From NCBI GenBank assembly GCA_902762655.1, contig CACWOZ010000007.1, positions 1-64,000 on the forward strand: 64,000 nt of DNA, in the 5' to 3' direction. The DNA comes from an uncultured Bacteroidia bacterium (GTDB taxonomy: Bacteria > Bacteroidota > Bacteroidia > Bacteroidales > UBA932). The notes under the pieces are model-generated. The model worked only from the letters and a program-made list of their open reading frames with translations, was not told where the DNA came from and did no database searches. Of the stretch, positions 1-64,000 are shown piece after piece. The position numbers and the translations under genes are program-made. The stretch's first letter is position 1, and the number at the start of each line of letters is the position of its first letter.

Positions 1-30
1 AAGCTTGCTTTGCAGCGTTTCGATGTTCAT
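1..30 (-). CDS. 5' end of an unidentified CDS cut by the window edge
   Basis: On the minus strand an ATG at 30-28 opens a frame of ten codons (MNIETLQSKL) that runs off the window. It lies 32 bases after the stop of the upstream acetyltransferase on the same strand, which is a normal operon spacing. Ten residues are too few to name a product, and the start is only a guess from position. Confidence 0.3.
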   Translation of the reverse strand, partial: MNIETLQSKL

Positions 31-62
31 GGCTCTCAGCTTTCTGTCTGGGAAGATCGTAA

Positions 63-545
63 TCAACCTTCACTTGCAAGCGCCTCAAGCGTGTCGCTCT
101 CGAGGCGATAAGTCGTCCAGCATTCCATCTTCTCGGCGCCGAGCGACAGGTAGAAATCGATGCTCGGCTGGTTCCAGTCAAGGCAGTTCCATTCGAGCCG
201 TCCGCACCCGCGCTCGACTGCGATTTGCGCCAAGCGAACGAGCAGCCCCTTGCCGTATCCCTTGCCGCGCTCGTCGGGCAGCACGAACAGGTCCTCGAGG
301 AAGATTCCCGCGCGGGCAAGCCAAGTCGAGTAGCTGGTGAAGAACACGGCGAAACCGACCGCGCGCCCACCAGCCTCGACGAGCAAGACCTCAGCAGCGC
401 GCTGCGCGAACAGCGACTCATGTAGCAAGTTCTCGGTTGCGACCACTTGGTCGGCGGCTTTTTCGTATTCGGCCAGCTGCTTGATGAGATCGAGGATGAC
501 GGGCACGTCGTTCGGGGTCGCGAACCTGTATGAAGCCTGGGACAT
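63..545 (-). CDS. GNAT-family N-acetyltransferase, diamine/thialysine acetyltransferase-like
   Basis: A 160-residue single-domain acetyltransferase expected to move an acetyl group from acetyl-CoA to a small amine. The acetyl-CoA pyrophosphate loop is visible as R93-G-K-G-Y-G98 after the strand EDLFVLP (84-90). The C-terminal NQPSIDFYLSLGA stretch (125-137) is the other family hallmark. The run STWLARAGIFLEDLFVLP and the WNCLDWNQPS segment resemble the spermidine/thialysine N-acetyltransferase branch, so a polyamine or lysine analogue is the best substrate guess; this is inference. Length is normal for the family. It is probably followed by another gene at the window edge. No clear TAnnTTTG box was seen upstream. 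Confidence 0.85.
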   Translation of the reverse strand: MSQASYRFATPNDVPVILDLIKQLAEYEKAADQVVATENLLHESLFAQRAAEVLLVEAGGRAVGFAVFFTSYSTWLARAGIFLEDLFVLPDERGKGYGKGLLVRLAQIAVERGCGRLEWNCLDWNQPSIDFYLSLGAEKMECWTTYRLESDTLEALASEG

Positions 546-649
546 GAAGTTCTCCTGTCGACGATGGCAAGAGTCCGTTTGAAAAAGTCAATTTAGCAAG
601 AGCCCGTTGATACCGATGCGCTTACGATTGCCTTCAGATTGTAGCAGGT

Positions 650-862
650 GAGTTGCCGTCGCTCGCGTGGGTGCTGGGCAAGCTCGGGGTGGTTTCGCGC
701 GAGCTGCTTAAGAGTTGGCGCCGCTACGCAGTGGTTGTGCTTCTGGTGCTCGCTGCGCTCATCACTCCCACCGGCGACCCCTTCACCTTGATGGTGGTAT
801 TCCTGCCCCTGTACGGGCTGTATGAGTTGTCCGTGCTGGTGGTGCCGCGCAGGACTATTTAG
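650..862 (+). pseudogene. tatC: Remnant of tatC (C-terminal end only)
   Basis: The translation beginning ELPSLAWVLGKLGVV and continuing with RRYAVVVLLVLAALITP, GDPF and LPLYGLYELSVLVV matches the last two membrane segments of TatC, the large subunit of the twin-arginine protein exporter. A full TatC is about 250-270 residues; here only about 70 are present. Homology starts abruptly near base 650 and the frame is closed by TGA at 608-610, so there is no room for the first four membrane helices. The first usable start would be TTG at 653. The 3' end overlaps the convergent menG by 8 bases. It is most likely a decayed fragment left by rearrangement; an assembly join at this point is the alternative. 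Confidence 0.7.
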
Positions 863-1538
863 TGCCGACATACAATCGGCAGATGCCGAAGGTCAGGGCG
901 CGGTGGCGGACGTCGGTAAAACCGCACTCGCGCAAGAAGGCGGTCCATTCTTTGGGGCCGGGGAATTGCAGTACAGATGCCGGCAGATAGCGGTACGCAG
1001 CTTGGTTGCCGGAAAGCTTGCCTCCGATCAGAGGCATGACTTTGGTGAAATACCAACGATAAGCCTTATGTACAAGAGGACATCCGGGCACGCCGAGCTC
1101 CAGCATCACGAAACGCCCGCCTGGGCGGAGCACGCGCAGGATCTCCTTAAGGCCGGCTTCGCGGTTCTCGAAATTGCGGACTCCGAAGGCGACGGTGACA
1201 TTGTCGAAGGTGCTGGACTTGAAACGCAACGCGGCGCAGTCTCCCACCTCGCAGGTTATCTCCCTTTCCAGCCGGGCTGCTAACACCTTCCGCCTCATCT
1301 CAGCAAGCATCCCTTCGGAGATGTCCACCCCCACGACCCCGCAGTGCCTGCGCTGGGCGATTGCGATGGAGAAATCCCCCGTGCCGCAGGCTACGTCCAG
1401 CACCTGGGGCCCTTCGATCCAGCGCAAGGCCCGCCGGCGCCAAAGCTTGTCTATCCCCAACGAGGTAAGATGGTTGAATGCATCGTATTCGGGCGCTATC
1501 GAATCGAACATTTCCCGGATTTTTTCTTTTTCAGGCAT
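855..1538 (-). CDS. menG: Demethylmenaquinone methyltransferase (UbiE/MenG)
   Basis: Class I SAM-dependent methyltransferase of 227 residues that makes menaquinone from demethylmenaquinone in the last step of the pathway. The SAM-binding motif I is VLDVACGTGDFS (about 47-58). Further family blocks are FDSIAPEYDAFNHLTSLG near the N-terminus, VTVAFGVRNFENREAGLKEILRVLRPGG in the middle, and YRYLPASV with the C-terminal GFTDV. I chose the ATG at 1538 rather than the one at 1547. A TATGTTTG promoter box (minus strand, 1552-1545) covers the earlier ATG, and 1538 falls at the predicted transcription start, so the message may be leaderless. It is transcribed divergently from the HTH/AbiEii pair. Confidence 0.93.
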   Translation of the reverse strand: MPEKEKIREMFDSIAPEYDAFNHLTSLGIDKLWRRRALRWIEGPQVLDVACGTGDFSIAIAQRRHCGVVGVDISEGMLAEMRRKVLAARLEREITCEVGDCAALRFKSSTFDNVTVAFGVRNFENREAGLKEILRVLRPGGRFVMLELGVPGCPLVHKAYRWYFTKVMPLIGGKLSGNQAAYRYLPASVLQFPGPKEWTAFLRECGFTDVRHRALTFGICRLYVGTK

Positions 1539-1543
1539 ATAGT

Positions 1544-1573
1544 GCAAACATAAACAAAAATGTTTATATTTGC
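1544..1573. promoter_or_regulatory. Back-to-back promoters forming an inverted repeat
   Basis: Two Bacteroidota -7 boxes face away from each other: TATGTTTG on the minus strand (1552-1545) for menG and TATATTTG on the plus strand (1565-1572) for the HTH gene. They sit inside the arms of a near-perfect palindrome, GCAAACATAAAC (1544-1555) and GTTTATATTTGC (1562-1573), with 11 of 12 positions pairing and a 6-base spacer. The arrangement suits an operator for the HTH protein encoded immediately downstream. Autoregulation is inference. Confidence 0.65.
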
Positions 1574-1576
1574 AAT

Positions 1577-2002
1577 ATGGATATGATCAAGGCATATAAA
1601 GGAATTGCTCCCGGAAAGGTTCTTTCAAATGAATTGAAACGTCAGGGAATGAGTCAGCGCAAGCTTGCCTTGGAAACAGGGGAGCATTATCAGACAATCA
1701 GTGCCATTATAGCCGGACGAAGAAGGATTCCTCTTGCATTATGCGTTAAACTTGATTCCATTCTCCATTTCGACGAGGGTTTTTTTGCTGTCATCCAGAC
1801 TTATTATGAAGTGGGCAAGATAAAAGAAGATGAAATGCATGCCTATGGCGAAATACCCAGCATCCGTCCTGTTGTCTTCTGGGACACCGATATAGATAAA
1901 CTCGATTGGAAGAGCAACAAGCAGTTTATTATAAAACGTGTCAGCGAACGTGGTAATGAAAGTGAAATCAGTGCAGTGAGAAGGTATTATGAAGGTAGTT
2001 AG
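1577..2002 (+). CDS. XRE-type HTH protein with C-terminal DUF6922-like region; probable antitoxin
   Basis: Protein of 141 residues. An XRE/HigA-like helix-turn-helix occupies about 12-60 (PGKVLSNELKRQGMSQRKLA, then TGEHYQTISAIIAGRRRIP). The C-terminal segment SIRPVVFWDTDIDKLDW...FIIKRVSERG (about 95-127) resembles the short DUF6922 partner often found beside AbiEii nucleotidyltransferases. It precedes and overlaps such a gene by 14 bases, which is typical of a toxin-antitoxin pair. The ATG at 1577 lies 4 bases after a TATATTTG box, so the message is probably leaderless; the longer open frame from 1478 runs through the divergent promoter and was rejected. GC is lower than in the neighbours, suggesting transfer. 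The antitoxin role is inferred from context. Confidence 0.75.
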   Translation: MDMIKAYKGIAPGKVLSNELKRQGMSQRKLALETGEHYQTISAIIAGRRRIPLALCVKLDSILHFDEGFFAVIQTYYEVGKIKEDEMHAYGEIPSIRPVVFWDTDIDKLDWKSNKQFIIKRVSERGNESEISAVRRYYEGS

Positions 2003-2654
2003 CGATATGCTTCATTTTGAAACTGTGAGCCCCCAACTGCTTAATATCTTGCTTAAGTTGATGGAGGCGCCGCTTTTCGATAGTTTCCGTCTGGTAGGCG
2101 GAACAAATCTGAGTCTTCGCCTTGGCCATCGAAAATCAGAAGATATCGATTTGTTTTCCGACGCCGAATATGGTAGTCTGGACTTCGCAGCCTTTCACGA
2201 TTATCTGGTCAGTCATTTTCCTTATTGCGATCCTCCGGAACTTTCGGCCGGAATAGGATTCGGCAGGATGTATTATGTAGGTTTGAACAAAGATAATGCA
2301 ATCAAATTGGATTTGATGTATTCTGATCCGTTTCTTGCCGATCCAGAGCTTCGGGAAGGAATTAGAATGGCCAGTTTGGAAGAAATATGCGCGATGAAAC
2401 TTGAAGCGATCGGCGGCGGTGGCCGAAAGAAAGACTGGTGGGACATCCACGAATTGCTTGATTACTTCAGCCTGAAAGAGATGCTCAATGCTCACTCGAA
2501 GTGGCAGCCGTGGACCCACGATGAGAGGAAGTTGCTTGACGCTTTGGTGGATTTCTCATCTGCCGACAAGGACGCGCAGCCCGTCTGCTTGAGGGGGAAA
2601 GATTGGGATACTGTTAAGTTGGATATAATCAATACTGTCAGAGATTACATATGA
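1989..2654 (+). CDS. AbiEii/DUF1814-family nucleotidyltransferase, probable toxin
   Basis: A 221-residue protein of the AbiEii (MenT-like) nucleotidyltransferase family. The core is VGGTNLSLRLGHRKSEDIDLF (36-56), holding the GG turn and the D52-x-D54 metal pair that define the fold, followed by IKLDLMYSDPF and MASLEEICAMKLEAI with RKKDWWDIHELL. Members act in type IV toxin-antitoxin or abortive-infection pairs, where some transfer nucleotides to tRNA acceptor ends. It starts inside the 3' end of the HTH gene, indicating coupled translation. Its TGA overlaps the ATG of the next gene (ATGA). Low GC fits acquisition as a unit with the HTH gene. Confidence 0.8.
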   Translation: MKVVSDMLHFETVSPQLLNILLKLMEAPLFDSFRLVGGTNLSLRLGHRKSEDIDLFSDAEYGSLDFAAFHDYLVSHFPYCDPPELSAGIGFGRMYYVGLNKDNAIKLDLMYSDPFLADPELREGIRMASLEEICAMKLEAIGGGGRKKDWWDIHELLDYFSLKEMLNAHSKWQPWTHDERKLLDALVDFSSADKDAQPVCLRGKDWDTVKLDIINTVRDYI

Positions 2655-3535
2655 AAAAGACTCTAATTTCGGCAATTGCAATGCTGGCAACATTGCTTGC
2701 ATGGGCCCAGCCCAAGTACGAAAATTATCCGCTGCCGGAGAATCCGGATACGCTCCGCATCCTTGCCATCGGCAATTCCTTCTCGGACGATGCCACCCAG
2801 TATCTGCCGGACCTTCTGGAGGCGGCGGGCATCCATAATGTGATAATCGGGCGCCTGTATATCGGCGGATGCACCCTCGAGAGACACTGCAAGGAATATG
2901 AAACTAACGGCCACGAGTATGTGTACCTGAAGTCCACCAAGAACAAGTGGGAGACCATTAAAAAATATAAGGAAGGCCACTTCATGGATGGCCTTGGGGA
3001 TGAACCCTGGGATATCATCACCATGCAGCAGGGCTCGCCCAAGAGCGGCCGCTGGGACAGTTACGATCCATGGCTGGGGAATCTCATAGAGATAGTGCGC
3101 AAGGAGTGCTCCAACCCCAGGGCGGCCATAGTATGGCATCAGACCTGGGCATATTCCCATACATACACCAACCGCAATTTCGCGAACTATGCATACGACC
3201 AGCAGTATATGTTCGACAGCATCCAGCTCTGCGTCGACAAGGCCCGGGGGCAGTACAACATCCCCGTGGTGATCCCTTCCGGCCCGGCGGTGCAGATGCT
3301 GCGTGGCACCTGGCTCAACACCGAGAAAGACCTTACCCGCGACGGTTTCCACATGTCGTACCGCGAGGGACGCTACGCCACCGCATGCGTCTGGTTCGAG
3401 GCCCTCATCAAGCCCACGCTGGGCATCAGCGTGAAGGGGAATGCCTTCCGCAACAGCGGCGAGAACGAGGTGAACGACAAGGAGGCGAAATTGATGCAGA
3501 AGATAGCCATTAAGGCTGTTAAGCAAGCGAAATAG
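2651..3535 (+). CDS. Secreted DUF4886 protein, SGNH-hydrolase-like
   Basis: A 294-residue exported protein with a signal peptide at 1-19 (hydrophobic core then WAQ). The sequence RILAIGNSFSDDA (36-48) is block I of the SGNH/GDSL fold with S43 as likely nucleophile, and D231-G-F-H234 matches the block V Asp/His pair; the middle ends in IITMQQGS. Proteins of this domain are taken to be esterases or carbohydrate-related hydrolases, but the substrate is unknown. The start overlaps the AbiEii stop by 4 bases, so its translation may be coupled to the toxin gene, which is an odd pairing. GC and codon use look like the housekeeping genes, so it was probably resident before the toxin pair arrived. Confidence 0.8.
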   Translation: MKKTLISAIAMLATLLAWAQPKYENYPLPENPDTLRILAIGNSFSDDATQYLPDLLEAAGIHNVIIGRLYIGGCTLERHCKEYETNGHEYVYLKSTKNKWETIKKYKEGHFMDGLGDEPWDIITMQQGSPKSGRWDSYDPWLGNLIEIVRKECSNPRAAIVWHQTWAYSHTYTNRNFANYAYDQQYMFDSIQLCVDKARGQYNIPVVIPSGPAVQMLRGTWLNTEKDLTRDGFHMSYREGRYATACVWFEALIKPTLGISVKGNAFRNSGENEVNDKEAKLMQKIAIKAVKQAK

Positions 3536-3584
3536 TCAGAAATCAAAGTTTATAAACCCCGCATAATAAGTATTTTCGCAGGTT

Positions 3585-4424
3585 ATGAAAAAAACCATTC
3601 AGGAACTAACCGACATCGCCTCCCAGGTCCGCCGCGACATCGTGCGGATGGTGACGGCCGCAAAGTCCGGCCATCCGGGAGGATCCATGAGCAGTACCGA
3701 TATTCTTACTGCCCTGTTTTTCAATGAGATGGAACAGGATCCCGCAACGTGGACCCGCGACGCCAAGGGGCAGGATGCCTTCATTCTCTCCGCAGGCCAC
3801 CTGGCTCCCGTCTATTACTCGGTCCTCGCCCGCGCAGGCTACTTCGATCCTAAGGAGATGGGTACTCTGCGCAAATTTGGAAGCAACCTCCAGGGGCATC
3901 CGACCGTCGGTCACATCAAGGGTATCTTCCAGCCATCGGGCTCCCTCGGACAGGGTCTTTCCGCCGCCGCAGGTATCGCCCTCGGCAAGAAACTCAGCGG
4001 GGAAGGCCACCGTGCGTTCGTGCTTTGCGGCGACGGTGAGAGCGAGGAAGGCCAGATCTGGGAGGCCGCCATGTTCGCGGTGCATCACAAACTGGACAAT
4101 CTCGTTGCCATGACCGACTGGAACGGCATGCAGATCGACGGCCCCATCGAGACGGTGACCGCCATCGAGGAACTTAACGAGAAGTGGCTCGCATTCGGCT
4201 GGGACGTAATCGTGGCCGACGGACACGACTTCGATTCCATCTTGAACGCCTTCCAGATTGCCCGCAAGCAGGACGGCAAGCCGAAGATGATTCTCTTCAA
4301 GACCGAAATGGGGCATGGCGTCGACTTCATGGCCGGCAGCCACACCTGGCATGGCAAGGCTCCCAGCGAGGAGCAGTGCGCACAGGCTCTCGAACAACTC
4401 AAAGAAACCTTAGGAGATTACTAG
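3585..4424 (+). CDS. Transketolase, N-terminal (TPP-binding) subunit
   Basis: A 279-residue subunit carrying the thiamine diphosphate pyrophosphate domain of transketolase in the pentose phosphate pathway. Visible motifs are SGHPGGSMSS (28-37), the GHLAP loop (71-75) and the metal/TPP motif GDGESEEGQ (149-157) ending at D178-W-N. It stops where a full-length transketolase would continue into the pyrimidine domain, which is supplied by the next gene one base downstream. Split transketolases of this form are known in archaea and some bacteria. A box TATTTTCG (3571-3578, one mismatch to TAnnTTTG) lies 6 bases before the ATG. Confidence 0.92.
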   Translation: MKKTIQELTDIASQVRRDIVRMVTAAKSGHPGGSMSSTDILTALFFNEMEQDPATWTRDAKGQDAFILSAGHLAPVYYSVLARAGYFDPKEMGTLRKFGSNLQGHPTVGHIKGIFQPSGSLGQGLSAAAGIALGKKLSGEGHRAFVLCGDGESEEGQIWEAAMFAVHHKLDNLVAMTDWNGMQIDGPIETVTAIEELNEKWLAFGWDVIVADGHDFDSILNAFQIARKQDGKPKMILFKTEMGHGVDFMAGSHTWHGKAPSEEQCAQALEQLKETLGDY

Positions 4425-4425
4425 T

Positions 4426-5379
4426 ATGAAGAAATATAATGTTACCGGAAAGAAGGACACCCGCAGCGGGTTCGGCGCCGGCCTCGTGATCGCGGGCCGC
4501 GAGAATCCCGAAGTGGTCGCCCTCGCAGCCGACCTCAAGGGCTCCCTCAAGATGGATGCCTTCGCGGCAGAATTCCCCGACAGATTCATCGAATGCGGCA
4601 TCGCCGAGGCCAACATGGTAGGTGTGGCCGCCGGTCTCGCGCTCACCGGAAAGGTGCCTTTCTGCGGTTCTTTCGCAGAGTTCATCACCGGCCGTGTGTA
4701 CGACCAGATCCGCCAGGAAGTTTCCTATGGCAACACCAATGTCAAGCTCGCATCTTCCCACGCGGGAATCACCCTCGGAGAGGATGGCGCCACGCATCAG
4801 ACCATGGAGGATATCGCGCTGATGCGCGCCCTTCCCAATCTGACCGTGATAGTGCCTTGCGACTACAACCAGACCGTGCAGGCCACTATCGCCGCCGCGA
4901 AGCATGTTGGCCCCGTGTATCTGCGCTTCGGCCGTCCGGCCGTCCCCATCTTCACCGATCCGGACGAACCCTTCGAAATCGGCAAAGTGTATAACATGAA
5001 TCCCGGCACCGACGTCACCCTTATCGCAGCCGGCCACACTGTGTGGGAGGCAATCCAGGCCGCCGAGGCCCTGGAGGCAGAGGGAATCAGCGCCGAGGTG
5101 CTGAACGTCGCGACTGTGAAGCCGCTGGATACCGCTACGATCCTGGAGTCGGTCGCCAAGACCGGCGCCGTGGTGGTTGCAGAGGAGCATAACGTTGCCG
5201 GAGGTATCGGAGAGGCTGTGGCCGCCGTGCTCGCCGCCAATGCTCCCGCCCCCATAGAGTTCATCAACGGAGGCGACCGTTTCGGCCAGAGCGGTACTCC
5301 CGCCGAGCTGATGGCTGCCTATGGTCTTGATGCTGCGCACATCGCAGAAGCTGCGAAGAAGGCCATTTCCAGAAAATAA
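4426..5379 (+). CDS. Transketolase, C-terminal subunit
   Basis: A 317-residue partner of the preceding gene, holding the pyrimidine-binding and C-terminal domains. Motifs include DLKGSLKMDAFAAEFPDRFIECGIAEANMVGVAAGLA (about 27-63) with the catalytic-type Glu of GIAEANM, then HAGITLGEDGATHQTMEDIALMR, and VYLRFGRP. The two genes are separated by one base and surely act as one enzyme, converting sugar phosphates in the non-oxidative pentose phosphate pathway. The C-terminal Rossmann-like domain (from about 190) is complete. It is followed after 31 bases by a sigma factor gene that may be cotranscribed. Confidence 0.92.
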   Translation: MKKYNVTGKKDTRSGFGAGLVIAGRENPEVVALAADLKGSLKMDAFAAEFPDRFIECGIAEANMVGVAAGLALTGKVPFCGSFAEFITGRVYDQIRQEVSYGNTNVKLASSHAGITLGEDGATHQTMEDIALMRALPNLTVIVPCDYNQTVQATIAAAKHVGPVYLRFGRPAVPIFTDPDEPFEIGKVYNMNPGTDVTLIAAGHTVWEAIQAAEALEAEGISAEVLNVATVKPLDTATILESVAKTGAVVVAEEHNVAGGIGEAVAAVLAANAPAPIEFINGGDRFGQSGTPAELMAAYGLDAAHIAEAAKKAISRK

Positions 5380-5410
5380 ACCTTCGGGTGCCAGAGGCGT
5401 CCAACCATGT

Positions 5411-5935
5411 ATGGCAGATCCGAAGAATACAAATGACAGTTCGCTGTTCCGGTCGCTGGTCGACCAGTACAGCGAACCGTTGTATTGGCATGTCCGCAAT
5501 CTGGTGAACTCCCATGACGATGCCGCCGACATCGTGCAGGAAATCTTCATCAAGGCGTGGAAGGCTCTGCCGTCTTTCCGCGGGGATTCATCCCCATCCA
5601 CCTGGCTTTGGCGCATTGCTACGAACGAGGCTCTGAGTTTTCTCCGCAAGCAGAAGGTGAGGGCGGCGCTGCGCTTCGAGTCGCTGAGTGCGGAGGTGGA
5701 GCGTCTGGTCGCATCCGATCCCTGGTTCGACGGAGACGAAGCCCAGCGCCGCCTTGCAGTCGCCATCGCAAAACTCCCCGACAAGCAGAAGGCGGTTTTC
5801 TGCATGCGCTATTTCGAGGAGATGCCCTACGAGCAGATTTCGGAGGTTACCGGCACGTCCGTAGGGGCCTTGAAGGCGTCATATCATATAGCGGCCGGGA
5901 AAATTGCGGAGAGTGTGCAGTTGGATTCGGATTAA
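5411..5935 (+). CDS. ECF-type RNA polymerase sigma factor
   Basis: A 174-residue sigma-70 family protein with only regions 2 and 4. Region 2 spans about 15-85 (YWHVRNLV, DDAADIVQEIFIKAWKALPSFRG, STWLWRIATNEALSFLRK); region 4 spans about 110-165 (LPDKQKAVFCMRYFEEMPYEQISEVTGTS). I chose ATG 5411 because the longer frame from 5321 lies inside the transketolase gene. The two genes that follow, a small one-helix protein and a Spy-like periplasmic protein, repeat a common Bacteroidota arrangement in which an envelope-stress sigma factor precedes a small inhibitor and its targets. The promoter it recognises cannot be told from this window. Confidence 0.9.
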   Translation: MADPKNTNDSSLFRSLVDQYSEPLYWHVRNLVNSHDDAADIVQEIFIKAWKALPSFRGDSSPSTWLWRIATNEALSFLRKQKVRAALRFESLSAEVERLVASDPWFDGDEAQRRLAVAIAKLPDKQKAVFCMRYFEEMPYEQISEVTGTSVGALKASYHIAAGKIAESVQLDSD

Positions 5936-5968
5936 ACTTTTGATTTTGGATTTCATCTAATAATCGGT

Positions 5969-6250
5969 ATGAAAAAGAGAATAGAATACAATGTGCCTGA
6001 CGGCTACTTCGAGGGTTTGCGTACGAAACTCTCGGCCATTCCTGCGCAGGAGGAGCGGCCGTCGCGGGTGCAGAGATTCGCTCCGTACCTTGCGCTTGCG
6101 GCTTGTTTCGGCGTTGCCGTGCTGGTGGGGAATCTGGTGCTGAACAGGACCACTGTGCCCGTCGCCTCCGACGACGAAATAATCGAGTATCTGATAAATT
6201 CGGATATCACGCTTGCGCAGATCGAAGATTATTTAATTTCAAATCAGTAA
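5969..6250 (+). CDS. Small single-pass membrane protein, possible anti-sigma factor
   Basis: A 93-residue protein that begins with a polar segment (KKRIEYNVPDGYFEGLRTKLSAIP). It has one membrane helix at about 44-64 (FAPYLALAACFGVAVLVGNLVL) and ends in an acidic tail (DDEIIEYLINSDITLAQIEDYL). Proteins starting VPDGYFE with one helix are common directly downstream of ECF sigma genes in Bacteroidales and are thought to restrain the sigma factor. No zinc-binding anti-sigma motif is visible, so the role rests on position, 33 bases after the sigma gene and 4 bases before the next. Confidence 0.65.
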   Translation: MKKRIEYNVPDGYFEGLRTKLSAIPAQEERPSRVQRFAPYLALAACFGVAVLVGNLVLNRTTVPVASDDEIIEYLINSDITLAQIEDYLISNQ

Positions 6251-6254
6251 GTCA

Positions 6255-6809
6255 ATGAAAAAGATTTTGTTAGCAATATCAGCGCTGTGCATGGTGCTGA
6301 GCCTCGGCGCCCAGCCGCAGAAGCAGTCAGGAAAGGAACAGGGGAAGTCCTTCAAGGAAGGTGTCGAAGACTTCCGCAAGGCTGCAAAGGAACGCCTGCA
6401 GAGTGAGCATGTCGCCTATCTGACCAACGAACTGGAACTCACTCCGGAGGAGGCACAGGCATTCTGGCCTGTTTACAATCAGGCCCAGAAGGAGCAGAAG
6501 GAGAGTTTCGAGAAGATCGGCGCTTCCAAGAAGGCTTTGAAAGATGCTGTAAAGGAGAATAAGGGCGAGAAGGAGATAGAGAAGGCTCTCGCCGAGTACA
6601 ATAAGGCCCGCGCTTCGCAACGCAATGTTTTAGCCGATTATGAGAGAGAATTCGTGAAGGTCATCGGCGTTGTCAAGACTGCCAAGCTCTATCTTGCCGA
6701 AGACAGTTTCCGCACCAGGCAAATCCATCGCCTCGGTGACAGCAAAGGGCCTCGGCCTGTGGTTTCGCGTCCCCAGGGCGGCTCTCGCGAGAAGGGGAGC
6801 CAGAAGTAG
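6255..6809 (+). CDS. Spy/CpxP-like periplasmic protein
   Basis: A 184-residue exported protein with a signal peptide at 1-19 (ILLAISALCMVLSLGAQ). The rest is charged and helical, with LTPEEAQAFWPVYNQAQKEQ at 62-81. That LTxEEA-type segment followed by long helices recalls the Spy/CpxP/heavy-metal-sensor fold, which chaperones or senses misfolded envelope proteins. The C-terminal 30 residues are basic and rich in Gly, Pro and Arg, probably disordered. It closes the sigma-factor operon and is followed by a palindromic repeat that can terminate transcription. Confidence 0.65.
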   Translation: MKKILLAISALCMVLSLGAQPQKQSGKEQGKSFKEGVEDFRKAAKERLQSEHVAYLTNELELTPEEAQAFWPVYNQAQKEQKESFEKIGASKKALKDAVKENKGEKEIEKALAEYNKARASQRNVLADYEREFVKVIGVVKTAKLYLAEDSFRTRQIHRLGDSKGPRPVVSRPQGGSREKGSQK

Positions 6810-6853
6810 TAGCTTTTGCGTGTGTGCCGCAGAAGTCGCTCACTATCAGGGTT

Positions 6854-6931
6854 TTACGCTAAATAGCCTGGTTGAATTCAAACAGGCTATTTTATGTATC
6901 TCACTGTGCTGCAATTACTTACGTGGCACGG
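6854..6931 (+). repeat. RAYT-associated palindromic repeat, copy A (partial)
   Basis: This copy keeps the right-hand two thirds of the element. The central palindrome has arms AAATAGCCTGGTTG (6861-6874) and CAAACAGGCTATTT (6879-6892), with one mismatch. The right flank TATGTATCTCACTGTGCTGCA and the end ACGTGGCACGG follow. The left head beyond TTACGC is absent. It lies between the convergent Spy-like gene and the transposase, and the transposase stop codon (6917-6915) and last codons fall inside it. The A- and T-tracts around the palindrome make it a probable two-way terminator. Confidence 0.8.
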
Positions 6932-7832
6932 GATGCACGGGGCGAGTGGCTGGCACCATGGGCAAATGTAGGAATTTGCGCATTTGGTCGGTTGTCGGGT
7001 TGATTTTAGCATAAAGTATGCTGCTGATCTTCCGTATTTGTTGTGGAGACAGTTTTTCGTAGTTCGGACCTTCGAAACCCATCTGCCGGCTCAATGCCAG
7101 CATCTTCTGATAATTGGAATGATCGCCGTATTCATCTTCCAGTTCGTATTCGTTGCCGGCAATAGTATTGATTGTCTCCAGAGCCTTGTCGAAAGAGCTG
7201 AAAATCTCTATCAAATCTTTGTATGACAGGAAGTTGTACTTGTAGATTATGTAGTCCGTCATCTGTCGTTTCTCTTCAATATCCAAACGTGCGTAGATCC
7301 TTCGCAAGACGGCATATCCCAGATGTTTCCCTTTTGAATAATATAAATCCACGATTTTGAGGGCATCCCTCATAACATGTCGAGACTCTCTTTTGACCAG
7401 TTTCTTTGAAAAAGGATTCGGGTTGTTATAATATGCGAGGAGAGTCCACATGTTGTCTGCAGCCTTTTTGCACATCTTGCCTGCAACTGGGTTATTGGCA
7501 TTGTATGCAATGGCGGAAATGATATTCTTGACACCTCTTTTGTCAGATTCTCCATAAGGGCTTTTGAAAACAGGCCCGGTCCGTTCGTATTCTGCATTGT
7601 ATTCGTGTGCAAAAATACTACCCAAGCGGTGTTGAAATCTGCTGAGTCTGCCATCAATAATGCTTTTTAGAAGGGAGTGGGTGTGATTGAACATAATGGA
7701 AAAGGCCAGTACGCACAAGTTCATCTGTCTCACCAGCACACTGTAGATTGTGAAGTACACCAGGCAATCCTCAATCCTGTAGAAAATGCCCCAGCCGTTC
7801 CGGCCCTTCATGTAAACATGTTTCGCTATCAT
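6915..7832 (-). CDS. REP-associated tyrosine transposase (RAYT/Y1-type)
   Basis: A 305-residue Y1 (HUH) nuclease of the RAYT group. The HUH motif is H50-T-H52 within SIMFNHTHSLL, and the likely catalytic tyrosine is Y110 in SAIAYNANNPVAGKM, the counterpart of the RAYT YIHxNPV block. GPVFKSPYGES (86-96) is the usual conserved link. RAYTs nick and move short palindromic REP elements. Here matching repeats sit at both ends of the gene and once more 2 kb away. I chose ATG 7832 (MIAKHVY) because a GGAGG lies 6-7 bases before it, rare in this phylum; an ATG at 7853 would add seven residues. The long helical C-terminal extension (about 150-300) is not recognised. GC is clearly lower than in the neighbours. 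Confidence 0.8.
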   Translation of the reverse strand: MIAKHVYMKGRNGWGIFYRIEDCLVYFTIYSVLVRQMNLCVLAFSIMFNHTHSLLKSIIDGRLSRFQHRLGSIFAHEYNAEYERTGPVFKSPYGESDKRGVKNIISAIAYNANNPVAGKMCKKAADNMWTLLAYYNNPNPFSKKLVKRESRHVMRDALKIVDLYYSKGKHLGYAVLRRIYARLDIEEKRQMTDYIIYKYNFLSYKDLIEIFSSFDKALETINTIAGNEYELEDEYGDHSNYQKMLALSRQMGFEGPNYEKLSPQQIRKISSILYAKINPTTDQMRKFLHLPMVPATRPVHPVPRK

Positions 7833-7947
7833 CTTTGCCTCCTTTTTTCGCAAATGTGAAAAGAGGAAATGACAATGTCAATAAGATTTCTGCATAGTAA
7901 AAACTTTTTTTAAGTTTCCGATATGGAAACATTTTTATGGCCTTTTT

Positions 7948-8084
7948 GGGCGTGCCAAGCCCTCCCGGATTACGGCGTGCCACGCAACTGTTTACCAGCC
8001 AGCGCATTACGCAAAATAGCCTGGTTGGATTCAACCAGGCTATTTTATGTATCTCGCTGTGCTGCAAGCATTTACGCGGCACGG
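7948..8084 (+). repeat. RAYT-associated palindromic repeat, copy B (full length)
   Basis: Full element of about 137 bases. It starts GGGCGTGCC, repeats GGCGTGCCACGCAAC (from 7974), and then has the palindrome AAAATAGCCTGGTTG (8013-8027) / CAACCAGGCTATTTT (8032-8046), perfect over 15 base pairs with loop GATT. It ends CTGTGCTGCAAGCATTTACG followed by GCACGG. The outer parts GTGCCACGCAAC and TTTACGCGGCAC are an imperfect inverted pair, so the whole looks like two REP ends facing each other (a REPIN). It lies upstream of the transposase and downstream of the minus-strand phosphopantetheinyl transferase, where it can act as its terminator. A small hairpin GTTTCC/GGAAAC lies just to the left (7914-7930). 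Confidence 0.85.
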
Positions 8085-8107
8085 CACAAATGGCGGCCGG
8101 AGACAGG

Positions 8108-8746
8108 CTACGCTATCCACACGAGCACGTGCCTGTCGAAGGTCATGTACTCGAGGTCGAAGTCCTCTTCGAAGCCGTCTTTGTTGATGAATGTTGCCTC
8201 GAGTTCGCCTTCACCTTTGGGGCGGAAGGAATCTATCTCGATCTGCTCGGCAAAATCTACCTTGTACTGGGACAGTTTCTTGTAGACCGCTTCTTTTGCG
8301 CACCAGTAGATGGCGAGCTGCTCATTGCGGTGATCATCGTCGAGGTCCTCTATCTCCTCTTCCGAAAGGGCTTTCTTTTCCACGGCGGAGAAGTCGCGGT
8401 CCAGACTTTCGCAGTCGATGCCTACGTCGTCCAGGTCGTTGAGTATGACTGCAACGTATTTGTCGGTATGGGTGATGGAGATGTTGGTGGCGTTATTTTC
8501 GATATAAGGTTTGCCGTTGTCGTGATGCGAAAGATAAACTTTCTCCTCGAACATCGCATCGAGAAGTGCGCGGACGGCAAGTTTCTGCTTGCGCAGGGAT
8601 TCACTCTTTATGAAAGAGATTTCTTCCAGTTCGTCGGAAGGGATGGATGAAAGTGCTTTGAGTTCTGCCTCAGTTTCTGTAATATGCCATACTCCGAGAC
8701 GCGAGTGCGCGTCGTCGTCGAGGTCTTTTGTAAGGAATAGTGCCAT
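8108..8746 (-). CDS. 4'-phosphopantetheinyl transferase family protein
   Basis: A 212-residue protein of the Sfp/AcpT superfamily, which attaches the phosphopantetheine arm of CoA to carrier proteins. The motifs are NISITHTDKYVAV (88-100), the metal-binding V-G-I-D111-C-E113, and W148-C-A-K-E-A-V-Y-K-K157. The size fits the Sfp-like branch rather than the short AcpS. The gene stands alone; its target is probably the fatty-acid acyl carrier protein. A TATATTTG box (8771-8764, minus strand) lies 18 bases before the ATG, and the repeat copy B follows its stop. Confidence 0.88.
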   Translation of the reverse strand: MALFLTKDLDDDAHSRLGVWHITETEAELKALSSIPSDELEEISFIKSESLRKQKLAVRALLDAMFEEKVYLSHHDNGKPYIENNATNISITHTDKYVAVILNDLDDVGIDCESLDRDFSAVEKKALSEEEIEDLDDDHRNEQLAIYWCAKEAVYKKLSQYKVDFAEQIEIDSFRPKGEGELEATFINKDGFEEDFDLEYMTFDRHVLVWIA

Positions 8747-8763
8747 AAATATTTATAACGATG

Positions 8764-8771
8764 CAAATATA
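8764..8771 (-). promoter_or_regulatory. -7 box for the phosphopantetheinyl transferase
   Basis: TATATTTG on the minus strand, an exact match to the Bacteroidota TAnnTTTG form. It lies 18 bases before the ATG at 8746. Confidence 0.65.
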
Positions 8772-8809
8772 ATCAATTTTTAGATATTCAAGAAATCAAA
8801 GGAAAATAG

Positions 8810-8817
8810 TATCTTTG
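8810..8817 (+). promoter_or_regulatory. -7 box for mdh
   Basis: TATCTTTG, an exact TAnnTTTG match, 35 bases before the mdh ATG. It diverges from the box at 8771-8764. Confidence 0.65.
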
Positions 8818-8852
8818 TAGTCCGTTTCAAAAGACTATACTTTTAAGTTATC

Positions 8853-9839
8853 ATGAAATATCTAACTAACGAAAAATTGGTCATCGTAGGTGCAGGTGGA
8901 ATGATCGGCTCCAACATGGCCCAGTCCGTGCTGATGCTCGGCCTTACCCCCAACGTATGTCTTTACGATATCTATGAACCCGGCCTGAAGGGTGTTCTCG
9001 GAGAGATCGACCACTGCGCTTTCGAAGGTGCCAACGTCACAGCCACCATCGACCCTGCAGAAGCCTTCACCGGCGCCAAGTACATCATCTCTTCCGGCGG
9101 CGCTCCCCGCAAGGAGGGCATGACCCGCGAAGACCTCCTTAAGGGCAATTGCCAGATAGCAGCCGAGTTCGGCGACAATATCAAGAAGTACTGCCCTGAT
9201 GTGAAGCACGTTGTGGTTATCTTCAACCCCGCCGACGTCACCGCTCTCACCGCCCTCATCCATTCCGGCCTGAAGCCCGAGCAGCTCACCAGCCTCGCAG
9301 CCCTCGACAGCACCCGCCTGCAGGAAGCCCTCGCTCAGGAATTCGGTGTACAGCAGTGCAAAGTCACCGGCGCCCACACTTACGGCGGACACGGTGAGGC
9401 AATGGCGGTATTCGCTTCCCAGGTCAAGATCGACGGCAAGCCCCTCGCAGAATGCGGCCTCAGCGCCGAGAAGTGGGCAGATATCAAACTCCGCACCGTA
9501 CAGGGCGGCAGCAACATCATCAAACTCCGCGGCCGCAGCTCCTTCCAGAGCCCTGCATATCAGGCAGTCAAGATGATCGAGGCAGCCATGGGCGGCGACA
9601 AGTTCACCTGGCCTGCAGGATGCTATGTGAACAACGCCGTGTTCCAGAATGTGATGATGGCCATGCCTACCACCATCGACAAGAACGGCGTCCACTTCAC
9701 CGCTCCCAAGGGAACAGCAGAAGAGATGTCCGACCTCAAGAAGAGTTACGAGCACCTCTGCAAGATGCGCGACGAGATCGTTTCCCTCGGCATCGTTCCT
9801 CCGGTAGAGGAGTGGAAGAGCATGAATCCCAACCTGTAG
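8853..9839 (+). CDS. mdh: Malate dehydrogenase (NAD-dependent, LDH/MDH family)
   Basis: A 328-residue NAD-dependent dehydrogenase that interconverts malate and oxaloacetate in the reductive branch of the TCA cycle used for succinate formation. The Rossmann motif is VIVGAGGMIGSNMA (10-23), and D39 after the second strand (VCLYDIYEP) binds the NAD ribose. The conserved stretch SSGGAPRKEGMTREDLL carries the substrate arginine, IFNPADV is the NAD loop, and the catalytic histidine lies in GAHTYGGHGEAM. This longer version with G-G-H-G-E is typical of Bacteroidota malate dehydrogenases. It has its own promoter and is followed by repeat copy C. Confidence 0.9.
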   Translation: MKYLTNEKLVIVGAGGMIGSNMAQSVLMLGLTPNVCLYDIYEPGLKGVLGEIDHCAFEGANVTATIDPAEAFTGAKYIISSGGAPRKEGMTREDLLKGNCQIAAEFGDNIKKYCPDVKHVVVIFNPADVTALTALIHSGLKPEQLTSLAALDSTRLQEALAQEFGVQQCKVTGAHTYGGHGEAMAVFASQVKIDGKPLAECGLSAEKWADIKLRTVQGGSNIIKLRGRSSFQSPAYQAVKMIEAAMGGDKFTWPAGCYVNNAVFQNVMMAMPTTIDKNGVHFTAPKGTAEEMSDLKKSYEHLCKMRDEIVSLGIVPPVEEWKSMNPNL

Positions 9840-9891
9840 TCGCCGGCATCCGTGCTACCGGGCATTCGCCCCGTACCGTCGGTCGTTTGCC

Positions 9892-10023
9892 CCGTGCTAC
9901 GTAAGTGCCTGCAGCACAGTAAGATACATAAAATAGCCTGGTTGAATCCAACCAGGCTATTTTGCGTAATGCGCTGGCGGGCAAATAGTTGCGTGGCACG
10001 CCGTAATCCGTAAGGGCGTGCCA
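9892..10023 (-). repeat. RAYT-associated palindromic repeat, copy C (inverted, full length)
   Basis: The reverse complement of this stretch matches copy B almost base for base over about 130 bases, from the GGCGTGCCACGCAAC head through the palindrome to TTACGTAGCACGG. The palindrome here is AAAATAGCCTGGTTG (9930-9944) and CAACCAGGCTATTTT (9949-9963), with loop AATC. It lies 53 bases after mdh and before the GH2 promoter, so it can terminate mdh transcription. Changes between copies fall mostly outside the palindrome. Confidence 0.85.
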
Positions 10024-10073
10024 CACCGCGATGCAGGAGGGGTCAGGCAGCCCTACAAATCCACCTTTTTTAC

Positions 10074-10081
10074 TATATTTG
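10074..10081 (+). promoter_or_regulatory. -7 box for the GH2 gene
   Basis: TATATTTG, an exact TAnnTTTG match, 30 bases before the ATG at 10112. Confidence 0.65.
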
Positions 10082-10111
10082 TAGAACATCACTAAAAACT
10101 ATCTAGCCCAG

Positions 10112-12802
10112 ATGAAACGTCTTGCATTTCTCCTGCTTTTCGCGCCGGCACTCCTGAACGCTGCGATATCTCCAAATCTTGCCCGGGGCAAGGATCATAT
10201 CTTCTTCGATTCTGCCGCTGGCAGCCAGTGGAAGATGTGCCGCATCGATCAGGCGGGGCAGGGGGAGAAAATCTCGCAGCCAGGATTCGACGATGCGAAC
10301 TGGATGAATGCGAGGGTGCCGGCCACTGTGCTCACCAATCTCGTTGAGAACGGCATCCTCCCCGATCCTTATTTCTCAGACAACAACCGCCTCACCAAGG
10401 GCCTCATCCCGGATATCAACGAAGTGGGCCGCGGCTACTACACCTACTGGTTCCGTACGGAGTTCGATATCCCTGCGTCCTATGCGGGAAAGAAGGTCTG
10501 GCTGCATCCGGAGGGCATTAACTACCGGGCGGAGTTCTGGGTGAACGGGCATCTGTTCAGCACCCTCACCGGCATGTTCCGGGACGACGACATCGACATT
10601 ACCGAATTCGCGAACATCGGCGGCCGCAATGCGCTGGCGGTGCTGGTGTATCCGGTGGATTTCCCCGGCAGGCCGGGAAAGAAGACCTGGGGCGCGCCCG
10701 GCGAATATAATAACGGCGGCGACGGCAATATCGGCCTGAATTCCACGATGCTGATGAGCGTGGGGTGGGATTTCACTTTCTGGGATGCCATCCGCGACCG
10801 CAACACCGGCATCTGGCGCAGTATCTCTCTTTATTCGACCGGCGCCATGACAGTGCGCCATCCCTTCGTGCGCTCGGAACTCGCTCATCCTCACTACGAT
10901 GCGGCGGACCTGACCGTGAGCGTGGAGGTGGGCAGCCGCTATGTGGACAGCCCGAAGACGCATAAGGCGCGCGTGGTGGGGGAGATCACCGGGCCCGGCC
11001 TGAGCGCTGCAAGGGTCTTCGAGAAGGAGGTCGATCTCTATCGCGAAGAGGTACAGGAGGTGACCTTCGCTGCGAAGGAGTTCAAACGCCTGCATATAGA
11101 CGAACCGGCCCTCTGGTGGCCTCTGGGCAAGGGGGACCAGCCTCTGTATAACTTGAAAATCTCTGTCTACGACGACGGTGTGCTGAGTGATGAGACGCAG
11201 ACGCGTTTCGGCATCCGGGAGGTGGTGGCCAGCAGGAGCACGCCGGACGAGAGCAAACTCTTCGTTGTGAACGGCAAGCCCATCTTCGTGCGCGGCAGCA
11301 ACTGGATTCCGGAGGCGATGCTGAAGGATAGCGACAAGCGCATGGCGGCGGTGCTTCGCCTAAGCGCGCAGTGCGGATTCAATCTCCTGCGCCTATGGGG
11401 CGGTGGAATCGTGGAGAGCGACTACTTCCATCAACTCTGCGATGAATACGGATTCATGGTGTGGGAGGAGTTTTTCATGACGGGGGATACCCGGCATCCG
11501 CACGACGTGGCGACCTACTTCGCGAATGTCGAATCTTCCGTGAAGAGGGTGCGCAACCACCCGTGCGTGGTGTTCTATGTGGCCTCGAACGAGAGCACCG
11601 AGGTGAGCGGCACGCGCGAACTGATAGAAAAACTCGACGGCACGCGCCCCTGGCAGCAGCAGAGTGAATGCGACGGCATCCATGATGGCAGCCCCTATGT
11701 GCAGGTGAACCCCATGCTGCACTATCTCGACCAGGCTTCCCCGCGCGGCAGCCGTGTGAACGGATTCAATCCGGAGTACGGATTCACAGGCATGCCCCAC
11801 TACACCTCGCTGCAGAGGTTCCTGCGTCCGGAGGAGATCTGGCCTATGGATAAGGGCGTGTGGGATTATCTGGACGGCAGTGGCTTCGGTAAGGTGACTA
11901 CCACTGTGAAGGCGCTGGCGGATAATTACGGCGAGTCGCACTCGATCAAGGAATACGGATGGAAGACGCAGTTGCTGAGCGCGATGAATTCGAAGGCTAT
12001 ATGGGACGTGTGGAATTACAATAAATTATGGTACGGCGACCGCTACTGTACAGGCACTCTGTTCTGGAGCCACGCGAGCCCTATCCCCATGATAAAGAAT
12101 CACATGTGGGACTGGTATCTGATTCCGACGGCATCACTGTATCATACCATGCATGCGCTGGAGCCGGTGCATGTGCAATTCGATTATCTGAAGAATACCG
12201 TTTCGGTGTATAACGACAGGCTGAACGGCCTTTCGAACCTGACGGTCGTGGCGCGCCTGTACGATCTTTCCAGCAAGAAGCTCGCGACTTGGACGGTGCA
12301 CGGAGTGAATGTGGTAGCGGACGGAGTTGCCTGCGACGTGATGAGGCTGTCGTTTCCGGAAAAGATAACTCCCGTGCATTTCATCGCGCTCGAGTTAAGG
12401 GATGCGAAGGGCAAGGTATTATCAAAGAATTTCTACTGGAGGTCGACTGCGAAGTATGTCGAAGGGACGCTGACGGGCCCTTGCGCTTCGGGCTTCGAGA
12501 GTCTGGCTTCGATGCCAAAGGCTTCTGTCAAGGCGTCCTTGGTCAAGCGTTCTGCCGACGGTGTGCTCTATTATGATGTTACCCTGAAGAATGGAGGCTC
12601 GAAGATTGCGTTCTTCAATGAGGTGCTGCTCCTGGGCGACGACGGCCTGCCGGTGCCCTATACCTTTACTTCTGACAACTATTTTACGCTGCTACCTGGT
12701 GAGTCACAGATGGTTACGATGGAGATTGCCCGCGAGGACGCTCCTTCGAAGCCGGTGGTTCATGTTGAGGGATGGAATGTGGCGGAGAAGATTCTTCGCT
12801 AG
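10112..12802 (+). CDS. Secreted GH2 glycoside hydrolase, exo-beta-glucosaminidase/mannosidase-like
   Basis: An 896-residue exported enzyme with a signal peptide at 1-17 (RLAFLLLFAPALLNAA). The fold order is a jelly-roll sugar-binding domain (about 60-230, with WFRTEFDIP and AEFWVNGH), an Ig-like domain, and a TIM barrel from about 375 (FVRGSNWIPEAML, LLRLWGGGIVESDYFHQLCDEYGF). The catalytic acid/base is E494 in YVASNEST, the NE pair of clan GH-A; E555 in GFNPEYGFTG is the probable nucleophile. C-terminal beta domains follow. The layout is that of CsxA-like exo-beta-D-glucosaminidases and related beta-mannosidases; which sugar it releases is not settled. It stands alone with its own promoter, and its end overlaps the convergent methyltransferase gene by four bases. 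Confidence 0.85.
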   Translation: MKRLAFLLLFAPALLNAAISPNLARGKDHIFFDSAAGSQWKMCRIDQAGQGEKISQPGFDDANWMNARVPATVLTNLVENGILPDPYFSDNNRLTKGLIPDINEVGRGYYTYWFRTEFDIPASYAGKKVWLHPEGINYRAEFWVNGHLFSTLTGMFRDDDIDITEFANIGGRNALAVLVYPVDFPGRPGKKTWGAPGEYNNGGDGNIGLNSTMLMSVGWDFTFWDAIRDRNTGIWRSISLYSTGAMTVRHPFVRSELAHPHYDAADLTVSVEVGSRYVDSPKTHKARVVGEITGPGLSAARVFEKEVDLYREEVQEVTFAAKEFKRLHIDEPALWWPLGKGDQPLYNLKISVYDDGVLSDETQTRFGIREVVASRSTPDESKLFVVNGKPIFVRGSNWIPEAMLKDSDKRMAAVLRLSAQCGFNLLRLWGGGIVESDYFHQLCDEYGFMVWEEFFMTGDTRHPHDVATYFANVESSVKRVRNHPCVVFYVASNESTEVSGTRELIEKLDGTRPWQQQSECDGIHDGSPYVQVNPMLHYLDQASPRGSRVNGFNPEYGFTGMPHYTSLQRFLRPEEIWPMDKGVWDYLDGSGFGKVTTTVKALADNYGESHSIKEYGWKTQLLSAMNSKAIWDVWNYNKLWYGDRYCTGTLFWSHASPIPMIKNHMWDWYLIPTASLYHTMHALEPVHVQFDYLKNTVSVYNDRLNGLSNLTVVARLYDLSSKKLATWTVHGVNVVADGVACDVMRLSFPEKITPVHFIALELRDAKGKVLSKNFYWRSTAKYVEGTLTGPCASGFESLASMPKASVKASLVKRSADGVLYYDVTLKNGGSKIAFFNEVLLLGDDGLPVPYTFTSDNYFTLLPGESQMVTMEIAREDAPSKPVVHVEGWNVAEKILR

Positions 12803-13731
12803 AGATAGAAGTCTTTTGTGAGGGCGGCATAGGCAGGGCTTCTGTCTGTGCCGTCCATCAGTATCAGTTCTTCGAAACGGCAGTGACTGTCATTCTGAGC
12901 GCCACTGTCATTCTGAGCGACGCGAAGAATCCCTTCCGCATTCCGGAATTCCGCAATGATGCGGCTGAAGGGCTTCCGGGCGGTGGTTCGGATGCGGAGG
13001 ATGCGGAAGGCCTTCAGGCCGAAGGAGGCGGCGTAGCGGATGAGGGGCTGCTCTTCGGCGGAGGGGAGAACCAGCGAGAGGGTGCCTCCGGGGGTGAGAT
13101 GCTCTGCTGCGAAGGCGCAGATCTCGCGGTATGACAGGGTGTCGGTGTGGCGGGCGGTGCTGCGGCGAGCATCGGGGGCCTTCAGGGAATCCTCGAAGTA
13201 GGGAGGGTTTGAAAAAATGGCGGAGAAGCGGGCAGCTGGCTCAACGAGACTTGGCTTTTTATCCAAATCGTTCAATGAAATCTCGTCTGCCTTTAGGAAG
13301 GTGGACCATGGGGAGGAGGCGAAGTTGGCCGTGGCCTCGGAGATGGCGGCCGGGTCGATGTCGATGGCCAGGATCTGGAAGTGCGCCCGGGTGCCGGCGG
13401 TTTCTGGAGAGGAGGCGGCTTCTGGCGAGGCAACCGTTTCTGGCACGCCGGCTGCTGCCAGATCTGCGAGGCGCTGGGCGGCCATTAAGGCGATTACGCC
13501 GGTGCCGGTGCCGATGTCCAGCAAATGCTGGACATTTGTTGTTTGTGGGGGCTCTGCCCCCAGGTCCCCCGGCGCTGCGCTTATGTCGCGATGCTCCTGC
13601 TGGACATTTGTGGTGTGTGGAGGCGCGATGGGGAGGGTCATCGCGGCGCCGAGGAGGACGGCGTCGGTGCCGACCTTCTGCGCGGCCAGATCATTCCGGA
13701 CCTCAAAACGCTTGAACCTGAAAACCCCCAT
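12799..13731 (-). CDS. trmN6: TrmN6/YfiC-like tRNA1(Val) A37 N6-methyltransferase with insertions
   Basis: A 310-residue SAM-dependent methyltransferase, about 60-70 longer than usual. Motif I is LLDIGTGTGVIALMAAQR (70-87), and the N6-adenine catalytic motif is S174-N-P-P-Y178. The N-terminus (FRFKRFEVRNDLAAQKVGTDAVLLGAA) and the end (YAALTKDFYL) are typical of the family that methylates A37 of tRNA-Val. The excess lies in three blocks absent from the standard fold: about 37-68 (TTNVQ appears twice), about 96-115 (Pro/Glu/Ala-rich repeat) and about 264-285 (AEGILRVAQND then AQND). Their DNA is repetitive. All keep the frame and the core motifs intact, so activity may be retained. A TATATTTA box (13747-13740, minus) precedes the ATG. 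Confidence 0.8.
   Translation of the reverse strand: MGVFRFKRFEVRNDLAAQKVGTDAVLLGAAMTLPIAPPHTTNVQQEHRDISAAPGDLGAEPPQTTNVQHLLDIGTGTGVIALMAAQRLADLAAAGVPETVASPEAASSPETAGTRAHFQILAIDIDPAAISEATANFASSPWSTFLKADEISLNDLDKKPSLVEPAARFSAIFSNPPYFEDSLKAPDARRSTARHTDTLSYREICAFAAEHLTPGGTLSLVLPSAEEQPLIRYAASFGLKAFRILRIRTTARKPFSRIIAEFRNAEGILRVAQNDSGAQNDSHCRFEELILMDGTDRSPAYAALTKDFYL
12886..12930. repeat. Dispersed CATTCTGAGCG-type repeat inside the methyltransferase gene
   Basis: ACTGTCATTCTGAGCG occurs twice, at 12886-12901 and 12904-12919, a period of 18 bases. The second copy continues as ACGCGAAGAATC. The consensus CATTCTGAGCGAAGCGAAGAATC is a well-known dispersed element of many bacterial genomes, usually intergenic. 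Here it is read on the opposite strand as AEGILRVAQNDS and AQNDS within the coding frame. Confidence 0.7.
13514..13620. repeat. Repeat-derived insertion with internal hairpins inside the methyltransferase gene
   Basis: A 22-base unit starting GCTGGACATTTGT lies at 13527-13548 and 13599-13620, with two mismatches and a period of 72 bases, a multiple of three. A palindrome ATGTCCAGCA/TGCTGGACAT spans 13514-13535. Between the copies lies the tri-loop hairpin GGGGGC TCT GCCCCC (13547-13561). The two units encode the repeated TTNVQ in the protein. The structure resembles a small mobile repeat that entered the gene in frame. Confidence 0.65.
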
Positions 13732-13793
13732 TCGAATTGTAAATATAGCAAAACTGTAGTTCAGTTGATACTTGTCTGCCTACTCGCAAACTA

Positions 13794-13897
13794 ATGAAAA
13801 CAGAAAGGCCCTTCCAGTGCGGTTTTTGTAAAAAAGTTGCCAAAAACACACAACTTTTTTACACTTTTGGCCCTCAGAGGCCGATTTCTGTTTGCAT
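13794..13897. repeat. Nested inverted repeat, structured intergenic element
   Basis: The outer arms are ATGAAAACAGAAAGGCC (13794-13810) and a matching GGCC-GA-TTTCTGTTTGCAT (13879-13897), nearly complementary apart from two extra bases. The inner arms are perfect over 12 base pairs: GTAAAAAAGTTG (13828-13839) and CAACTTTTTTAC (13851-13862). The inner stem with its T-run could terminate the lolD-like gene that ends at 13974. No reading frame of note crosses it. The remaining bases 13898-13973 show nothing I can name. Confidence 0.6.
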
Positions 13898-13973
13898 TTT
13901 TCCTGGAACCTAATCCGGTGTTTCACACGCGGACCTCACGCGAAGCCGTCACTGGGGACTTTCGCGAGGAGGG

Positions 13974-14627
13974 CTAGATGAATTCTCCGTCGCGCATAGT
14001 GAGGGTGCGGTCGCAGAGGGCGGCGAGTGTGGGGTCGTGGGTGACAATTACGATGGTCTGGCCGAGATGTTTGCGAAGGCTGAAGAACAGGCGGTGGATT
14101 TCCTCTTTTGTTGCGGAATCGAGATTGCCCGTAGGTTCATCGGCGAACAGCACCGCCGGACGGTTGATCAGGGCGCGGGCGATGGCTACGCGCTGCTGTT
14201 CGCCTCCGGAAAGTTCGGATGGCTTGTGACCGGTGCGTGCGCCCAGCCCGACTTCCTGCAGGAGGGCGTGTGCGGCGGATGAAGCATCTTTCGAAGACCT
14301 GCCAGCGATCAGTGCGGGGATCATCACATTCTCGAGGGCGGTGAATTCCGGAAGGAGATGATGGAATTGGAATACGAAACCGATGCGGCGGCCACGGAAA
14401 GATGAGAGTTCTCCTCTGCCGAGGGAGAGGACATCGGTTCCGTCAATTGTGAGGCTCCCCGCATCGGGGGTGGAGAGTGTGCCGAGTATCTGGAGGAGAG
14501 TTGTTTTGCCAGCGCCTGAGGCTCCGGTGATTGCCACAACCTCTCCCTGTTCGGCGGAAAAATCCACTCCGCGCAGAACCTGCAATGCGCCGAAGGATTT
14601 TTTGATATTGCTTGCTTGTATTATCAT
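13974..14627 (-). CDS. lolD: LolD-like ABC transporter ATP-binding protein
   Basis: A 217-residue ATPase subunit of the MacB/LolD family, probably working with a LolC/E-type permease to release lipoproteins to the outer membrane. Walker A is GASGAGKTT (35-43), the Q-loop is [18 protein letters not shown], the signature is LSGGEQQR (139-146), Walker B is VLFADEP (159-165), and the H-loop is VIVTHD. The [17 protein letters not shown] stretch is characteristic of LolD. No permease gene is beside it. A TATCTTTG box (14646-14639, minus) gives it its own promoter, diverging from the tRNA-Pro promoter. Confidence 0.85.
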
Positions 14628-14638
14628 AGTGCTATATG

Positions 14639-14646
14639 CAAAGATA
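14639..14646 (-). promoter_or_regulatory. -7 box for the lolD-like gene
   Basis: TATCTTTG on the minus strand, 11 bases before the ATG at 14627. It is an exact TAnnTTTG match. Confidence 0.6.
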
Positions 14647-14666
14647 GTAAATTCGTAAGAAATTAT

Positions 14667-14674
14667 TATCTTTG
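14667..14674 (+). promoter_or_regulatory. -7 box for tRNA-Pro and the gene behind it
   Basis: TATCTTTG, 11 bases before the first base of tRNA-Pro. There is no room for another promoter between the tRNA and the following ATG, so this box probably drives both. Confidence 0.65.
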
Positions 14675-14685
14675 TAAGACGTATT

Positions 14686-14759
14686 CGGGGTGTGGCGCAG
14701 TTGGCTAGCGCATCTGCTTTGGGAGCAGAGGGTCGTAGGTTCGAGTCCTATTACCCCGA
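14686..14759 (+). tRNA. tRNA-Pro (anticodon TGG)
   Basis: A 74-base cloverleaf. The acceptor arms CGGGGTG and TACCCCG pair with one G-U. The D arm contains GCGCAGTTGGCTAGCGC. The anticodon stem TCTGC/GCAGA encloses the loop TTTGGGA, giving TGG for proline. The T arm contains GGTTCGAGTCC, and the discriminator is A. No CCA is encoded. The next gene's ATG starts three bases after the discriminator. Confidence 0.93.
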
Positions 14760-14762
14760 CGA

Positions 14763-15809
14763 ATGAAGTGGTTACAAAAGATAATTGCCCTGTGCTTCCT
14801 GTTTGCAGCTGGGAGCGCGAGTCTGTACGCTTCATCGGAGAATCTGAATCTGCGGTTCCGTTTTGGTAAGAGCGAGACGGATGTCAGTGCTCTGGAGAAT
14901 ATCCTTACCGGAGAAAAGGCTTCGCAGATTAAGACCATCGTCATTAAAGGATTCTCTTCTCCGGACGGTCCATACTGGGTCAACAAGGACCTGGCGGAAA
15001 AACGCGCTACCTATATATATAATAAGGTAAGGGAACTCTGTCCGGATCTGGATGCTGATGCCGTCCGCGTGGAGACGGTCGCCGAAGATTGGAGCGGGGT
15101 TGCCGCCTGGCTTCGCAGAAGTAACAAACCTTATAAAGAGGAGGCCATTAAGATTGTGACCGAGGGGGAGAAAAACAGCAGGGAGGAAAAATTACAGGAC
15201 CTTTGGGCCGGTGAGGCCTGGGATGATTTGATGCATTCGGCATTCCCGGCGCTCCGCTGCGTGAAAGTTTCGATAGAATACGCCGCACCTAAAGTATCGC
15301 TTGAGGTTCCGGCGGGGGACGGTGCCCAGATTGCTTCGACTGACAGTAATTCTGTGAGAATCCTGTTCCCATCGGGAATCCGTTATGTCCAGCCGGAATA
15401 TGCTGGGAATTCCGCTCAGTTGCAGTTATTGAGGAATCTTGTGGCGGGTGGTAAGTCGCTGAGAATAGAATCTTATGCTTCGCCTGAAGGGGATCCGGTG
15501 TGCAATGCTGCTCTTGCGGAGAACAGGGCGAAGTGTGCCAAGAAGTGGATATCTGAGAATCTTGGTATTCCCGAGGACAGGATAAGTGTGGTTTCTTCCG
15601 GTGAAGACTGGGGCGGACTGCTTCGCGAAGTCCGCGAAAATTATAGTGGAGATAACCGTGATGTGGTAGTGGATATTCTAAGTAATGAGGGCCTGTCCAA
15701 TTCTTCTAAGAAGGCTTCTATCCGCGACCTCGACGGTAATGTGACCTGGAGGAATCTGGTGCTCCAGCTTATGCCAGCCCTCCGTGCTGTGACAATTACT
15801 GTCGAATAA
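14763..15809 (+). CDS. Exported protein with two OmpA-like repeats, fimbrial-locus type
   Basis: A 348-residue protein with a signal peptide at 1-23 (KWLQKIIALCFLFAAGSASLYAS). Two similar modules follow, about 25-175 and about 195-348. Each has a strand-rich start, an FSSPDG or YASPEG turn, a helix with EKRATY or ENRAKCAKKW, a GxxW segment and a closing LP/MPALR strand. The same module occurs twice in the DUF3575 protein at 19055, so this looks like a shorter paralogue lacking the DUF3575 end. OmpA-like folds usually bind peptidoglycan, so an anchor for the fimbrial apparatus is possible but unproven. The ATG lies three bases after tRNA-Pro and is the only start giving an intact signal peptide. 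Confidence 0.75.
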   Translation: MKWLQKIIALCFLFAAGSASLYASSENLNLRFRFGKSETDVSALENILTGEKASQIKTIVIKGFSSPDGPYWVNKDLAEKRATYIYNKVRELCPDLDADAVRVETVAEDWSGVAAWLRRSNKPYKEEAIKIVTEGEKNSREEKLQDLWAGEAWDDLMHSAFPALRCVKVSIEYAAPKVSLEVPAGDGAQIASTDSNSVRILFPSGIRYVQPEYAGNSAQLQLLRNLVAGGKSLRIESYASPEGDPVCNAALAENRAKCAKKWISENLGIPEDRISVVSSGEDWGGLLREVRENYSGDNRDVVVDILSNEGLSNSSKKASIRDLDGNVTWRNLVLQLMPALRAVTITVE

Positions 15810-15812
15810 AAA

Positions 15813-15840
15813 ATAGGCCACAGGAACCCCCGTGGCCTAT
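15813..15840. terminator. Two-way terminator between convergent genes
   Basis: Perfect 9-base arms ATAGGCCAC (15813-15821) and GTGGCCTAT (15832-15840) with a 10-base loop. An A-run on the left serves the minus-strand gene, and TATGTTT follows on the right. It lies between the OmpA-like gene and the receiver gene. Confidence 0.8.
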
Positions 15841-15858
15841 ATGTTTCAAAAACCAATG

Positions 15859-16242
15859 TTACAAAAGCTGTAATTGCGTTGCCACGCAGTTGATTAGTTT
15901 TTCCATTATTATCGGCTTTGTAATGAAGTCATTCGCTCCCATCTGGTAACCTCGGACTATATCGTCCGTAGAGTTCAGTGCGGATAAGATTACTATACGG
16001 ATTCCGCTTGTATCGGGATTCTCTCTAACCCTGCGCAAAACTTCAAAACCATCAATCCCCGGCATCATAAGATCCAGCAGAATCAGATCTGGTTTCTCCT
16101 TGTTTATTTCTTCGAGTGCGGTCTGTCCATTTGCTGCTTTTCTTATGCGGAATTTGAATTTTGCCAGCATTTTTTCTACGAGAAGCAGGTTAAGCGGCAC
16201 GTCATCTACTGCCAAGACGTTGTAATTCGAGAAATCTATCAT
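15859..16242 (-). CDS. Stand-alone receiver (CheY-like) response regulator
   Basis: A 127-residue receiver domain with no output domain. The acidic pair is D13-D14, the phosphorylation site D57 in LILLDLMMPGIDG, the switch Ser in VILSALN (84-90), and the conserved Lys K109 in ITKPIIM. It is the last gene of a minus-strand operon behind the membrane AraC regulator, seven bases after that gene's stop. A close paralogue lies at 38615 on the far side of the fimbrial locus; both share FKFRxR, LDLMMPGIDGFEV and KPIIMEKL. It probably relays a phosphate signal to fimbrial control. Confidence 0.88.
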   Translation of the reverse strand: MIDFSNYNVLAVDDVPLNLLLVEKMLAKFKFRIRKAANGQTALEEINKEKPDLILLDLMMPGIDGFEVLRRVRENPDTSGIRIVILSALNSTDDIVRGYQMGANDFITKPIIMEKLINCVATQLQLL

Positions 16243-16249
16243 TATTACT

Positions 16250-17536
16250 CTACTGATTATTCCTTTGTACTGATGCTATCCACACTTTAGGCGTCATTCC
16301 TGTTACCTTCTTGAATGTAGTATTGAATGAGGATGCGCTGAGGAATCCGCATTCGGCTGCTATCTCTTCCTGTTTCGCATTGTGATGGGTGAGGATATAT
16401 TGTTCAGCATAGTCAACTCTTAGAGTATTAATTAGTTCCGGGAAGCCCAGATTGTATGTGTTGTTGACCATCTTGGACACATAAGTCTTATTTGAGTCAA
16501 GACGATCCGCAACTTCATCCAGTGTCAGGCGAGGGTGTAGGAATAGGCGCTCGTCCATCATAAGATGCTGGAATCTGCCTATCAGGCTGTCTTCTTCCCA
16601 CGAATTAGATACAGCGGCAAATATTTTATTGGCTTGTATTTTCTGTTTTTCGGCCGAGTTTACTCCAGACCTCCACTGTTCAATATGCAGGTTCTCTCCG
16701 ATCTTTTCCTGAATGTGCTTCAGGGCCTCTTCTTCTGCATCGTCCAGAAGGTCTTCCATCATTTTCTCGATTACTTCTGCCTTGTTTGTGCTATTGTAAT
16801 TGTAGCGGAGCATGTAACGGAAATCCTCCCATGACACAATAGTTTGCACGCCGAACAGGGCGTTCAGTCCGAATATATAAAGAGTGGTAAATATAATTGC
16901 TGCAGAGACGATTGCTATCCAGGGCTGCATTGTGTAGAGATTATCTGAAAGGATGATCCGGAGGACCATTATTCCCAAAGGTATGATAATCACATCAATC
17001 TGAAGGCGGGTCAGGCTGATCGGCTTTTGCTTGAATATGAATGAAAAGATGCTGCCAGGCAGGACTTTGCTGAAGCTCAAGGTCATGATTATAAAAATGA
17101 GGAAAAATATTATTTCCACTGCTAGGACACCATGGAAAATGGGCCCTACAATGATGTTGAATACGTTATTTACTCTCTCTTCGAAGTTAAGGAAATAAAG
17201 CAGAATTCCTCCCGTAAATAATACGGTAGGAATCAGAATCCACATATATGACAACGGATGTTTTCGCTTATTATGCATCAACTTTTGCAGATACATTACT
17301 ATAAGTGGAATAATGCTCGGCCCCGCAAATAGCGAGGCAATCAACGAACCCGTATCCAAGGCACTACCTCTTGGTTGAGTGGCATGGCATGCATCTGCAA
17401 ACAAATATATGCCGCACATCAGGCATAGACAGATAAACTCCGGGAAAGTCTCCGTCTTGGATGCCATGAGCATGTGGATTACCATCCAGAATATGCAGGT
17501 GGTAACAGGAATAAATATAAACAGAGTGTATGCCAT
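16250..17536 (-). CDS. Membrane-bound AraC-type transcription regulator
   Basis: A 428-residue protein. The first 230 or so residues hold six to seven hydrophobic helices (for example FIFIPVTTCIFWMVIHMLM, WILIPTVLFTGGILLYFL, IVSAAIIFTTLYIFGLNALF). A charged linker follows, then an AraC HTH at about 325-425. The first HTH contains LTLDEVADRLDSNKTYVSKMV; the second has EEIAAECGFLSASSFNTTFKKVTGMTP. Such membrane AraC proteins are common in Bacteroidota and sense envelope cues. Its ATG overlaps the stop of the fimbrillin-like lipoprotein gene by one base (TGATG form) and the receiver gene follows, so the three form an operon that probably controls the fimbrial genes. Confidence 0.85.
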   Translation of the reverse strand: MAYTLFIFIPVTTCIFWMVIHMLMASKTETFPEFICLCLMCGIYLFADACHATQPRGSALDTGSLIASLFAGPSIIPLIVMYLQKLMHNKRKHPLSYMWILIPTVLFTGGILLYFLNFEERVNNVFNIIVGPIFHGVLAVEIIFFLIFIIMTLSFSKVLPGSIFSFIFKQKPISLTRLQIDVIIIPLGIMVLRIILSDNLYTMQPWIAIVSAAIIFTTLYIFGLNALFGVQTIVSWEDFRYMLRYNYNSTNKAEVIEKMMEDLLDDAEEEALKHIQEKIGENLHIEQWRSGVNSAEKQKIQANKIFAAVSNSWEEDSLIGRFQHLMMDERLFLHPRLTLDEVADRLDSNKTYVSKMVNNTYNLGFPELINTLRVDYAEQYILTHHNAKQEEIAAECGFLSASSFNTTFKKVTGMTPKVWIASVQRNNQ

Positions 17537-18624
17537 CAGAAGTCGTCGTTATTTTCGTAAATGCTTGTTTCCCAGTCGCTTACGCTTGCAGAGAAGGAAA
17601 TCTCCTTATAGATTTTGCTAAGATCCAGACCCAGGTGGAAGGTGTATTGCTTGCCATATACGAAGGTGTTGTCCGGCAGAAGGCCGTACAGCATGTATTT
17701 GGCCACCTGGTTAGTTAGAGCACTGTAAGTAAATCCGCCTATTTCAAAGGCCTCTACATCATAAATAACTTCTACGCATTGTTTCCCAATCTCGATTTCG
17801 TCAGGTATGGAGTAATAGCGGTGACTGTCAGCCATTCTGTCAACGAGAGCGTCATATCCGATGAATTTCTCGTTTTCCATACCTACGCCGAGAACTGCGT
17901 CGCCTTCAAATATCACGACAGGGCGATAGAATGCCTGGCGATGCCAGGTGCCGGTATTGTTCAGCACGTCATTGACGAATACTCCGGCCTGGGCGACGTT
18001 GGTGGCCGTGACTTTGCGTATATGAATCAGTCCCTGGAGTTGCTTATCTGGAGTAATATCACAGATTTTGTAACCTATGTCGTTAGTGATGTGTTGAAAC
18101 ACTAACGGAATCATATTCAATTGGTTAATGGCTTTCTCTACTGTTTTTGAAACCAAAGGGCCGGCCTCGGTCTCATTAACGGAGTAAGGAATGGAGTAAT
18201 TCTCGAGACCGTCGCTGTAATTGACAGATTCCACGTGGGGATAGTAGGCACTGAAGCTTATTTTATTGGACGCGGACCAGAGATAATTGTCGAACATTCC
18301 GCTGTATCCGGTACCGTCGCTGTTTACAGAAGCATTGTCCAGCACTAGTTGGCCGTTTTCGTAGTCTATTCCGATAAGGCCGAATGGAATGCCAGAATTC
18401 ATTGTGGCGATTTTGTCGGCATCATCGAAAGCTGCTTTCGTCATGATGCCGGAACGGGCTTTATCGACCACTTTCCCTTCACGCGTTACCATGATGTCGA
18501 AGTCCATCTTCGATTTATTGCTGATTTGTGCCTCAGGAGAGGGGATATCGTCGATTTTGGAGCAAGAAGACAGCAGGGTGAGTGCCGTCACCCCGTATAC
18601 CGCTATGGACTTGATTCTATTCAT
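17536..18624 (-). CDS. Fimbrillin-family lipoprotein (FimA/Mfa1-like)
   Basis: A 362-residue lipoprotein with lipobox LLSSC (C21). The order of features is that of type V pilus subunits: a short N-terminal pro-region, a T-K63-A site, a FSAYYP strand, VFQHITNDIGYKI in the place of the FxHxL core motif, and a closing strand SFSASVSDWE. It differs strongly in sequence from the six fimbrillins on the plus strand. It heads the operon with the AraC regulator and receiver, so it may be a sensor-linked or anchor subunit rather than a bulk pilin. A TATATTTG box (18669-18662) precedes it. Confidence 0.75.
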   Translation of the reverse strand: MNRIKSIAVYGVTALTLLSSCSKIDDIPSPEAQISNKSKMDFDIMVTREGKVVDKARSGIMTKAAFDDADKIATMNSGIPFGLIGIDYENGQLVLDNASVNSDGTGYSGMFDNYLWSASNKISFSAYYPHVESVNYSDGLENYSIPYSVNETEAGPLVSKTVEKAINQLNMIPLVFQHITNDIGYKICDITPDKQLQGLIHIRKVTATNVAQAGVFVNDVLNNTGTWHRQAFYRPVVIFEGDAVLGVGMENEKFIGYDALVDRMADSHRYYSIPDEIEIGKQCVEVIYDVEAFEIGGFTYSALTNQVAKYMLYGLLPDNTFVYGKQYTFHLGLDLSKIYKEISFSASVSDWETSIYENNDDF

Positions 18625-18661
18625 GGTTCTTGTGCTGATATATAAATCACTATGTCTGATG

Positions 18662-18669
18662 CAAATATA
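18662..18669 (-). promoter_or_regulatory. -7 box of the minus-strand fimbrial operon
   Basis: TATATTTG on the minus strand, 37 bases before the ATG at 18624; an exact TAnnTTTG match. Confidence 0.65.
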
Positions 18670-18853
18670 GATAAATTTTTCATGAATCCAAAATTATTTT
18701 GAGAAAAAGTTGTATTTATTTTCAAAAAGCGTAGTTTTTTCCTAAGATGCTGTTAGTGAGGACTTTCATCTTTGTTACCATTGTTTGACTCTAAACAAAG
18801 CCGACCATGGCCTCTTTATTATATTATATATAAGGTATAATTAGTATTTTTTA

Positions 18854-18864
18854 GGGGGGGGGGG
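18854..18864. repeat. Homopolymer tract of 11 G in the fimbrial control region
   Basis: An uninterrupted run of eleven G sits in a 430-base AT-rich gap (18625-19054) between two divergent fimbrial operons. It lies 73 bases before the plus-strand -7 box and 185 bases from the minus-strand one. Runs of this length slip during replication and are a known basis of phase variation. Apart from the two promoters, the tract and a 105-base leader before 19055, I see nothing else in the gap. A 74-codon frame on the minus strand (19043-18819) reads through the tract but is not a credible gene. Confidence 0.85.
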
Positions 18865-18936
18865 TATTTATTTATGAAATCAAAATAATTTTTGAAAAAA
18901 TTTTGAAAAATTGTTGGAAGATAAATTATTTTGATA

Positions 18937-18944
18937 TATCTTTG
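18937..18944 (+). promoter_or_regulatory. Promoter of the main fimbrial operon
   Basis: TATCTTTG at 18937-18944, an exact TAnnTTTG match, with TTGTTGG at about 18911-18917 at the right distance for a -33 element. Transcription would start near 18950 and leave a leader of about 105 bases before the ATG at 19055. Confidence 0.7.
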
Positions 18945-19054
18945 TGCCCGGAAACGATGAAAGCATAGTGTATACCTCTTTGGCTGAACTGTGTATTTTA
19001 AAAATTTCCATTGTTTAAGCAACGCAGAATGCATTAGTCGCATCTAAGACAGGT

Positions 19055-21037
19055 ATGATCGAAATGATGAACATCATCAACAACGCTTCAAGGACGGCTC
19101 TCAGAGTTGTCTTCTCAGCCGTCCTGATGTTCATCGCTTCTTTTTTTATACGCGCGCAGGAGTCCACGATGCGAGTATATTATAAGTTCGACAATGCAAC
19201 CGTATATACCGACTACCTCTCCAACCCTGAGGTGTTCGCACAGCTTGACGCTGTTGTTTCCGGGGCTGCTTCCGAGGGCTTCGAGATTGTGACCTTCTCA
19301 TCTCCCGAAGGTAATTTCGATTACAACTACCGCCTTGCTCAGCGCCGTGCCGAATCCCTGCGCAACTGGGTTTACGCAAAGTATCCTCAGTTGAATGGAA
19401 AGGTCAGCATCTCTCCCAATGCCGAGTCCTGGGTAGATCTCCGTTCCAAGGTCGAGTCTGACAGCCGTCTCTCGGAGGAAGTCCGCAGCAAGTTTCTCGT
19501 AATTATCGATTCTGATAAGGCCGCCGATGCGAAGGAGTCTGCCCTCAAGGCTTTGCCTGAGTATCGCGCGATGTATTCAAACTACTTCCGCACACTCCGT
19601 TTTGCAGAGATTCGTCTCGCTGCAGCAGGCATCAATGCCGGTGAAAATGTCGTATCCGGCAGTGATAATGCAGCGCCTTCCGCTACCGGATCTGCCTTCG
19701 GTTCAACCGGCACCGCCGCATCTTCTGTCGCTGTAAGCAACAGCCCTCGCGCGGACGTTATTTTTGCACTTCGTTCCGCTGAAATCGATCAGAATTCCTA
19801 TAGCAACCGTGCCGTCCTTGCTGCTGTCGCTTCGATGCTCGAAGGCAAGAGCGCTGAGGATGTCGCTGCTATAAATATAGTATCTTCCGCATCTCCTGAA
19901 GGTCCTGTGGCCATCAACAACCGCTACTCCGTTCTGCGTGGCCAGGCCCTTCGCGATTATATAGTATCCGCATATCCTGAACTTGCAGGAAAAATTTCAG
20001 TACGCTCTGCCGGTGAAGCCTGGGACGATCTCAAGTCCGCTGTAGAAAGCGATCCTTCTCTCTCTGAGGCATCCCGCAGCAAATTACTCTCCATCATCGT
20101 TTCCGACGCTGAGGCCGATGCCAAGGAGGCGAAGTTGCGTGCACTTCCCGAGTGGAAGCACCTCTTCGAAGATGTTTTCCCGTCACTCCGTTATGCTCGT
20201 ATCAATGTAAGCATGAATGAAGCGCCGGCAGACAATACTGACATTCCTGCAATCGCCGGTCAGGGTGAAATCAGCATCGAGGACGAGGTTCTCCCAGTCA
20301 AGGATTCCACCCTGCACCTGAGCGATTCCACTATAACAGTGCCTGCAGTTACACCCGTGGCAGCTCCTGCTGACACAACTCAAACTGCTCCTGCTGATAC
20401 AGTTACAACTGCAACCGAACCAATGCAGGAAGTCGCTCCCGTACAGGAGCCCGCTCCCTATGTGGACAACACCCGTCCCATCTTCGCAGCATCTACCAAC
20501 CTTGTATATGACTTTGGCGGACTCATCCGTCCTCTTTCCTGGACTCCCAACTTCGCCCTGGAACTTCCCATCGGGCAGAAATGGAGCGTTTACGGCGAGT
20601 ACGCCTTCCCTTGGTGGGTGACCGGCGCCAACGACCAGGCATGGCAGATCCTCAAGTGGGACATCGGCGCCCGCCGCTGGCTTTCCCGCCACAACAAGTA
20701 CGACCGCATGGACGTCCTCCGCGGACATTTCATCGGCATCGACCTCGGTGCAGGTTACTACGACATCGAACCCAGGCATACTGGCTACCAGGGCGAGTTC
20801 CAGACCGTATCTCTCGAATATGGATACGCGTTCAGGCTCAGCCGCGCATGGAGACTCGACCTCTTCGGCGGTCTCGGCTGGCTGGGTACCCACTACCGCT
20901 ATTACGAAGGCGACTCCACCGACGAGCACCTTCTCTACAGGCATCACGGCAAGATGGACTGGTTCGGTCCCGTGAAGGCCGGTATCAGCATCAAGTACAT
21001 TTTCCACAAATCTGAAGAAGGGAGGAACGGACGATGA
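19055..21037 (+). CDS. DUF3575 outer-membrane protein with two OmpA-like repeats
   Basis: A 660-residue exported protein. The signal segment is about 14-35 (TALRVVFSAVLMFIASFFIRAQ). Two related modules lie at about 38-190 and 235-390; each has a (F)SSPEG or SASPEG turn, a helix with RRAESLRNW or RGQALRDY, an ESW or EAW segment with DL, and ALPEYR or ALPEWK before a closing strand. A Pro/Thr/Ala-rich linker (about 405-470) leads to the DUF3575 domain (about 480-655; ASTNLVYDFGG, YAFPWW, GIDLGAGYYDIEP, PVKAGISIKYIF), a predicted barrel. DUF3575 proteins are regular members of Bacteroidales fimbrial loci and are thought to serve in anchoring or export. It begins the main fimbrial operon and overlaps the next gene by four bases. 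Confidence 0.82.
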   Translation: MIEMMNIINNASRTALRVVFSAVLMFIASFFIRAQESTMRVYYKFDNATVYTDYLSNPEVFAQLDAVVSGAASEGFEIVTFSSPEGNFDYNYRLAQRRAESLRNWVYAKYPQLNGKVSISPNAESWVDLRSKVESDSRLSEEVRSKFLVIIDSDKAADAKESALKALPEYRAMYSNYFRTLRFAEIRLAAAGINAGENVVSGSDNAAPSATGSAFGSTGTAASSVAVSNSPRADVIFALRSAEIDQNSYSNRAVLAAVASMLEGKSAEDVAAINIVSSASPEGPVAINNRYSVLRGQALRDYIVSAYPELAGKISVRSAGEAWDDLKSAVESDPSLSEASRSKLLSIIVSDAEADAKEAKLRALPEWKHLFEDVFPSLRYARINVSMNEAPADNTDIPAIAGQGEISIEDEVLPVKDSTLHLSDSTITVPAVTPVAAPADTTQTAPADTVTTATEPMQEVAPVQEPAPYVDNTRPIFAASTNLVYDFGGLIRPLSWTPNFALELPIGQKWSVYGEYAFPWWVTGANDQAWQILKWDIGARRWLSRHNKYDRMDVLRGHFIGIDLGAGYYDIEPRHTGYQGEFQTVSLEYGYAFRLSRAWRLDLFGGLGWLGTHYRYYEGDSTDEHLLYRHHGKMDWFGPVKAGISIKYIFHKSEEGRNGR

Positions 21038-22152
21038 GAAAGAAACTGTGGATATTGATTCTTGCTGCCCTGACGCTGCTTGTAGGTTGCGAACGCCGTC
21101 CGCTCGAAGCCATCTACCGCTCTACCGTGCGCGTTATCGTCAAGTGCATCTGGCAAGTATCCGCCTATCCCGAGGGAATGAGGCCCAGCGGTGTGACAAT
21201 GTACTTCTTCCGCAACGGAGAGTACTACACCACCGTCACCACCGCTAATGTCGACTCCTGCGAGGTCCAGCTCCCCGAGGGCAGCTACAAGATGTACATG
21301 ATCACCCAGAGCCCCGAAGAGTACTGGAGAATGGAATTCGACCATATGACGTCCTTCCACGATGCCTCTACCACCCTGCGTCCCACCAGCGCCACCTGGG
21401 CCACCCGTGACGGTGTAGAGCCGGTAGTGGAGAATCCTGAGGTGCTCTGTGCAGGCGTTTCGGATGAATTCGAGATCACTGTCAAGCAGACCGAGGACTA
21501 CCAGTACTATTATACGAACCTCAAGAAGATGAAGGCTGCCGCCGGAATGGACACAAAAGCAGGCAGTGCCAGCATATACGACGAGATCACCTACTACGAA
21601 GAAAAGGTCGAGTACTACACCATCACCATCCCGGTATATCCCGAGAACATCGTGAGCCAGATGTACGTGACTATTTACTCCGACAATGCAGATATGCTCA
21701 AGAGCGTGCGCGCATCCACCAGCGGTATGGCACGCACCTTCGAACTTACGCAGAATACAACCGCCGGCGATGAGGCAATACAGATCATCAATGAATGGAA
21801 ACTGTACATGGACGATGAAGCCAACTATATAGGTCATATCGACGGACTCATCACGACCTTCGGTCTCCCGAATGGTGAGCACCCCAGCGCTCTGCGCGAC
21901 TCTACCCTTAACGTGAGTGCCCTGCTTATAGATGACAAGACCGTTGAGAACTATGTGTTCAACACTGGTGACAAGATACAACTACTGCCTGCAAATCCTG
22001 GATACAGGGGCATGTACCGCCTGATCTTCGGAAGCGTGGCGAACCCGGCAATCCACCCGCCCCGCGTGGAACCGGAAGATGGAAAGAAGAGTGGCATGGA
22101 TGCCACGGTGAGCGATTGGGAAGAAGGGGAGACGGTCGAAATACCGATGTAA
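21034..22152 (+). CDS. DUF5119 lipoprotein of the fimbrial operon
   Basis: A 372-residue lipoprotein with lipobox LLVGC (C19) followed by ERRPLE, the usual opening of DUF5119 proteins. The body is beta-rich (VRVIVKCIWQVS, GVTMYFFRNGEYYTTVTTANVDSCEVQLPEGSY) and resembles FimB/Mfa2-type anchor proteins, which attach the pilus to the outer membrane and limit its length. That role is inferred from family context. An internal DTKAG sequence (about 170) echoes the T-K-A site of the fimbrillins. Its ATG overlaps the DUF3575 stop (ATGA). Confidence 0.75.
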   Translation: MRKKLWILILAALTLLVGCERRPLEAIYRSTVRVIVKCIWQVSAYPEGMRPSGVTMYFFRNGEYYTTVTTANVDSCEVQLPEGSYKMYMITQSPEEYWRMEFDHMTSFHDASTTLRPTSATWATRDGVEPVVENPEVLCAGVSDEFEITVKQTEDYQYYYTNLKKMKAAAGMDTKAGSASIYDEITYYEEKVEYYTITIPVYPENIVSQMYVTIYSDNADMLKSVRASTSGMARTFELTQNTTAGDEAIQIINEWKLYMDDEANYIGHIDGLITTFGLPNGEHPSALRDSTLNVSALLIDDKTVENYVFNTGDKIQLLPANPGYRGMYRLIFGSVANPAIHPPRVEPEDGKKSGMDATVSDWEEGETVEIPM

Positions 22153-22202
22153 CAAAATTAAATGTAACAAAATTGATAATAAATAAAACACAAAAAAGCA
22201 TT

Positions 22203-23372
22203 ATGAAAAAGTTTTTCACCCTTGCTGCAGTTGCAGCCCTTGTCCTCAGCGCATGCGCTAAGGTTGAGACTGTAAAGGTTGGTTCCGAAGACGTTCCCGT
22301 CGTATTCGGCGCCTATTCCGGAAGGAATGCCAACATCACTACCAAGGCCGCTCCTATCGCAAATGTTGCAAACCTTGCCTCCGCCGGTGGTTTCGGTGTA
22401 TTCGCTTACTATACTGGAAACACTGCTTATGCATCTGCGGATGTTGAAGCTAACTTTATGTGGAACCAGAATGTGACTTCGACGGATTCCGGCGCAAGTT
22501 GGACCTATTCACCTGTCAAGTACTGGCCCAATAACGACAGCAATACCACCAACGGTTCGGCAACCTGGACCGACAAGGTTTCTTTCTTCGCTTACGCTCC
22601 CTTTACGGCAGTAACCAGTGCCAACAAGACAACCGGCAGTACCGGCGCAACAGTTGGTATCACCAAGGTAACAGGTAATGCTACAACCATCACTACAGAG
22701 AATCCTACCATTACCTATGTTGTCGCAACGAACCCTGCACAGAGCATTGACTTCCTTTACAGTGACAGCGCCACTATCGACCTGCAGAAGCAGAGCGTGA
22801 CCGGAAAGGTTACCTTTGATTTCAAGCACGCCCTTACCCGTCTCGGTTTCACTGTCGAAGGTGTGTTTGATGAGACTTCCGCCGGTTCCAATGATGTTGA
22901 TTCCAACACCAAGATATTCATCAAGAGCCTTAGCGTGACCAAGGCCGGCGGTGTATCGACCGGTGGTACTTTTGACCTCAAGACGAAGGCTTGGACTCCC
23001 AGTGGCTCTTTCGCTCCTCTCGCAATCTCTGCTGCAAATGTCCCTGATGCACTCAAGACCGGAGCTGGTGTTACCACTACTGCTGTCAACCTCCTTAACG
23101 ATGGCGAGTACTTCATGCTTCTTCCCGATGCTGCTGCCGCCAACTACGAGATCAATATAGTTTATGACGTGGTTACCACAGATGCGTGGCTCAAGGAAGG
23201 CAATTCTACCATTACCAACAACATCACCAAGAAAGCCAGCATCAAACTCGAGCAGGGAAAGGCTTACACCATCGCTCTCCAGCTTGGTATGACCACAGTG
23301 AAACTTGCTGCAAGCGTTACTGACTGGACCGACGGTGCTGCAGATCCTATCTGGCTCCCTATCAATCAGTAA
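22203..23372 (+). CDS. Fimbrillin 1 (type V pilus subunit)
   Basis: A 389-residue lipoprotein: lipobox VLSAC (C18), then pro-region, T-K48-A49, GGFGVFAYYT, WTYSPVKYWP, VSFFAYAPF, the FKHALTRLGF core strand and a closing WTDGAADPIWLPINQ. These are standard landmarks of FimA/Mfa1-like subunits, which are exported as lipoproteins, cleaved near the K/R site and joined by strand exchange. Start chosen at 22203; the frame open from 22116 runs into the DUF5119 gene. The A-rich leader without Shine-Dalgarno is typical of strongly expressed genes here. Its first 50 bases are nearly identical to fimbrillin 2, showing tandem duplication. Confidence 0.85.
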   Translation: MKKFFTLAAVAALVLSACAKVETVKVGSEDVPVVFGAYSGRNANITTKAAPIANVANLASAGGFGVFAYYTGNTAYASADVEANFMWNQNVTSTDSGASWTYSPVKYWPNNDSNTTNGSATWTDKVSFFAYAPFTAVTSANKTTGSTGATVGITKVTGNATTITTENPTITYVVATNPAQSIDFLYSDSATIDLQKQSVTGKVTFDFKHALTRLGFTVEGVFDETSAGSNDVDSNTKIFIKSLSVTKAGGVSTGGTFDLKTKAWTPSGSFAPLAISAANVPDALKTGAGVTTTAVNLLNDGEYFMLLPDAAAANYEINIVYDVVTTDAWLKEGNSTITNNITKKASIKLEQGKAYTIALQLGMTTVKLAASVTDWTDGAADPIWLPINQ

Positions 23373-23381
23373 GATTTTTTG

Positions 23382-23411
23382 CCCCTCCGGGCCTGACCGC
23401 CCGGAAGGGTC
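23382..23411 (+). ncRNA. Intercistronic hairpin 1 with CTGACC loop
   Basis: Stem TCCGGGC (23386-23392) / GCCCGGA (23399-23405), extended below by CCC/GGG around a single C-A mismatch. The hexaloop is CTGACC, and the hairpin is followed by TCCC and an A-run. It lies between fimbrillins 1 and 2. The same loop and closing bases recur at 26099-26126 with a different lower stem, so the structure, not only the sequence, is kept. Confidence 0.65.
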
Positions 23412-23456
23412 CCAGAAAAAATGAAAATGATAACAAACAATTCAAAAATAAGCATT

Positions 23457-24614
23457 ATGAAAAAGTTTTTCACCTTTGCTGCCGTTGCAGCTTTAGTCTT
23501 GAGCGCTTGCGCCAAGATTGAAAACAATGCTACTGTCATCGACAATAGCAACGAACCTGTACTGTTCGGTGTTTACACCGCAAAAAACGTAACCAAAGCA
23601 GTATCTGCTACTGATTTTGGCACTATCGATCAAGCTGCCCTCGAGGCTTCCACAAAAGGCTTCGGCGTTTTCACCTTCTTCTCCGACAATTCTGAAGGAT
23701 CAAACGACTATAATGCCGCCTCCCCCAGCAACTTCAAGCCGAACTTCATGTACAACCAGCAGGTGAAGTATGAATCCAGCAAGTGGACCTATAGCCCTAT
23801 CAAATACTGGCCTAACGAATTTGGTGGCGCTGCGGTGAGCACAGCTACTGACAAACTTACTTTCTTTGCTTATGCTCCTTATGTAGCCACTGTTGGAGAT
23901 GAAGGTATTACCGCATTCTCTGAAAAAACAGCTACTGGCGACCCTACCGTCTCTTTCAAGGTTCCTGCCAAGGCAGAAGAGCAGATCGATCTTATGTGGA
24001 GCAATGCTAACCTTAAGAACCTGACCAAACAGGCAGTTGGCGGTGTTGTGAAATTCACTTTTACCCACGCCCTTTCAAATCTTTCTATATATCCTATCGC
24101 AGTTGTAGATGCAACTAATATCCCTGCATCCAGTGGTGCTGACATTGATGCAGCTACCAAGGTTACCATCAACAGTTTCTCTATCAAAGGTAAGTTCAAT
24201 CAGGAGGGTACTCTGAATCTCGCTACCGGCGTATGGACTTCTTCAGCCGCCGCTGCTGACCAGACCATTACCTATCAGCCCGCGACCGCTTATGATGTGA
24301 CAAATGTAAATGACAAGGCCGAGGCTGACGCCGCAAAAGCTGTGACTGAGTTTATGTTCGTTCCCAGCACTGCTGCAGCGGACTATGAGATCAATATTGA
24401 CTATGATTTCACTACTACAGATGCAAACGTTGATGGTGGCAAAGTTGTTGTTAACAACAAGATCAAGAAGACATTGAGCGGCGTTAATTTCGAGCAGGGC
24501 AAGAAGATTAAACTCTATGTTGCTCTTGGTCTTACTTCCGTCAAGCTTGAGGCCGAGGTTGGTGACTGGACTGATGCCGCTGACCAGAATGTATGGCTTC
24601 CCGTTAACCTTTAA
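23457..24614 (+). CDS. Fimbrillin 2 (type V pilus subunit)
   Basis: A 385-residue lipoprotein, closest to fimbrillin 1. It has lipobox VLSAC (C18), T-K47-A48, KGFGVFTFFS, KWTYSPIKYWPNEF, LTFFAYAPY, the FTHALSNLSI core strand and a closing WTDAADQNVWLPVNL. The signal peptides of 1 and 2 differ by one residue. I used ATG 23457; an upstream ATG at 23421 would add twelve non-signal residues. A predicted hairpin separates it from fimbrillin 1. It probably forms pilus shaft or an alternative shaft type. Confidence 0.85.
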   Translation: MKKFFTFAAVAALVLSACAKIENNATVIDNSNEPVLFGVYTAKNVTKAVSATDFGTIDQAALEASTKGFGVFTFFSDNSEGSNDYNAASPSNFKPNFMYNQQVKYESSKWTYSPIKYWPNEFGGAAVSTATDKLTFFAYAPYVATVGDEGITAFSEKTATGDPTVSFKVPAKAEEQIDLMWSNANLKNLTKQAVGGVVKFTFTHALSNLSIYPIAVVDATNIPASSGADIDAATKVTINSFSIKGKFNQEGTLNLATGVWTSSAAAADQTITYQPATAYDVTNVNDKAEADAAKAVTEFMFVPSTAAADYEINIDYDFTTTDANVDGGKVVVNNKIKKTLSGVNFEQGKKIKLYVALGLTSVKLEAEVGDWTDAADQNVWLPVNL

Positions 24615-24655
24615 TTGATAAAATTGAATAATAAAAATAAACAATACATTATATC

Positions 24656-26074
24656 ATGAAAAAATCAATCATTCTCGCTGCAGTTGCAGCCCTCGTTCTC
24701 GCAGGATGCACAAAGAACGAAACCTATGTCGTAAACACTGAGAAGGACGCTGTTTCCTTCGGTGCTTATTCCGGACGCGCCGTCACCAAGGCCGGCCCCA
24801 CCGATGACATCAACCTGAAAGCTCTTGCCGAGCACGGTTTCGGTGTGTTCGCTACCTATTCTGCAACCGACGACTTCTCCGAAGCTACCAACGATTTTAT
24901 GTACAACCAGCAGGTCACCTCTGCTGACGAAGGTGCTACTTGGACCTACAGCCCCGTTAAGTACTGGCCTAACCCTACCAACGGTCAGGCTGCAGATGCG
25001 CAGAAGGTATCCTTCTTCGCTTATGCACCTTATGCAGATCCTGAAGCTACCGGAGCAGTCAACGACTACGGCGTTACCGGTTTCGAGATCGACGGAGCTA
25101 CCAAGCACAACATCGTAAACTACACCTTCGCTGCCAACAAGCCCAATGTTGACCTTATGTGGGGTTACAAGACCAAGACCGGCGATCCCGCTACTTACAC
25201 CGTCAACCTCAACCTTACCCGCACCACCGACAATGTGAAGTTCATCTTCCAGCACCTTCTCTCCAAGCTCGGCGGTTCCCAGGAAGGCGCCATCACCGAT
25301 CCTGCCAATCCCGCTTATGTTGCCAACGGTCTTATGGTAAAGGCATCCCCTATTTCGGATCCTACCGCTGAATATGGCAATGTTACTCTCGGTGACTTCG
25401 GTGGAGCAAAGGGTACCAAGATCACCATCTCCGACATCAAAGTCGAGAGCGCTCCCGACACCGCTACCGATCCTTCCGTCAAGGATATCGACAATAACGA
25501 TGTAACTTACGCTACTGGCGCTCAGACCGGTAAACTTGACCTCTACACCGGTAAATTCACCCTTGATTCCCCTACTCCTCAGGCTATCAAGTTCAGCCAG
25601 GAACTCTCCGCAGACGCTGCTGCAGTTGCTGCTGACGAGAACCTCAGCGAGATCGCAGACTTCCTCAAGGAAGTTCCCGGAGTTACCGATTTCAACGCTG
25701 TCAAAAAAGGTGTCACCAAGCAGGCTGTTAACGTTTACAAGGACGAGAGCAATCCTATCATCCTCATCCCTGGCACCAAGCCCGTTGTTGACATCACTGT
25801 AACCTATGTTGTTCGTACATACGACGAGAAGCTCCCCAAGGGATTCAGCGAGGTTTCCCAGAAAGTATTCGGACGCCTTAAATTCCCTGAAATCGAGAAG
25901 AATAAGAAGTACAATATCCTTATGATCCTTGGTCTGAACAGTGTTGAATTCAAAGCCACTGTCGAGGATTGGACCAGCGAGACCCCCACTTGGACTGACG
26001 CCAATGGTAATGGTGTTGTTGATCCCGGTGAAATGTCTGGCACTGAGGAGATCTGGCTTCCCAACAATCTCTAG
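24656..26074 (+). CDS. Fimbrillin 3 (type V pilus subunit, long)
   Basis: A 472-residue lipoprotein: lipobox VLAGC (C18), VSFGAYSGR, T-K45-A46, HGFGVFATYS, WTYSPVKYWPNP, VSFFAYAPYA, VKFIFQHLLSKLGG core and a closing EIWLPNNL. It is about 80 residues longer than fimbrillins 1 and 2, mostly in the middle (about 215-330) and in an Asp/Gly-rich segment near the end that could bind calcium (TDANGNGVVDPGE, about 445-457). The opposite strand holds a 534-codon open frame, which is a coding-bias shadow. Confidence 0.83.
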   Translation: MKKSIILAAVAALVLAGCTKNETYVVNTEKDAVSFGAYSGRAVTKAGPTDDINLKALAEHGFGVFATYSATDDFSEATNDFMYNQQVTSADEGATWTYSPVKYWPNPTNGQAADAQKVSFFAYAPYADPEATGAVNDYGVTGFEIDGATKHNIVNYTFAANKPNVDLMWGYKTKTGDPATYTVNLNLTRTTDNVKFIFQHLLSKLGGSQEGAITDPANPAYVANGLMVKASPISDPTAEYGNVTLGDFGGAKGTKITISDIKVESAPDTATDPSVKDIDNNDVTYATGAQTGKLDLYTGKFTLDSPTPQAIKFSQELSADAAAVAADENLSEIADFLKEVPGVTDFNAVKKGVTKQAVNVYKDESNPIILIPGTKPVVDITVTYVVRTYDEKLPKGFSEVSQKVFGRLKFPEIEKNKKYNILMILGLNSVEFKATVEDWTSETPTWTDANGNGVVDPGEMSGTEEIWLPNNL

Positions 26075-26098
26075 TATATAAGAAAACATAATGCTTTG

Positions 26099-26130
26099 CC
26101 TGTGCGGGCCTGACCGCCTGCACAGGTCCC
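26099..26130 (+). ncRNA. Intercistronic hairpin 2 with CTGACC loop
   Basis: Stem CCTGTGCGGGC (26099-26109) / GCCTGCACAGG (26116-26126), eleven pairs including one G-U, with loop CTGACC (26110-26115), followed by TCCC and A-runs. Loop, closing GGGC pairing and 3' flank match hairpin 1, while the lower stem differs with compensating changes. It lies between fimbrillins 3 and 4. Confidence 0.68.
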
Positions 26131-26144
26131 AAAAACAAACGACA

Positions 26145-27284
26145 ATGTTCGAAAGGAAGACATACGGAATACTTGCTGCGGCGGCGCTGATGCTGCTGTC
26201 GGCAGGCTGCGCGAAGGTGAGCGACGGGCCTCTCCCCGAGGACTGGCGTATCCCCGTGACCTTCACCACCTACGGGCTCCAGCGCACCGGCACCAAGGCG
26301 GATGCCAGTTATGTGGCTCCCGGCGCCGACTTCGCCGAGGGCGCGGTCGTAGGCGTGTATGGCTTCTACCACGACAATTCCACTTTCGCTACAGACCCCG
26401 ACAACATCGCGGACTTCATGTACCACACCGCCCTTACTAAGCAGAGCGACGGTTCGTGGACATACAGCCCCATCAAATACTGGCCCAACGAATATGGCAC
26501 GGGGGCTAACAGCACTGATATCGACCGCCTCTCCTTCTGGGGATACTATCCCCGCGAAGCGGCTGGCCTCAACCTCTACAAACCAGGCACCACCACAGCC
26601 TACGACAACGATACCCCCGGAATCCCCAAGGCGACATTCACCCAGAAGGAGAATCCCGACGAGATGATTGACCTGATGTTCTCCGCGCCTCTCTTCGATC
26701 TTTACAAGACCCAGGAGCACACCGAGAATGCCGAGACCCACAATTACGGCGCAGTTACAGATGGCCAGGTGACCCTGAAATTCAGGCACGCCCTGTCGCT
26801 GGTGGAGTTCCAGCTCGCGGAGGGAACCGGCGCCAAACTCAACAGCCTGACCCTGACCAAGATAAAGAAAACAGGCACCGTCGAGGACTGCTCCACGGAT
26901 CCCCTTGTATGGAGCGATGTAACGGGCAGTTACGATCTCCATAAGGAGAATGTGACGGTTGTGGGTAGCACTATCCTCACGCTTCTTGCAATCCCTCAGG
27001 ACCTTGATGCGGACGCCACGTTCTCGCTCAACTACGACATCACCTTCGAATCGTCCGATCCTACCCATCCGGATCCCATAGTTTACAAAGGCGACAGCTT
27101 CTCGGTGAAGTTGTTCAAGAAAACCGGACCCGTGGCAGAGCAGTACGGCGTGACCGCATGGCAGCCCGGCAAGCACTACATCTACAAGATATCCGCCGGC
27201 CTCGACCGCATCGAATTCGAAGAGATCGTTGAGGCGGGTGACGACTGGACCGTGGGCAATAACAACATTTCAGTACCCGAATGA
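26145..27284 (+). CDS. Fimbrillin 4 (type V pilus subunit)
   Basis: A 379-residue lipoprotein with lipobox LSAGC (C22), T-K51-A52, VVGVYGFYHD, WTYSPIKYWPNEY, LSFWGYYPR, the LKFRHALSLVEF core and a short end (DDWTVGNNNISVPE). It is more distant from fimbrillins 1-3, which share the IWLP ending. The start at 26145 gives a clean signal peptide; the frame open from 26091 runs through the hairpin. Its stop overlaps the next ATG (ATGATG). Confidence 0.82.
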   Translation: MFERKTYGILAAAALMLLSAGCAKVSDGPLPEDWRIPVTFTTYGLQRTGTKADASYVAPGADFAEGAVVGVYGFYHDNSTFATDPDNIADFMYHTALTKQSDGSWTYSPIKYWPNEYGTGANSTDIDRLSFWGYYPREAAGLNLYKPGTTTAYDNDTPGIPKATFTQKENPDEMIDLMFSAPLFDLYKTQEHTENAETHNYGAVTDGQVTLKFRHALSLVEFQLAEGTGAKLNSLTLTKIKKTGTVEDCSTDPLVWSDVTGSYDLHKENVTVVGSTILTLLAIPQDLDADATFSLNYDITFESSDPTHPDPIVYKGDSFSVKLFKKTGPVAEQYGVTAWQPGKHYIYKISAGLDRIEFEEIVEAGDDWTVGNNNISVPE

Positions 27285-28504
27285 TGAAGAAGAGAACAAC
27301 ATTTATATTATTATTGGCGATGCTCTCAGTCTTCGGCTGCGCGAAGGTTGAAACCTATGTCAAGGATGTGCTCAAGGAGGATGTCCCCATCGATTTCTCC
27401 TGGTACTCCAACCGCAATATCGACACCAAGGCCGATCCGGACCATTTTGTGGGCGATGTGAATGCTACGGGAACCGAGAGGCATCTTAACAGCGGCACCT
27501 CCATGGGCGTGTTCGGATACTTCCATCCCCAGGCATCGGGCAGCGTCGCAGGGACCTGGCAGACAGGCGCCGGCGCGTATAACGCTCCCAACCTCTTCTA
27601 CAACGAACCCGTCAGCATCACCGAGACCAGCGGGACCTACACCTACGACTACGCTAACTCCCGCTTCTGGCCCCGCAACACCCTGGACAGGATATCGTTC
27701 ATCGCCTACTACCCCTGGAATAAACTCAACACGAGCGGATCCGCCAGCGAAGAAACCATCGTGGAGCCCTTCCTGGACAGCAGGTCCGAGCGTCAGGGCA
27801 TGGTGGGCTTCTATTATGTGGTGCCGGAGAAATCGGAAGACCAGATAGATTTCTGCGTTTCCGACCTCTGCCTCGAGCAGAGCAAGGCATTGTGGAGCGG
27901 AGATAATTCCAAAGGCCTCACCGGAAACACCAACGGCAAGGTGAAATTCTTCTTCCATCACGCCCTCAGCCAGGTGCGAGTGAAGAGTGTCAATTTTGAT
28001 ACCGGCGGCAACGACAAAGTGGATCTGAAGATCAACTACATTGTCTTCAGGAACGTGGCGGTGTTCGGCCAGTGCATTCCCGTGCCTGATTTCAGCAACA
28101 CTGATGCTACCGGACGCACCCCCGTTACACCCACATGGCCTACCGGCACGCTGGTGCCCAGACGCCCGAACTATACTTCCGGCGTAATCGCAGACGTTTG
28201 TTATGACTCTTCCACGAGTACTTGGGATGTGAACAAGTTCCTCCTAATGATTCCCCACACCTTCTTTACTGGGGCGACTATCGAGGTGAACTTCGACGTA
28301 ACCCGCAGGAATAACAATACAGGAGAATATTATTCCTACTTAGGCAACACGCTGTCGGCCCCCCTTACTACCACATCCGTGTACGAGTGGCAGGCAGGTA
28401 AGATATACACTTACAATATTACTTTGGACCTCAAGCAGATCAAGGTTACCGCAGATGTGGTTGACTGGCTCGATGCAGGCGAAGACGTAATTATGGACAA
28501 GTAG
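27281..28504 (+). CDS. Fimbrillin 5 (type V pilus subunit)
   Basis: A 407-residue lipoprotein with lipobox SVFGC (C20), DFSWYSNRN, T-K50-A51, MGVFGYFHP, RFWPRNTLDRISFIAYYP, the FFFHHALSQVRV core and a closing strand VTADVVDWLDAGEDVIMDK. Tandem with four-base overlap to fimbrillin 4, six bases before fimbrillin 6. Confidence 0.82.
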   Translation: MMKKRTTFILLLAMLSVFGCAKVETYVKDVLKEDVPIDFSWYSNRNIDTKADPDHFVGDVNATGTERHLNSGTSMGVFGYFHPQASGSVAGTWQTGAGAYNAPNLFYNEPVSITETSGTYTYDYANSRFWPRNTLDRISFIAYYPWNKLNTSGSASEETIVEPFLDSRSERQGMVGFYYVVPEKSEDQIDFCVSDLCLEQSKALWSGDNSKGLTGNTNGKVKFFFHHALSQVRVKSVNFDTGGNDKVDLKINYIVFRNVAVFGQCIPVPDFSNTDATGRTPVTPTWPTGTLVPRRPNYTSGVIADVCYDSSTSTWDVNKFLLMIPHTFFTGATIEVNFDVTRRNNNTGEYYSYLGNTLSAPLTTTSVYEWQAGKIYTYNITLDLKQIKVTADVVDWLDAGEDVIMDK

Positions 28505-28509
28505 CGCTT

Positions 28510-30672
28510 ATGAAGACTCTCAGAATATTGGCATTGCTTTCATTCGCGGTAATCGCTCTTTCCTGCGTGAAGGAGCAGCACCCGCGCTTGAAGCCTGAAA
28601 TCTATCACAAGAGCAATGTAGAAGTCAAGGCTACTGCGGCACTCCCGGAGGGCTGGACTCCCATGACCAAGGCGGCGAGCGACATCACTGACATTGACAA
28701 TACCGAGCTTCAGAGCCGCGGCTTTGGCGTATATGCCTTCTACACTGGCACAGAGGAATACTCTTCCGCGAAGGACTCATCAGCCTACTCAAAATTCGGT
28801 ATGGTGCTCAAGAACCGTAAATTCCAGTATTCAACATCCGTCTGGGAAAACTCAGGCACAGCAGAGTTCTGGCCCGCCAGCGATGGCGAGAACCTCACCC
28901 TTTTGGCATATGCCCCCTGGGACACCTGGAATGACAAGGTGGTCTATGACGGCAAAGTGCCTTCCATCAAGTATGATGATTATATTGCGCAGAATCTTTC
29001 CGTAAGCGAACTGGAGAAGCAGCGTGATATCCTCTGGGGCACCAACACTTCCGGCAACCCCCACAAGAATGTTGAGAAGGATGACTACAGTCCCGAGGGA
29101 ACAGTCGACTTCCACTTCCGTCACGCCGTTGCCAAAGTGCGTTTCGGGGTGAAAGGTACGCTGCCTGGAGAGGTGAGGAACCAGACATATGGCGGAAGCT
29201 CAAATTCGAGTACCGGGTCTGCCGGGGTGATTGAGGCCGGCGAGACTATGTCCTCTGTCGGGAGTCCTGAGTTCTCCGTTGCAAATTCATCGGCATACTA
29301 CAGGAGTGATGGATTTGATTACATGGATTGGGTTTACGTCAGATATTACCATGCGGTGCAGACACAAACTGAAACCGAAAGTATAATCCAGACGCGTTAT
29401 CGCACCAGAACGGAGACGGCGACTGGTGCAGTGTATTCGGTCAGCGGCCAGCGGTACCTGGTAGAACAGGTAACGATGAAAGGATTTAACCAGAAGGGTA
29501 CCTTGGTGCTGGATAACACAGCCTCATACGAGCCTACATGGATTGATGTCACCCGTTTCAGCGGCGCTGATCCGGAATATGTACTGAACAGCAGCAATAT
29601 CCTTTCTCAGTCATTACGGTATGTCCCGGCAGCTACTGTACAAAGCAATTTCTCTACATATACAGGCATTTCAGAAACGACATCAGACCTGATGTCCGGG
29701 TATTTCCTGTACGCAATCCCCAGGGAATCTTCGTCCGGCGACCGTATCGCGGTTACCATCAAATATCATAAACTGAATGTTGCAGGTACGCTTACCGCAA
29801 ACCAGACCAGGGAAGTTGTCCAAAAGCAAACCAGAACTATTTCGCGCTCCCGTACACGTACCCGCAATTCGGAGGAAATCAGGGTAACGTCTGACAGGAA
29901 CGGGACAAATTCTTGGAACAATGCTTATAATGCTAATGCCAGTACCGAAGATAAATATACCTTCTCTGCAGATTGGGGTGGCTGGAGCGGTTGGAGCGGT
30001 TGGAGCGATCCCGACTGGGGTGCATGGCAGGACGAACCTGCCCCCGACTGGACTATCACAAGCGAAAGTCTGACCGGTGCAACGGTTAATTATAACGATG
30101 ATCCTGCTCCGGCACTTTCGGGAGAGGTTTTGACCTCGCTACAGGGCGGGCGAGTATATGATATCAACCTTGTGGTGGCCGGTGACAAGATTGAGCTGGA
30201 CGTAGTTCCCCAGCCTTGGAATCTCAAGGAGTTCGAGTTTGACTACAATGCCAACGTCAATGACGTTATTCAGCCGCTCACATACGATTCTTCATTCATA
30301 GACTATGCAGATGCCCAGGGCAACGTTTACATAAACAACCGTATGGGCAAGTTCTTCTTCCAGTTGGGAGCCGGTAAGTATGCTTCGTGGCAGGCTTCCC
30401 TCGTAGGAGACGCTGCATTCGGTTTCTGTGACGAGAATGGCAACTTCATCCTCGACGAGCACGGCAACCGCGTGGCATCCATACGAAATGCCATAGACCC
30501 GGAAGTGATGAACTACATTTACATCAAGCCTGTGAACTCTGAAGCGTCGGTCACCAGCCACGCAAAACTCAGGATCTACTACATCGACGCCACCGGGGAT
30601 GCCGTTGTCGCACTCAACCTGGTTGAGATGGCAGGCGTTACCGAATGGACCATCTGGCAGAATGCAAACTAA
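28510..30672 (+). CDS. Fimbrillin 6, enlarged with repetitive insertion
   Basis: A 720-residue lipoprotein with lipobox ALSC (C19), T-K54-A55, RGFGVYAFYT, AEFWPASDGENLTLLAYAPW and VDFHFRHAVAKVRFGV, the usual fimbrillin core. It then departs from the family: Ser/Gly-rich and Tyr-rich segments (about 225-275), two RTRT-containing stretches (near 297 and 450), and a Trp-rich run GGWSGWSGWSDPDWGAW (about 492-508). A second beta-rich part follows (about 560-715). The size and insertions suggest a minor or accessory subunit exposed on the pilus. The Trp/Gly/Ser repeat could bind carbohydrate; that is a guess. Confidence 0.75.
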   Translation: MKTLRILALLSFAVIALSCVKEQHPRLKPEIYHKSNVEVKATAALPEGWTPMTKAASDITDIDNTELQSRGFGVYAFYTGTEEYSSAKDSSAYSKFGMVLKNRKFQYSTSVWENSGTAEFWPASDGENLTLLAYAPWDTWNDKVVYDGKVPSIKYDDYIAQNLSVSELEKQRDILWGTNTSGNPHKNVEKDDYSPEGTVDFHFRHAVAKVRFGVKGTLPGEVRNQTYGGSSNSSTGSAGVIEAGETMSSVGSPEFSVANSSAYYRSDGFDYMDWVYVRYYHAVQTQTETESIIQTRYRTRTETATGAVYSVSGQRYLVEQVTMKGFNQKGTLVLDNTASYEPTWIDVTRFSGADPEYVLNSSNILSQSLRYVPAATVQSNFSTYTGISETTSDLMSGYFLYAIPRESSSGDRIAVTIKYHKLNVAGTLTANQTREVVQKQTRTISRSRTRTRNSEEIRVTSDRNGTNSWNNAYNANASTEDKYTFSADWGGWSGWSGWSDPDWGAWQDEPAPDWTITSESLTGATVNYNDDPAPALSGEVLTSLQGGRVYDINLVVAGDKIELDVVPQPWNLKEFEFDYNANVNDVIQPLTYDSSFIDYADAQGNVYINNRMGKFFFQLGAGKYASWQASLVGDAAFGFCDENGNFILDEHGNRVASIRNAIDPEVMNYIYIKPVNSEASVTSHAKLRIYYIDATGDAVVALNLVEMAGVTEWTIWQNAN

Positions 30673-30673
30673 A

Positions 30674-33076
30674 ATGAAAGGAACGATGAAAAGCATATTC
30701 AAAGTAATAACGGCGCTGCTGCTCCCGCTCCTTTTCTGGACGGGCTGCGGAAGGGAAACCATGCCTACCGAAGGAATCCCTGACCACTGCATAGAGATTA
30801 CTCTGAGCGGCCTAAACCCGACGCTCGCCACCAAAGCTAGCAGCCGTGGTGCGGACGTTTACAACGAGAATCTTGTAAAAAGCGTCGACTGCTTCTTCTA
30901 CCCTAACGGCGCCACAAATTCCGACGCCGTATTCATGGCCCTTGGCCGTGGTGCCGAAGCGGTTGCGGAGGGAGACAGCACCATCTATAAAGTAAAGGTC
31001 TTTTTCACCGACGCAGATGCCAACAGGATGTTCGGAAGCACTGTTTCCGGAACCTGTCAGCTATATGTGATATGCAATGCCCCGCTTAGTTACAGTGGCC
31101 ATACTGATGTTGCCAGCTTGAAGGAACTTGTGGTGGAGAATGACTTTACGGCTCAGACAATCCAGAGTAGTTTTGTTATGTCGGCAGACGAGATGGCCAC
31201 AGTCACCCTCACTACCGACGGAGATAACCGTACCGCCAGCGGGCGCATCAAGGTTTCCCGTGCTGCTGCCAAGATCCAGTTCTTCCTGCTTATCCCGAGC
31301 GAGTTTGAGGATGAATCCAACCAGATCTGGGAACCTGTCCTGGATGCCGGTATTGGAATCAGTATGACCAATGCGGTGAAGCGTGGCAAGGTGGATGGAG
31401 ATTACTCGGTCCAGAATTCGGATTATATAACTTACGGGTCCCGCGCCATAACGGCACTCGCTCCGTCTGACCTTGTGACCGGTCATGAGGAATATACCTA
31501 CAGTCACGTTCCATTCTACTCCTACCCTTGCGCATGGAGCGACCTCAGTGACTACGGGGCCTCGGTGGTGTTCCGTATTCCCTGGAGAATCCGTGGCGAA
31601 AGCAGTTATCGGTACAGGAAGTACCAGCTGAACCCCAACGTGGGTACTATGGACCTCCAACGCAACAAGTATTACCGCACCTTCGTAAAGGTGGCTTCGC
31701 TGGGAGGTGCCGATAAGGAAAGCATTGTCATTATCCCGGAATGTGATTATGAGATAATCCCCTGGATGAACGAGAGCGCATCCGGCGGCGGACAGGGTAT
31801 AGTCCCTGGAGAACTTATTACATATAAGTATCTGGTTTTTGACCATCCTGAACAGACCATCAACAATGAGACTACGGTTTACTTTACGTACGTCAGCAGT
31901 TCTCCTATTGCTTCCGTCAAGATTAATACTATCAAGTATTACGTGAACTCAAACGCTAATCCTGAGTCAACCCAGAATGTAAACAGTTCCGTTACAGCGG
32001 ATAGTCAGGATGTGAATACAAATGCCGGTACCATTACCGTAGACAAATCCAATCCCGGCTATGTAACATTCGCCCATTCGTTGGATAATATGTACAGTGC
32101 CCTCACGATATATGCAACAATCACCAACGAAGATGGCTGCACACAGGACGTTGTGGTTGAGCAGAATCCTTCCATCAGTCTTTATCGTAAGGCCGAATCC
32201 GGTGACGTTTTTGTGAACGGTTATTTTGCCCGTGTGGCAAATTCTCCGTTCGGCACCAGGTATTCTCAAGGGGGCAATTATTATTACAGGGACCCCAAGT
32301 CTAGCAACAGCGACCGCGACCAAGCCGTAACTATGCCTAACCCCTCTAGGGATTATGGCACAACCATATACAAAGGAGCGACCTCCGGAAGTTTGTCCAC
32401 TTTCTATACTACCGAAGTCCGCATTTCATCTTTCAATACGGGCAATAACACCTATACTTACACATACGGAGGCTCCCAGCACACCGAAGTGTATCGTATC
32501 GGAGATCCGCGCAAGACTACCGAGGAAGTCTATAATTCCTCCTGGTCACTTCACCCGTACTTGTATTACAATGGCACCAACCAAGGTGCGACGGATGCTT
32601 GGCAGGAGCCGCTGAAGATACTTACGACGTCACAGAATGCTGAAGACCAGAATATAGTGGCACCTAAGTTCCTGGTTTCATCTTCCCTGAATGCAATGCT
32701 TACCTCCGGCCTGCCCACATTCGACCAGGCAGTATCCCGTGCGGCGGTTTATCAGGAAGCCGGATATCCTGCCGGCAGGTGGAGAATTCCCACAGAGGCG
32801 GAGATGGCTTTCATAGTGGCAAGGCAGCAGGACGGCACTATCCCGGACCTTTATGTGGCAAACTCCGACTACTGGTCCGGTAGCGGAAGGCTTATGAATA
32901 TTTCCAGTTCCGGAACAAAGATTACTATGAAAGACGGAAACAGAGACAGACAGTCTGTGCGTTTCGTCTACGACCTCTGGTATTGGGGTGATGATGCCTC
33001 CACTACCAATGTCTATCATCCTAACGGCCATCTCTACAACTACGATGCTGCCGGCAATGCAACACTTATAAGATAA
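30674..33076 (+). CDS. Minor/tip fimbrial subunit, Mfa-like with C-terminal extension
   Basis: An 800-residue lipoprotein with lipobox FWTGC (C25). The N-terminal half resembles Mfa1/DUF4906-type subunits (ITLSGLNP, T-K54-A55, VDCFFYPNGA, SRAAAKIQFFLLIPSE, VFRIPWRIRGESSYRYRKYQLNP). The C-terminal part is distinct and carries AGRWRIPTEAEMAFIVARQQDG and YWSGSGR, typical of surface-protein end domains of this phylum. ATG 30674 sits one base after the previous stop; ATG 30686, preceded by AAAGGA, is an equally good start. A tip or near-tip role is inferred from length and gene order. Confidence 0.7.
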   Translation: MKGTMKSIFKVITALLLPLLFWTGCGRETMPTEGIPDHCIEITLSGLNPTLATKASSRGADVYNENLVKSVDCFFYPNGATNSDAVFMALGRGAEAVAEGDSTIYKVKVFFTDADANRMFGSTVSGTCQLYVICNAPLSYSGHTDVASLKELVVENDFTAQTIQSSFVMSADEMATVTLTTDGDNRTASGRIKVSRAAAKIQFFLLIPSEFEDESNQIWEPVLDAGIGISMTNAVKRGKVDGDYSVQNSDYITYGSRAITALAPSDLVTGHEEYTYSHVPFYSYPCAWSDLSDYGASVVFRIPWRIRGESSYRYRKYQLNPNVGTMDLQRNKYYRTFVKVASLGGADKESIVIIPECDYEIIPWMNESASGGGQGIVPGELITYKYLVFDHPEQTINNETTVYFTYVSSSPIASVKINTIKYYVNSNANPESTQNVNSSVTADSQDVNTNAGTITVDKSNPGYVTFAHSLDNMYSALTIYATITNEDGCTQDVVVEQNPSISLYRKAESGDVFVNGYFARVANSPFGTRYSQGGNYYYRDPKSSNSDRDQAVTMPNPSRDYGTTIYKGATSGSLSTFYTTEVRISSFNTGNNTYTYTYGGSQHTEVYRIGDPRKTTEEVYNSSWSLHPYLYYNGTNQGATDAWQEPLKILTTSQNAEDQNIVAPKFLVSSSLNAMLTSGLPTFDQAVSRAAVYQEAGYPAGRWRIPTEAEMAFIVARQQDGTIPDLYVANSDYWSGSGRLMNISSSGTKITMKDGNRDRQSVRFVYDLWYWGDDASTTNVYHPNGHLYNYDAAGNATLIR

Positions 33077-33082
33077 GAGCCT

Positions 33083-36000
33083 ATGAAAAAGATATTCACA
33101 TACCTTACCATAATAGCCTCTCTGGTGCTGCTTGCGCCCTCCTGCGTCAAGGAAAACCTTCGTGCGGTGGACCCTTCCGCAAAGAACGAGGATGGAAAGA
33201 TCTCCCTTGACGGCAGCCTTATACTTCCTTTGGCCCAGGACCAGGGCGATTGGGTCTCTACCAAAGCGGCAACGATGGGCGAGGAAACTCCCAAGGTGAA
33301 GTTCCTGTACCTCGCCGTTTTCAGCGCAGGTGACATCCTTTATGAGATAGTCAAGGCCAAGCCTGGCACCCAGTCCCACCCGACTGCTGAAGAAGCCGGC
33401 TTCAACTGCGGTTCCGAGGCCGAGAACTACATTACCAAGTTCCACGTAGACAAGCTCACCAGCGTTTCTTCCGGTGACCGCTATATCCAGTTCATCGCCA
33501 CTACCAAAGCAATTCCGGAATTCGAGGATATGGAGATGAACCTGATGGACGAAGGCACTTTCGTGCGTACTCTGGTCACTAACAACGGCGGACTGGCATA
33601 CTGGGGGCGCCGCCACTTCACTTCCATATTGGAGACCACGGATATGACCGGAATCAAGATGATCCGCAACTTTGCCAAGGTCAAGGTCAAAGTGGCGGAT
33701 GGCGTAAGCAATTTCCGCGTGCTGGGATTCAAGGTTTTCAATACTCCCGTATATGGTACCATTGCTCCTTTCAATACAAATACGGAAGATTATCAGACTG
33801 TTAACAACGAACTCCAGATTAACTTCGACCGTTTTGCCCATTACGAATTGGCTGCAGAGCAAGATGCTCCGTATACATGGATGACAAATACGGATATGTA
33901 TTATGGCTTTATGCCGCCGGTGATCCAGTATAATTCCTGGAGCAGTTATTACTCTTCCGACGGTACGGATACTATGGATGCCAACAACCTGTGGATAGAT
34001 CCGGCCGAGGCAGACTACCTCTATGAGTGTTCCTACCGTCCGGACCAGAACCCGTTCATAATCCTGAAAGCCCAACTAAATGAGAGTGGCACGTGGAGGA
34101 CATACTATTACAAGGCGGATTTCGTGTATAAGGATACGGATACCGGGGACAACGTTTACTACAATATCCTCCGTAATTTCTGCTACACCCTCAATATCAC
34201 CGGTGTGAACGGAAAGGGCAGCACCAGCGTTTACGATGCGGTGAACAGTATCGCCCTCAACAACTTCGAGGGTTCAACAATGGCTCAGGAGCTCACCAAC
34301 ATAGCAAACGACGACAGCCGCCTGTATGTGAGCAAGACAGATATTCTGATTACCTTCGGTACCTCGTTCACGATGTACGTCAAGAGCGGCACCGGCACTA
34401 ACTTCGCCACTGATGATAATAACAGCATCACCGCCGAGATCCGCGAAGCTACCAACGGAAGCAATATCGTTGCATCTGCTGCCAACATCTCCATTGCAAG
34501 CAGCAATGTGGGTGGCACCGGAGCTTATAGCGGTTGGCGCGAGGTAACAATAACCTGCGCAGATCCCGAAGCCCTCAAACCCGGTGAGGTGTGGAAACAG
34601 CCCATCGTATTCAAGAATGGCAGTGGCCTCACCAGGACGGTGAACCTCACGTTTCGCCGTCCCTTCTCCCTCTCCGTGGACGTTCAGGATTACGTAGACC
34701 CCGTGAAAGGTACGGAAGTATGGGTAGATTTCAACGTGCCGGCTGGTCTTACCGTGGCGCGTTTCCCCCTGTACTTCTATCTGGAGCAGGAAGAGAACAC
34801 AATGTATCCCAAGCCGCTTGCATCCGGCGCAAATGAGACCCTTACCGTGGAGAACGGTCCCAGTCTGATCCCCGGCCATACCAAGAACAACTACTACTAC
34901 CGCAGGACCATCAACTGGGACGAGTATACTTCCATCCCCACCGATGTAAACGGTATCAAGACTTTCCGCAGCTATTTCAAAACGATGGTAGAGGAAAGCG
35001 CCACCACCGTATGGGTGGTTGCATCCCCGAACAATGACTTCTACTATCCTGTGGACGATGGCAACAATTCCACCAACAGGGACACCTTTGCAAACAATAT
35101 GGAAGAGGGTAACCTGTACTTCAGCGTATACGGAATGCAGCTGAAAGTGGGCCAGAAAGCTACCAACAAGGCAACATCCAACGCCGGTGCCCCCATTGTC
35201 TATACATCCTCCAATCCTTCCGTAGCGACGGTGGACGAAAACGGCGAGGTCACAGCTGAAGGATTAGGAACCGCCACTATAACGGCATCTGCCGGTGCCT
35301 ACAAGAACTACAGCGCCGCCGACCCTGTCACCTATACTGTGACGGTAACCAACGACGAGTTGAGCGAACTGGCGGTGAAATGGAAGACAGAGCCTGTCTT
35401 CGTGGTCAAAGTCGGTTCAGATGTCCAGACCGAAGGCGAATACACCGTTGCTTCCGGATACACCGGAACTCCCGTGGTCACATACTCATCTGCCGATACG
35501 GGCATCGCCACCGTTTCATCCAACGGCACCGTTCACGGCGTGGCGGCTGGAAAAGTGCTCATCACCTATTCCGTAACGGCACCTGCAGGAAACGGCTATG
35601 CTGCAGCCACCCAGGCCGTGCATTACGAGATCCAGGTTACGGCGAACAAGGCCGAATCCGGCACCATTCACCACGAGGAAACCTTCCTCGAAAACAACAT
35701 GGGAGACTATGAGATAGTAGAGGAAAGAGTTTCTGATGGCGAGAGATGGAATACCGGAAACGACAAGACGGATAAGTTCCTTCAATACACATATTTCAGC
35801 GCAGGCCGCTGCTACAGGCACCTGTGGTATCCTTATTATAATGTGGGCACAGGGATGTCCTTCGGCGTGGCACAGTCTGCCTGGGGCGCCATAGACGAGC
35901 CTACAGATCGCTGGAACGTGAGCGAAGGCTTTTGGGAAACCGATTACCACAACCGCCGTTTTGCCGGTTATTCCAAGATATCTTCCAAAGACATAGACCT

Positions 36001-36484
36001 TTCCTGCTCGGCCGGGGCCACGATTACCTTCTATCATGCAGGTAACTATTTCTCCGACCCGGCACATCCCGATGCCCGTGCCAATATGAGGTCCGACGCC
36101 AAAATGCGCTTCAGCAAGGACGGCGGCGCCTCCTGGAGCGATCCCGTGAACATCAACTATCCTCCGGGAACCAACTGGATCTACATCAAGGCCCAGGCTG
36201 AAATTCCATCGGATTATCTGGTGTCCAACTTCCGTGTTGCATTCGAATGCGAGAGCTTCCCGGACCATATGTCCCCGCTCTATTACACGAACGACAGTTA
36301 TACTGCTACCACGACAACAGCAACCGCGTATCCGGTATATTATAAGGTAATTACCGTTGGATCGGAGGAGCGCGTGACAACCAGTTACACGCACGAGAAT
36401 ACCGGTTATCCGGTCACAGTCAGCCTCGACGACGGCCGTGCCGGCACATGGGAAATAAAGAACCTTATTATAACTGAAAACTAA
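33083..36484 (+). CDS. Large fimbrial tip adhesin with Ig-like (BIG2) domains
   Basis: A 1133-residue lipoprotein with lipobox LAPSC (C21) and S-T-K61-A. The first ~380 residues are fimbrillin/DUF4906-like (KVKFLYLAVFSAG, ITGVNGKGSTSVYDA). Two BIG2-type domains lie at about 690-760 and 770-860, each with the SSNPSVATVDENGEVTAEGLGTATITA or SSADTGIATVSSNGTVHGVAAGKVLITY pattern. A beta-sandwich end domain follows (about 870-1130). It is the last gene of the operon and its size fits a tip adhesin that meets host or diet ligands. The ligand is unknown. Confidence 0.75.
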   Translation: MKKIFTYLTIIASLVLLAPSCVKENLRAVDPSAKNEDGKISLDGSLILPLAQDQGDWVSTKAATMGEETPKVKFLYLAVFSAGDILYEIVKAKPGTQSHPTAEEAGFNCGSEAENYITKFHVDKLTSVSSGDRYIQFIATTKAIPEFEDMEMNLMDEGTFVRTLVTNNGGLAYWGRRHFTSILETTDMTGIKMIRNFAKVKVKVADGVSNFRVLGFKVFNTPVYGTIAPFNTNTEDYQTVNNELQINFDRFAHYELAAEQDAPYTWMTNTDMYYGFMPPVIQYNSWSSYYSSDGTDTMDANNLWIDPAEADYLYECSYRPDQNPFIILKAQLNESGTWRTYYYKADFVYKDTDTGDNVYYNILRNFCYTLNITGVNGKGSTSVYDAVNSIALNNFEGSTMAQELTNIANDDSRLYVSKTDILITFGTSFTMYVKSGTGTNFATDDNNSITAEIREATNGSNIVASAANISIASSNVGGTGAYSGWREVTITCADPEALKPGEVWKQPIVFKNGSGLTRTVNLTFRRPFSLSVDVQDYVDPVKGTEVWVDFNVPAGLTVARFPLYFYLEQEENTMYPKPLASGANETLTVENGPSLIPGHTKNNYYYRRTINWDEYTSIPTDVNGIKTFRSYFKTMVEESATTVWVVASPNNDFYYPVDDGNNSTNRDTFANNMEEGNLYFSVYGMQLKVGQKATNKATSNAGAPIVYTSSNPSVATVDENGEVTAEGLGTATITASAGAYKNYSAADPVTYTVTVTNDELSELAVKWKTEPVFVVKVGSDVQTEGEYTVASGYTGTPVVTYSSADTGIATVSSNGTVHGVAAGKVLITYSVTAPAGNGYAAATQAVHYEIQVTANKAESGTIHHEETFLENNMGDYEIVEERVSDGERWNTGNDKTDKFLQYTYFSAGRCYRHLWYPYYNVGTGMSFGVAQSAWGAIDEPTDRWNVSEGFWETDYHNRRFAGYSKISSKDIDLSCSAGATITFYHAGNYFSDPAHPDARANMRSDAKMRFSKDGGASWSDPVNINYPPGTNWIYIKAQAEIPSDYLVSNFRVAFECESFPDHMSPLYYTNDSYTATTTTATAYPVYYKVITVGSEERVTTSYTHENTGYPVTVSLDDGRAGTWEIKNLIITEN

Positions 36485-36497
36485 ATACAGAGAAACA

Positions 36498-36531
36498 AAA
36501 GGTCCCCCGACCAAATGGCCGGGGGACCTTT
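36498..36531 (+). terminator. Terminator of the main fimbrial operon
   Basis: Perfect 12-base arms AAAGGTCCCCCG (36498-36509) and CGGGGGACCTTT (36520-36531) with a ten-base loop, 14 bases after the adhesin stop. It also closes the minus-strand tRNA-Val transcript from the other side. Confidence 0.9.
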
Positions 36532-36535
36532 GTTG

Positions 36536-36610
36536 TGAGGATTACTGGATTTGAACCAGTGACCTCTTGCCTGTCAAGCAAGCGCTCTAAACCAACTGAG
36601 CTAAACCCTC
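36536..36610 (-). tRNA. tRNA-Val (anticodon GAC)
   Basis: A 75-base cloverleaf on the minus strand. Acceptor GAGGGTT pairs with AATCCTC (one G-U). The D arm contains TAGCTCAGTTGG. The anticodon stem CTTGC/GCAAG has loop TTGACAG, anticodon GAC for valine. The T arm contains GGTTCAAATCC; discriminator A; no CCA encoded. Confidence 0.92.
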
Positions 36611-36620
36611 GAAAGGACTG

Positions 36621-36628
36621 CAAAGATA
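36621..36628 (-). promoter_or_regulatory. -7 box for tRNA-Val
   Basis: TATCTTTG on the minus strand, ten bases before the tRNA. Same spacing as for tRNA-Pro. Confidence 0.65.
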
Positions 36629-36651
36629 AGTATTTTTTTCAAATTTTTACC

Positions 36652-36659
36652 TATATTTG
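36652..36659 (+). promoter_or_regulatory. -7 box for the sensor kinase gene
   Basis: TATATTTG with the ATG only six bases further on (36666), so translation would begin at or next to the first base of the message. Confidence 0.6.
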
Positions 36660-36665
36660 AAAATT

Positions 36666-38609
36666 ATGAAAAAAACGACGCTTATAGCACTGATTTTTTC
36701 TCTGTGCCTGCTCCCCCTGAAAGCACAGAACAATCCCTACGAGATCAACGATGAGTGCTATAAATATTTCACCGAGGCTGAAAACCTTGTCGGCACGCCG
36801 GAGTTCGATGAGGTCGCCAATGCTCTCCTCCATTCATCCATTACGCATAGCGACACTAAAGCTCAGACCCTCTACTATGTTATGCGTCTGAAGCACGTCA
36901 TTCGCTTGATTCCCACACAGCGCTTATCCTCTGCCGAAGAGGATGAACTCGTTCTCAAGAGGCAGGAGGAACTGAAAGAGGTGGCCGATAAGTTTGGATT
37001 CCCTCAGTATTATTATTACTCCTACGAGTTGGTGCAGAACTACTTCTACAATCATAAGAAGCCTGTGAGGACGATGGAGTTCCTGCAGGAGATGCAGAAG
37101 GAAGCGGCAAGCCGGAAGGAGCCTTATGGGGAGTGGCTCAGTTACCGTTATATGGTGGCGCTTTACATAGCCCAGAGCGATTATATAACTGCCAAGAAAT
37201 ACATCCTCGGGGCACTTAAAATCTACGATGAAAGCAACGATCCCATCGTGCGCAAGCAGAGTGTGTCTCGTCTTTACTGCGACCTTTCGGACACCTACGT
37301 AATAGGAGCAGACTCCGTCAAGATCAATGTCAACAAGGCTGTAAAGGCCAGCCAGGTGCATTTGGATACGCTCCGGTGCGAATATCATCTGGCCAAGATT
37401 GCGGCCTACGAGCAGCGTGCCGAGGACTATCGCCGGCATCGGGACTACTGCATGGCAGACAAGCAATTGAAAATCATCAGCCCCACTGCCTATAAGCTTT
37501 TCGAGACCCTGGATTCCATCATTGAGGGCAATTTCGACTATCATAAGGTCAACAACCTGGCATTCTCCCGCGTGCGGGAAGTGAAATATATCGCCAATGT
37601 GGCGGAGAACTATGGCTATAAAGACCAGGCGTTCGAACTTGAGCGGCTACTCGTCCGCAAGTTCGAACTCCAGCTCGCTACTCTGAACCAGTCCAAGATC
37701 GCGGAGATGGACGCCCGCCTCGGCAACACCAGGCTCAGTACCGAACTTGACGCGAAGCAGCAGGAGGTAAGGAATGTCACACGTCTGGTGCTGATCCTGA
37801 TAACCATCATCCTGAGCGGTATCCTCATCTTCCTCCTCATCCATATCCGCGGCCTTCGCAGGTACAACCGAGAACTTGAGGCCGCGAACGAGCAGGTGCT
37901 GCTCGCGAACGCCGCCAAGACGCGTTTCGTGCAGAACATGAGCCATGAGGTGCGCACACCGCTGAACGCCATAGTCGGCTTCAGCCAGCTGCTGAGTCTG
38001 CCGGACGGGAGTTTCCCGGAAGAGGAAAAAGAGGAGTTCGCAGGGCACATCGTCAATAATACAAAGATGCTGACCATGCTGCTGGACGACATCCTGAATA
38101 CTTCCGCGATGGATTCCGGCAATTACAAGATAACATACGAGGAAGGGGAGTGCGGATTCATGTGCCAGGCAGCCATCAGCAGTGCGGAGCATCGTCTGCA
38201 GCCGGGCGTTACCATGCGCTACGAGCCCGACTTTGACGGCCCTTACACCTTCACCACCGATCCCCGCCGCACGCAGCAGATACTGATCAATCTCCTTACC
38301 AATGCCTGCAAGCACACGTCCCAGGGGGAGATCGTTCTCGGATGCTCTCTCAAAGAGAATCCGGGAGAGGTCACCTTCTCCGTAACAGATACGGGCCCCG
38401 GTGTGCCGGACGACCAGGCCGAGCATATTTTCGACCGTTTCACTAAATTGAACCAGTTCGTGCAGGGAACTGGCCTGGGCCTGAGTATCTGCAGGGATAT
38501 TGCTGGCAAGATGGGCGGCCGCGTCTTCCTCGACACCTCTTACAAGAAGGGAGGAGCCCGTTTCGTATTCGTACTCCCTGTCCAGCCTGATATAGATAAT
38601 AATCAATAA
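36666..38609 (+). CDS. Membrane sensor histidine kinase with periplasmic TPR-like region
   Basis: A 647-residue kinase. Signal peptide 1-20; helical TPR-like sensor about 25-365; membrane helix about 371-395 (LVLILITIILSGILIFLLIHI); coiled link; HisKA with the phospho-accepting H427 in FVQNMSHEVRTPLNAIVGF; HATPase_c with N box QILINLLTNACKH, D-x-G in VTDTGPGVPDD and GTGLGLSICRDIAGKMGG. No receiver is fused; the separate receiver gene follows five bases downstream. The ATG at 36666 is preferred over TTG 36657, which overlaps the -7 box. It lies just outside the fimbrial locus and may control it. Confidence 0.88.
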   Translation: MKKTTLIALIFSLCLLPLKAQNNPYEINDECYKYFTEAENLVGTPEFDEVANALLHSSITHSDTKAQTLYYVMRLKHVIRLIPTQRLSSAEEDELVLKRQEELKEVADKFGFPQYYYYSYELVQNYFYNHKKPVRTMEFLQEMQKEAASRKEPYGEWLSYRYMVALYIAQSDYITAKKYILGALKIYDESNDPIVRKQSVSRLYCDLSDTYVIGADSVKINVNKAVKASQVHLDTLRCEYHLAKIAAYEQRAEDYRRHRDYCMADKQLKIISPTAYKLFETLDSIIEGNFDYHKVNNLAFSRVREVKYIANVAENYGYKDQAFELERLLVRKFELQLATLNQSKIAEMDARLGNTRLSTELDAKQQEVRNVTRLVLILITIILSGILIFLLIHIRGLRRYNRELEAANEQVLLANAAKTRFVQNMSHEVRTPLNAIVGFSQLLSLPDGSFPEEEKEEFAGHIVNNTKMLTMLLDDILNTSAMDSGNYKITYEEGECGFMCQAAISSAEHRLQPGVTMRYEPDFDGPYTFTTDPRRTQQILINLLTNACKHTSQGEIVLGCSLKENPGEVTFSVTDTGPGVPDDQAEHIFDRFTKLNQFVQGTGLGLSICRDIAGKMGGRVFLDTSYKKGGARFVFVLPVQPDIDNNQ

Positions 38610-38614
38610 GATAT

Positions 38615-39034
38615 ATGACACCACTTTACGCACAGAATCACGATTATTCCAAGTTCAGCGTCCTTGCAGTGGATGACATCCCCCTGAATCTTCTTCTTGT
38701 TCAGAAGATGCTTTCACGTTTCAAATTCCGCATGCGCACCGCCACCGGCGGACAGCAGGCCCTCGACGCCGTGGCCGCCGAGAAGCCGGACCTTATCCTG
38801 CTGGACCTCATGATGCCCGGAATCGACGGTTTCGAGGTGATTCGCCGCCTGCGTGCCGACCCCGCCACGGCAGACATCCGGATCGTGATACTCTCCGCCC
38901 TCAATTCGAACGAGGATGTAGTAAAGGGGTTCAATGTGGGGGCTGATGACTTCATCATGAAGCCAATCATCATGGAAAAACTTCTTACCTGCGTGGTTAC
39001 GCAGATCCAGATAGTGGAGTCGAAACAGAAATGA
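38615..39034 (+). CDS. Stand-alone receiver (CheY-like) response regulator
   Basis: A 139-residue receiver without output domain: D20-D21 acidic pair, D64 phosphorylation site in LILLDLMMPGIDG, Ser in VILSALN, K116 in IMKPIIM. It most likely takes phosphate from the kinase encoded just upstream. Over the receiver core it is strikingly like the protein at 15859-16242, so the kinase may serve both. Its stop overlaps the lgt ATG (ATGA). Confidence 0.88.
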   Translation: MTPLYAQNHDYSKFSVLAVDDIPLNLLLVQKMLSRFKFRMRTATGGQQALDAVAAEKPDLILLDLMMPGIDGFEVIRRLRADPATADIRIVILSALNSNEDVVKGFNVGADDFIMKPIIMEKLLTCVVTQIQIVESKQK

Positions 39035-39918
39035 CATTTTTAGCAATCAATTGGAACGTTGATCCGGTGTTCTTCCACATCGGAGCGCTGCAGGTGCGCT
39101 GGTATGGCCTGCTGTTCATCTCCGGGTTCATAATCGGATGGTATATTTTCCGCTGGTTCTTCCGCCGCGAAGGCGTAAAGGAAGAGCTGCTCGACCCGCT
39201 GCTCTATACGCTGCTGCTCTGCACCATAGTAGGCGCCCGCCTCGGGCACTGCCTTTTCTATCAGCCGGACTATTTCTTTGGATCTTGGAAGGGATTCTGG
39301 GAGATATTCATGCCTTGGAAGGGAGGCCTTGCCAGCCATGGCGGAGCCATCGCTCTGCTGCTTGGAATGTGGTGGTTTTCTGCGCATTACGGCAAAAAGA
39401 ACGGCTTCGACTTCCTGTGGATAATGGACCATCTCTGCATTACCGTGGCCTTTGCCGGATGCCTCATCCGACTGGGCAATCTCTTTAACTCCGAGATTTA
39501 CGGGGATGTAACATCTTTACCCTGGGGTATTATTTTCGAAAGAAATGGTGAGACGGAACCCAAGCATCCTACCCAACTCTACGAGGCTGGTTCATACCTT
39601 ATTCTCGGCCTGTATCTTATCTGGCGATACTGGAAGAAACTGGACCGCACCTACCGTGGCTTCTTCTTCGGAGTATTCCTTCTCGGCTGTTTCGGCATGC
39701 GCTTCCTCATCGAGTTCATCAAGGAGCCCCAGGTGGAATTCGAGAATAATATGGTCCTCGATATGGGCCAGTGGCTTAGCATCCCCTTCATAGTCGCCGG
39801 CATCTGCATCCTCATTTATTCCTATAGGAAAAAGGTGCCTGCGGCTGCCGTGCCGCCGGTCGCTCCTCCTAAAAAGCCCTCCGGCCCTACAACCCTAAGC
39901 AACGCACATCCCCTATAG
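39031..39918 (+). CDS. lgt: Prolipoprotein diacylglyceryl transferase (Lgt)
   Basis: A 295-residue inner-membrane enzyme that adds diacylglycerol to the lipobox cysteine, the first step in maturing the many lipoproteins encoded in this window. Family motifs: RWYGLLFISGF (23-33), GARLGHCLFY, GGLASHGGAIALL with the conserved His, RLGNLFNSEIYG (the Lgt signature RxGNxxN) and HPTQLYEA. About seven membrane helices. The end is a Pro/Ala-rich tail. Translation is coupled to the receiver gene. Confidence 0.95.
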   Translation: MTFLAINWNVDPVFFHIGALQVRWYGLLFISGFIIGWYIFRWFFRREGVKEELLDPLLYTLLLCTIVGARLGHCLFYQPDYFFGSWKGFWEIFMPWKGGLASHGGAIALLLGMWWFSAHYGKKNGFDFLWIMDHLCITVAFAGCLIRLGNLFNSEIYGDVTSLPWGIIFERNGETEPKHPTQLYEAGSYLILGLYLIWRYWKKLDRTYRGFFFGVFLLGCFGMRFLIEFIKEPQVEFENNMVLDMGQWLSIPFIVAGICILIYSYRKKVPAAAVPPVAPPKKPSGPTTLSNAHPL

Positions 39919-39919
39919 T

Positions 39920-41251
39920 ATGCGTCGGGTCCTGTTGTGCATCCTTGTCTTGTCTGCTTTCTTCCCCGCAGGAGCGCAGATAGTGAACCGTCTGAAGGTG
40001 GATGACGCTGTATTTCAGCGCTATGCATACGGGCGTATGCAGATGTACAACCCGGCGAATCTCGCCCTGGCGGACTCCATCTATCAGGCGGGAGTGATGC
40101 GCGAGAGTTTCCGCTACAAGTGCCTGGGCCTTTCCCTGGAATTCCCGGTGCGATTCGCACAGGGGGATTATGAGCGTATGGATGAGGCGGTTGCGGAAAT
40201 CAAGGAACTGGTGAAAGGGCATGTGGACGCGCGCCCCTTCTACTTCGCGGTCATCCATGAATACTGCCAGTATCTCATCCACATAGGCCGCGCTTCCGAC
40301 GCAATGCTGGAAGCCCGCGACATGGAGCGCCGTGCCGCCAAACTGAAGATCCCCCTCGGCATCATGTACTCCCACCGGATAGTGGGCCTCATCCAGAGCT
40401 ACCGTACGAATTCCTGGCTGGCCATCCGCAATTTCGAGGAGGCCGCCCTTTATTGCAAGGAGGCCAAAGCGGAGCAGGAACTGCCTAATCTCTACATACT
40501 TATCGCTCAGGAATATGTAAAGATGGGCGAGTTTGAGCAGGCCGAGGCGAACTGCGTGAAGGCCGAGCAGTACCAGGATTTCTTCCCTTCCATCCGCATC
40601 AAGGCCCGCATGACCAGGGCCTACCTCTATAATGCCGAGAAGGACTGGGACCGTTTCTGGGAGACCTACGATTCGCTGGTGAGCGATCCTCTCTATGAAG
40701 TTCAGACCGAGAATGACGCCCGCTGCGAGATGGACGTGGCCTACCTGCGCTCGAAGGGTCTCTTCCTGGAGGCGCTTGCCAAGGCGGATTCGCTCGGCAC
40801 CGCGCGCGACCGGCACGCACTCAAACACGGCATCTACGCCGACCTGGGTTCATTTGGCGACGCTTACGGTGAACTTTCTTCGCTGATGGCGGAGAAGGAC
40901 TCCATCTATATAAAGGTACAGAACGAAGATATGGCCATCCTCGATGCCGAGATGAACAATGCTAAACTGCGGGCCGAGGCGGAGCGTCTGAAGCACCAGA
41001 ACCAGATAACCATCATGCTCGGCTTCCTGGTGATGTTTGCAATTGCCTTCTTCGCCATCTTGCTGAGCCAGTGGCAGTTGAGGCAGAATCTCGATGAGAT
41101 GCGCCGCCGCAATGCCGAAGTGATCCGCGCCCGCAGGGCCTTCCAGAAAGCGATGGATGCAAAGGAATCCGAGAATGCCAACAAGATAAAGATTCTCCAG
41201 AACCGTACAACCAACCCCATGATCGATTATGAAGATTTCCTCAATAGTTAA
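39920..41251 (+). CDS. TPR-like membrane sensor protein without kinase domain
   Basis: A 443-residue protein with signal peptide 1-19, a long helical region with TPR-like pairs (WLAIRNFEEAALYCKEAKAEQELPNLYILIAQEYVKMGEFEQAEANCVKAEQY, about 158-214), a coiled segment, one membrane helix about 356-377 (IMLGFLVMFAIAFFAILLSQW) and about 65 cytoplasmic residues. The plan matches the sensor kinase at 36666 up to the point where the HisKA domain should begin, but the protein ends there. The next frame does not supply a kinase, so this is not a simple frameshift. It may be a decayed kinase or a signalling partner. One base after lgt. Confidence 0.65.
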   Translation: MRRVLLCILVLSAFFPAGAQIVNRLKVDDAVFQRYAYGRMQMYNPANLALADSIYQAGVMRESFRYKCLGLSLEFPVRFAQGDYERMDEAVAEIKELVKGHVDARPFYFAVIHEYCQYLIHIGRASDAMLEARDMERRAAKLKIPLGIMYSHRIVGLIQSYRTNSWLAIRNFEEAALYCKEAKAEQELPNLYILIAQEYVKMGEFEQAEANCVKAEQYQDFFPSIRIKARMTRAYLYNAEKDWDRFWETYDSLVSDPLYEVQTENDARCEMDVAYLRSKGLFLEALAKADSLGTARDRHALKHGIYADLGSFGDAYGELSSLMAEKDSIYIKVQNEDMAILDAEMNNAKLRAEAERLKHQNQITIMLGFLVMFAIAFFAILLSQWQLRQNLDEMRRRNAEVIRARRAFQKAMDAKESENANKIKILQNRTTNPMIDYEDFLNS

Positions 41252-41651
41252 GAATCACGTCAACGAACTGATAGCACTTGCTGTTTTCCTTGTGGGTTCC
41301 ACCCTGGGAATGCTGGGCCTCATCCAGAGGGTGCCTTTGATCATAGGTATTCTCGGGATAGTGTTCCTCGCCTCCGGAATGTTTTACTTCTGCATCAGTT
41401 ACACTTCCGAAAAGGTGTACAAAGAGTACTACAAGGACAGTTACGAGATCGAGCATGAAACCATCGAGGACGAAATCCGCAAATCGATGGTATATCACCG
41501 CTATCAGGAAGCGGTCCTTGGCCGTTACGAAAGCGCCTGCCGCGACCTTGGCCTTGTCGATGAGCAGAAAGACTGGCTCCTCGACCTTCTAATGGCCGAA
41601 AAGAACAAGGTTGACGAGGAGCTCAAGGCCGAAGGCGGCGGCCATATCTGA
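41229..41651 (+). CDS. Small membrane protein of unknown function
   Basis: A 140-residue protein with two membrane helices (about 13-33 and 36-57) and a charged helical cytoplasmic tail. It overlaps the TPR protein by 23 bases, so the two are probably made together. No family was recognised. The stop codon lies in the left arm of the operon terminator. Confidence 0.6.
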   Translation: MKISSIVKNHVNELIALAVFLVGSTLGMLGLIQRVPLIIGILGIVFLASGMFYFCISYTSEKVYKEYYKDSYEIEHETIEDEIRKSMVYHRYQEAVLGRYESACRDLGLVDEQKDWLLDLLMAEKNKVDEELKAEGGGHI

Positions 41652-41679
41652 TTCCCATAACGGGAGTCAGTCAGATATG
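41643..41679 (+). terminator. Terminator after the lgt operon
   Basis: Perfect arms CATATCTGA (41643-41651) and TCAGATATG (41671-41679), with a small inner stem TCCC/GGGA, followed by TCCTGTCTTTTTTG. The left arm contains the stop codon of the preceding gene. Confidence 0.75.
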
Positions 41680-41754
41680 CTCCTGTCTTTTTTGTGGCAC
41701 TGCCCCTGAAGTGCCCTGCGCCCCTATGGTGCTTTTTTCTATTCATTATTCCCG

Positions 41755-41892
41755 GACCTTCCCCAGTTTAATTGATTTTCGGGGAAGGTCAAGGATTTGC
41801 AGGGCTACCTTCCCCGCTGGAGGCCCATATTGGGGAAGGTCACCGGAGGGACGGTCATCAGGGAAAAACTGCATGGGGACGGTCACCGGAGG
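41755..41892. repeat. Cluster of GGGGAAGGTC repeats and hairpins
   Basis: GACCTTCCCC (41755-41764) pairs perfectly with GGGGAAGGTC (41781-41790); ACCTTCCCC (41807-41815) pairs with GGGGAAGGT (41832-41840). GGTCACCGGAGG occurs at 41838-41849 and 41881-41892, and GGGACGGTCA at 41848-41857 and 41876-41885. No gene fits in the 276-base gap between the terminated operon and the convergent LytTR gene. Confidence 0.7.
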
Positions 41893-41927
41893 CAGTGAGT
41901 GGCCGGGGGTAGATGAGGATACTAGAT

Positions 41928-43016
41928 TTATTTTTCCAACCAGGACAGGAAAGCGTCCACGCGGGCGCGGCTGACCTCGAGACTGCCGGCACTGCCGGGA
42001 GCCGTTTCTCCAAAGACCGTTTCCAGCATCAGGCGTCCTCCGGGAATGCGCTCCGCCCCGCGTACCGCGGCCTTCGCGATAATGGCGCTGCGCGAGATGC
42101 GGAAGAATTTTGAAGGGTCAAGGCCGTCAAGCAGTTCATCGAGCGAGGGATTTACTACGTATCTGGAGCCGTCCATCAGGATTTGATACGTTCCCTTATT
42201 TTCGGAAATAAAACATGCTATGTCGGAGGTCTGCACCGGCACGATGCGGTCGCCGACGCGTACCAGATATCTTTCCTTATAGGCGACATTGTCAACTGCA
42301 GCTGCCGGAACGGCAATCTCCGGAAGCCTCTCCAGCAGTTTCCCCAGCCCTTCTTCCTCGCCTGTCTTGCGGTATTGCTCCACGGCATTCTGCAGCGAAT
42401 CAACATGTTTCTTGAGAACATTGTAGCGCTGCCGGGCCTCATCTCCCTTTTCGCGTTCCGCTTCCACCTGGCGGCTCACGAAGCGGCTGATGAAGATAAC
42501 GTCTGCAACGAAAATCAGCAGCGCCAGCGCGTTGCCCACGATTTCGGAACGGGAACCTGCGCCGGACGAATACAGGTCCAGCATGACGCGCACTATGTAT
42601 ACCACCGCGATGCCTATCACCAGCACCATGATCTGCCGGTCGCTGAAAGCGAAGTTGTTACCTCGACCACGGGCGGCTAAGGAAGAACGGGCGGACAGCC
42701 ACAGGCCCCATCCGATCAACTCTGTGGTGAGGAAAGTAGCCAGACCGGACTGAAGCAGCGACCCGCCGATGAAAAGATTCAACAGCGCCGCCAGGCCCAC
42801 ACCGGCAAAGTAGCCCAGGATATTCACAAGTACAATCGCTGCCGCGGTAAACTCCAACGACAATCTTTCCCGAAGGCAGATGATTACGGTGAGCGTCATA
42901 GTGAGAAGAGTAAGCAGGAGTGTGTCGCTAAGGCCGGCAGCACGGCAGAGTACGGCGGTGCCGAGATGCAGCATCGCGAAGATGTGGATTATCCATCCTG
43001 TGCTCAACTTCTTCAT
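41928..43016 (-). CDS. Membrane-bound LytTR-type transcription regulator
   Basis: A 362-residue protein: about five hydrophobic helices in the first 190 residues (for example LLLTLLTMTLTVIICL, IMVLVIGIAVVYIVRVML), a coiled segment (about 205-235), and a LytTR DNA-binding domain at about 258-355 (RYLVRVGDRIVPVQTSDIACFISENKGTYQILMDG, SLDELLDGLDPSKFFRISRSAIIA). Start 43016 follows a TATCTTGC box (about 43030-43023) by a few bases; a longer frame from 43052 contains that box and was rejected. It diverges from the starch locus, where SusR-type regulators normally sit, so control of that locus is plausible but unproven. Confidence 0.83.
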   Translation of the reverse strand: MKKLSTGWIIHIFAMLHLGTAVLCRAAGLSDTLLLTLLTMTLTVIICLRERLSLEFTAAAIVLVNILGYFAGVGLAALLNLFIGGSLLQSGLATFLTTELIGWGLWLSARSSLAARGRGNNFAFSDRQIMVLVIGIAVVYIVRVMLDLYSSGAGSRSEIVGNALALLIFVADVIFISRFVSRQVEAEREKGDEARQRYNVLKKHVDSLQNAVEQYRKTGEEEGLGKLLERLPEIAVPAAAVDNVAYKERYLVRVGDRIVPVQTSDIACFISENKGTYQILMDGSRYVVNPSLDELLDGLDPSKFFRISRSAIIAKAAVRGAERIPGGRLMLETVFGETAPGSAGSLEVSRARVDAFLSWLEK

Positions 43017-43155
43017 ATCGCTGCAAGATACGAAAAAAACGTTACAATTCATCCGTCAAAAGCAGCGCTTCGTCCGAAAAAAGCATCCATTCATCGCACG
43101 CGCTTATTATTTATAAGTAAAATGCCCTAAATTCGCATGAATTTTAACACTGGAC

Positions 43156-44490
43156 ATGACCAACAAGAGTAATCTTAACTTCTGGCAGATGTGGAATCTG
43201 AGTTTCGGATTCTTCGGCGTGCAGATTGCCTATGCGCTGCAGAGTGCCAACATCAGCCGCATATTTGCGACGCTCGGCGCCGATCCGCACCAACTAAGTT
43301 TCTTCTGGATACTTCCTCCCCTCATGGGCATGATAGTCCAGCCCCTCATCGGCAAGTGGTCCGACCGCACCTGGTGCCGTATGGGCCGTCGCAAACCCTA
43401 TCTTCTGGTGGGCGCCATCGTGGCCGTGCTGGTGATGGTTCTCCTGCCCAACGCCGGCAGCCTGAATCTCTCCACATCATACATGCTTCTCGGGCTCAAT
43501 GCCGCCATGTGGTTCGGTCTGTTCAGTCTTATTTTCCTCGACACCAGCATCAATGTGGCCATGCAGCCCTTCAAGATGATGGTAGGGGACATGGTAAACG
43601 AGGAGCAGAAGGCCAAGGCCTACTCCATCCAGAGTTTCCTCTGCAATGCAGGCAGCCTTTTCGGATATCTTTTCCCCATCTTCTTCACCTGGATAGGAAT
43701 CGCGAACGAAGCGCCTGAGGGTCAAGTGCCTCCGAGTGTCATCACCTCCTTCTATGTGGGAGCCGCCATCCTAATAATCTGCGTGCTCTACACTTTCATG
43801 AAGGTCAAGGAGATGCCTCCGGCAGAGTATGCCGAATTCCATGGGATCGACCCGTCAAAAACCGAAAACGCCAAGAGCGAAGGGCTCCTGAAGCTCCTCA
43901 CCAAGGCCCCCCGCACCTTCTGGACCGTGGGCCTCGTGCAGTTCTTCTGCTGGGCAGCCTTCCTCTACATGTGGACCTACTCCAACGGCACCCTGGCATT
44001 CAACTGCTGGGGCGGAGTCACCGACACCGCTTCCGCAGACTATCAGGCCGCCGGCAACTGGGTGGGAGTCGTGTTTGCCGTGCAGGCCGTCGGCTCCATC
44101 CTCTGGGCCACCATCCTGCCTAAGTTCAGGAACCTGAAGACCGCTTATGTGCTGAGCCTTCTGCTCGGTGCGGTGGGATTCGCGTCCCTGTTCTTCATCC
44201 ACGACAAGTTCCTCGCCTGCGGCGCCTACTTCCTTATCGGCGCAGCCTGGGCGGCGATGCTTGCACTGCCATTCACCCTGCTCACCAATGCGCTTGAAGG
44301 TAACCCCCATATGGGCAGTTACCTCGGCCTGTTCAACTGCACCATCTGCCTGCCGCAGATAATAGCTGCCGCAACCGGAGGCCTGGTACTCAAAGTCTTG
44401 GGCAGTCAGCCCGCAATGCTCATGGCAGCAGGCGCCTTCCTCGTGCTGGGAGCGCTCTGCGTGAGATTCATCGAAATCAAACAGAAATAA
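43156..44490 (+). CDS. MFS sugar transporter (SLC45/GPH-like), probable maltodextrin importer
   Basis: A 444-residue inner-membrane protein with twelve hydrophobic segments. The loop 2-3 motif is GKWSDRTWCRMGRRKPYLLVG (about 75-95), typical of SLC45/GPH-type sugar transporters. It opens with LNFWQMWNLSFGFFGVQIAYALQSANISRIF, a pattern seen in Bacteroidota maltose or sucrose carriers. It is the first gene of the starch locus, ten bases before susC, and would carry oligosaccharides from periplasm to cytoplasm. A weak box TAAATTCG (43128-43135) precedes it. Confidence 0.85.
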   Translation: MTNKSNLNFWQMWNLSFGFFGVQIAYALQSANISRIFATLGADPHQLSFFWILPPLMGMIVQPLIGKWSDRTWCRMGRRKPYLLVGAIVAVLVMVLLPNAGSLNLSTSYMLLGLNAAMWFGLFSLIFLDTSINVAMQPFKMMVGDMVNEEQKAKAYSIQSFLCNAGSLFGYLFPIFFTWIGIANEAPEGQVPPSVITSFYVGAAILIICVLYTFMKVKEMPPAEYAEFHGIDPSKTENAKSEGLLKLLTKAPRTFWTVGLVQFFCWAAFLYMWTYSNGTLAFNCWGGVTDTASADYQAAGNWVGVVFAVQAVGSILWATILPKFRNLKTAYVLSLLLGAVGFASLFFIHDKFLACGAYFLIGAAWAAMLALPFTLLTNALEGNPHMGSYLGLFNCTICLPQIIAAATGGLVLKVLGSQPAMLMAAGAFLVLGALCVRFIEIKQK

Positions 44491-44500
44491 TAAAATAGAT

Positions 44501-47467
44501 ATGAAGAGAATCCTTACTCTCACAACAATGCTCGTCCTGAATCTGACGGCCTTTGCACAAGGCTATCAGGTCAAAGGTATCGTAGTCGATCCCCTGGGCC
44601 CCGTGTTTGGAGCCACGGTCCTGGAGCAGGGAACCACCAATGGTGTGTCCACGGGCATCGACGGCGATTTTGTCTTCACCGTTTCCGGACCGGAAGCGAT
44701 CGTGGAAGTCAGTTGCATCGGCTATGGCACCCAGACGTTCAAGGCGTCCGAAATGCCTGCCACCATCACACTTTCCGACGACACCACTTTCCTCGACGAG
44801 GTTGTGGTGATCGGTTACGGTTCACAGAAGAAAAAAGAGGTCACCGGTTCTGTCGCTTCCATTAAGAGCGAGGATTTCAATGCCGGTGTCAAGACCAACC
44901 CTATGGGGCTCCTTCAGGGCAAGGTCGCAGGTCTGAACATCATCAAGACCACCTCCGACCCTACCAGCACCGGATATAATATCCAGATCCGAGGCTTCTC
45001 CACCCTTGACAAGGGCGCGGGAACATCTCCTCTGTTCATAGTCGACGGTGTGCCCGTGAGCAACATAGACAACATCTCCAGCGATGAAATCGCTTCGATG
45101 GATGTGCTCAAAGATGGCTCCGCTGCCGCAATCTACGGCACCCGCGGAACCAACGGCGTCATCATAATCACCACCAAGCGCGGCGAGAACTTCGAGGATG
45201 TGGCCAACACACATGTTGAGTATTCAGGATACGCCTCTGTTTCCGTCAAGAACGGCGACCTCGGCATGGCGACTCCTGAAGAGTACCGCAATCTTGCCGA
45301 ACTCAGCGGCGGCATGGTGAAACCTTCGCTCTATACCGATGCCGAAGGCAATACCTATAATACCGACTGGCTCAAGGAAGTGACACGCGCGGCCGCCATA
45401 GCCCATAACCACAATGTGGCTATCGTGGGTTCATCACGCAAGTTCAACTATCGCGCGTCGGTCAACTATAAGAATGCCGAGGGTATCGCCCGTAACACCA
45501 ACCGCAACGAGATGATCGCCAAGATTGCCGCCGGCCAGAAAGCTCTCGACGGCTGGCTCGATCTGCAGTACGACATGTCCTACATGCACTACCGCAACGA
45601 TTACTTCTGCGGAGATTTTAAGTATGCCTCGCTGCTCAATCCGACCTATCCCATCTACGATGCAAGCACTGCCAACGGCTACTATTTCCCTACTGAAACC
45701 GGCGCGGTGAACCCTGTCGAGAACATGAACCGGAAGGAATCCTACGGCGACGGCAACTACTTCCGCGGAAGTGTCAAGGCCACGGTGAACATCAAGCCGG
45801 TGGAAGGCCTGAAAATCAACGCATTCGGCGCAATGGAAGAGGGCGACAACCGTAGTTTCTCCTACAATCACGGCGTCAATACCGATCTTTCCAATTCCGG
45901 TACCGCTTCCCGCGGAGGCAACTTCAACTACAGCCGTCTGCTGGAAATAACCGCCGACTACGTGCACAGTTTCAATGGTCACAGTCTCGCCCTTGTCGGA
46001 GGTTTCTCCTGGCAGAACTTCCTTTATGACGGAGCTGACATCTCCAACAAAGGATTCCCTACCGATGATGCCAAGTATTACCAGATAGGCAACGGTGACG
46101 CTACCAAGCAGTATCTGAATGTCAGTTCTTACCGCAATTCCAATACCCTGGCAGCTCTGTTCGTACGTGCCAATTATAATTATAATGATAAGTACCTTCT
46201 CTCCGCTTCGGTCCGCCGCGAGGGCTCTTCCCGCTTCGGTGCCAACCACAAGTGGGGTCTCTTCCCGGCAGTAAGCGCTGGCTGGCGTATCAGTGGCGAA
46301 GACTTTATGAAGGATGTGGCGTGGGTGAACGACCTCAAACTGCGTGCAGGTTTTGGCGTTACCGGCAACAACCTTGCAAGCGACCTCCGTTCCATAGAAA
46401 TGCTCTCCAACGGGGGCACCTTCTGGTACAACGGCCAGTATGTTTATACCTATGCCGTCGCCCAGAACGTCAACCCCGATCTCAAATGGGAGAAGAAGTT
46501 CGAGTACAACTTCGGTGTTGACTACAGCCTTCTGGACAACCGCCTTTACGGAAGCCTGGATGTGTACTACCGCCACACCGCCGACCTGCTCTGGGACTAT
46601 GAAGTGCCTACTCCTCCCTATCAGTTCCATACGCTGCTTGCAAATGCCGGGCAGATGGACAGTTACGGCGCCGAACTCTCGCTCAGTTATGTTGCCGTCA
46701 AGAAGGATGCCCTCACCTGGACAACGACTCCTACCATCTCCTTCAACCGCAACTATATCACCCGCCTGTCCGACCCTGAGAAGGGCTTCAACTACAAGGA
46801 AACCACTTCCGGCGGCGTAGGTGAGAACGGTATCATGAACACCAATACCCAGATACTCATCGAAGGCCAGCCCGTCGGTGCATTCTACGGCCTCGACTTC
46901 GCAGGTTTCAAGTCCGACGGCACTTGGATGTTCAATACTCCCGAGGGCGGTGTGGTTTCCGGTGCAAATGCCACCGAGGGCCATCGCCAGGTGATAGGTA
47001 ACGCCCAGCCTCTGTTCACTTTCGGATGGAACAACAACATCCGCTACAAGAACTGGGACGCATCTCTCTTCTTCCGCGGAGTTTTCGGCAACAAGATCCT
47101 GAACCTCACCCGCTGGGCATACGGCCCTCAGGACTCCCAGACCTTCAATGTGTTCATGAAGGATATCGACGGTGCCAACACCGTCCTTTCCGATAAGGCG
47201 CACTTCTCCAGTTATTATCTGGAGGATGGCTCCTACATCAAACTCGACAACCTTACCATAGGTTATACTTTCAACCTCAAGGAGAACAAGTTCATACGTT
47301 CCGCGAGGGTTTATGCAACCGGCCAGAACCTGCTGACCATCACCAGGTACAGCGGCCAGGATCCCGAAGTCAACACCACCGGCGTATGGGATGCAGGTAT
47401 AGACTGGTGCTCATTCTATCCAACCGTGGCTACCTTCCTGATCGGTGTCAACATCAGCCTTTATTAA
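44501..47467 (+). CDS. susC: SusC/RagA-family TonB-dependent outer-membrane transporter
   Basis: A 988-residue protein: signal peptide 1-19, carboxypeptidase-regulatory-like domain about 22-95 (YQVKGIVVDPLGPVFGATV), SusC signature EVVVIGYGSQKKKEVTGSVASI (about 95-117), plug domain with IQIRGFSTL, FIVDGVP and IYGTRGTNGVIIITTKRG, then a 22-strand barrel to the C-terminal aromatic strand. With the next gene it forms a lidded importer, here for starch-derived oligosaccharides judging from the amylase genes downstream. Cotranscribed with the MFS gene. Confidence 0.93.
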   Translation: MKRILTLTTMLVLNLTAFAQGYQVKGIVVDPLGPVFGATVLEQGTTNGVSTGIDGDFVFTVSGPEAIVEVSCIGYGTQTFKASEMPATITLSDDTTFLDEVVVIGYGSQKKKEVTGSVASIKSEDFNAGVKTNPMGLLQGKVAGLNIIKTTSDPTSTGYNIQIRGFSTLDKGAGTSPLFIVDGVPVSNIDNISSDEIASMDVLKDGSAAAIYGTRGTNGVIIITTKRGENFEDVANTHVEYSGYASVSVKNGDLGMATPEEYRNLAELSGGMVKPSLYTDAEGNTYNTDWLKEVTRAAAIAHNHNVAIVGSSRKFNYRASVNYKNAEGIARNTNRNEMIAKIAAGQKALDGWLDLQYDMSYMHYRNDYFCGDFKYASLLNPTYPIYDASTANGYYFPTETGAVNPVENMNRKESYGDGNYFRGSVKATVNIKPVEGLKINAFGAMEEGDNRSFSYNHGVNTDLSNSGTASRGGNFNYSRLLEITADYVHSFNGHSLALVGGFSWQNFLYDGADISNKGFPTDDAKYYQIGNGDATKQYLNVSSYRNSNTLAALFVRANYNYNDKYLLSASVRREGSSRFGANHKWGLFPAVSAGWRISGEDFMKDVAWVNDLKLRAGFGVTGNNLASDLRSIEMLSNGGTFWYNGQYVYTYAVAQNVNPDLKWEKKFEYNFGVDYSLLDNRLYGSLDVYYRHTADLLWDYEVPTPPYQFHTLLANAGQMDSYGAELSLSYVAVKKDALTWTTTPTISFNRNYITRLSDPEKGFNYKETTSGGVGENGIMNTNTQILIEGQPVGAFYGLDFAGFKSDGTWMFNTPEGGVVSGANATEGHRQVIGNAQPLFTFGWNNNIRYKNWDASLFFRGVFGNKILNLTRWAYGPQDSQTFNVFMKDIDGANTVLSDKAHFSSYYLEDGSYIKLDNLTIGYTFNLKENKFIRSARVYATGQNLLTITRYSGQDPEVNTTGVWDAGIDWCSFYPTVATFLIGVNISLY

Positions 47468-47479
47468 AATCTGACGGTT

Positions 47480-49204
47480 ATGAAAAAGATAATATTTGCT
47501 TCGATACTTGCTCTTCTCGCCCTGAATTCCTGCGACAGCATGCTGGACGAGGTCAATTATGGCAACCCTACCACCAAGGATATGATGTCCAAGGAAGAGA
47601 ATGTTGCCCTGCTTGTAGGCCAGGCCTACGCCGATGTCAAATGGCTGCACGACCACTGGGGATACTGGGGCGTCGTGACCCTTACCGCCGATGAGGGCGT
47701 ATGCCCCATCCGCATGCCCGACAAGGACTGGGCTGACGGCAACTATTGGCGCAACCTGAATACCCACAACTGGGATGTCATGGGCCAGGCCTTCCGCAAT
47801 ATCTGGAACACCACCATCTCCGGCGCAGTGCTCTGCAACAAACTGATTGCTACTCTCGAGAACAATAAGGAATCGATGTCCGAGAAGGTTTTCGCACAGT
47901 ATGTGGGAGAACTCGAGGTTATGCGCAGTTACTACTATTACATGCTCTTCGACTGCTTCGGACGCATCCCTTATCAGGAAAAATTCGAATCTGACACAGA
48001 ACCCCTCATGGCTCCCGAAAAAGTATGGAGCCGTCTGGTGGACTGTCTCGAGAAGAATGCTCCCAACCTCCCCGTGGTAACCGACGCCAACCGTGCACTG
48101 AACTATGGCCGCGCCACCCAGGGCTTCGCATATGCCCTGCTCGCACGCCTTTACCTCAATGCCGAGTCTTTCGGGTGCACTCCTTCCAACATCGACCTGA
48201 CCAACAGCGCAAGCAGCAAGATCGGTTCCGCTGCCGACTTCTACACCAACGCCGTACGCTGCTGCGACGCCATCATCGATGCCAAGTCATATACCATCGA
48301 AGAGAATTTCTTTACGAACTTCAAGATCAACAACGAAGGCAGTAAGGAGAATATCTTCGTGATAGTCGAGAACGGCAATGCCAAGTTCGATGCCCGCAGC
48401 AACGGAAGCATGTCGAACAAGCTCCGCCTTACCATCCTCACCCTCAACTATAACCATCAGCAGACCTATGGCATGATAGAGAAGCCCTGGAACGGCTTCT
48501 GTGCCCGTCCTTCGTTTATCGAACGCTATAACAAGAACGATGTCCGTGGAGCCGGCACCGACGCAGAGCGCGCCCTTGGAACCAATGCCACCCATCAGTG
48601 GGGCTGGTTCGTGGGACCCATTTACGATGCAGATGGCAAGACTCTCCTGAAGGACAAGGACGAAGCCAAGTCCGATGCTATCATCGTTCCTACCCTTCAT
48701 TCCCTCACCGAGGCTACCGACCTCGAGGGCGCCCGCATGTTCAAGTATGAAGTCGACAAAGAAGGTAAATACGACTACTGCGAGAACGACTTCGTTCTCT
48801 TCCGCTATGCAGATGTGCTCTGGATGAAGGAAGAAGCCATCCTCCGCGGAGGTTCCGGTACCAGCGGCGCGAACAGCGCCGACTTCAAACGTCTGCGCGC
48901 ACGCTGCTTCGACTACAACGAAGGTGACAAAGAGGCTGCCTTTAACTCAGCCTATGCCACAGTTGCCCCAGGGACCATGACCCTGGACGGCATCCTGGAC
49001 GAACGCGGCCGTGAGTTCGCATGGGAGAACATGCGCCGTCGCGACCTCATCCGTTTCGGCAAGTTCAACGATCCCAAGTATGTGGAATTCGTGACAGGCA
49101 CCGACGAGTATCGCAAGTGGTTCCCCATTCCCTATGCAGTGCTGGAGACCTCGCTCCGCGATGAGAACGGCAATGCGATCTGGACCCAGAACCCCGGTTA
49201 TTAG
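47480..49204 (+). CDS. susD: SusD/RagB-family starch-binding lipoprotein
   Basis: A 574-residue outer-surface lipoprotein with lipobox LNSC (C18) and the SusD N-terminal segment DSMLDEVNYG. TPR-like helices follow (YVGELEVMRSYYYYMLFDCFGRIPY, RATQGFAYALLARLYLNAESF), and the C-terminal SusD block has DERGREFAWENMRRRDLIRFG. It forms the hinged lid on SusC and binds the glycan. It is twelve bases after susC. Confidence 0.93.
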   Translation: MKKIIFASILALLALNSCDSMLDEVNYGNPTTKDMMSKEENVALLVGQAYADVKWLHDHWGYWGVVTLTADEGVCPIRMPDKDWADGNYWRNLNTHNWDVMGQAFRNIWNTTISGAVLCNKLIATLENNKESMSEKVFAQYVGELEVMRSYYYYMLFDCFGRIPYQEKFESDTEPLMAPEKVWSRLVDCLEKNAPNLPVVTDANRALNYGRATQGFAYALLARLYLNAESFGCTPSNIDLTNSASSKIGSAADFYTNAVRCCDAIIDAKSYTIEENFFTNFKINNEGSKENIFVIVENGNAKFDARSNGSMSNKLRLTILTLNYNHQQTYGMIEKPWNGFCARPSFIERYNKNDVRGAGTDAERALGTNATHQWGWFVGPIYDADGKTLLKDKDEAKSDAIIVPTLHSLTEATDLEGARMFKYEVDKEGKYDYCENDFVLFRYADVLWMKEEAILRGGSGTSGANSADFKRLRARCFDYNEGDKEAAFNSAYATVAPGTMTLDGILDERGREFAWENMRRRDLIRFGKFNDPKYVEFVTGTDEYRKWFPIPYAVLETSLRDENGNAIWTQNPGY

Positions 49205-49259
49205 AATTTTTACTAAAACCTGAAATATTTATTAACAACTTTATTAACTAAAACGTTTT

Positions 49260-50711
49260 ATGAAAAAGTTTTTCCTTTTGAGTGCACTTGCACTCACCGC
49301 TGTCTGCTTCGCTTCTTGCGGAAAGGACAACAAGAATACCAACCTTGACGAGGCTGTCGAGGACGGTTTCTACGTAGCCGGCGAGGCTACCGGAGTTTCC
49401 GAGCTTAAGCCCGCTTACATGATGACTGCAGGTATCAACGAGGCTGCAGACCAGACCAAGCGCGCTGGTATGTACGAGAAGTACCTCGTGCTTCAGGGTG
49501 GCAAGGAGTTCGACCTCAAACTTTATGAGGCCGGCAAGCAGACCCGCTACAGCGCAACTCTCGCCGAGTTCACTCCCGAAGAGGGCAGCACCATCTACGG
49601 CGAGGATCCCCAGATGGCCATTATGAAAGGCGAACTCAAGACCGGTGACACTGCTCCTGCAATGAAGGTCTCCGCTACCGGACTCTATCACATCGTGCTC
49701 GACCTCAACAAGGCCGGCGACCTTGCAAACGCACAGATCATCGTCGCTCCCGTGGAGTGGGGTGTCCGTGGTGCAATGAACGGCTGGGGCTTCACCAAGA
49801 TGGAAGCCACCGCATTTACCAACGACGGTATCACCTACACCATCAAGGACGCCGAGATGCCCAAGAACGGTGAGTTCAAGTTCGCTTACGGCGGTGCCTG
49901 GAAGATCACCCTCGACGATGCCGGAAAGGTTCGCGCCAACACCAACCTCGGTAATGTCAACGAGGACAAGGCAGAAGACGCTCTCGCAGCTGGCGGAAAG
50001 AACATCAAGGTCGAGAAGGGCGGTCTCTACGACATCACCCTTACCTTCAAACTCACTGCAGGTGAGCTTGGCGCTTCCTACACTTCCAAGATTGTCCTCA
50101 CCCAGGAATCCACTCTTCCCGAGGAAATGTATATGATCGGCGAAGGCATCCAGGGATGGAACCTTGCTGCGGGCGGCGATGCTGTTGCAATGCACCCGTT
50201 CCACAGCCAGCCCGGCCAGTTCTGGGCAATCCGCTATATCGAGGCCGGCAAGGGCTTCAAGTTCAGCACCATTAACACTGACTGGGGCAAGGAGTTCACC
50301 GATCTCGGTAATGGCAAGGGCTTCACTGTTGCCGATGGCAACTGCTCCGTCGCTGAAAGCGGCCTCTACACCCTCCAGGTCGACTACGCAAACAGTAAGG
50401 TCATCGTTGAGCCCGCAGTTATCGTCGGTATGGCGGAACCTTTCGGCAACGCCAACTGGAACAAGGACCTCGAGAGCGCCCGCTTTACTATCAACGGCAA
50501 GCTCGCAAGCTACACCACCGTTGCTGCCGGCACCCAGATCCGCACTTGCGTCGTATGCGAACTCAGCGGTGACTGGTGGCATGCAGAGTTCATCCCCAAG
50601 GATGGCAAGATCGTTTACCGCGAGGCTGGCGGCGACCCTGAACAGATCGCCATCGCAGCAGGAAAGAAGATTACCTACGACTTCAACGCCGGTACCGGTG
50701 TGGTCGAGTAA
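49260..50711 (+). CDS. SusE/SusF-like starch-binding outer-membrane lipoprotein
   Basis: A 483-residue lipoprotein with lipobox CFASC (C20). Repeated beta-sandwich modules are marked by V-R-G-A-M-N-G-W (about 164-171), MYMIGEGIQGWN (about 291-302) and a last unit starting VGMAEPFGNANWN (about 387-399), each with W and K positions of the starch-binding site. Length matches SusF (about 485) more than SusE (about 390), and only one such gene is present. A-rich leader, no Shine-Dalgarno. Confidence 0.85.
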   Translation: MKKFFLLSALALTAVCFASCGKDNKNTNLDEAVEDGFYVAGEATGVSELKPAYMMTAGINEAADQTKRAGMYEKYLVLQGGKEFDLKLYEAGKQTRYSATLAEFTPEEGSTIYGEDPQMAIMKGELKTGDTAPAMKVSATGLYHIVLDLNKAGDLANAQIIVAPVEWGVRGAMNGWGFTKMEATAFTNDGITYTIKDAEMPKNGEFKFAYGGAWKITLDDAGKVRANTNLGNVNEDKAEDALAAGGKNIKVEKGGLYDITLTFKLTAGELGASYTSKIVLTQESTLPEEMYMIGEGIQGWNLAAGGDAVAMHPFHSQPGQFWAIRYIEAGKGFKFSTINTDWGKEFTDLGNGKGFTVADGNCSVAESGLYTLQVDYANSKVIVEPAVIVGMAEPFGNANWNKDLESARFTINGKLASYTTVAAGTQIRTCVVCELSGDWWHAEFIPKDGKIVYREAGGDPEQIAIAAGKKITYDFNAGTGVVE

Positions 50712-50731
50712 TATCGCCTGAAAACCTTTTG

Positions 50732-50760
50732 CCTGCAAGCCCCTGATACGGACTTGCAGG
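50732..50760 (+). ncRNA. Intercistronic hairpin in the starch locus
   Basis: Stem CCTGCAAG (50732-50739) / CTTGCAGG (50753-50760) with an inner CCTGATACGG loop region, flanked by TTTTG on the left and TCCTGTTAAAAA on the right. General plan, position between genes and flanks resemble the two fimbrial hairpins, but the CTGACC loop is only partly kept. Confidence 0.45.
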
Positions 50761-50781
50761 TCCTGTTAAAAAACATTGTCC

Positions 50782-52773
50782 ATGAAAAGATTTTTCTGTA
50801 TTCTGATGCTGGCCGCCATGTTCGCGGCCTGCGGCAAGGAAAAGAATCCCGGAGAGCCGGCGTTCGAACGCCCTTCCTATGCTTCCGGGCAGAAGCAGGG
50901 GAACATCACCTACCAGCTGCTTATCTATAGTTTTGCTGACAGCGACGGAGACGGCATAGGAGACTTCAACGGCATTAAGTCGAAACTGGACTATCTCGAT
51001 GCCCTCGGAGTATCTGCGCTGTGGCTTTCCCCGGCCCACCCTGCAGATTCCTACCATGGTTACGACGTGCAGGATTACTCCAAGGTCAATCCCAAGTACG
51101 GCACCGAGGCAGATTTCAAGGCCCTTATCGATGCTGCTCATGCTAAAGGCATCAAAATCTACATGGACTATGTACTGAACCACACCGGCAAAGGGAATGT
51201 CTGGTTCGCTGAGGCCAAGAAAGGCCCCGCATCCGACAAATTCGGCTGGTTCCACATCTCCTCCAACCCTTCCGCAGACATAGCGGCAGGCAAGTTCCCC
51301 ATGCTGACATCCTACAATTCCGGTGAGTGGCACGACGTGACAGTGGGGGAGATAGGTTATACCGGCCGGCTCCATTTCAAGGTAGATTTTTCCGGAACCC
51401 CCAGGACCATGACCGTGACCGCCGCCGACGGGGCCGCCCAGACCTCCAACACTGACACATCGGTAAATATGTTCCTTTGGGTAGGCGAACCTGGGCAGGC
51501 CGTCCGCATGTACAGGACCGGTACGGACATATATGAGATAACTCTCGATGTAGATACTCCATGGGGCGTGCTGGTGCGCACATCAGATACTTCCTGGGAC
51601 GGCGGGACAAAGTGGGGCGCTCCCAAGGGCGCGAACGTGCTGATATTCGGAGAGCCTCTGGCCCTCAGCACCGAAGATGCCCAGGACATCCTTTTCGGAA
51701 GTCCGACCCCGATGAAGTTCCAGGGCGCGTTCGGCAGCTGGATGCCGGACCTCAACTACGGCCCGGTCAGCACCGCATCCTCTTCCGGCGCCTTCCAGGC
51801 CCTGGCGCAGACTGCGGACAAGTGGATGGACATGGGTGTGGACGGATTCCGCCTGGATGCAGTCAAGCACATCTATTCCGCAGAGCGAGGGAACGAGAAT
51901 CCGGAATTCCTGCGCCAGTGGTACGAGCGCTGCAATTCCACCTTCCGCAGGACTCACTCATCCGACCTTTACATGGTTGGAGAAGTATGGATGGGTTCAT
52001 CCGACGTCGCCCCCTACTACAAGGGTCTGCCCGCCTGTTTCGAGTTCGATTTCTGGGAAAGGTTGAAATGGGTGCTCAACCAGCGTACCGGCTGCTACTT
52101 CGTGAAGGACCTGACCGGCTATCGCAAGGCGTATGCTGCCGTCCGTCCGGGTGCTATTGCAGCCACTAAACTCACGAACCACGATGAGACCCGCGCTGCC
52201 TCCATACTCGGGCGCGACCTGGCAAAACTGAAGCAGGCCGCAGCCTTCCTGATGACGGCGGAAGGAGAACCTTATATTTATCAGGGAGAGGAACTTGGAT
52301 ACTGGGGGAAGGACGGCGATGACGGCGGACGCGATGAACTCGTGCGCACTCCTATGGTGTGGGAATCTGCATCCACCGCTGCCACCGGAGACCTCGGCGG
52401 ACATGTCGACATGAGCCTGGTTACGGATGCCATATCCGTAGCCGCACAGGAAAAGGATGAGGAATCGCTCCTGCGCACCTACTACGAATGGACCTACGCA
52501 CGCAATACCTGTTCCGCCCTTGCTTCCGGGAAGATGTCTTCCCACGGCAGATATAACGAAAGCAATACCCTGGATTCGTCTGTTGCAGCCTGGTATATGA
52601 CCGCCCCCGACGGCGCCAAAGCCCTTGTCGTGCACAATGTGGGTGCATCGCCGGTGGATTTGGACCTTGACGGAGACAAGCTTTCCGACATGCTGGTCTC
52701 ACTCGGTTCCGTCTCGGTTTCCGGCACAACGCTCGAACTCGGCGCCAACTCCTCGGCTGTATTCCGGCAGTAG
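50782..52773 (+). CDS. susG: SusG-like outer-membrane alpha-amylase (GH13) with inserted CBM58-like domain
   Basis: A 663-residue lipoprotein with lipobox FAAC (C17). The GH13 barrel begins ITYQLLIYSFADSDGDGIGDFNGIKSKLDYL. Catalytic residues are the nucleophile D359 (GFRLDAVKH), the acid/base E401 (MVGEVWMG) and D468 (TNHDETRA). Between about 175 and 310 a beta-rich domain (LHFKVDFSG, NMFLWVGEPGQ, IYEITLDVDTPWG) interrupts the barrel at the place where SusG carries its CBM58 starch-binding module. It cuts surface-bound starch into oligosaccharides for SusCD. Start is ATG 50782; a TTG at 50776 is less likely. Confidence 0.9.
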   Translation: MKRFFCILMLAAMFAACGKEKNPGEPAFERPSYASGQKQGNITYQLLIYSFADSDGDGIGDFNGIKSKLDYLDALGVSALWLSPAHPADSYHGYDVQDYSKVNPKYGTEADFKALIDAAHAKGIKIYMDYVLNHTGKGNVWFAEAKKGPASDKFGWFHISSNPSADIAAGKFPMLTSYNSGEWHDVTVGEIGYTGRLHFKVDFSGTPRTMTVTAADGAAQTSNTDTSVNMFLWVGEPGQAVRMYRTGTDIYEITLDVDTPWGVLVRTSDTSWDGGTKWGAPKGANVLIFGEPLALSTEDAQDILFGSPTPMKFQGAFGSWMPDLNYGPVSTASSSGAFQALAQTADKWMDMGVDGFRLDAVKHIYSAERGNENPEFLRQWYERCNSTFRRTHSSDLYMVGEVWMGSSDVAPYYKGLPACFEFDFWERLKWVLNQRTGCYFVKDLTGYRKAYAAVRPGAIAATKLTNHDETRAASILGRDLAKLKQAAAFLMTAEGEPYIYQGEELGYWGKDGDDGGRDELVRTPMVWESASTAATGDLGGHVDMSLVTDAISVAAQEKDEESLLRTYYEWTYARNTCSALASGKMSSHGRYNESNTLDSSVAAWYMTAPDGAKALVVHNVGASPVDLDLDGDKLSDMLVSLGSVSVSGTTLELGANSSAVFRQ

Positions 52774-52821
52774 TACCCAGCCGGAGGCCGGGCAGCTAAA
52801 TGGTTGATTAACAGCAAATTG

Positions 52822-52860
52822 CTGAAAACAAATCGGCGAAAAAAGACGATTTGTTTTCAG
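52822..52860. terminator. Perfect 14-base hairpin between the two amylase genes
   Basis: CTGAAAACAAATCG (52822-52835) and CGATTTGTTTTCAG (52847-52860), loop of 11, A-rich. It may reduce readthrough from susG or protect its mRNA end. There is no T-run after the right arm. Confidence 0.55.
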
Positions 52861-52886
52861 GAAAACATTGATATACAATAAGTTAA

Positions 52887-54206
52887 ATGCCCGATATGAA
52901 AAAGATCATTTTCGCCGCAATCGCGGCCGCAGCGCTGAGCGCCTGCTGCAGCGCCCCCGTGAAGAACGTGCATCCGGAGTGGACCTACAATACCGTAGTG
53001 TACGAGGTAAACGTCCGTCAGTTCAGTCCCGAGGGTACATTCAAGGGGGTTGAGGCCCAGCTGCCCCGCCTGAAAGACCTTGGTGTGGATATCCTCTGGC
53101 TCATGCCCATCAACGAAATCGGCACCGAGGGGCGCAAGGGCACCCTCGGCAGTTACTATGCCATCTCCGACTACAAGGCGGTCAATCCGGAATTCGGCAC
53201 CATGCAGGATTTCGAGGACCTGCTTGCCGCCGCTCACGCGCAGGGCTTCCGCGTAATCCTGGACTGGGTGGCTAACCAGACCGCTCCCGACAATGTGTGG
53301 ATGACGGAGAAACCCGCCGGTTTCTATGAGCGCGACTCCCTCGGAAACGCCATCTGGGAGTATGACTGGACCGACACCCGCAGCCTCAATTACGAGAACA
53401 AGGAAGTCTGGTATGCCCAGGAAGATGCCATGCGCTTCTGGCTCGACAAGGGAGTGGACGGATTCCGCTGCGATGCCGCCGGCGAGATGCCCACAGAAAC
53501 ATGGCAGTATCTCGTACCGGCCCTGCGCCGCGCCTATCCCGAAATCTATCTTCTCGCAGAGGCTGAAAAGCCTGAATTTATGGTAGATACAATGTTCGAT
53601 GCCACCTATGCCTGGGAGATGCATCACATCGAGAACGCCATCGGCAACGGACCCGCCAACAAGGACGGCGTGAAGACTGCGGCCGACCTCCGCGAGTATC
53701 TTGCAAAGGACGCGGAGAATACCCCGGCATCCGCTTTCCGTCTGGCCTTCACTTCGAACCATGACGAGAATTCCTGGAACGGCACCGAGTTCGAGCGCCT
53801 CGGAGATGCCTGGCAGGTGATGGAGGTGCTGAACTTCACCCTTCCGAAGACCCAGCCTCTCATCTATACAGGGCAGGAGATCGGCTTGGACCGCAGGCTG
53901 GAATTCTTCGAGAAAGACCCTATAACCGACTGGACTGCAAATGAATATACGGATTTCTACAAATATCTGGTCTCCCTCAGGCACTCTAATCCCGCCCTTG
54001 CCGCAGGTGAACGTGGCGGCTGCGTGAAGTGGATCGAGACCGGCGATCCCGACGTGCTTGCCTTCAGCCGCAAAGTTAAAGGCAACAGGGTTACCGTCTA
54101 TGCCAACCTCAATCCTGAGCCCTCGAAGCCGGTCAAGGCCCTCCGTGGAGTGTGTCCCCCCGACGGAATCCTGCCGCCCTGGGGCTGGAAAGTGCTGACA
54201 AGATAA
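52887..54206 (+). CDS. Second alpha-amylase-family lipoprotein (GH13)
   Basis: A 439-residue enzyme with lipobox LSAC (C20 counted from ATG 52887; ATG 52896 would remove three residues). Barrel motifs: VVYEVNVRQFSPEGTFKGV, ILDWVANQTA, nucleophile D196 (GFRCDAAGE), acid/base E225 (LLAEAEKP), D293 (TSNHDENSW), with a short C-terminal beta domain. It is smaller than the SusG-like enzyme and has no inserted domain, so it probably trims oligosaccharides, perhaps on the periplasmic side, in the role of SusA/SusB; exact product unknown. Confidence 0.85.
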   Translation: MPDMKKIIFAAIAAAALSACCSAPVKNVHPEWTYNTVVYEVNVRQFSPEGTFKGVEAQLPRLKDLGVDILWLMPINEIGTEGRKGTLGSYYAISDYKAVNPEFGTMQDFEDLLAAAHAQGFRVILDWVANQTAPDNVWMTEKPAGFYERDSLGNAIWEYDWTDTRSLNYENKEVWYAQEDAMRFWLDKGVDGFRCDAAGEMPTETWQYLVPALRRAYPEIYLLAEAEKPEFMVDTMFDATYAWEMHHIENAIGNGPANKDGVKTAADLREYLAKDAENTPASAFRLAFTSNHDENSWNGTEFERLGDAWQVMEVLNFTLPKTQPLIYTGQEIGLDRRLEFFEKDPITDWTANEYTDFYKYLVSLRHSNPALAAGERGGCVKWIETGDPDVLAFSRKVKGNRVTVYANLNPEPSKPVKALRGVCPPDGILPPWGWKVLTR

Positions 54207-54232
54207 CATCTCCCGTTACACAAGTTGTATAT

Positions 54233-54259
54233 GGCGCGAAATTTGCTTAATTTCGCGCC
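54233..54259. terminator. GC-rich palindrome after the starch locus
   Basis: Perfect 11-base arms GGCGCGAAATT (54233-54243) and AATTTCGCGCC (54249-54259), loop TGCTT, followed by GTAATTTTA. It lies 27 bases after the amylase stop and 20 before the tolC-like start. A terminator is likely; an operator for the efflux operon is the alternative. Confidence 0.65.
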
Positions 54260-54278
54260 GTAATTTTATGTGTGTAGA

Positions 54279-55757
54279 ATGTTTAGTATAATGTTGGTTG
54301 TTACGGCTGGGATTCTGTCAGCCGCGGCCGATACCACGGCAGAGCAAGCCCCTGCGGTAATAACTTTGGAACAGGCGTTGGAAATCGCCCTGTCCAACAA
54401 CCCCACCGTACGGATTGCCGATTTGGAAATCCATCGCGCGAATTATGCCAGGAAAGGCTCCTATGCGAGCCTTCTTCCACAGATTAACGCCAGCGGCTCA
54501 TATCAGCGCACCATCAAGAAACAGGTGATGTATATGGGCGGCGGCGATGACGACGATTCCGAAGGCGGCGGAGGAGGCATGGCAAGCATGATGGCCGGCA
54601 TCCTGGAGCCGGTAATGTATCATATTGAACAACTCTATAAAGGCACGGGCGTGCCCTATGTGCCCTACGTGCCGAAACCGGCCGAAACGACTTCGTCTTC
54701 TGACGATGGCATCACGGTAGGCCGCTGGAACGCCTTCAACGCAGGCATCAGCGCCAGCATGCCTCTCATCAACGCCCAGCTTTGGAAGAGCATCTCCATC
54801 TCCGGCGACGATGTGGAACTCGCGGTCGAGAAGGCCCGCTCCTCCCGCCTCGAGATGGTGAACCAGGTGAAGCAGGCTTACTACGGCGTGCTCCTCGCCA
54901 AGGAGGCCAACCACGTGTTCCAGAGCGTGTTCGACAACGCCGTGCAGAATCTTGAACTGACACAGAAGAAATATAACGCATCGAAGGCTTCCGAACTCGA
55001 CCTCGCAAGGGCCAAGACCACGGTGGCCAACGCCGTCCCTAACCTCTACGACTCCGCGAACGCGATCGATCTCGCCCTATGGCAGCTCAAGGCTGTTATG
55101 GGTGTCGAACTCAGCGAAGAGATCGACGTGAAGGACTCCCTGCTGGTTTACTCCGAAGGGATGGCGAAGGAGCTCGACCGGGACTATGGCCTGGACGGGA
55201 ACTCCTCCCTGCGCCAGCTGAACATCCAGGCGGAGCAGCTCGCAAAGAGCATACAGATGCAGAAATACGGCTATCTGCCCACTCTTGCGCTGACCTTCTC
55301 CTACAGCCTGAACGCCATGACCAACGACTTCAAGTTCAGCGAATATAAGTGGACGCCCTATTCCTTCGCGGGCCTCAGCCTTAACATCCCCATCTTCTCG
55401 GGCGGGCAGAAAGCAAACAGCATCAATCAGGCGAAGGTCCAGGCACAGGAGCTCGCCATCCAGCGCGAGAATGCCGAACGCCAGCTGCAGATAGCCATCC
55501 GCCAGAGCCTCGGCACCATGGAAACCGCGGTCAAGAGCCATGAATCGGCTCTGGACGCCCTCGAATCCGCACAGAAGGCATATGACATCGCCGCCAAGTC
55601 ATACGAGGTGGGGCGCAGTACCCTGACGGATCTCGACGCCGCCCAGCTCGCGCTCACCCAGGCCCAACTCTCGGCGAGCCAGGCGATATATAATTATCTT
55701 GTGGCCAAGGCAGGTTTAGAAAGTACAATCGGAGCAGATTACACAGCAGAAAAATGA
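54279..55757 (+). CDS. TolC-family outer-membrane efflux channel
   Basis: A 492-residue protein with signal segment MFSIMLVVTAGILSAAAD and the OEP repeats: ITLEQALEIALSNNPTVRIADLEI near the start and QAYYGVLLAKEANHVFQSVFDNAVQNLELTQKKYNASKASELDLARAK, then NIPIFSGGQKANSINQAKVQ in the second half. A Gly/Asp-rich insert lies at about 87-105 (GGGDDDDSEGGGGG). It forms the outer part of the tripartite pump with the next two genes. ATG 54279 chosen over GTG 54270. Four-base overlap with the MFP gene. Confidence 0.9.
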   Translation: MFSIMLVVTAGILSAAADTTAEQAPAVITLEQALEIALSNNPTVRIADLEIHRANYARKGSYASLLPQINASGSYQRTIKKQVMYMGGGDDDDSEGGGGGMASMMAGILEPVMYHIEQLYKGTGVPYVPYVPKPAETTSSSDDGITVGRWNAFNAGISASMPLINAQLWKSISISGDDVELAVEKARSSRLEMVNQVKQAYYGVLLAKEANHVFQSVFDNAVQNLELTQKKYNASKASELDLARAKTTVANAVPNLYDSANAIDLALWQLKAVMGVELSEEIDVKDSLLVYSEGMAKELDRDYGLDGNSSLRQLNIQAEQLAKSIQMQKYGYLPTLALTFSYSLNAMTNDFKFSEYKWTPYSFAGLSLNIPIFSGGQKANSINQAKVQAQELAIQRENAERQLQIAIRQSLGTMETAVKSHESALDALESAQKAYDIAAKSYEVGRSTLTDLDAAQLALTQAQLSASQAIYNYLVAKAGLESTIGADYTAEK

Positions 55758-56773
55758 AAAAGACAGTTATCATAGCGATCGCAGTCCTCGTACTCGCAGG
55801 CTGCGCACAGAAAAAGAATTCACAGGAGCAGGCCGCAGCAGCCATGCAACCCGCCGCACAGGCGGTAAAGGTGATGAGTGCCTCCAAGCAGAATGTAAGG
55901 CAGGACGGCACTTACTCCGCTACCGTACAGGCATTTGCGGTCAACAACATCGCACCCCAGAGCGGCGGCCGCATACAGAAGATCAACGTCGAGGTTGGGG
56001 ACTTCGTAGGCAAGGGCCAGGTCCTTGCGGAGATGGACCGCGTGCAGCTGGACCAGGCCAAACTCCGCCTCTCCAACGCAGAGACCGAACTCGGGCGCCT
56101 GAAGCAGCTCTATGAGCAGGGAGGCCTCGCCCAAAGCGATTACGAAGCCGCCGAACTCAACTATCAGGTAAGCAAGAGCACCTACGACAATCTCCTCGAG
56201 AACACTATACTCCGTTCGCCCATCAGCGGCGTCGTCTCGGCCCGCAATTACGACCGCGGCGACATGTACGGCATGGCGGCCCCCATCTTTACGGTGCAGC
56301 AGATAACCCCCGTGAAGATATTGGTGGGCATCTCCGAAGGCGACTATACCAAGGTGAAGAAGGGTGATGTGGTCACTCTCACCGTGGATGCTCTTCCCGG
56401 CAAGACTTTCAGCGGCACCATAAAGAGGATATATCCCACTATCGACCCCATGACCCACACCGTCAACATCGAAGTCAGCGTGCCTAACCAGAACCGCGAA
56501 CTCCGTCCCGGCATGTACGCCAAGGTCAACGTCACCTTCGGGCAGAGCAGCAGCATAGTGGTTCCTGATGCGGCCGTGGTGCGCCTGCAGGGCTCGGGCC
56601 AGCGTAACGTATTCGTGGTCGAGGACGGCATCGCTGTGCAGCGCGAGGTTACCCTCGGACGCCATTTCGACTCCCAATACGAGATACTTTCCGGCATCGA
56701 GGTCGGGGAGCAGGTAGTAGTCAAGGGCGGCTCGGCTCTGCGTAACGGAGCGGCCGTCGAGGTAATCGGGTAG
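55754..56773 (+). CDS. RND efflux periplasmic adaptor (MFP) lipoprotein
   Basis: A 339-residue lipoprotein, lipobox LAGC (C17). Adaptor landmarks: NNIAPQSGGRIQKINVEVGDFVGKGQVLAEMD (about 58-89), a short alpha-hairpin, ILRSPISGVVSARNYDRGDMYG, and VPNQNRELRPGMYAKVNV near the end. It joins the TolC-like channel to the RND pump. It overlaps the channel gene by four bases and precedes the pump by four. Confidence 0.92.
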   Translation: MKKTVIIAIAVLVLAGCAQKKNSQEQAAAAMQPAAQAVKVMSASKQNVRQDGTYSATVQAFAVNNIAPQSGGRIQKINVEVGDFVGKGQVLAEMDRVQLDQAKLRLSNAETELGRLKQLYEQGGLAQSDYEAAELNYQVSKSTYDNLLENTILRSPISGVVSARNYDRGDMYGMAAPIFTVQQITPVKILVGISEGDYTKVKKGDVVTLTVDALPGKTFSGTIKRIYPTIDPMTHTVNIEVSVPNQNRELRPGMYAKVNVTFGQSSSIVVPDAAVVRLQGSGQRNVFVVEDGIAVQREVTLGRHFDSQYEILSGIEVGEQVVVKGGSALRNGAAVEVIG

Positions 56774-56777
56774 AGCC

Positions 56778-59700
56778 ATGAGCATAATCAAATCTGCAGT
56801 AAAGAACAGGGTGACGACTGCCCTGATTTTCGTCGCCTTCGTGATCCTCGGTCTCTACTCCCTGGTGAACACCTCTATCGCGCTCTTCCCGGAGTTCGAC
56901 TCCAACACCATCATGGTGATGAGTTCCTACCCCGGCGCGAATGCATCCGATATTGAGGCGAACCTCACCAAACTTCTGGAGAACAGCCTGAACAGTGTCG
57001 AGGACCTCAAGAAACTGAGTTCCCAGAGCAAGGAGAACGTGAGCATACTCACCCTCGAATTCGAATACGGGACGGACATCGAGGAAGCCACGAATAACGT
57101 GCGCGACAAGCTCGACATGATCAACTCCGTGATGCCCGACGGTGCCAGTACCCCGGTGATCTTCAAGTTCAGCGCGGACGATATGCCGATCATGATGTTC
57201 ACCGCCTCGGCAACCGAGAGCGTGTCCGGCCTCGACAAGATACTCGACGACCAGGTGGCCACCCCTCTCGCCCGTATCAAGGGCGTGGGTACCGTGAGCA
57301 TCGACGGGGCCCCCACCCGCGAAATCCAGGTGTATTGCGATCCCAACAAGTTGGAGGCTTACCATCTGAGCGTGGCAGCCATCTCCCAGATAATCGCCTC
57401 GGAAAACCGCAACCTCCCTTCCGGAAACATCGACATCGGTTCCAACACCTACACCCTCCGTGTGGAGAAGGAGTTCGATGATCCTTCCGAACTGCTCGAC
57501 ATCGTGGTCGGTTACAACGGCAGCCAGACCATCCTCCTGCGCGACGTGGCAACTATCCGCGATGGCAGCGAAGAGCGTGAGCAGGAGTCTTACACCGACG
57601 GCATCCGCGCCGCCCGTATAGTAATCCAGAAGCAGGCCGGAGCCAACACCGTGAACGTCAGCCGCGGTGTGCACAGACAGCTCGAGCAGATAAAGAAGAC
57701 TCTTCCTTCGGACATCAAGATCAACCAGATCTTCGACTCCTCCGACGAAATCGTAGATACCATCCACTCCCTGATCGAGACAATCCTCATCACTTTCATG
57801 GTGGTCATGCTGGTGGTATTCGTGTTCCTGGGCAGATGGAAGACGACCTTCATCATCATCCTTTCCATCCCTATCGCCCTGCTGGCTTCGATGGTATACC
57901 TCTTTGCCACCGGCAACACTCTGAACATCATATCGATGGCTTCGCTGTCGCTGGCCATAGGCATGGTGGTGGATGATGCGATCGTGGTGCTGGAGAACGT
58001 GACAACCCACATAGAGAGGGGGGAGAAGCCCAACGAGGCCGCCATCCACGGCACCTCCGAAGTGGGTATATCCGTCATCGCATCCACCCTTACCATGCTC
58101 TGCGTCTTCCTGCCCCTGACAATGATCAAAGGAATGACGGGCGTGATGTTCCAGCAGCTCGGATGGATCGTGACCATCATCATGGTAGTGTCCACCACCG
58201 CCGCCCTTACCCTTGTACCAATGCTCTGCGCCCAGTTCCTCGGCGGGAAGAAGAGCGAGAGCAAGCTCTACAAGTGGTTCTTCACCCCCATCGACAAGAC
58301 CCTGGACGCCATCTCCGCAGGATATGCACGCATCATCGGCTGGGCCACAACCCACCGTAAGACCGTCATCTTCGGAGCCTTCGGCATACTGATGGCGGTG
58401 CTGGTTTTCATTGCACCCAGGCTCAAGACCGAGTACTTCCCCAAAACTGATGCCGACCGTATCACCGTGTCGGTGACACTGCCCGTGGGAACGGCCCAGA
58501 GCGTGACCGGCGAGCTTGCGCACAGCATCTACGCCGAACTGGTCAAGGAGATTCCGGAGATCAGCGTCTGCAACCTCACCTATGGTCAGGCGGACTCGGA
58601 CAATCTGCTGGGTTCGATGCGCAGCAACGGCACCCATATCCTGTCGATCAACATGCACATAGGCACGAAGAGCGAGCGTGAGCGCAGTTCCGGCGAGATA
58701 GCGGATAATGTGAGGCAGATACTCCGCCGCTATCCCGAAATCCGCAAAGCCACTGTCAGTGAAGGCGGCGGAATGATGGGAGGGGGGTCCAGCGTATCCC
58801 TCGAAATCTACGGCTACAGCTTCCAGGAGACCGATGCGGCAGCCAGGGAGATACAGGCTAAACTTCTGCAGCATAAGGAGTTCGCCCAGGTCATCCTGAG
58901 CCGCGACGAGTATACCCCTGAATATCAGGTCGACTTCGACCGCGAGAAACTCGCGCTCAACGGACTCAATTCCACCACCGCCGGCTCCGCTTTCAGCGCA
59001 GCCATGAGCGGCAGCGTGGCGTCCCTTTACCGTGAGGACGGCGAGGAATACAACATCCGCGTACGCTACGCCCCCGAGTTCCGCACGAGTATCGAGGACA
59101 TGGAGAACATAATCATCTATACTCCTGCCGGAAAGGGCATTCGCCTGAAGGAGCTTGGGACCATTGTCGAGACGGAGGTCCCTCCTACTATCGAAAGGCG
59201 CAACCGCCAGCGCTACATCACCGTCACGGCCCTTGTCGCCAACAAGGTCGCCCTGTCGGACGCCGTAGCTGTGACCAACCAGGTGCTGGACGAAACTCCT
59301 CTGCCTTCCAGCCTCTACAGCGTGATTTCCGGCGACTATGAAGATCAGCAGAAGATGTTCTCCGACATGGGAATCCTCATGCTGCTGATGGTCCTTCTCG
59401 TCTACATCGTGATGGCGGCGCAGTTCGAGAGTTTCATGAGCCCGTTCGTCATCATGTTCAGCCTGCCTTTCGCGGCAGTCGGCGTAATCCTCGGCCTCTG
59501 GCTGACTGGCACCGCCCTCAGCGTGATGGGCATGGTGGGTATCATAATCCTCATAGGTATAGTGGTTAAGAACGGTATCGTGCTGATCGACTACACGATT
59601 CTCTGCCGCGAGCGCGGCATGACCGTGCTGGAAGCCTCCGTGACCGCGGCCCGCAGCCGTCTGCGCCCTATCCTCATGACCACCCTGACCACAGTCCTGG

Positions 59701-59882
59701 GTATGCTCCCGATGGCCATCGGCAACGGTGACGGCGCCGAGCTCTGGAATGGCCTCGGTATGGTCGTCTGCTGGGGTCTGAGCATTTCCACCCTGGTCAC
59801 CCTGGTGCTCATCCCCACCGTATATTGTGTGTTTGCAACACGGCAGGAACGCCGTGCATCTAAAAAATACGAAATAATATGA
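56778..59882 (+). CDS. RND-family efflux pump (HAE1-like permease)
   Basis: A 1034-residue inner-membrane pump with twelve membrane helices in two halves and two large periplasmic loops. The TM4 proton-relay motif is GMVVDDAIVVLENV (about 395-408); family sequences MSSYPGANASDIEANLTKLLE and MVGIIILIGIVVKNGIVLIDY mark the two halves. It expels toxic compounds using the proton gradient; substrates cannot be predicted. The stop overlaps the next ATG. A 717-codon open frame on the opposite strand is a shadow. Confidence 0.93.
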   Translation: MSIIKSAVKNRVTTALIFVAFVILGLYSLVNTSIALFPEFDSNTIMVMSSYPGANASDIEANLTKLLENSLNSVEDLKKLSSQSKENVSILTLEFEYGTDIEEATNNVRDKLDMINSVMPDGASTPVIFKFSADDMPIMMFTASATESVSGLDKILDDQVATPLARIKGVGTVSIDGAPTREIQVYCDPNKLEAYHLSVAAISQIIASENRNLPSGNIDIGSNTYTLRVEKEFDDPSELLDIVVGYNGSQTILLRDVATIRDGSEEREQESYTDGIRAARIVIQKQAGANTVNVSRGVHRQLEQIKKTLPSDIKINQIFDSSDEIVDTIHSLIETILITFMVVMLVVFVFLGRWKTTFIIILSIPIALLASMVYLFATGNTLNIISMASLSLAIGMVVDDAIVVLENVTTHIERGEKPNEAAIHGTSEVGISVIASTLTMLCVFLPLTMIKGMTGVMFQQLGWIVTIIMVVSTTAALTLVPMLCAQFLGGKKSESKLYKWFFTPIDKTLDAISAGYARIIGWATTHRKTVIFGAFGILMAVLVFIAPRLKTEYFPKTDADRITVSVTLPVGTAQSVTGELAHSIYAELVKEIPEISVCNLTYGQADSDNLLGSMRSNGTHILSINMHIGTKSERERSSGEIADNVRQILRRYPEIRKATVSEGGGMMGGGSSVSLEIYGYSFQETDAAAREIQAKLLQHKEFAQVILSRDEYTPEYQVDFDREKLALNGLNSTTAGSAFSAAMSGSVASLYREDGEEYNIRVRYAPEFRTSIEDMENIIIYTPAGKGIRLKELGTIVETEVPPTIERRNRQRYITVTALVANKVALSDAVAVTNQVLDETPLPSSLYSVISGDYEDQQKMFSDMGILMLLMVLLVYIVMAAQFESFMSPFVIMFSLPFAAVGVILGLWLTGTALSVMGMVGIIILIGIVVKNGIVLIDYTILCRERGMTVLEASVTAARSRLRPILMTTLTTVLGMLPMAIGNGDGAELWNGLGMVVCWGLSISTLVTLVLIPTVYCVFATRQERRASKKYEII

Positions 59883-60172
59883 AAGCGCTCTTCATAGTTT
59901 ACAATCAGGCCTATGGCGACGAGATAGTCGCCTTGCTCGAAGGCTTCGGGCAGCATGGTTTCACCCGTTTCGACGGAGTGGGCGGGCGCGGATCCGTTTC
60001 CGGCATCCCGCATCTCGACAGCCATGCCTGGCCGGAGTACAACGACGCTCTTCTGCTGATGACGGAGGACGATAAGGTGCGCCCGATCCTGGATGCCCTC
60101 AAGGCTAAGGACGAAGAAACCCCCGACCTGGGGATCCGCGCTTTCTCATGGAATTTGGAACAAATTCTATAA
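59879..60172 (+). CDS. Small PII-like protein linked to the RND operon
   Basis: A 97-residue protein: KALFIVYNQAYGDEIVALLEGFGQHGFTRFDGVGGRG, then EYNDALLLMTEDDKVRPILDALKAKDEE. The strand-helix-strand pattern and size resemble PII/CutA-like trimeric proteins that accompany RND pumps in this phylum (PG0541-type). It overlaps the pump gene by four bases and may regulate the pump. No ligand residues can be assigned. Confidence 0.65.
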   Translation: MKALFIVYNQAYGDEIVALLEGFGQHGFTRFDGVGGRGSVSGIPHLDSHAWPEYNDALLLMTEDDKVRPILDALKAKDEETPDLGIRAFSWNLEQIL

Positions 60173-60179
60173 TTTTTTA

Positions 60180-60187
60180 TATCTTTG
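60180..60187 (+). promoter_or_regulatory. -7 box for trxA
   Basis: TATCTTTG with the ATG at 60193, five bases on, so the message is probably leaderless. Confidence 0.6.
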
Positions 60188-60192
60188 TGAAT

Positions 60193-60504
60193 ATGAATGT
60201 TATAGACGAAAACAACTTCGAGCAGATAATTAACTCGAAACCTGTGGCCCTGGTAGACCTCTGGGCTGCATGGTGCGGTCCCTGCCGCATGCTCTCTCCC
60301 ACTGTCGACGATATCGCCGCCGAATATGAAGGCCGTGTCGAGGTCGCCAAGTGCAATGTTGACGACAACGAGGAAATCGCCGCCCGTTTCGGTGTGCGCA
60401 GCATCCCTACCCTCCTCTTTTTCAAGAACGGCGAACTTGTCGACAAGTCCGTCGGCCTTGTTTCCAAGCAGGAAATAGAAACAATTCTAAATAATTTACT
60501 GTAA
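60193..60504 (+). CDS. trxA: Thioredoxin
   Basis: A 103-residue thioredoxin with the active site W27-C-G-P-C31, the cis-proline in RSIPTLLFFKNGE, and no signal peptide, so it is cytoplasmic. It reduces protein disulfides. The ATG at 60193 follows its own promoter; the open frame from 60148 begins inside the PII-like gene. Confidence 0.94.
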   Translation: MNVIDENNFEQIINSKPVALVDLWAAWCGPCRMLSPTVDDIAAEYEGRVEVAKCNVDDNEEIAARFGVRSIPTLLFFKNGELVDKSVGLVSKQEIETILNNLL

Positions 60505-60505
60505 T

Positions 60506-61174
60506 ATGAAAAAATTGATTTTCGTTGTCGCCGCTGCCCTTGTTGCAGTCAGCGCATCCGCTCAGGTCGGCGTTATCGCCGGTATCACCTCTACGAAGAG
60601 CGACTATAAAGAGGCCTGGGCAAGCATCAACGAGGTTACTCAGTATCACGTGGGTGCCACCCTCAAATTCCCTCTCCCTTTCGGACTTGCAGTTCAGCCT
60701 TCGGTCATATATAATGTCAAAGGTACTTCTATTGAGGCATTGAAGGGCGAAGATGTAAGCGCTTTCAAGACCGATTCCAAGACCGGTATCCTCGAGGTTC
60801 CCGTCCAGGTGCAGTGGGGTGTCAGTATTGCCGATGTAGTTCGTCCTTACGTGTTTGCAGAGCCTTTCGTAGGTGTTGCGATCAACGGAGAGAACAAAGT
60901 TGACCTTGCAGGTCTCGTAGATACAGAAGACAAGGCAGAATGGGATAATCTCAAGGATCGTATCGAATATGGCTTCGGTGTAGGCGTCGGTGTCGAGGTT
61001 CTCAGCCACCTCCAGGTTGCCGTCCGCTACTTCTGGAATCTCGGCGGCCTGTATGGCACCGATGATGAAGGCAACAGCAAGCCTGTAGCAAGCACCAATC
61101 CCAAGGATTATGTGAACATCGCCCAGAATCAGAAAGTGTCCGGTGTGATGGCTTCCGTAGCATTCTTGTTCTAA
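60506..61174 (+). CDS. PorT-like outer-membrane beta-barrel protein
   Basis: A 222-residue protein with signal peptide 1-19 (KLIFVVAAALVAVSASAQ), alternating strands (VGVIAGITSTKSDY, YHVGATLKFPLPFGLAVQPSVIY, ILEVPVQVQWGV, GFGVGVGVEVLSHLQVAVRYFWNLG) and the C-terminal VMASVAFLF, which ends in Phe as barrel proteins do. It belongs to the small porin-like (OMP_b-brl_2) group; function unknown. It begins one base after the trxA stop. Confidence 0.8.
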   Translation: MKKLIFVVAAALVAVSASAQVGVIAGITSTKSDYKEAWASINEVTQYHVGATLKFPLPFGLAVQPSVIYNVKGTSIEALKGEDVSAFKTDSKTGILEVPVQVQWGVSIADVVRPYVFAEPFVGVAINGENKVDLAGLVDTEDKAEWDNLKDRIEYGFGVGVGVEVLSHLQVAVRYFWNLGGLYGTDDEGNSKPVASTNPKDYVNIAQNQKVSGVMASVAFLF

Positions 61175-61183
61175 AGGAGTTAT

Positions 61184-61714
61184 ATGTCAGAAAAAAAGGC
61201 GGTGTTCTTTTGCTCCGCCAGTAGTAATATAGATCCGAAATACAATCAGGCCGCGCGGGAAGCTGTCCGTGCGGCTTGTTTGGCTGGATACGGCATAGTG
61301 TCCGGAGGTTCGTTCCGGGGAACTATGGGCGTGGTTTGCGACACGGCGCGAGAATGCGGTGCCCCCAACTACGGAGTTCTCCCGGATTTCATGAAAGGCC
61401 TTGAGTATGACGGCCTTGACGAACTTCGCTGGGCTTCCACCATGAGCGAGCGCAAGGAGATGATGCGTGAAGGCGTGTCGCTTGTGGTAGCGCTGCCCGG
61501 AGGCATAGGTACCATGGACGAACTCTTCGAGACCATGGTGCTCGTGAAACTTGGCCGTATGAAGGCCACCCTGGCCGTGTTGAACGTAGATGGTTTCTAC
61601 GAGCCTCTGCGTTCGCTGCTGGACCATTTCGTAGAACATGGGATGCTGACCCCCGAAGACCGCAGCCTGCTGCACTTCGTCTCGACTCCCGCCGAACTTG
61701 AAAAACTTTTGTGA
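61184..61714 (+). CDS. LOG-family protein (cytokinin riboside 5'-phosphate phosphoribohydrolase type)
   Basis: A 176-residue Rossmann protein with the family motifs ERKEMM (89-94) and PGGIGTMDE (105-113) that bind and cut nucleoside 5'-monophosphates, releasing the base. Opening AVFFCSASSNIDPKY matches the usual FCGS start. In bacteria the role is in nucleotide turnover; true substrate unknown. The stop overlaps the next ATG (TGATG). Confidence 0.9.
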   Translation: MSEKKAVFFCSASSNIDPKYNQAAREAVRAACLAGYGIVSGGSFRGTMGVVCDTARECGAPNYGVLPDFMKGLEYDGLDELRWASTMSERKEMMREGVSLVVALPGGIGTMDELFETMVLVKLGRMKATLAVLNVDGFYEPLRSLLDHFVEHGMLTPEDRSLLHFVSTPAELEKLL

Positions 61715-62688
61715 TGGACAGGAAAACGGTCATAGCCCTGCTGGGCAAGGATTGGGAAAGGATGCGCGGCCTCATACGCAGCACCCTCGGTTCCGACGTC
61801 CCCCTGCTCGACGAAATCAATACCTCCATCCTCGACAATACCGGCAAGATGCTGCGTCCAATGCTGACGCTGCTCTTCGCCCGCATCTGCAATGGCGGCA
61901 CGGCCTCGGACGAAAGCGTCAAGAACGCCGCTGCCGTCGAAATCCTGCACAATGCCACCCTCCTGCACGACGATGTCGCCGACGAGGCCATGACGCGCCG
62001 CGGCATCCCCACGGTAATGTCGCGTCTCGGTGCCGTCCCTGCGGTGCTGGTAGGGGATTTCTGGCTCGCCAGCGCAGTCTCCCTCCTCTCGGACTCTTCC
62101 GACATTAAGTGGACGCTGGACGAGTTCGCCCGTACCCTTACCAATCTTGCGGAAGGGGAAATGCTGCAGCAGCAGAAGGCTTTCACCTCCGACACCACCG
62201 CCGAAGATTATCTGCGCATCATCTTCTGCAAGACCGCCAGCCTTTTCGTGACGGCATGCGAGTGCGGAGCGAAGTCGGTGAAGGCGGCAGAAGCCCAGAT
62301 GCTGGCGGCCGGCAGCTATGGCAAGGCCCTCGGGCTGGCTTTCCAGATCCGGGACGACATCCTGGATTACTCCGGAGACGAAAAGACGGGCAAGCCCGTC
62401 GGGGTGGATCTCCAGGAGCAGAAAATCACCCTGCCCCTCCTCGGGGCACTTTCCGCATCTGCCGACGAGGCTCTGTGGCGGAAAAAAATACACGACATCC
62501 CCTCGCATCCGGAGTACTGCGGCGACATCCGCGAGTTCGTGCTCTCGGAGGGCGGCGTGGAGTATGCCGAAGAGAAATTGAATGCCTATGTGGCGGAGGC
62601 CCTGCATGCCCTGGAAGTCTTTCCAGACTGCCCCGAGCGGGAGATCCTCGCCTTCATAGCGAAAGATAATGCAGTGCGCACGAAATGA
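61714..62688 (+). CDS. Polyprenyl diphosphate synthase
   Basis: A 324-residue trans-prenyltransferase. The first Asp-rich motif is LLHDDVADEA (D-D-x-x-D), the second GLAFQIRDDILDYSGDE, and GKMLRP precedes the first. It builds the isoprenoid chain for menaquinone (and possibly other lipids), complementing menG at the left end of the window. Chain length is not clear. ATG 61714 preferred to GTG 61711. Confidence 0.92.
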   Translation: MDRKTVIALLGKDWERMRGLIRSTLGSDVPLLDEINTSILDNTGKMLRPMLTLLFARICNGGTASDESVKNAAAVEILHNATLLHDDVADEAMTRRGIPTVMSRLGAVPAVLVGDFWLASAVSLLSDSSDIKWTLDEFARTLTNLAEGEMLQQQKAFTSDTTAEDYLRIIFCKTASLFVTACECGAKSVKAAEAQMLAAGSYGKALGLAFQIRDDILDYSGDEKTGKPVGVDLQEQKITLPLLGALSASADEALWRKKIHDIPSHPEYCGDIREFVLSEGGVEYAEEKLNAYVAEALHALEVFPDCPEREILAFIAKDNAVRTK

Positions 62689-63617
62689 GTGAACTTCTCG
62701 ATACCCTGTGCAGGATGGTCGACACCGGCCGTGTCCCTCACGCCCTTCTTCTCCACGAGGATGACGGGGGCGGAGGCGTCGCCCTCGGGATCCAGTTCCT
62801 GCAGCACCTCTATGGGGGCAATCCCAGGGTGGGGAAGATGATCCATCCGGACATCCATTTCATCTTCCCGCTGGTGCAGGCGGGGGATTCTGTGTCGGAG
62901 CAGTATGCGAAGGAGTGGCGTGCGCTGGTGCAGGAGAATCCTTCCTTCAGCGAGGGGGATCTCTATGCGGCCCTGGGCTTCGAGGGCAAGAACACCATCA
63001 TAGCCGTGAAGGAGGCAAACGCCCTGCTTCGGATTCTGAGCCAGTACTCCCTCGAGGGCGGCTACACCACAGTGCTTATCTATCTGCCCGAAAAGATGAA
63101 CGCCGTGGCCGCCAACAAACTGCTGAAGATTCTGGAGGAGCCTCCTCAGCAGACGCTGTTCCTGATGGTGACGCACGCTCCCGAGCGCTTGCTGCCCACT
63201 ATTCTGTCGCGCTGCCAATTATTCCGTGTATCCTCCGGCACAGATGCGTCCGAGGTTACCCTGCGCTATGACGACGGGGGCTTGCTGGCGGAACTGATGC
63301 AGGCTGCGATTTCGAGGAATCTCGCCGCGGCGCTGGAGGTCGGGGAGCAACTCGCGGACCTTCCTTCGCGTGACAGCATGCGCGCTTTCTGCCGCTACGC
63401 CGCCGAGAAGATGCGGCACGTATTTTTGATTCAGCAGGGCCTGGATTCGCTTGCGGGAGACGATCCCGAAGCGCATGAGTGGGCATCCGCCTGCAAGAAA
63501 AGTTTCCCGCGCAAGGCACTGGAGGCCCTGGACAAGGCTTCGGCCTTGATAGGAAGGAATGTGAACCAGAAGATCCTCTTCACCGACTTCGTGGACAGGA
63601 TTTATGTCAATATATAG
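62685..63617 (+). CDS. holB: DNA polymerase III subunit delta' (clamp loader)
   Basis: A 310-residue AAA-like clamp-loader subunit: RVPHALLLHEDDGGGGVALGIQFLQHLYG in place of the P-loop region, VNAL-type KEANALLRILSQYSLEGGYTTVLIYLPEKMNAVAANKLLKILEEPPQQTLFLMVTHAPERLLPTILSRCQLFRV, the conserved SRC motif. It helps load the sliding clamp at the replication fork. It overlaps the prenyl synthase by four bases and precedes ricT, a gene order common in Bacteroidota. Confidence 0.92.
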   Translation: MSELLDTLCRMVDTGRVPHALLLHEDDGGGGVALGIQFLQHLYGGNPRVGKMIHPDIHFIFPLVQAGDSVSEQYAKEWRALVQENPSFSEGDLYAALGFEGKNTIIAVKEANALLRILSQYSLEGGYTTVLIYLPEKMNAVAANKLLKILEEPPQQTLFLMVTHAPERLLPTILSRCQLFRVSSGTDASEVTLRYDDGGLLAELMQAAISRNLAAALEVGEQLADLPSRDSMRAFCRYAAEKMRHVFLIQQGLDSLAGDDPEAHEWASACKKSFPRKALEALDKASALIGRNVNQKILFTDFVDRIYVNI

Positions 63618-63621
63618 AATT

Positions 63622-64000
63622 ATGGATAACGAGAACATAAGGATGGACTGCAACCGTGGATGCGTTTGCGTGACTAACGGTGAGGAACATTTCAAATACC
63701 GCGAGGGTTGCTGCAAACTCCGCGACCACAACTATCTGGCCGGCATTCCCGACCAGAGTTTCAAGGATATTTTCGAGGTTCGCTTCAAGAATACCCGCAA
63801 GGCTTTCTACCGCAATGCTTCCGGGCAGAACATCAAACTCGGCGACATGGTGATCGTCGAGGCGGCCACCGGCTGCGACCTTGGTATAGTGACACTCGAG
63901 GGGCCGCTGGTCGGACGCCAGCTCAAGTGCAAGGGGGTCGACCCTTCCACGGCGGAGTTGAAGAAGATCTACCGCAAGGCCAAACAGAACGACATCGAGA
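63622..64000 (+). CDS. ricT: RicT/PSP1-family protein, 5' part
   Basis: The first 126 codons of a PSP1 (YaaT/RicT) family protein; the gene runs past the window. The N-terminus has a Cys-rich stretch (MDCNRGCVCVTNG) followed by YREGCCKL. Typical PSP1 residues are FEVRFKNTRKAFYRNASG and LGDMVIVEAATGCDLGIVTLEGPLV. In other bacteria the protein binds iron-sulfur clusters and assists RNase Y-type mRNA processing; whether that holds here is unknown. Confidence 0.88.
   Translation, partial: MDNENIRMDCNRGCVCVTNGEEHFKYREGCCKLRDHNYLAGIPDQSFKDIFEVRFKNTRKAFYRNASGQNIKLGDMVIVEAATGCDLGIVTLEGPLVGRQLKCKGVDPSTAELKKIYRKAKQNDIE

Follow-up and report, generated by a model that had tools for sequence, protein, structure and literature searches.

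The window analysed here is a 64,000-nucleotide stretch of DNA from an uncultured bacterium related to Bacteroidales of the gut and rumen. On its minus strand (6915..7853) lies a gene for a divergent Y1/HUH RAYT-like protein, which is 312 aa long when read from the TTG at 7853, with an alternative ATG start possible at 7832. Next to it lie a phosphopantetheinyl transferase-like (PPTase-like; Pfam ACPS) gene on the minus strand (8108..8746) and a plus-strand gene (8853..9839), which by its sequence is putatively malate dehydrogenase-like (mdh). As the original prediction proposed, three copies of a composite palindrome are present around the RAYT gene. Copy A (6824..6930, plus strand) contains in its right outer arm the stop codon of the transposase (6915-6917), as had been noted; copy B (7976..8083, plus strand) follows the 3′ end of the PPTase-like gene at a distance of 24 nt and is upstream of the RAYT; and copy C (9893..10000, minus strand) is inverted relative to the other two and lies 53 nt past the mdh stop codon. 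Copy A was correctly recognized but starts at about 6824 and not at 6854, its left third being diverged yet present. With copy B as the query, the similarity of copies A (E = 8e-24) and C (E = 7e-48) is beyond chance, and the reported B/C match extends over 152 nt at 87% identity (7949-8100 vs. 9876-10027). The element is a three-tier composite palindrome of about 108 bp, whose outer arms (GTGCCACG.. / ..CGCGGCAC) are inverted as described. The perfect 15-bp centre that had been claimed is found in copies B (8013..8046) and C (9930..9963), with a 4-nt loop, whereas the centre of copy A has one mismatch. A known RNA family as the identity of these palindromes was ruled out, as an Rfam search of positions 6500-10500 gave no match up to E = 0.1.

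To place this locus in context, 77 related RAYT loci were sampled from one genus; this set excludes four duplicate loci (L057, L058, L063, and L074), one weak locus (L056), the partial matches G006:C31, G044:C6:24758, and G009:C44, and the short ones. The residues H57, H59, Y117, N120, and N121 of the window protein correspond to the HxH, Y, and NN positions that are invariant in all 77 homologues, which therefore possess the HUH motif and the catalytic tyrosine with a following N that mark RAYT/TnpA-REP proteins in the broad sense. The window protein falls under the cut-offs of both Pfam Y1_Tnp (15.5 vs. 23 bits) and NCBIfam REP_Tyr_transpos (20 vs. 80 bits), and it is for this reason referred to as RAYT-like; the C1 protein of the same branch is also scored below the cut-off by the curated models, and the C33 protein, of the same type, clears that of Pfam (26.6 bits). 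A structure model of moderate quality (pLDDT 64.7) had as its top Foldseek matches the TnpA proteins of IS608, ISDra2, and IS200, with the E. coli TnpA-REP (4ER8) at rank 31, which suggests a Y1 fold, the E-values for the Y1 matches being weak (0.03-0.3, none <0.001) and interspersed with unrelated folds. The motif Y-x-x-N-N-P is present in 54 of the 77 homologues, their median length is 310 aa, and in our sample this long type of RAYT is confined to this genus. The nearest RAYT to that of the window, L048, shares 64% identity with it.

The original prediction called for a count of the element in its own genome, where the window family (C7) was found at eight places and not three; a further match (C4:47869; 27 nt, E = 0.96) was dropped. 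Two other families, C1 and C33, occupy 12 and four places, respectively, and no place is common to any two of the three families. The window itself contains, at 52788..52893 (plus strand), a solo copy of a second family, whose cognate RAYT is located at G000:C1:27.7-28.7 kb. The families in this genome are mostly old (median identities of 62-69%); for C7 the median is 68%, with 93% of the structure cells paired. The copies C11a and C11b, which are 2.9 kb apart, share 97% identity over 119 nt. In the 71 genomes sampled from the genus, C1 was found in its own genome only and C7 nearly so, with one weak match each in G011 and G023. Another family is present in two relatives, at no fewer than 45 places in G037 and 46 in G038; these are minimum counts for E up to 0.01 among the matches listed (40 candidates scored per genome), and many of the matches span little beyond the stem. 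For the four families of this RAYT type whose dispersal was assessed (one of them in G037/G038), cognate palindromes flank the gene and are also dispersed, as in RAYT/TnpA-REP systems broadly defined. In the comparison with relatives lacking this RAYT type, which had also been proposed, the G037/G038 family was absent from all eight. However, C7 and C1 are absent also from relatives with other RAYTs of the same type, and therefore such absence reflects the privacy of the families more than dependence on the enzyme, of which the eight RAYT-less controls are no proof.

The flanks of the sampled RAYT genes bear upon the association of element and enzyme. For 44 of 74 loci, the 3′ flank was uniquely best matched by the 5′ flank of the same gene, compared to 3/71 when the 3′ side was shifted and 2/28 for mdh controls; in the other 30 the own 5′ flank was not uniquely best, being in some cases surpassed by that of an orthologous locus. 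A flank match of >36 bits was seen in 54/74 loci, against 3/71 (shifted) and 0/28 (mdh), and was not found in the other 20. When different RAYTs were compared, their 3′ elements matched in none of the 2815 pairs with <50% protein identity and in 9 of the 111 pairs above this value. Matches between 3′ and 5′ flanks were seen in 6/2815 pairs (>40 bits) below 50% identity, perhaps due to solo copies of other families, and 19/111 pairs above it. No C7-type element was seen in the flank comparison for L048, which has a tandem array on its 3′ side. The 3′ regions also fold far below their shuffles (median z of -3.8; 53/77 under -2, vs. 4/76 and 5/77 in two controls). A chance match as the source of the copies is ruled out by these flank statistics and fold z-scores, together with the E-values given above.

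The 26 best-formed elements, and 28 copies from G037, G038, G019, and G005, have a constant skeleton, which consists of TAA immediately inward of the outer arm, the mini-dyad TGA..TCA, TTA, and an A/T tract. Two parts are variable and self-complementary, viz. the outer arms and the central stem. The 26 centre-anchored loci were picked from the 77 for their palindrome score at positions 3-23, so that pairing within these positions belongs to the selection and only the pairing and the bases outside them are independent of it; the 28 copies were chosen by a pattern fixing the first five stem positions. A logo of all 77 loci anchored at the stop codon was uninformative because the distance of the element from the stop codon varies. 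A GTAG-type foot was found in 0/12 copies of the C1 family, 1/8 of the C7 family, and 6/28 of the four-genome set, and near the stop codon it was no commoner than in controls (22/77 vs. 23/76 loci). Hence, the GTAG/GTGG foot 5′ of the palindrome by which a REP is recognized is generally lacking, except in the C33 family, where all four copies have GTGG within the outer arm. What marks a REPIN is present, namely a long hairpin that is built from a pair of inverted units and dispersed as a whole. The TIRYT motif GGGGWSAS was seen in only 4/77 regions, which does not fit a TIRYT.

The expected placement of the elements at gene 3′ ends was borne out, as 29 of 42 copies lie within 40 nt of one, where the genes are greedy long ORFs and not curated calls. 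Convergent gaps hold 17 of the 42 copies, compared to 3/33 for other gaps (p = 0.003), and 13/35 when RAYT-adjacent copies are omitted (p = 0.009); eight of an initial 50 copies, including B, had no usable gap and were removed beforehand, and some G037 and G038 copies may be orthologous and not independent. In the window, the insertion site is not shared with relatives, since by tblastn neither the RAYT nor the gene at 10112 was found at 29 relatives' mdh loci, the PPTase gene being in the fetched stretch at 26 of them; no exact empty counterpart of the site was recovered from these loci. For the C8 solo copy no empty site was found in relatives, because the gene order there differs. In G034 no element is present at the junction of mdh with a convergent gene, where G019 has one; these are diverged species, and the insertion is therefore not defined to the base, and no target duplication was seen at this pair. 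The two-way termination that had also been proposed for the elements is putative: a terminator scan gave four sites vs. 3.9 expected from shuffles, with only the stem of copy C passing, and some cognate stems (C33 family, L119) have no T tract or one of opposite polarity.

The placement of the elements raises the question of whether they are host regulatory or terminator RNA elements, the RAYT being a domesticated protein that binds them and their spread having ended. Their preference for the 3′ ends of genes and for convergent gaps, their stable folds, and the A/T tract that most of the 26 centre-anchored elements have at the base of the stem are in accord with this. Such elements could also be mobile. 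Nevertheless, we regard this explanation as unlikely, as the family sequence is almost fully replaced along with the RAYT, the C11a/C11b pair is recent and nearly identical, an empty and an occupied site are known (G034 and G019), and the terminator scan did not exceed shuffles. Less probable still is an autonomous IS- or TIRtron-like unit, in which the RAYT and its flanking palindromes move together and the solo palindromes are remnants or MITEs. The elements do flank many RAYT genes on both sides, often inverted and sometimes overlapping the stop codon, and TIRYT genes with (double palindromic) TIRs have been described (PMC3733652). However, the 59 within-genome RAYT pairs among the analysed loci have a median identity of 41% and a maximum of 79%, on which basis an IS-type unit was rejected: among these loci near-identical RAYTs never occur together in one genome, yet elements reach at least 45 places. 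Further, the 5′ element of the C1 RAYT is about 1.2 kb upstream, with a neighbouring gene in between, and GGGGWSAS is rare. On these sequence comparisons, RAYTs of this type appear to stay single-copy and not to multiply themselves. That the elements are MITEs of an unrelated transposase, for which RAYT genes are merely frequent insertion places, is very improbable, for in spite of their short terminal inverted repeats and a length of about 108 bp without coding capacity, the families track the neighbouring RAYT and not the genome (three RAYTs, three families, no common place), and the two flanks of one RAYT tend to bear the same family.

The reading put forward in the original prediction, a RAYT-REPIN system, is well supported, as the element is neither limited to three copies nor abundant in relatives without the RAYT. 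Most probably, based on the sequences, the element is moved by its cognate single-copy RAYT in a RAYT-REPIN-like partnership. The protein family, its invariant catalytic residues, the elements on both sides of most of the genes, the dispersed families, and one empty/occupied pair are observed directly. The HUH/tyrosine endonuclease would recognize, as single-stranded hairpins, the two inverted half-units of about 50 nt that would make up the non-autonomous element, and the RAYT, as the presumed catalyst, would move or copy it in trans into further intergenic sites, with a preference for those that follow the 3′ end of a gene. The outer arms and central stem, which may be the specificity determinants, would turn over together with the RAYT, and this turnover would account for a private family for each RAYT and for the coexistence of several pairs in one genome. 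A more far-reaching possibility, which we offer tentatively, is that of a modular code for single-strand transposition, in which the protein scaffold reads a fixed frame (the constant skeleton) and two swappable, self-complementary address segments (outer arm and central stem), and enzyme and address change together, giving dozens of orthogonal pairs with insertion directed to gene 3′ ends. On this reading the change would be so rapid that almost no element similarity is left between RAYTs below about 50% identity, and G044 would harbour seven or more such pairs.

How a RAYT selects its REP has, according to PMC8266576, been worked out for few enzymes, with three models, and what holds RAYT and REPIN together is named as an open question in PMC3116915. 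In this regard, a single genus has provided 77 sampled loci, the better-formed elements of which have the skeleton in common but differ in stem and ends according to the enzyme; specificity is therefore testable by swaps and covariation, and many natural enzyme-target pairs are at hand from which the choice of DNA by such enzymes could be worked out. Families of medium size (at least 45 places), together with the empty site, also offer a means of dating movement.

In open-licence papers we found no Bacteroidales RAYT that was described as having three-tier palindromes. It has already been published that Bacteroidetes RAYTs of TnpA-Y1 subclass 2.6 have "atypical secondary structures" at their flanks, copies of which occur elsewhere (PMC6006769); in that classification (Quentin et al., 2018) subclass 2.6 corresponds to RAYT group 5 and 2.4 to group 4. 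By text description, our system resembles subclass 2.6 in its Bacteroidetes host and in having a gene flanked by structures with dispersed copies, and by motif its Y-x-x-N-N-P resembles the YIxNNP of subclass 2.4; compared by motif and length only, it differs from both in size (medians of 179 and 194 aa for 2.6 and 2.4, vs. 310 aa). With TIRYT/TIRtron it shares inverted repeats on either side of a Y1 gene, which are partly self-complementary and can form moderate families, but the elements have another skeleton and seldom contain GGGGWSAS, which is found in the flanking repeats of most, though not all, TIRYTs (PMC3733652). A close parallel is with the RAYT/TnpA-REP proteins and the REPINs/BIMEs of E. 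coli and Pseudomonas (PMC3116915; PMC8266576), with which it has in common a single-copy Y1/HUH protein, private palindromes around its gene and between genes, and a long hairpin built from two inverted units. It is distinct from them in its three-tier element of about 108 bp with a long central stem and no general GTAG foot, in its long (~310 aa), genus-limited RAYT, and in its low to medium copy number. Although not built from a GTAG REP, the element works in the manner of a REPIN.

The original prediction of three copies of one element around the RAYT-like gene (6915..7853, - strand) was borne out by sequence comparison. These copies, A (6824..6930, +), B (7976..8083, +) and C (9893..10000, -), are composite palindromes of ~108 bp each, built in three tiers, with outer arms enclosing a subterminal mini-dyad and this in turn a central stem. 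The perfect 15-base central palindrome that had been claimed is present in B and C as a 15-bp stem with a 4-nt loop, but it has one mismatch in A, and copy A reaches to 6824 rather than starting at 6854. The stop codon of the transposase does lie within copy A, in its right arm, and the match of ~130 bases reported for B and C was also recovered, at 87% over 152 nt (7949-8100 and 9876-10027), extending past the element borders. These inverted B and C stretches, each with ~20 nt of common flank, bracket the PPTase (8108..8746, -) and mdh (8853..9839, +; malate dehydrogenase-like) genes, and hence this segment could flip by recombination between them.

A skeleton of the element was derived from the 26 best-formed 3' elements, with positions counted from the centre. 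Positions 4-16 are paired in 77-100% of these loci, pairing having been part of the selection, and their sequence varies between loci; the outer arm (47-53), which lies beyond the selection range, is paired in 60-88% and is also variable in sequence. The common features are A/T at positions 15-17 (81% at 16), T/A at 22 (81/92%), T at 37 on the left side (88%) and AA/TT at 43-44 (96/80% and 76/76%). The RAYT stop is at a conserved TAA, ending 41-43 nt from the centre, in 8/26 cases. Twenty-eight copies from four other genomes (G037, G038, G019 and G005) have sharp borders with ends of approximately GTGACAGCTAA / TTAGCTGTCAC, immediately outside which the similarity drops.

The product of the window RAYT gene (312 aa) retains H57, H59, Y117 and N120/N121, and its Pfam and NCBIfam scores are below the curated cut-offs. 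Its model suggests an IS608/ISDra2-like protein, with E. coli TnpA-REP further down the list, these likenesses being weak by E-value. The own genome (G000) contains seven Y1 genes by the Pfam Y1 model at E <=1, two of them above the cut-off of the model. Three of the seven, on contigs C7 (the window gene), C1 and C33, are of the long RAYT type, the latter two showing 46% and 30% identity to the window RAYT. When a profile built from these three proteins was searched against 101 genomes, all draft assemblies, matches at E <=1e-5 were found in 42, all among the 61 sampled from the own genus (own included), and in none of the 40 sampled outside it. The best E was <1e-50 in 37 of the 42; the remaining five showed weak matches only, which may represent other RAYT classes. 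Eight named homologues come from assemblies of uncultured Bacteroidales, of which two carry a rumen or omasum label, and a ninth, the weakest, is from a Thermoanaerobaculales assembly. RAYT pairs within a genome (n=59) have a median identity of 41% and a maximum of 79%; the RAYTs do not spread as units. The protein nearest to the window RAYT (L048, 64%) has a tandem repeat array after its gene (L048:4900-5235) that is unlike the C7 repeats.

The pairing of enzyme and element was examined at 77 RAYT homologue loci, of which 74 have both flanks. The own 5' flank was the uniquely best match of the 3' flank in 44/74 loci, and the two matched at >36 bits in 54/74. In control comparisons, these values were 3/71 and 3/71 when the 3' side was shifted by 600 nt, and 2/28 and 0/28 at mdh. 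Among the 30/74 loci where the own 5' flank was not uniquely best, some were outscored by orthologous loci and others have no detectable elements. Folding energy of the 3' region was far below that of shuffles (z < -2) in 53/77 loci, as against 4/76 and 5/77 control stretches. In 2926 pairwise comparisons of loci, 3' elements matched (>40 bits), whichever strand was compared, in none of the 2815 pairs with RAYT identity <50% and in 9/111 pairs with identity >=50%; for 3' versus 5' flanks the corresponding numbers were 6/2815 and 19/111. These six matches could represent solo copies belonging to other families within the 1.5-kb flank. Enzyme and element thus diverge nearly in step. At 85 bits, the C33 RAYT's 3' element (L047) matched the 5' flank of an unrelated RAYT locus in G044 (L105, G044:C4; 37% RAYT identity), which may hold a solo copy from a C33-like family.

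Rather than being limited to three copies, the C7 family is found at eight places in the own genome: A, B and C, two on C11 (97% identical over 119 nt), one each on C6 and C8, and a half-element on C9 (L041, G000:C9:14622-14674), where one outer arm and the mini-dyad are followed by unrelated sequence. The C1 and C33 families occupy 12 and 4 places, respectively, and the three families have no place in common in this genome. When each family is aligned, standard pairs fill 92-95% of the cells in the consensus structure derived from that alignment. One solo C1-family copy is within the window (52788-52893), ~45 kb from the window RAYT, between two tandem ORFs, the first ending at 52773 and the next beginning at 52887 or 52896. 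All seven Y1 genes have repeats on both sides in the stretches looked at, differing from gene to gene. The other four (L018, L020, L021 and L024, on C2, C20, C6 and C5) are flanked by a second repeat type, comprising ~30-40-nt hairpins, often tandem with a period of 51-52 nt, that contain A tracts and T tracts on the inside and whose stem sequence is particular to each gene; the C2 version also occurs at C1:226107, C12:39202 and C13:8444.

Among relatives, the spread of one G037 element was followed in 12 chosen genomes, four of which, G037, G038, G019 and G005, were picked for having RAYTs 62-81% identical to one another. The element was present at at least 45 places in G037 and at least 46 in G038, with three matches in G019 and one in G005; far from being abundant in relatives without the enzyme, it was absent from all eight that lack this RAYT type. 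Among 71 genomes, the C1 family was found in the own genome only, as was the C7 family save for one weak match each in G011 and G023. Since many of these genomes have other RAYTs of this type, this confinement shows that the two families are private to the own genome and does not imply dependence on the RAYT.

The predicted placement at gene 3' ends was also seen, 29 of the 42 copies with usable neighbours lying within 40 nt of one. Convergent gaps held 17/42 copies compared with 3/33 other gaps (Fisher p=0.003), and 13/35 when RAYT-adjacent copies were excluded (p=0.009). The 3' end of mdh, occupied by copy C in the window, carries in G019 an element of that genome's own RAYT family between convergent genes; the corresponding gene pair in G034, with a downstream gene 80% identical by tblastx, has no element. 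In G033 and G017 (L158, L161), inspection by eye shows a palindrome at this site that resembles an element but is of yet another type, with ends GGAGACA / TGTCTCC. A further element (G000:C8:2125-2234, L039) is located at a junction beside a gene we take to be asd, whose neighbour is reversed in several relatives according to match coordinates. Termination, which had been suggested to be two-way, is possible where an element has a T tract, as copy C does; it is not shown for the family as a whole: a T tract is missing from the C33-family stem, and the polarity at L119 is the opposite one.

For the proposed RAYT-REPIN system, the best-supported mechanism is one in which the element would be moved in trans by its cognate RAYT, in line with what has been proposed for REPINs. 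When the DNA is single-stranded, the two inverted half-units would form hairpins; natural candidates are the variable arm and stem for specificity, and the fixed frame for catalysis. RAYTs that have private REPs, as well as REPtrons and REPINs, are already known from earlier studies (PMC3116915, PMC8266576, PMC6006769), as are Y1 genes whose TIRs are long and in some cases double-palindromic (PMC3733652). PMC6006769 also describes Bacteroidetes subclass 2.6 genes with atypical flanking structures and copies elsewhere, and the occurrence in this phylum is therefore not new. In contrast to REP/REPIN systems, the present element has three tiers in a fixed frame, without a general GTAG foot. This architecture, the turnover of elements that almost keeps pace with that of the enzyme over 77 loci, the coexistence of several enzyme-element pairs per genome and the placement at gene 3' ends, for which no description was found in the open-licence papers searched, are what this analysis adds to the known systems.
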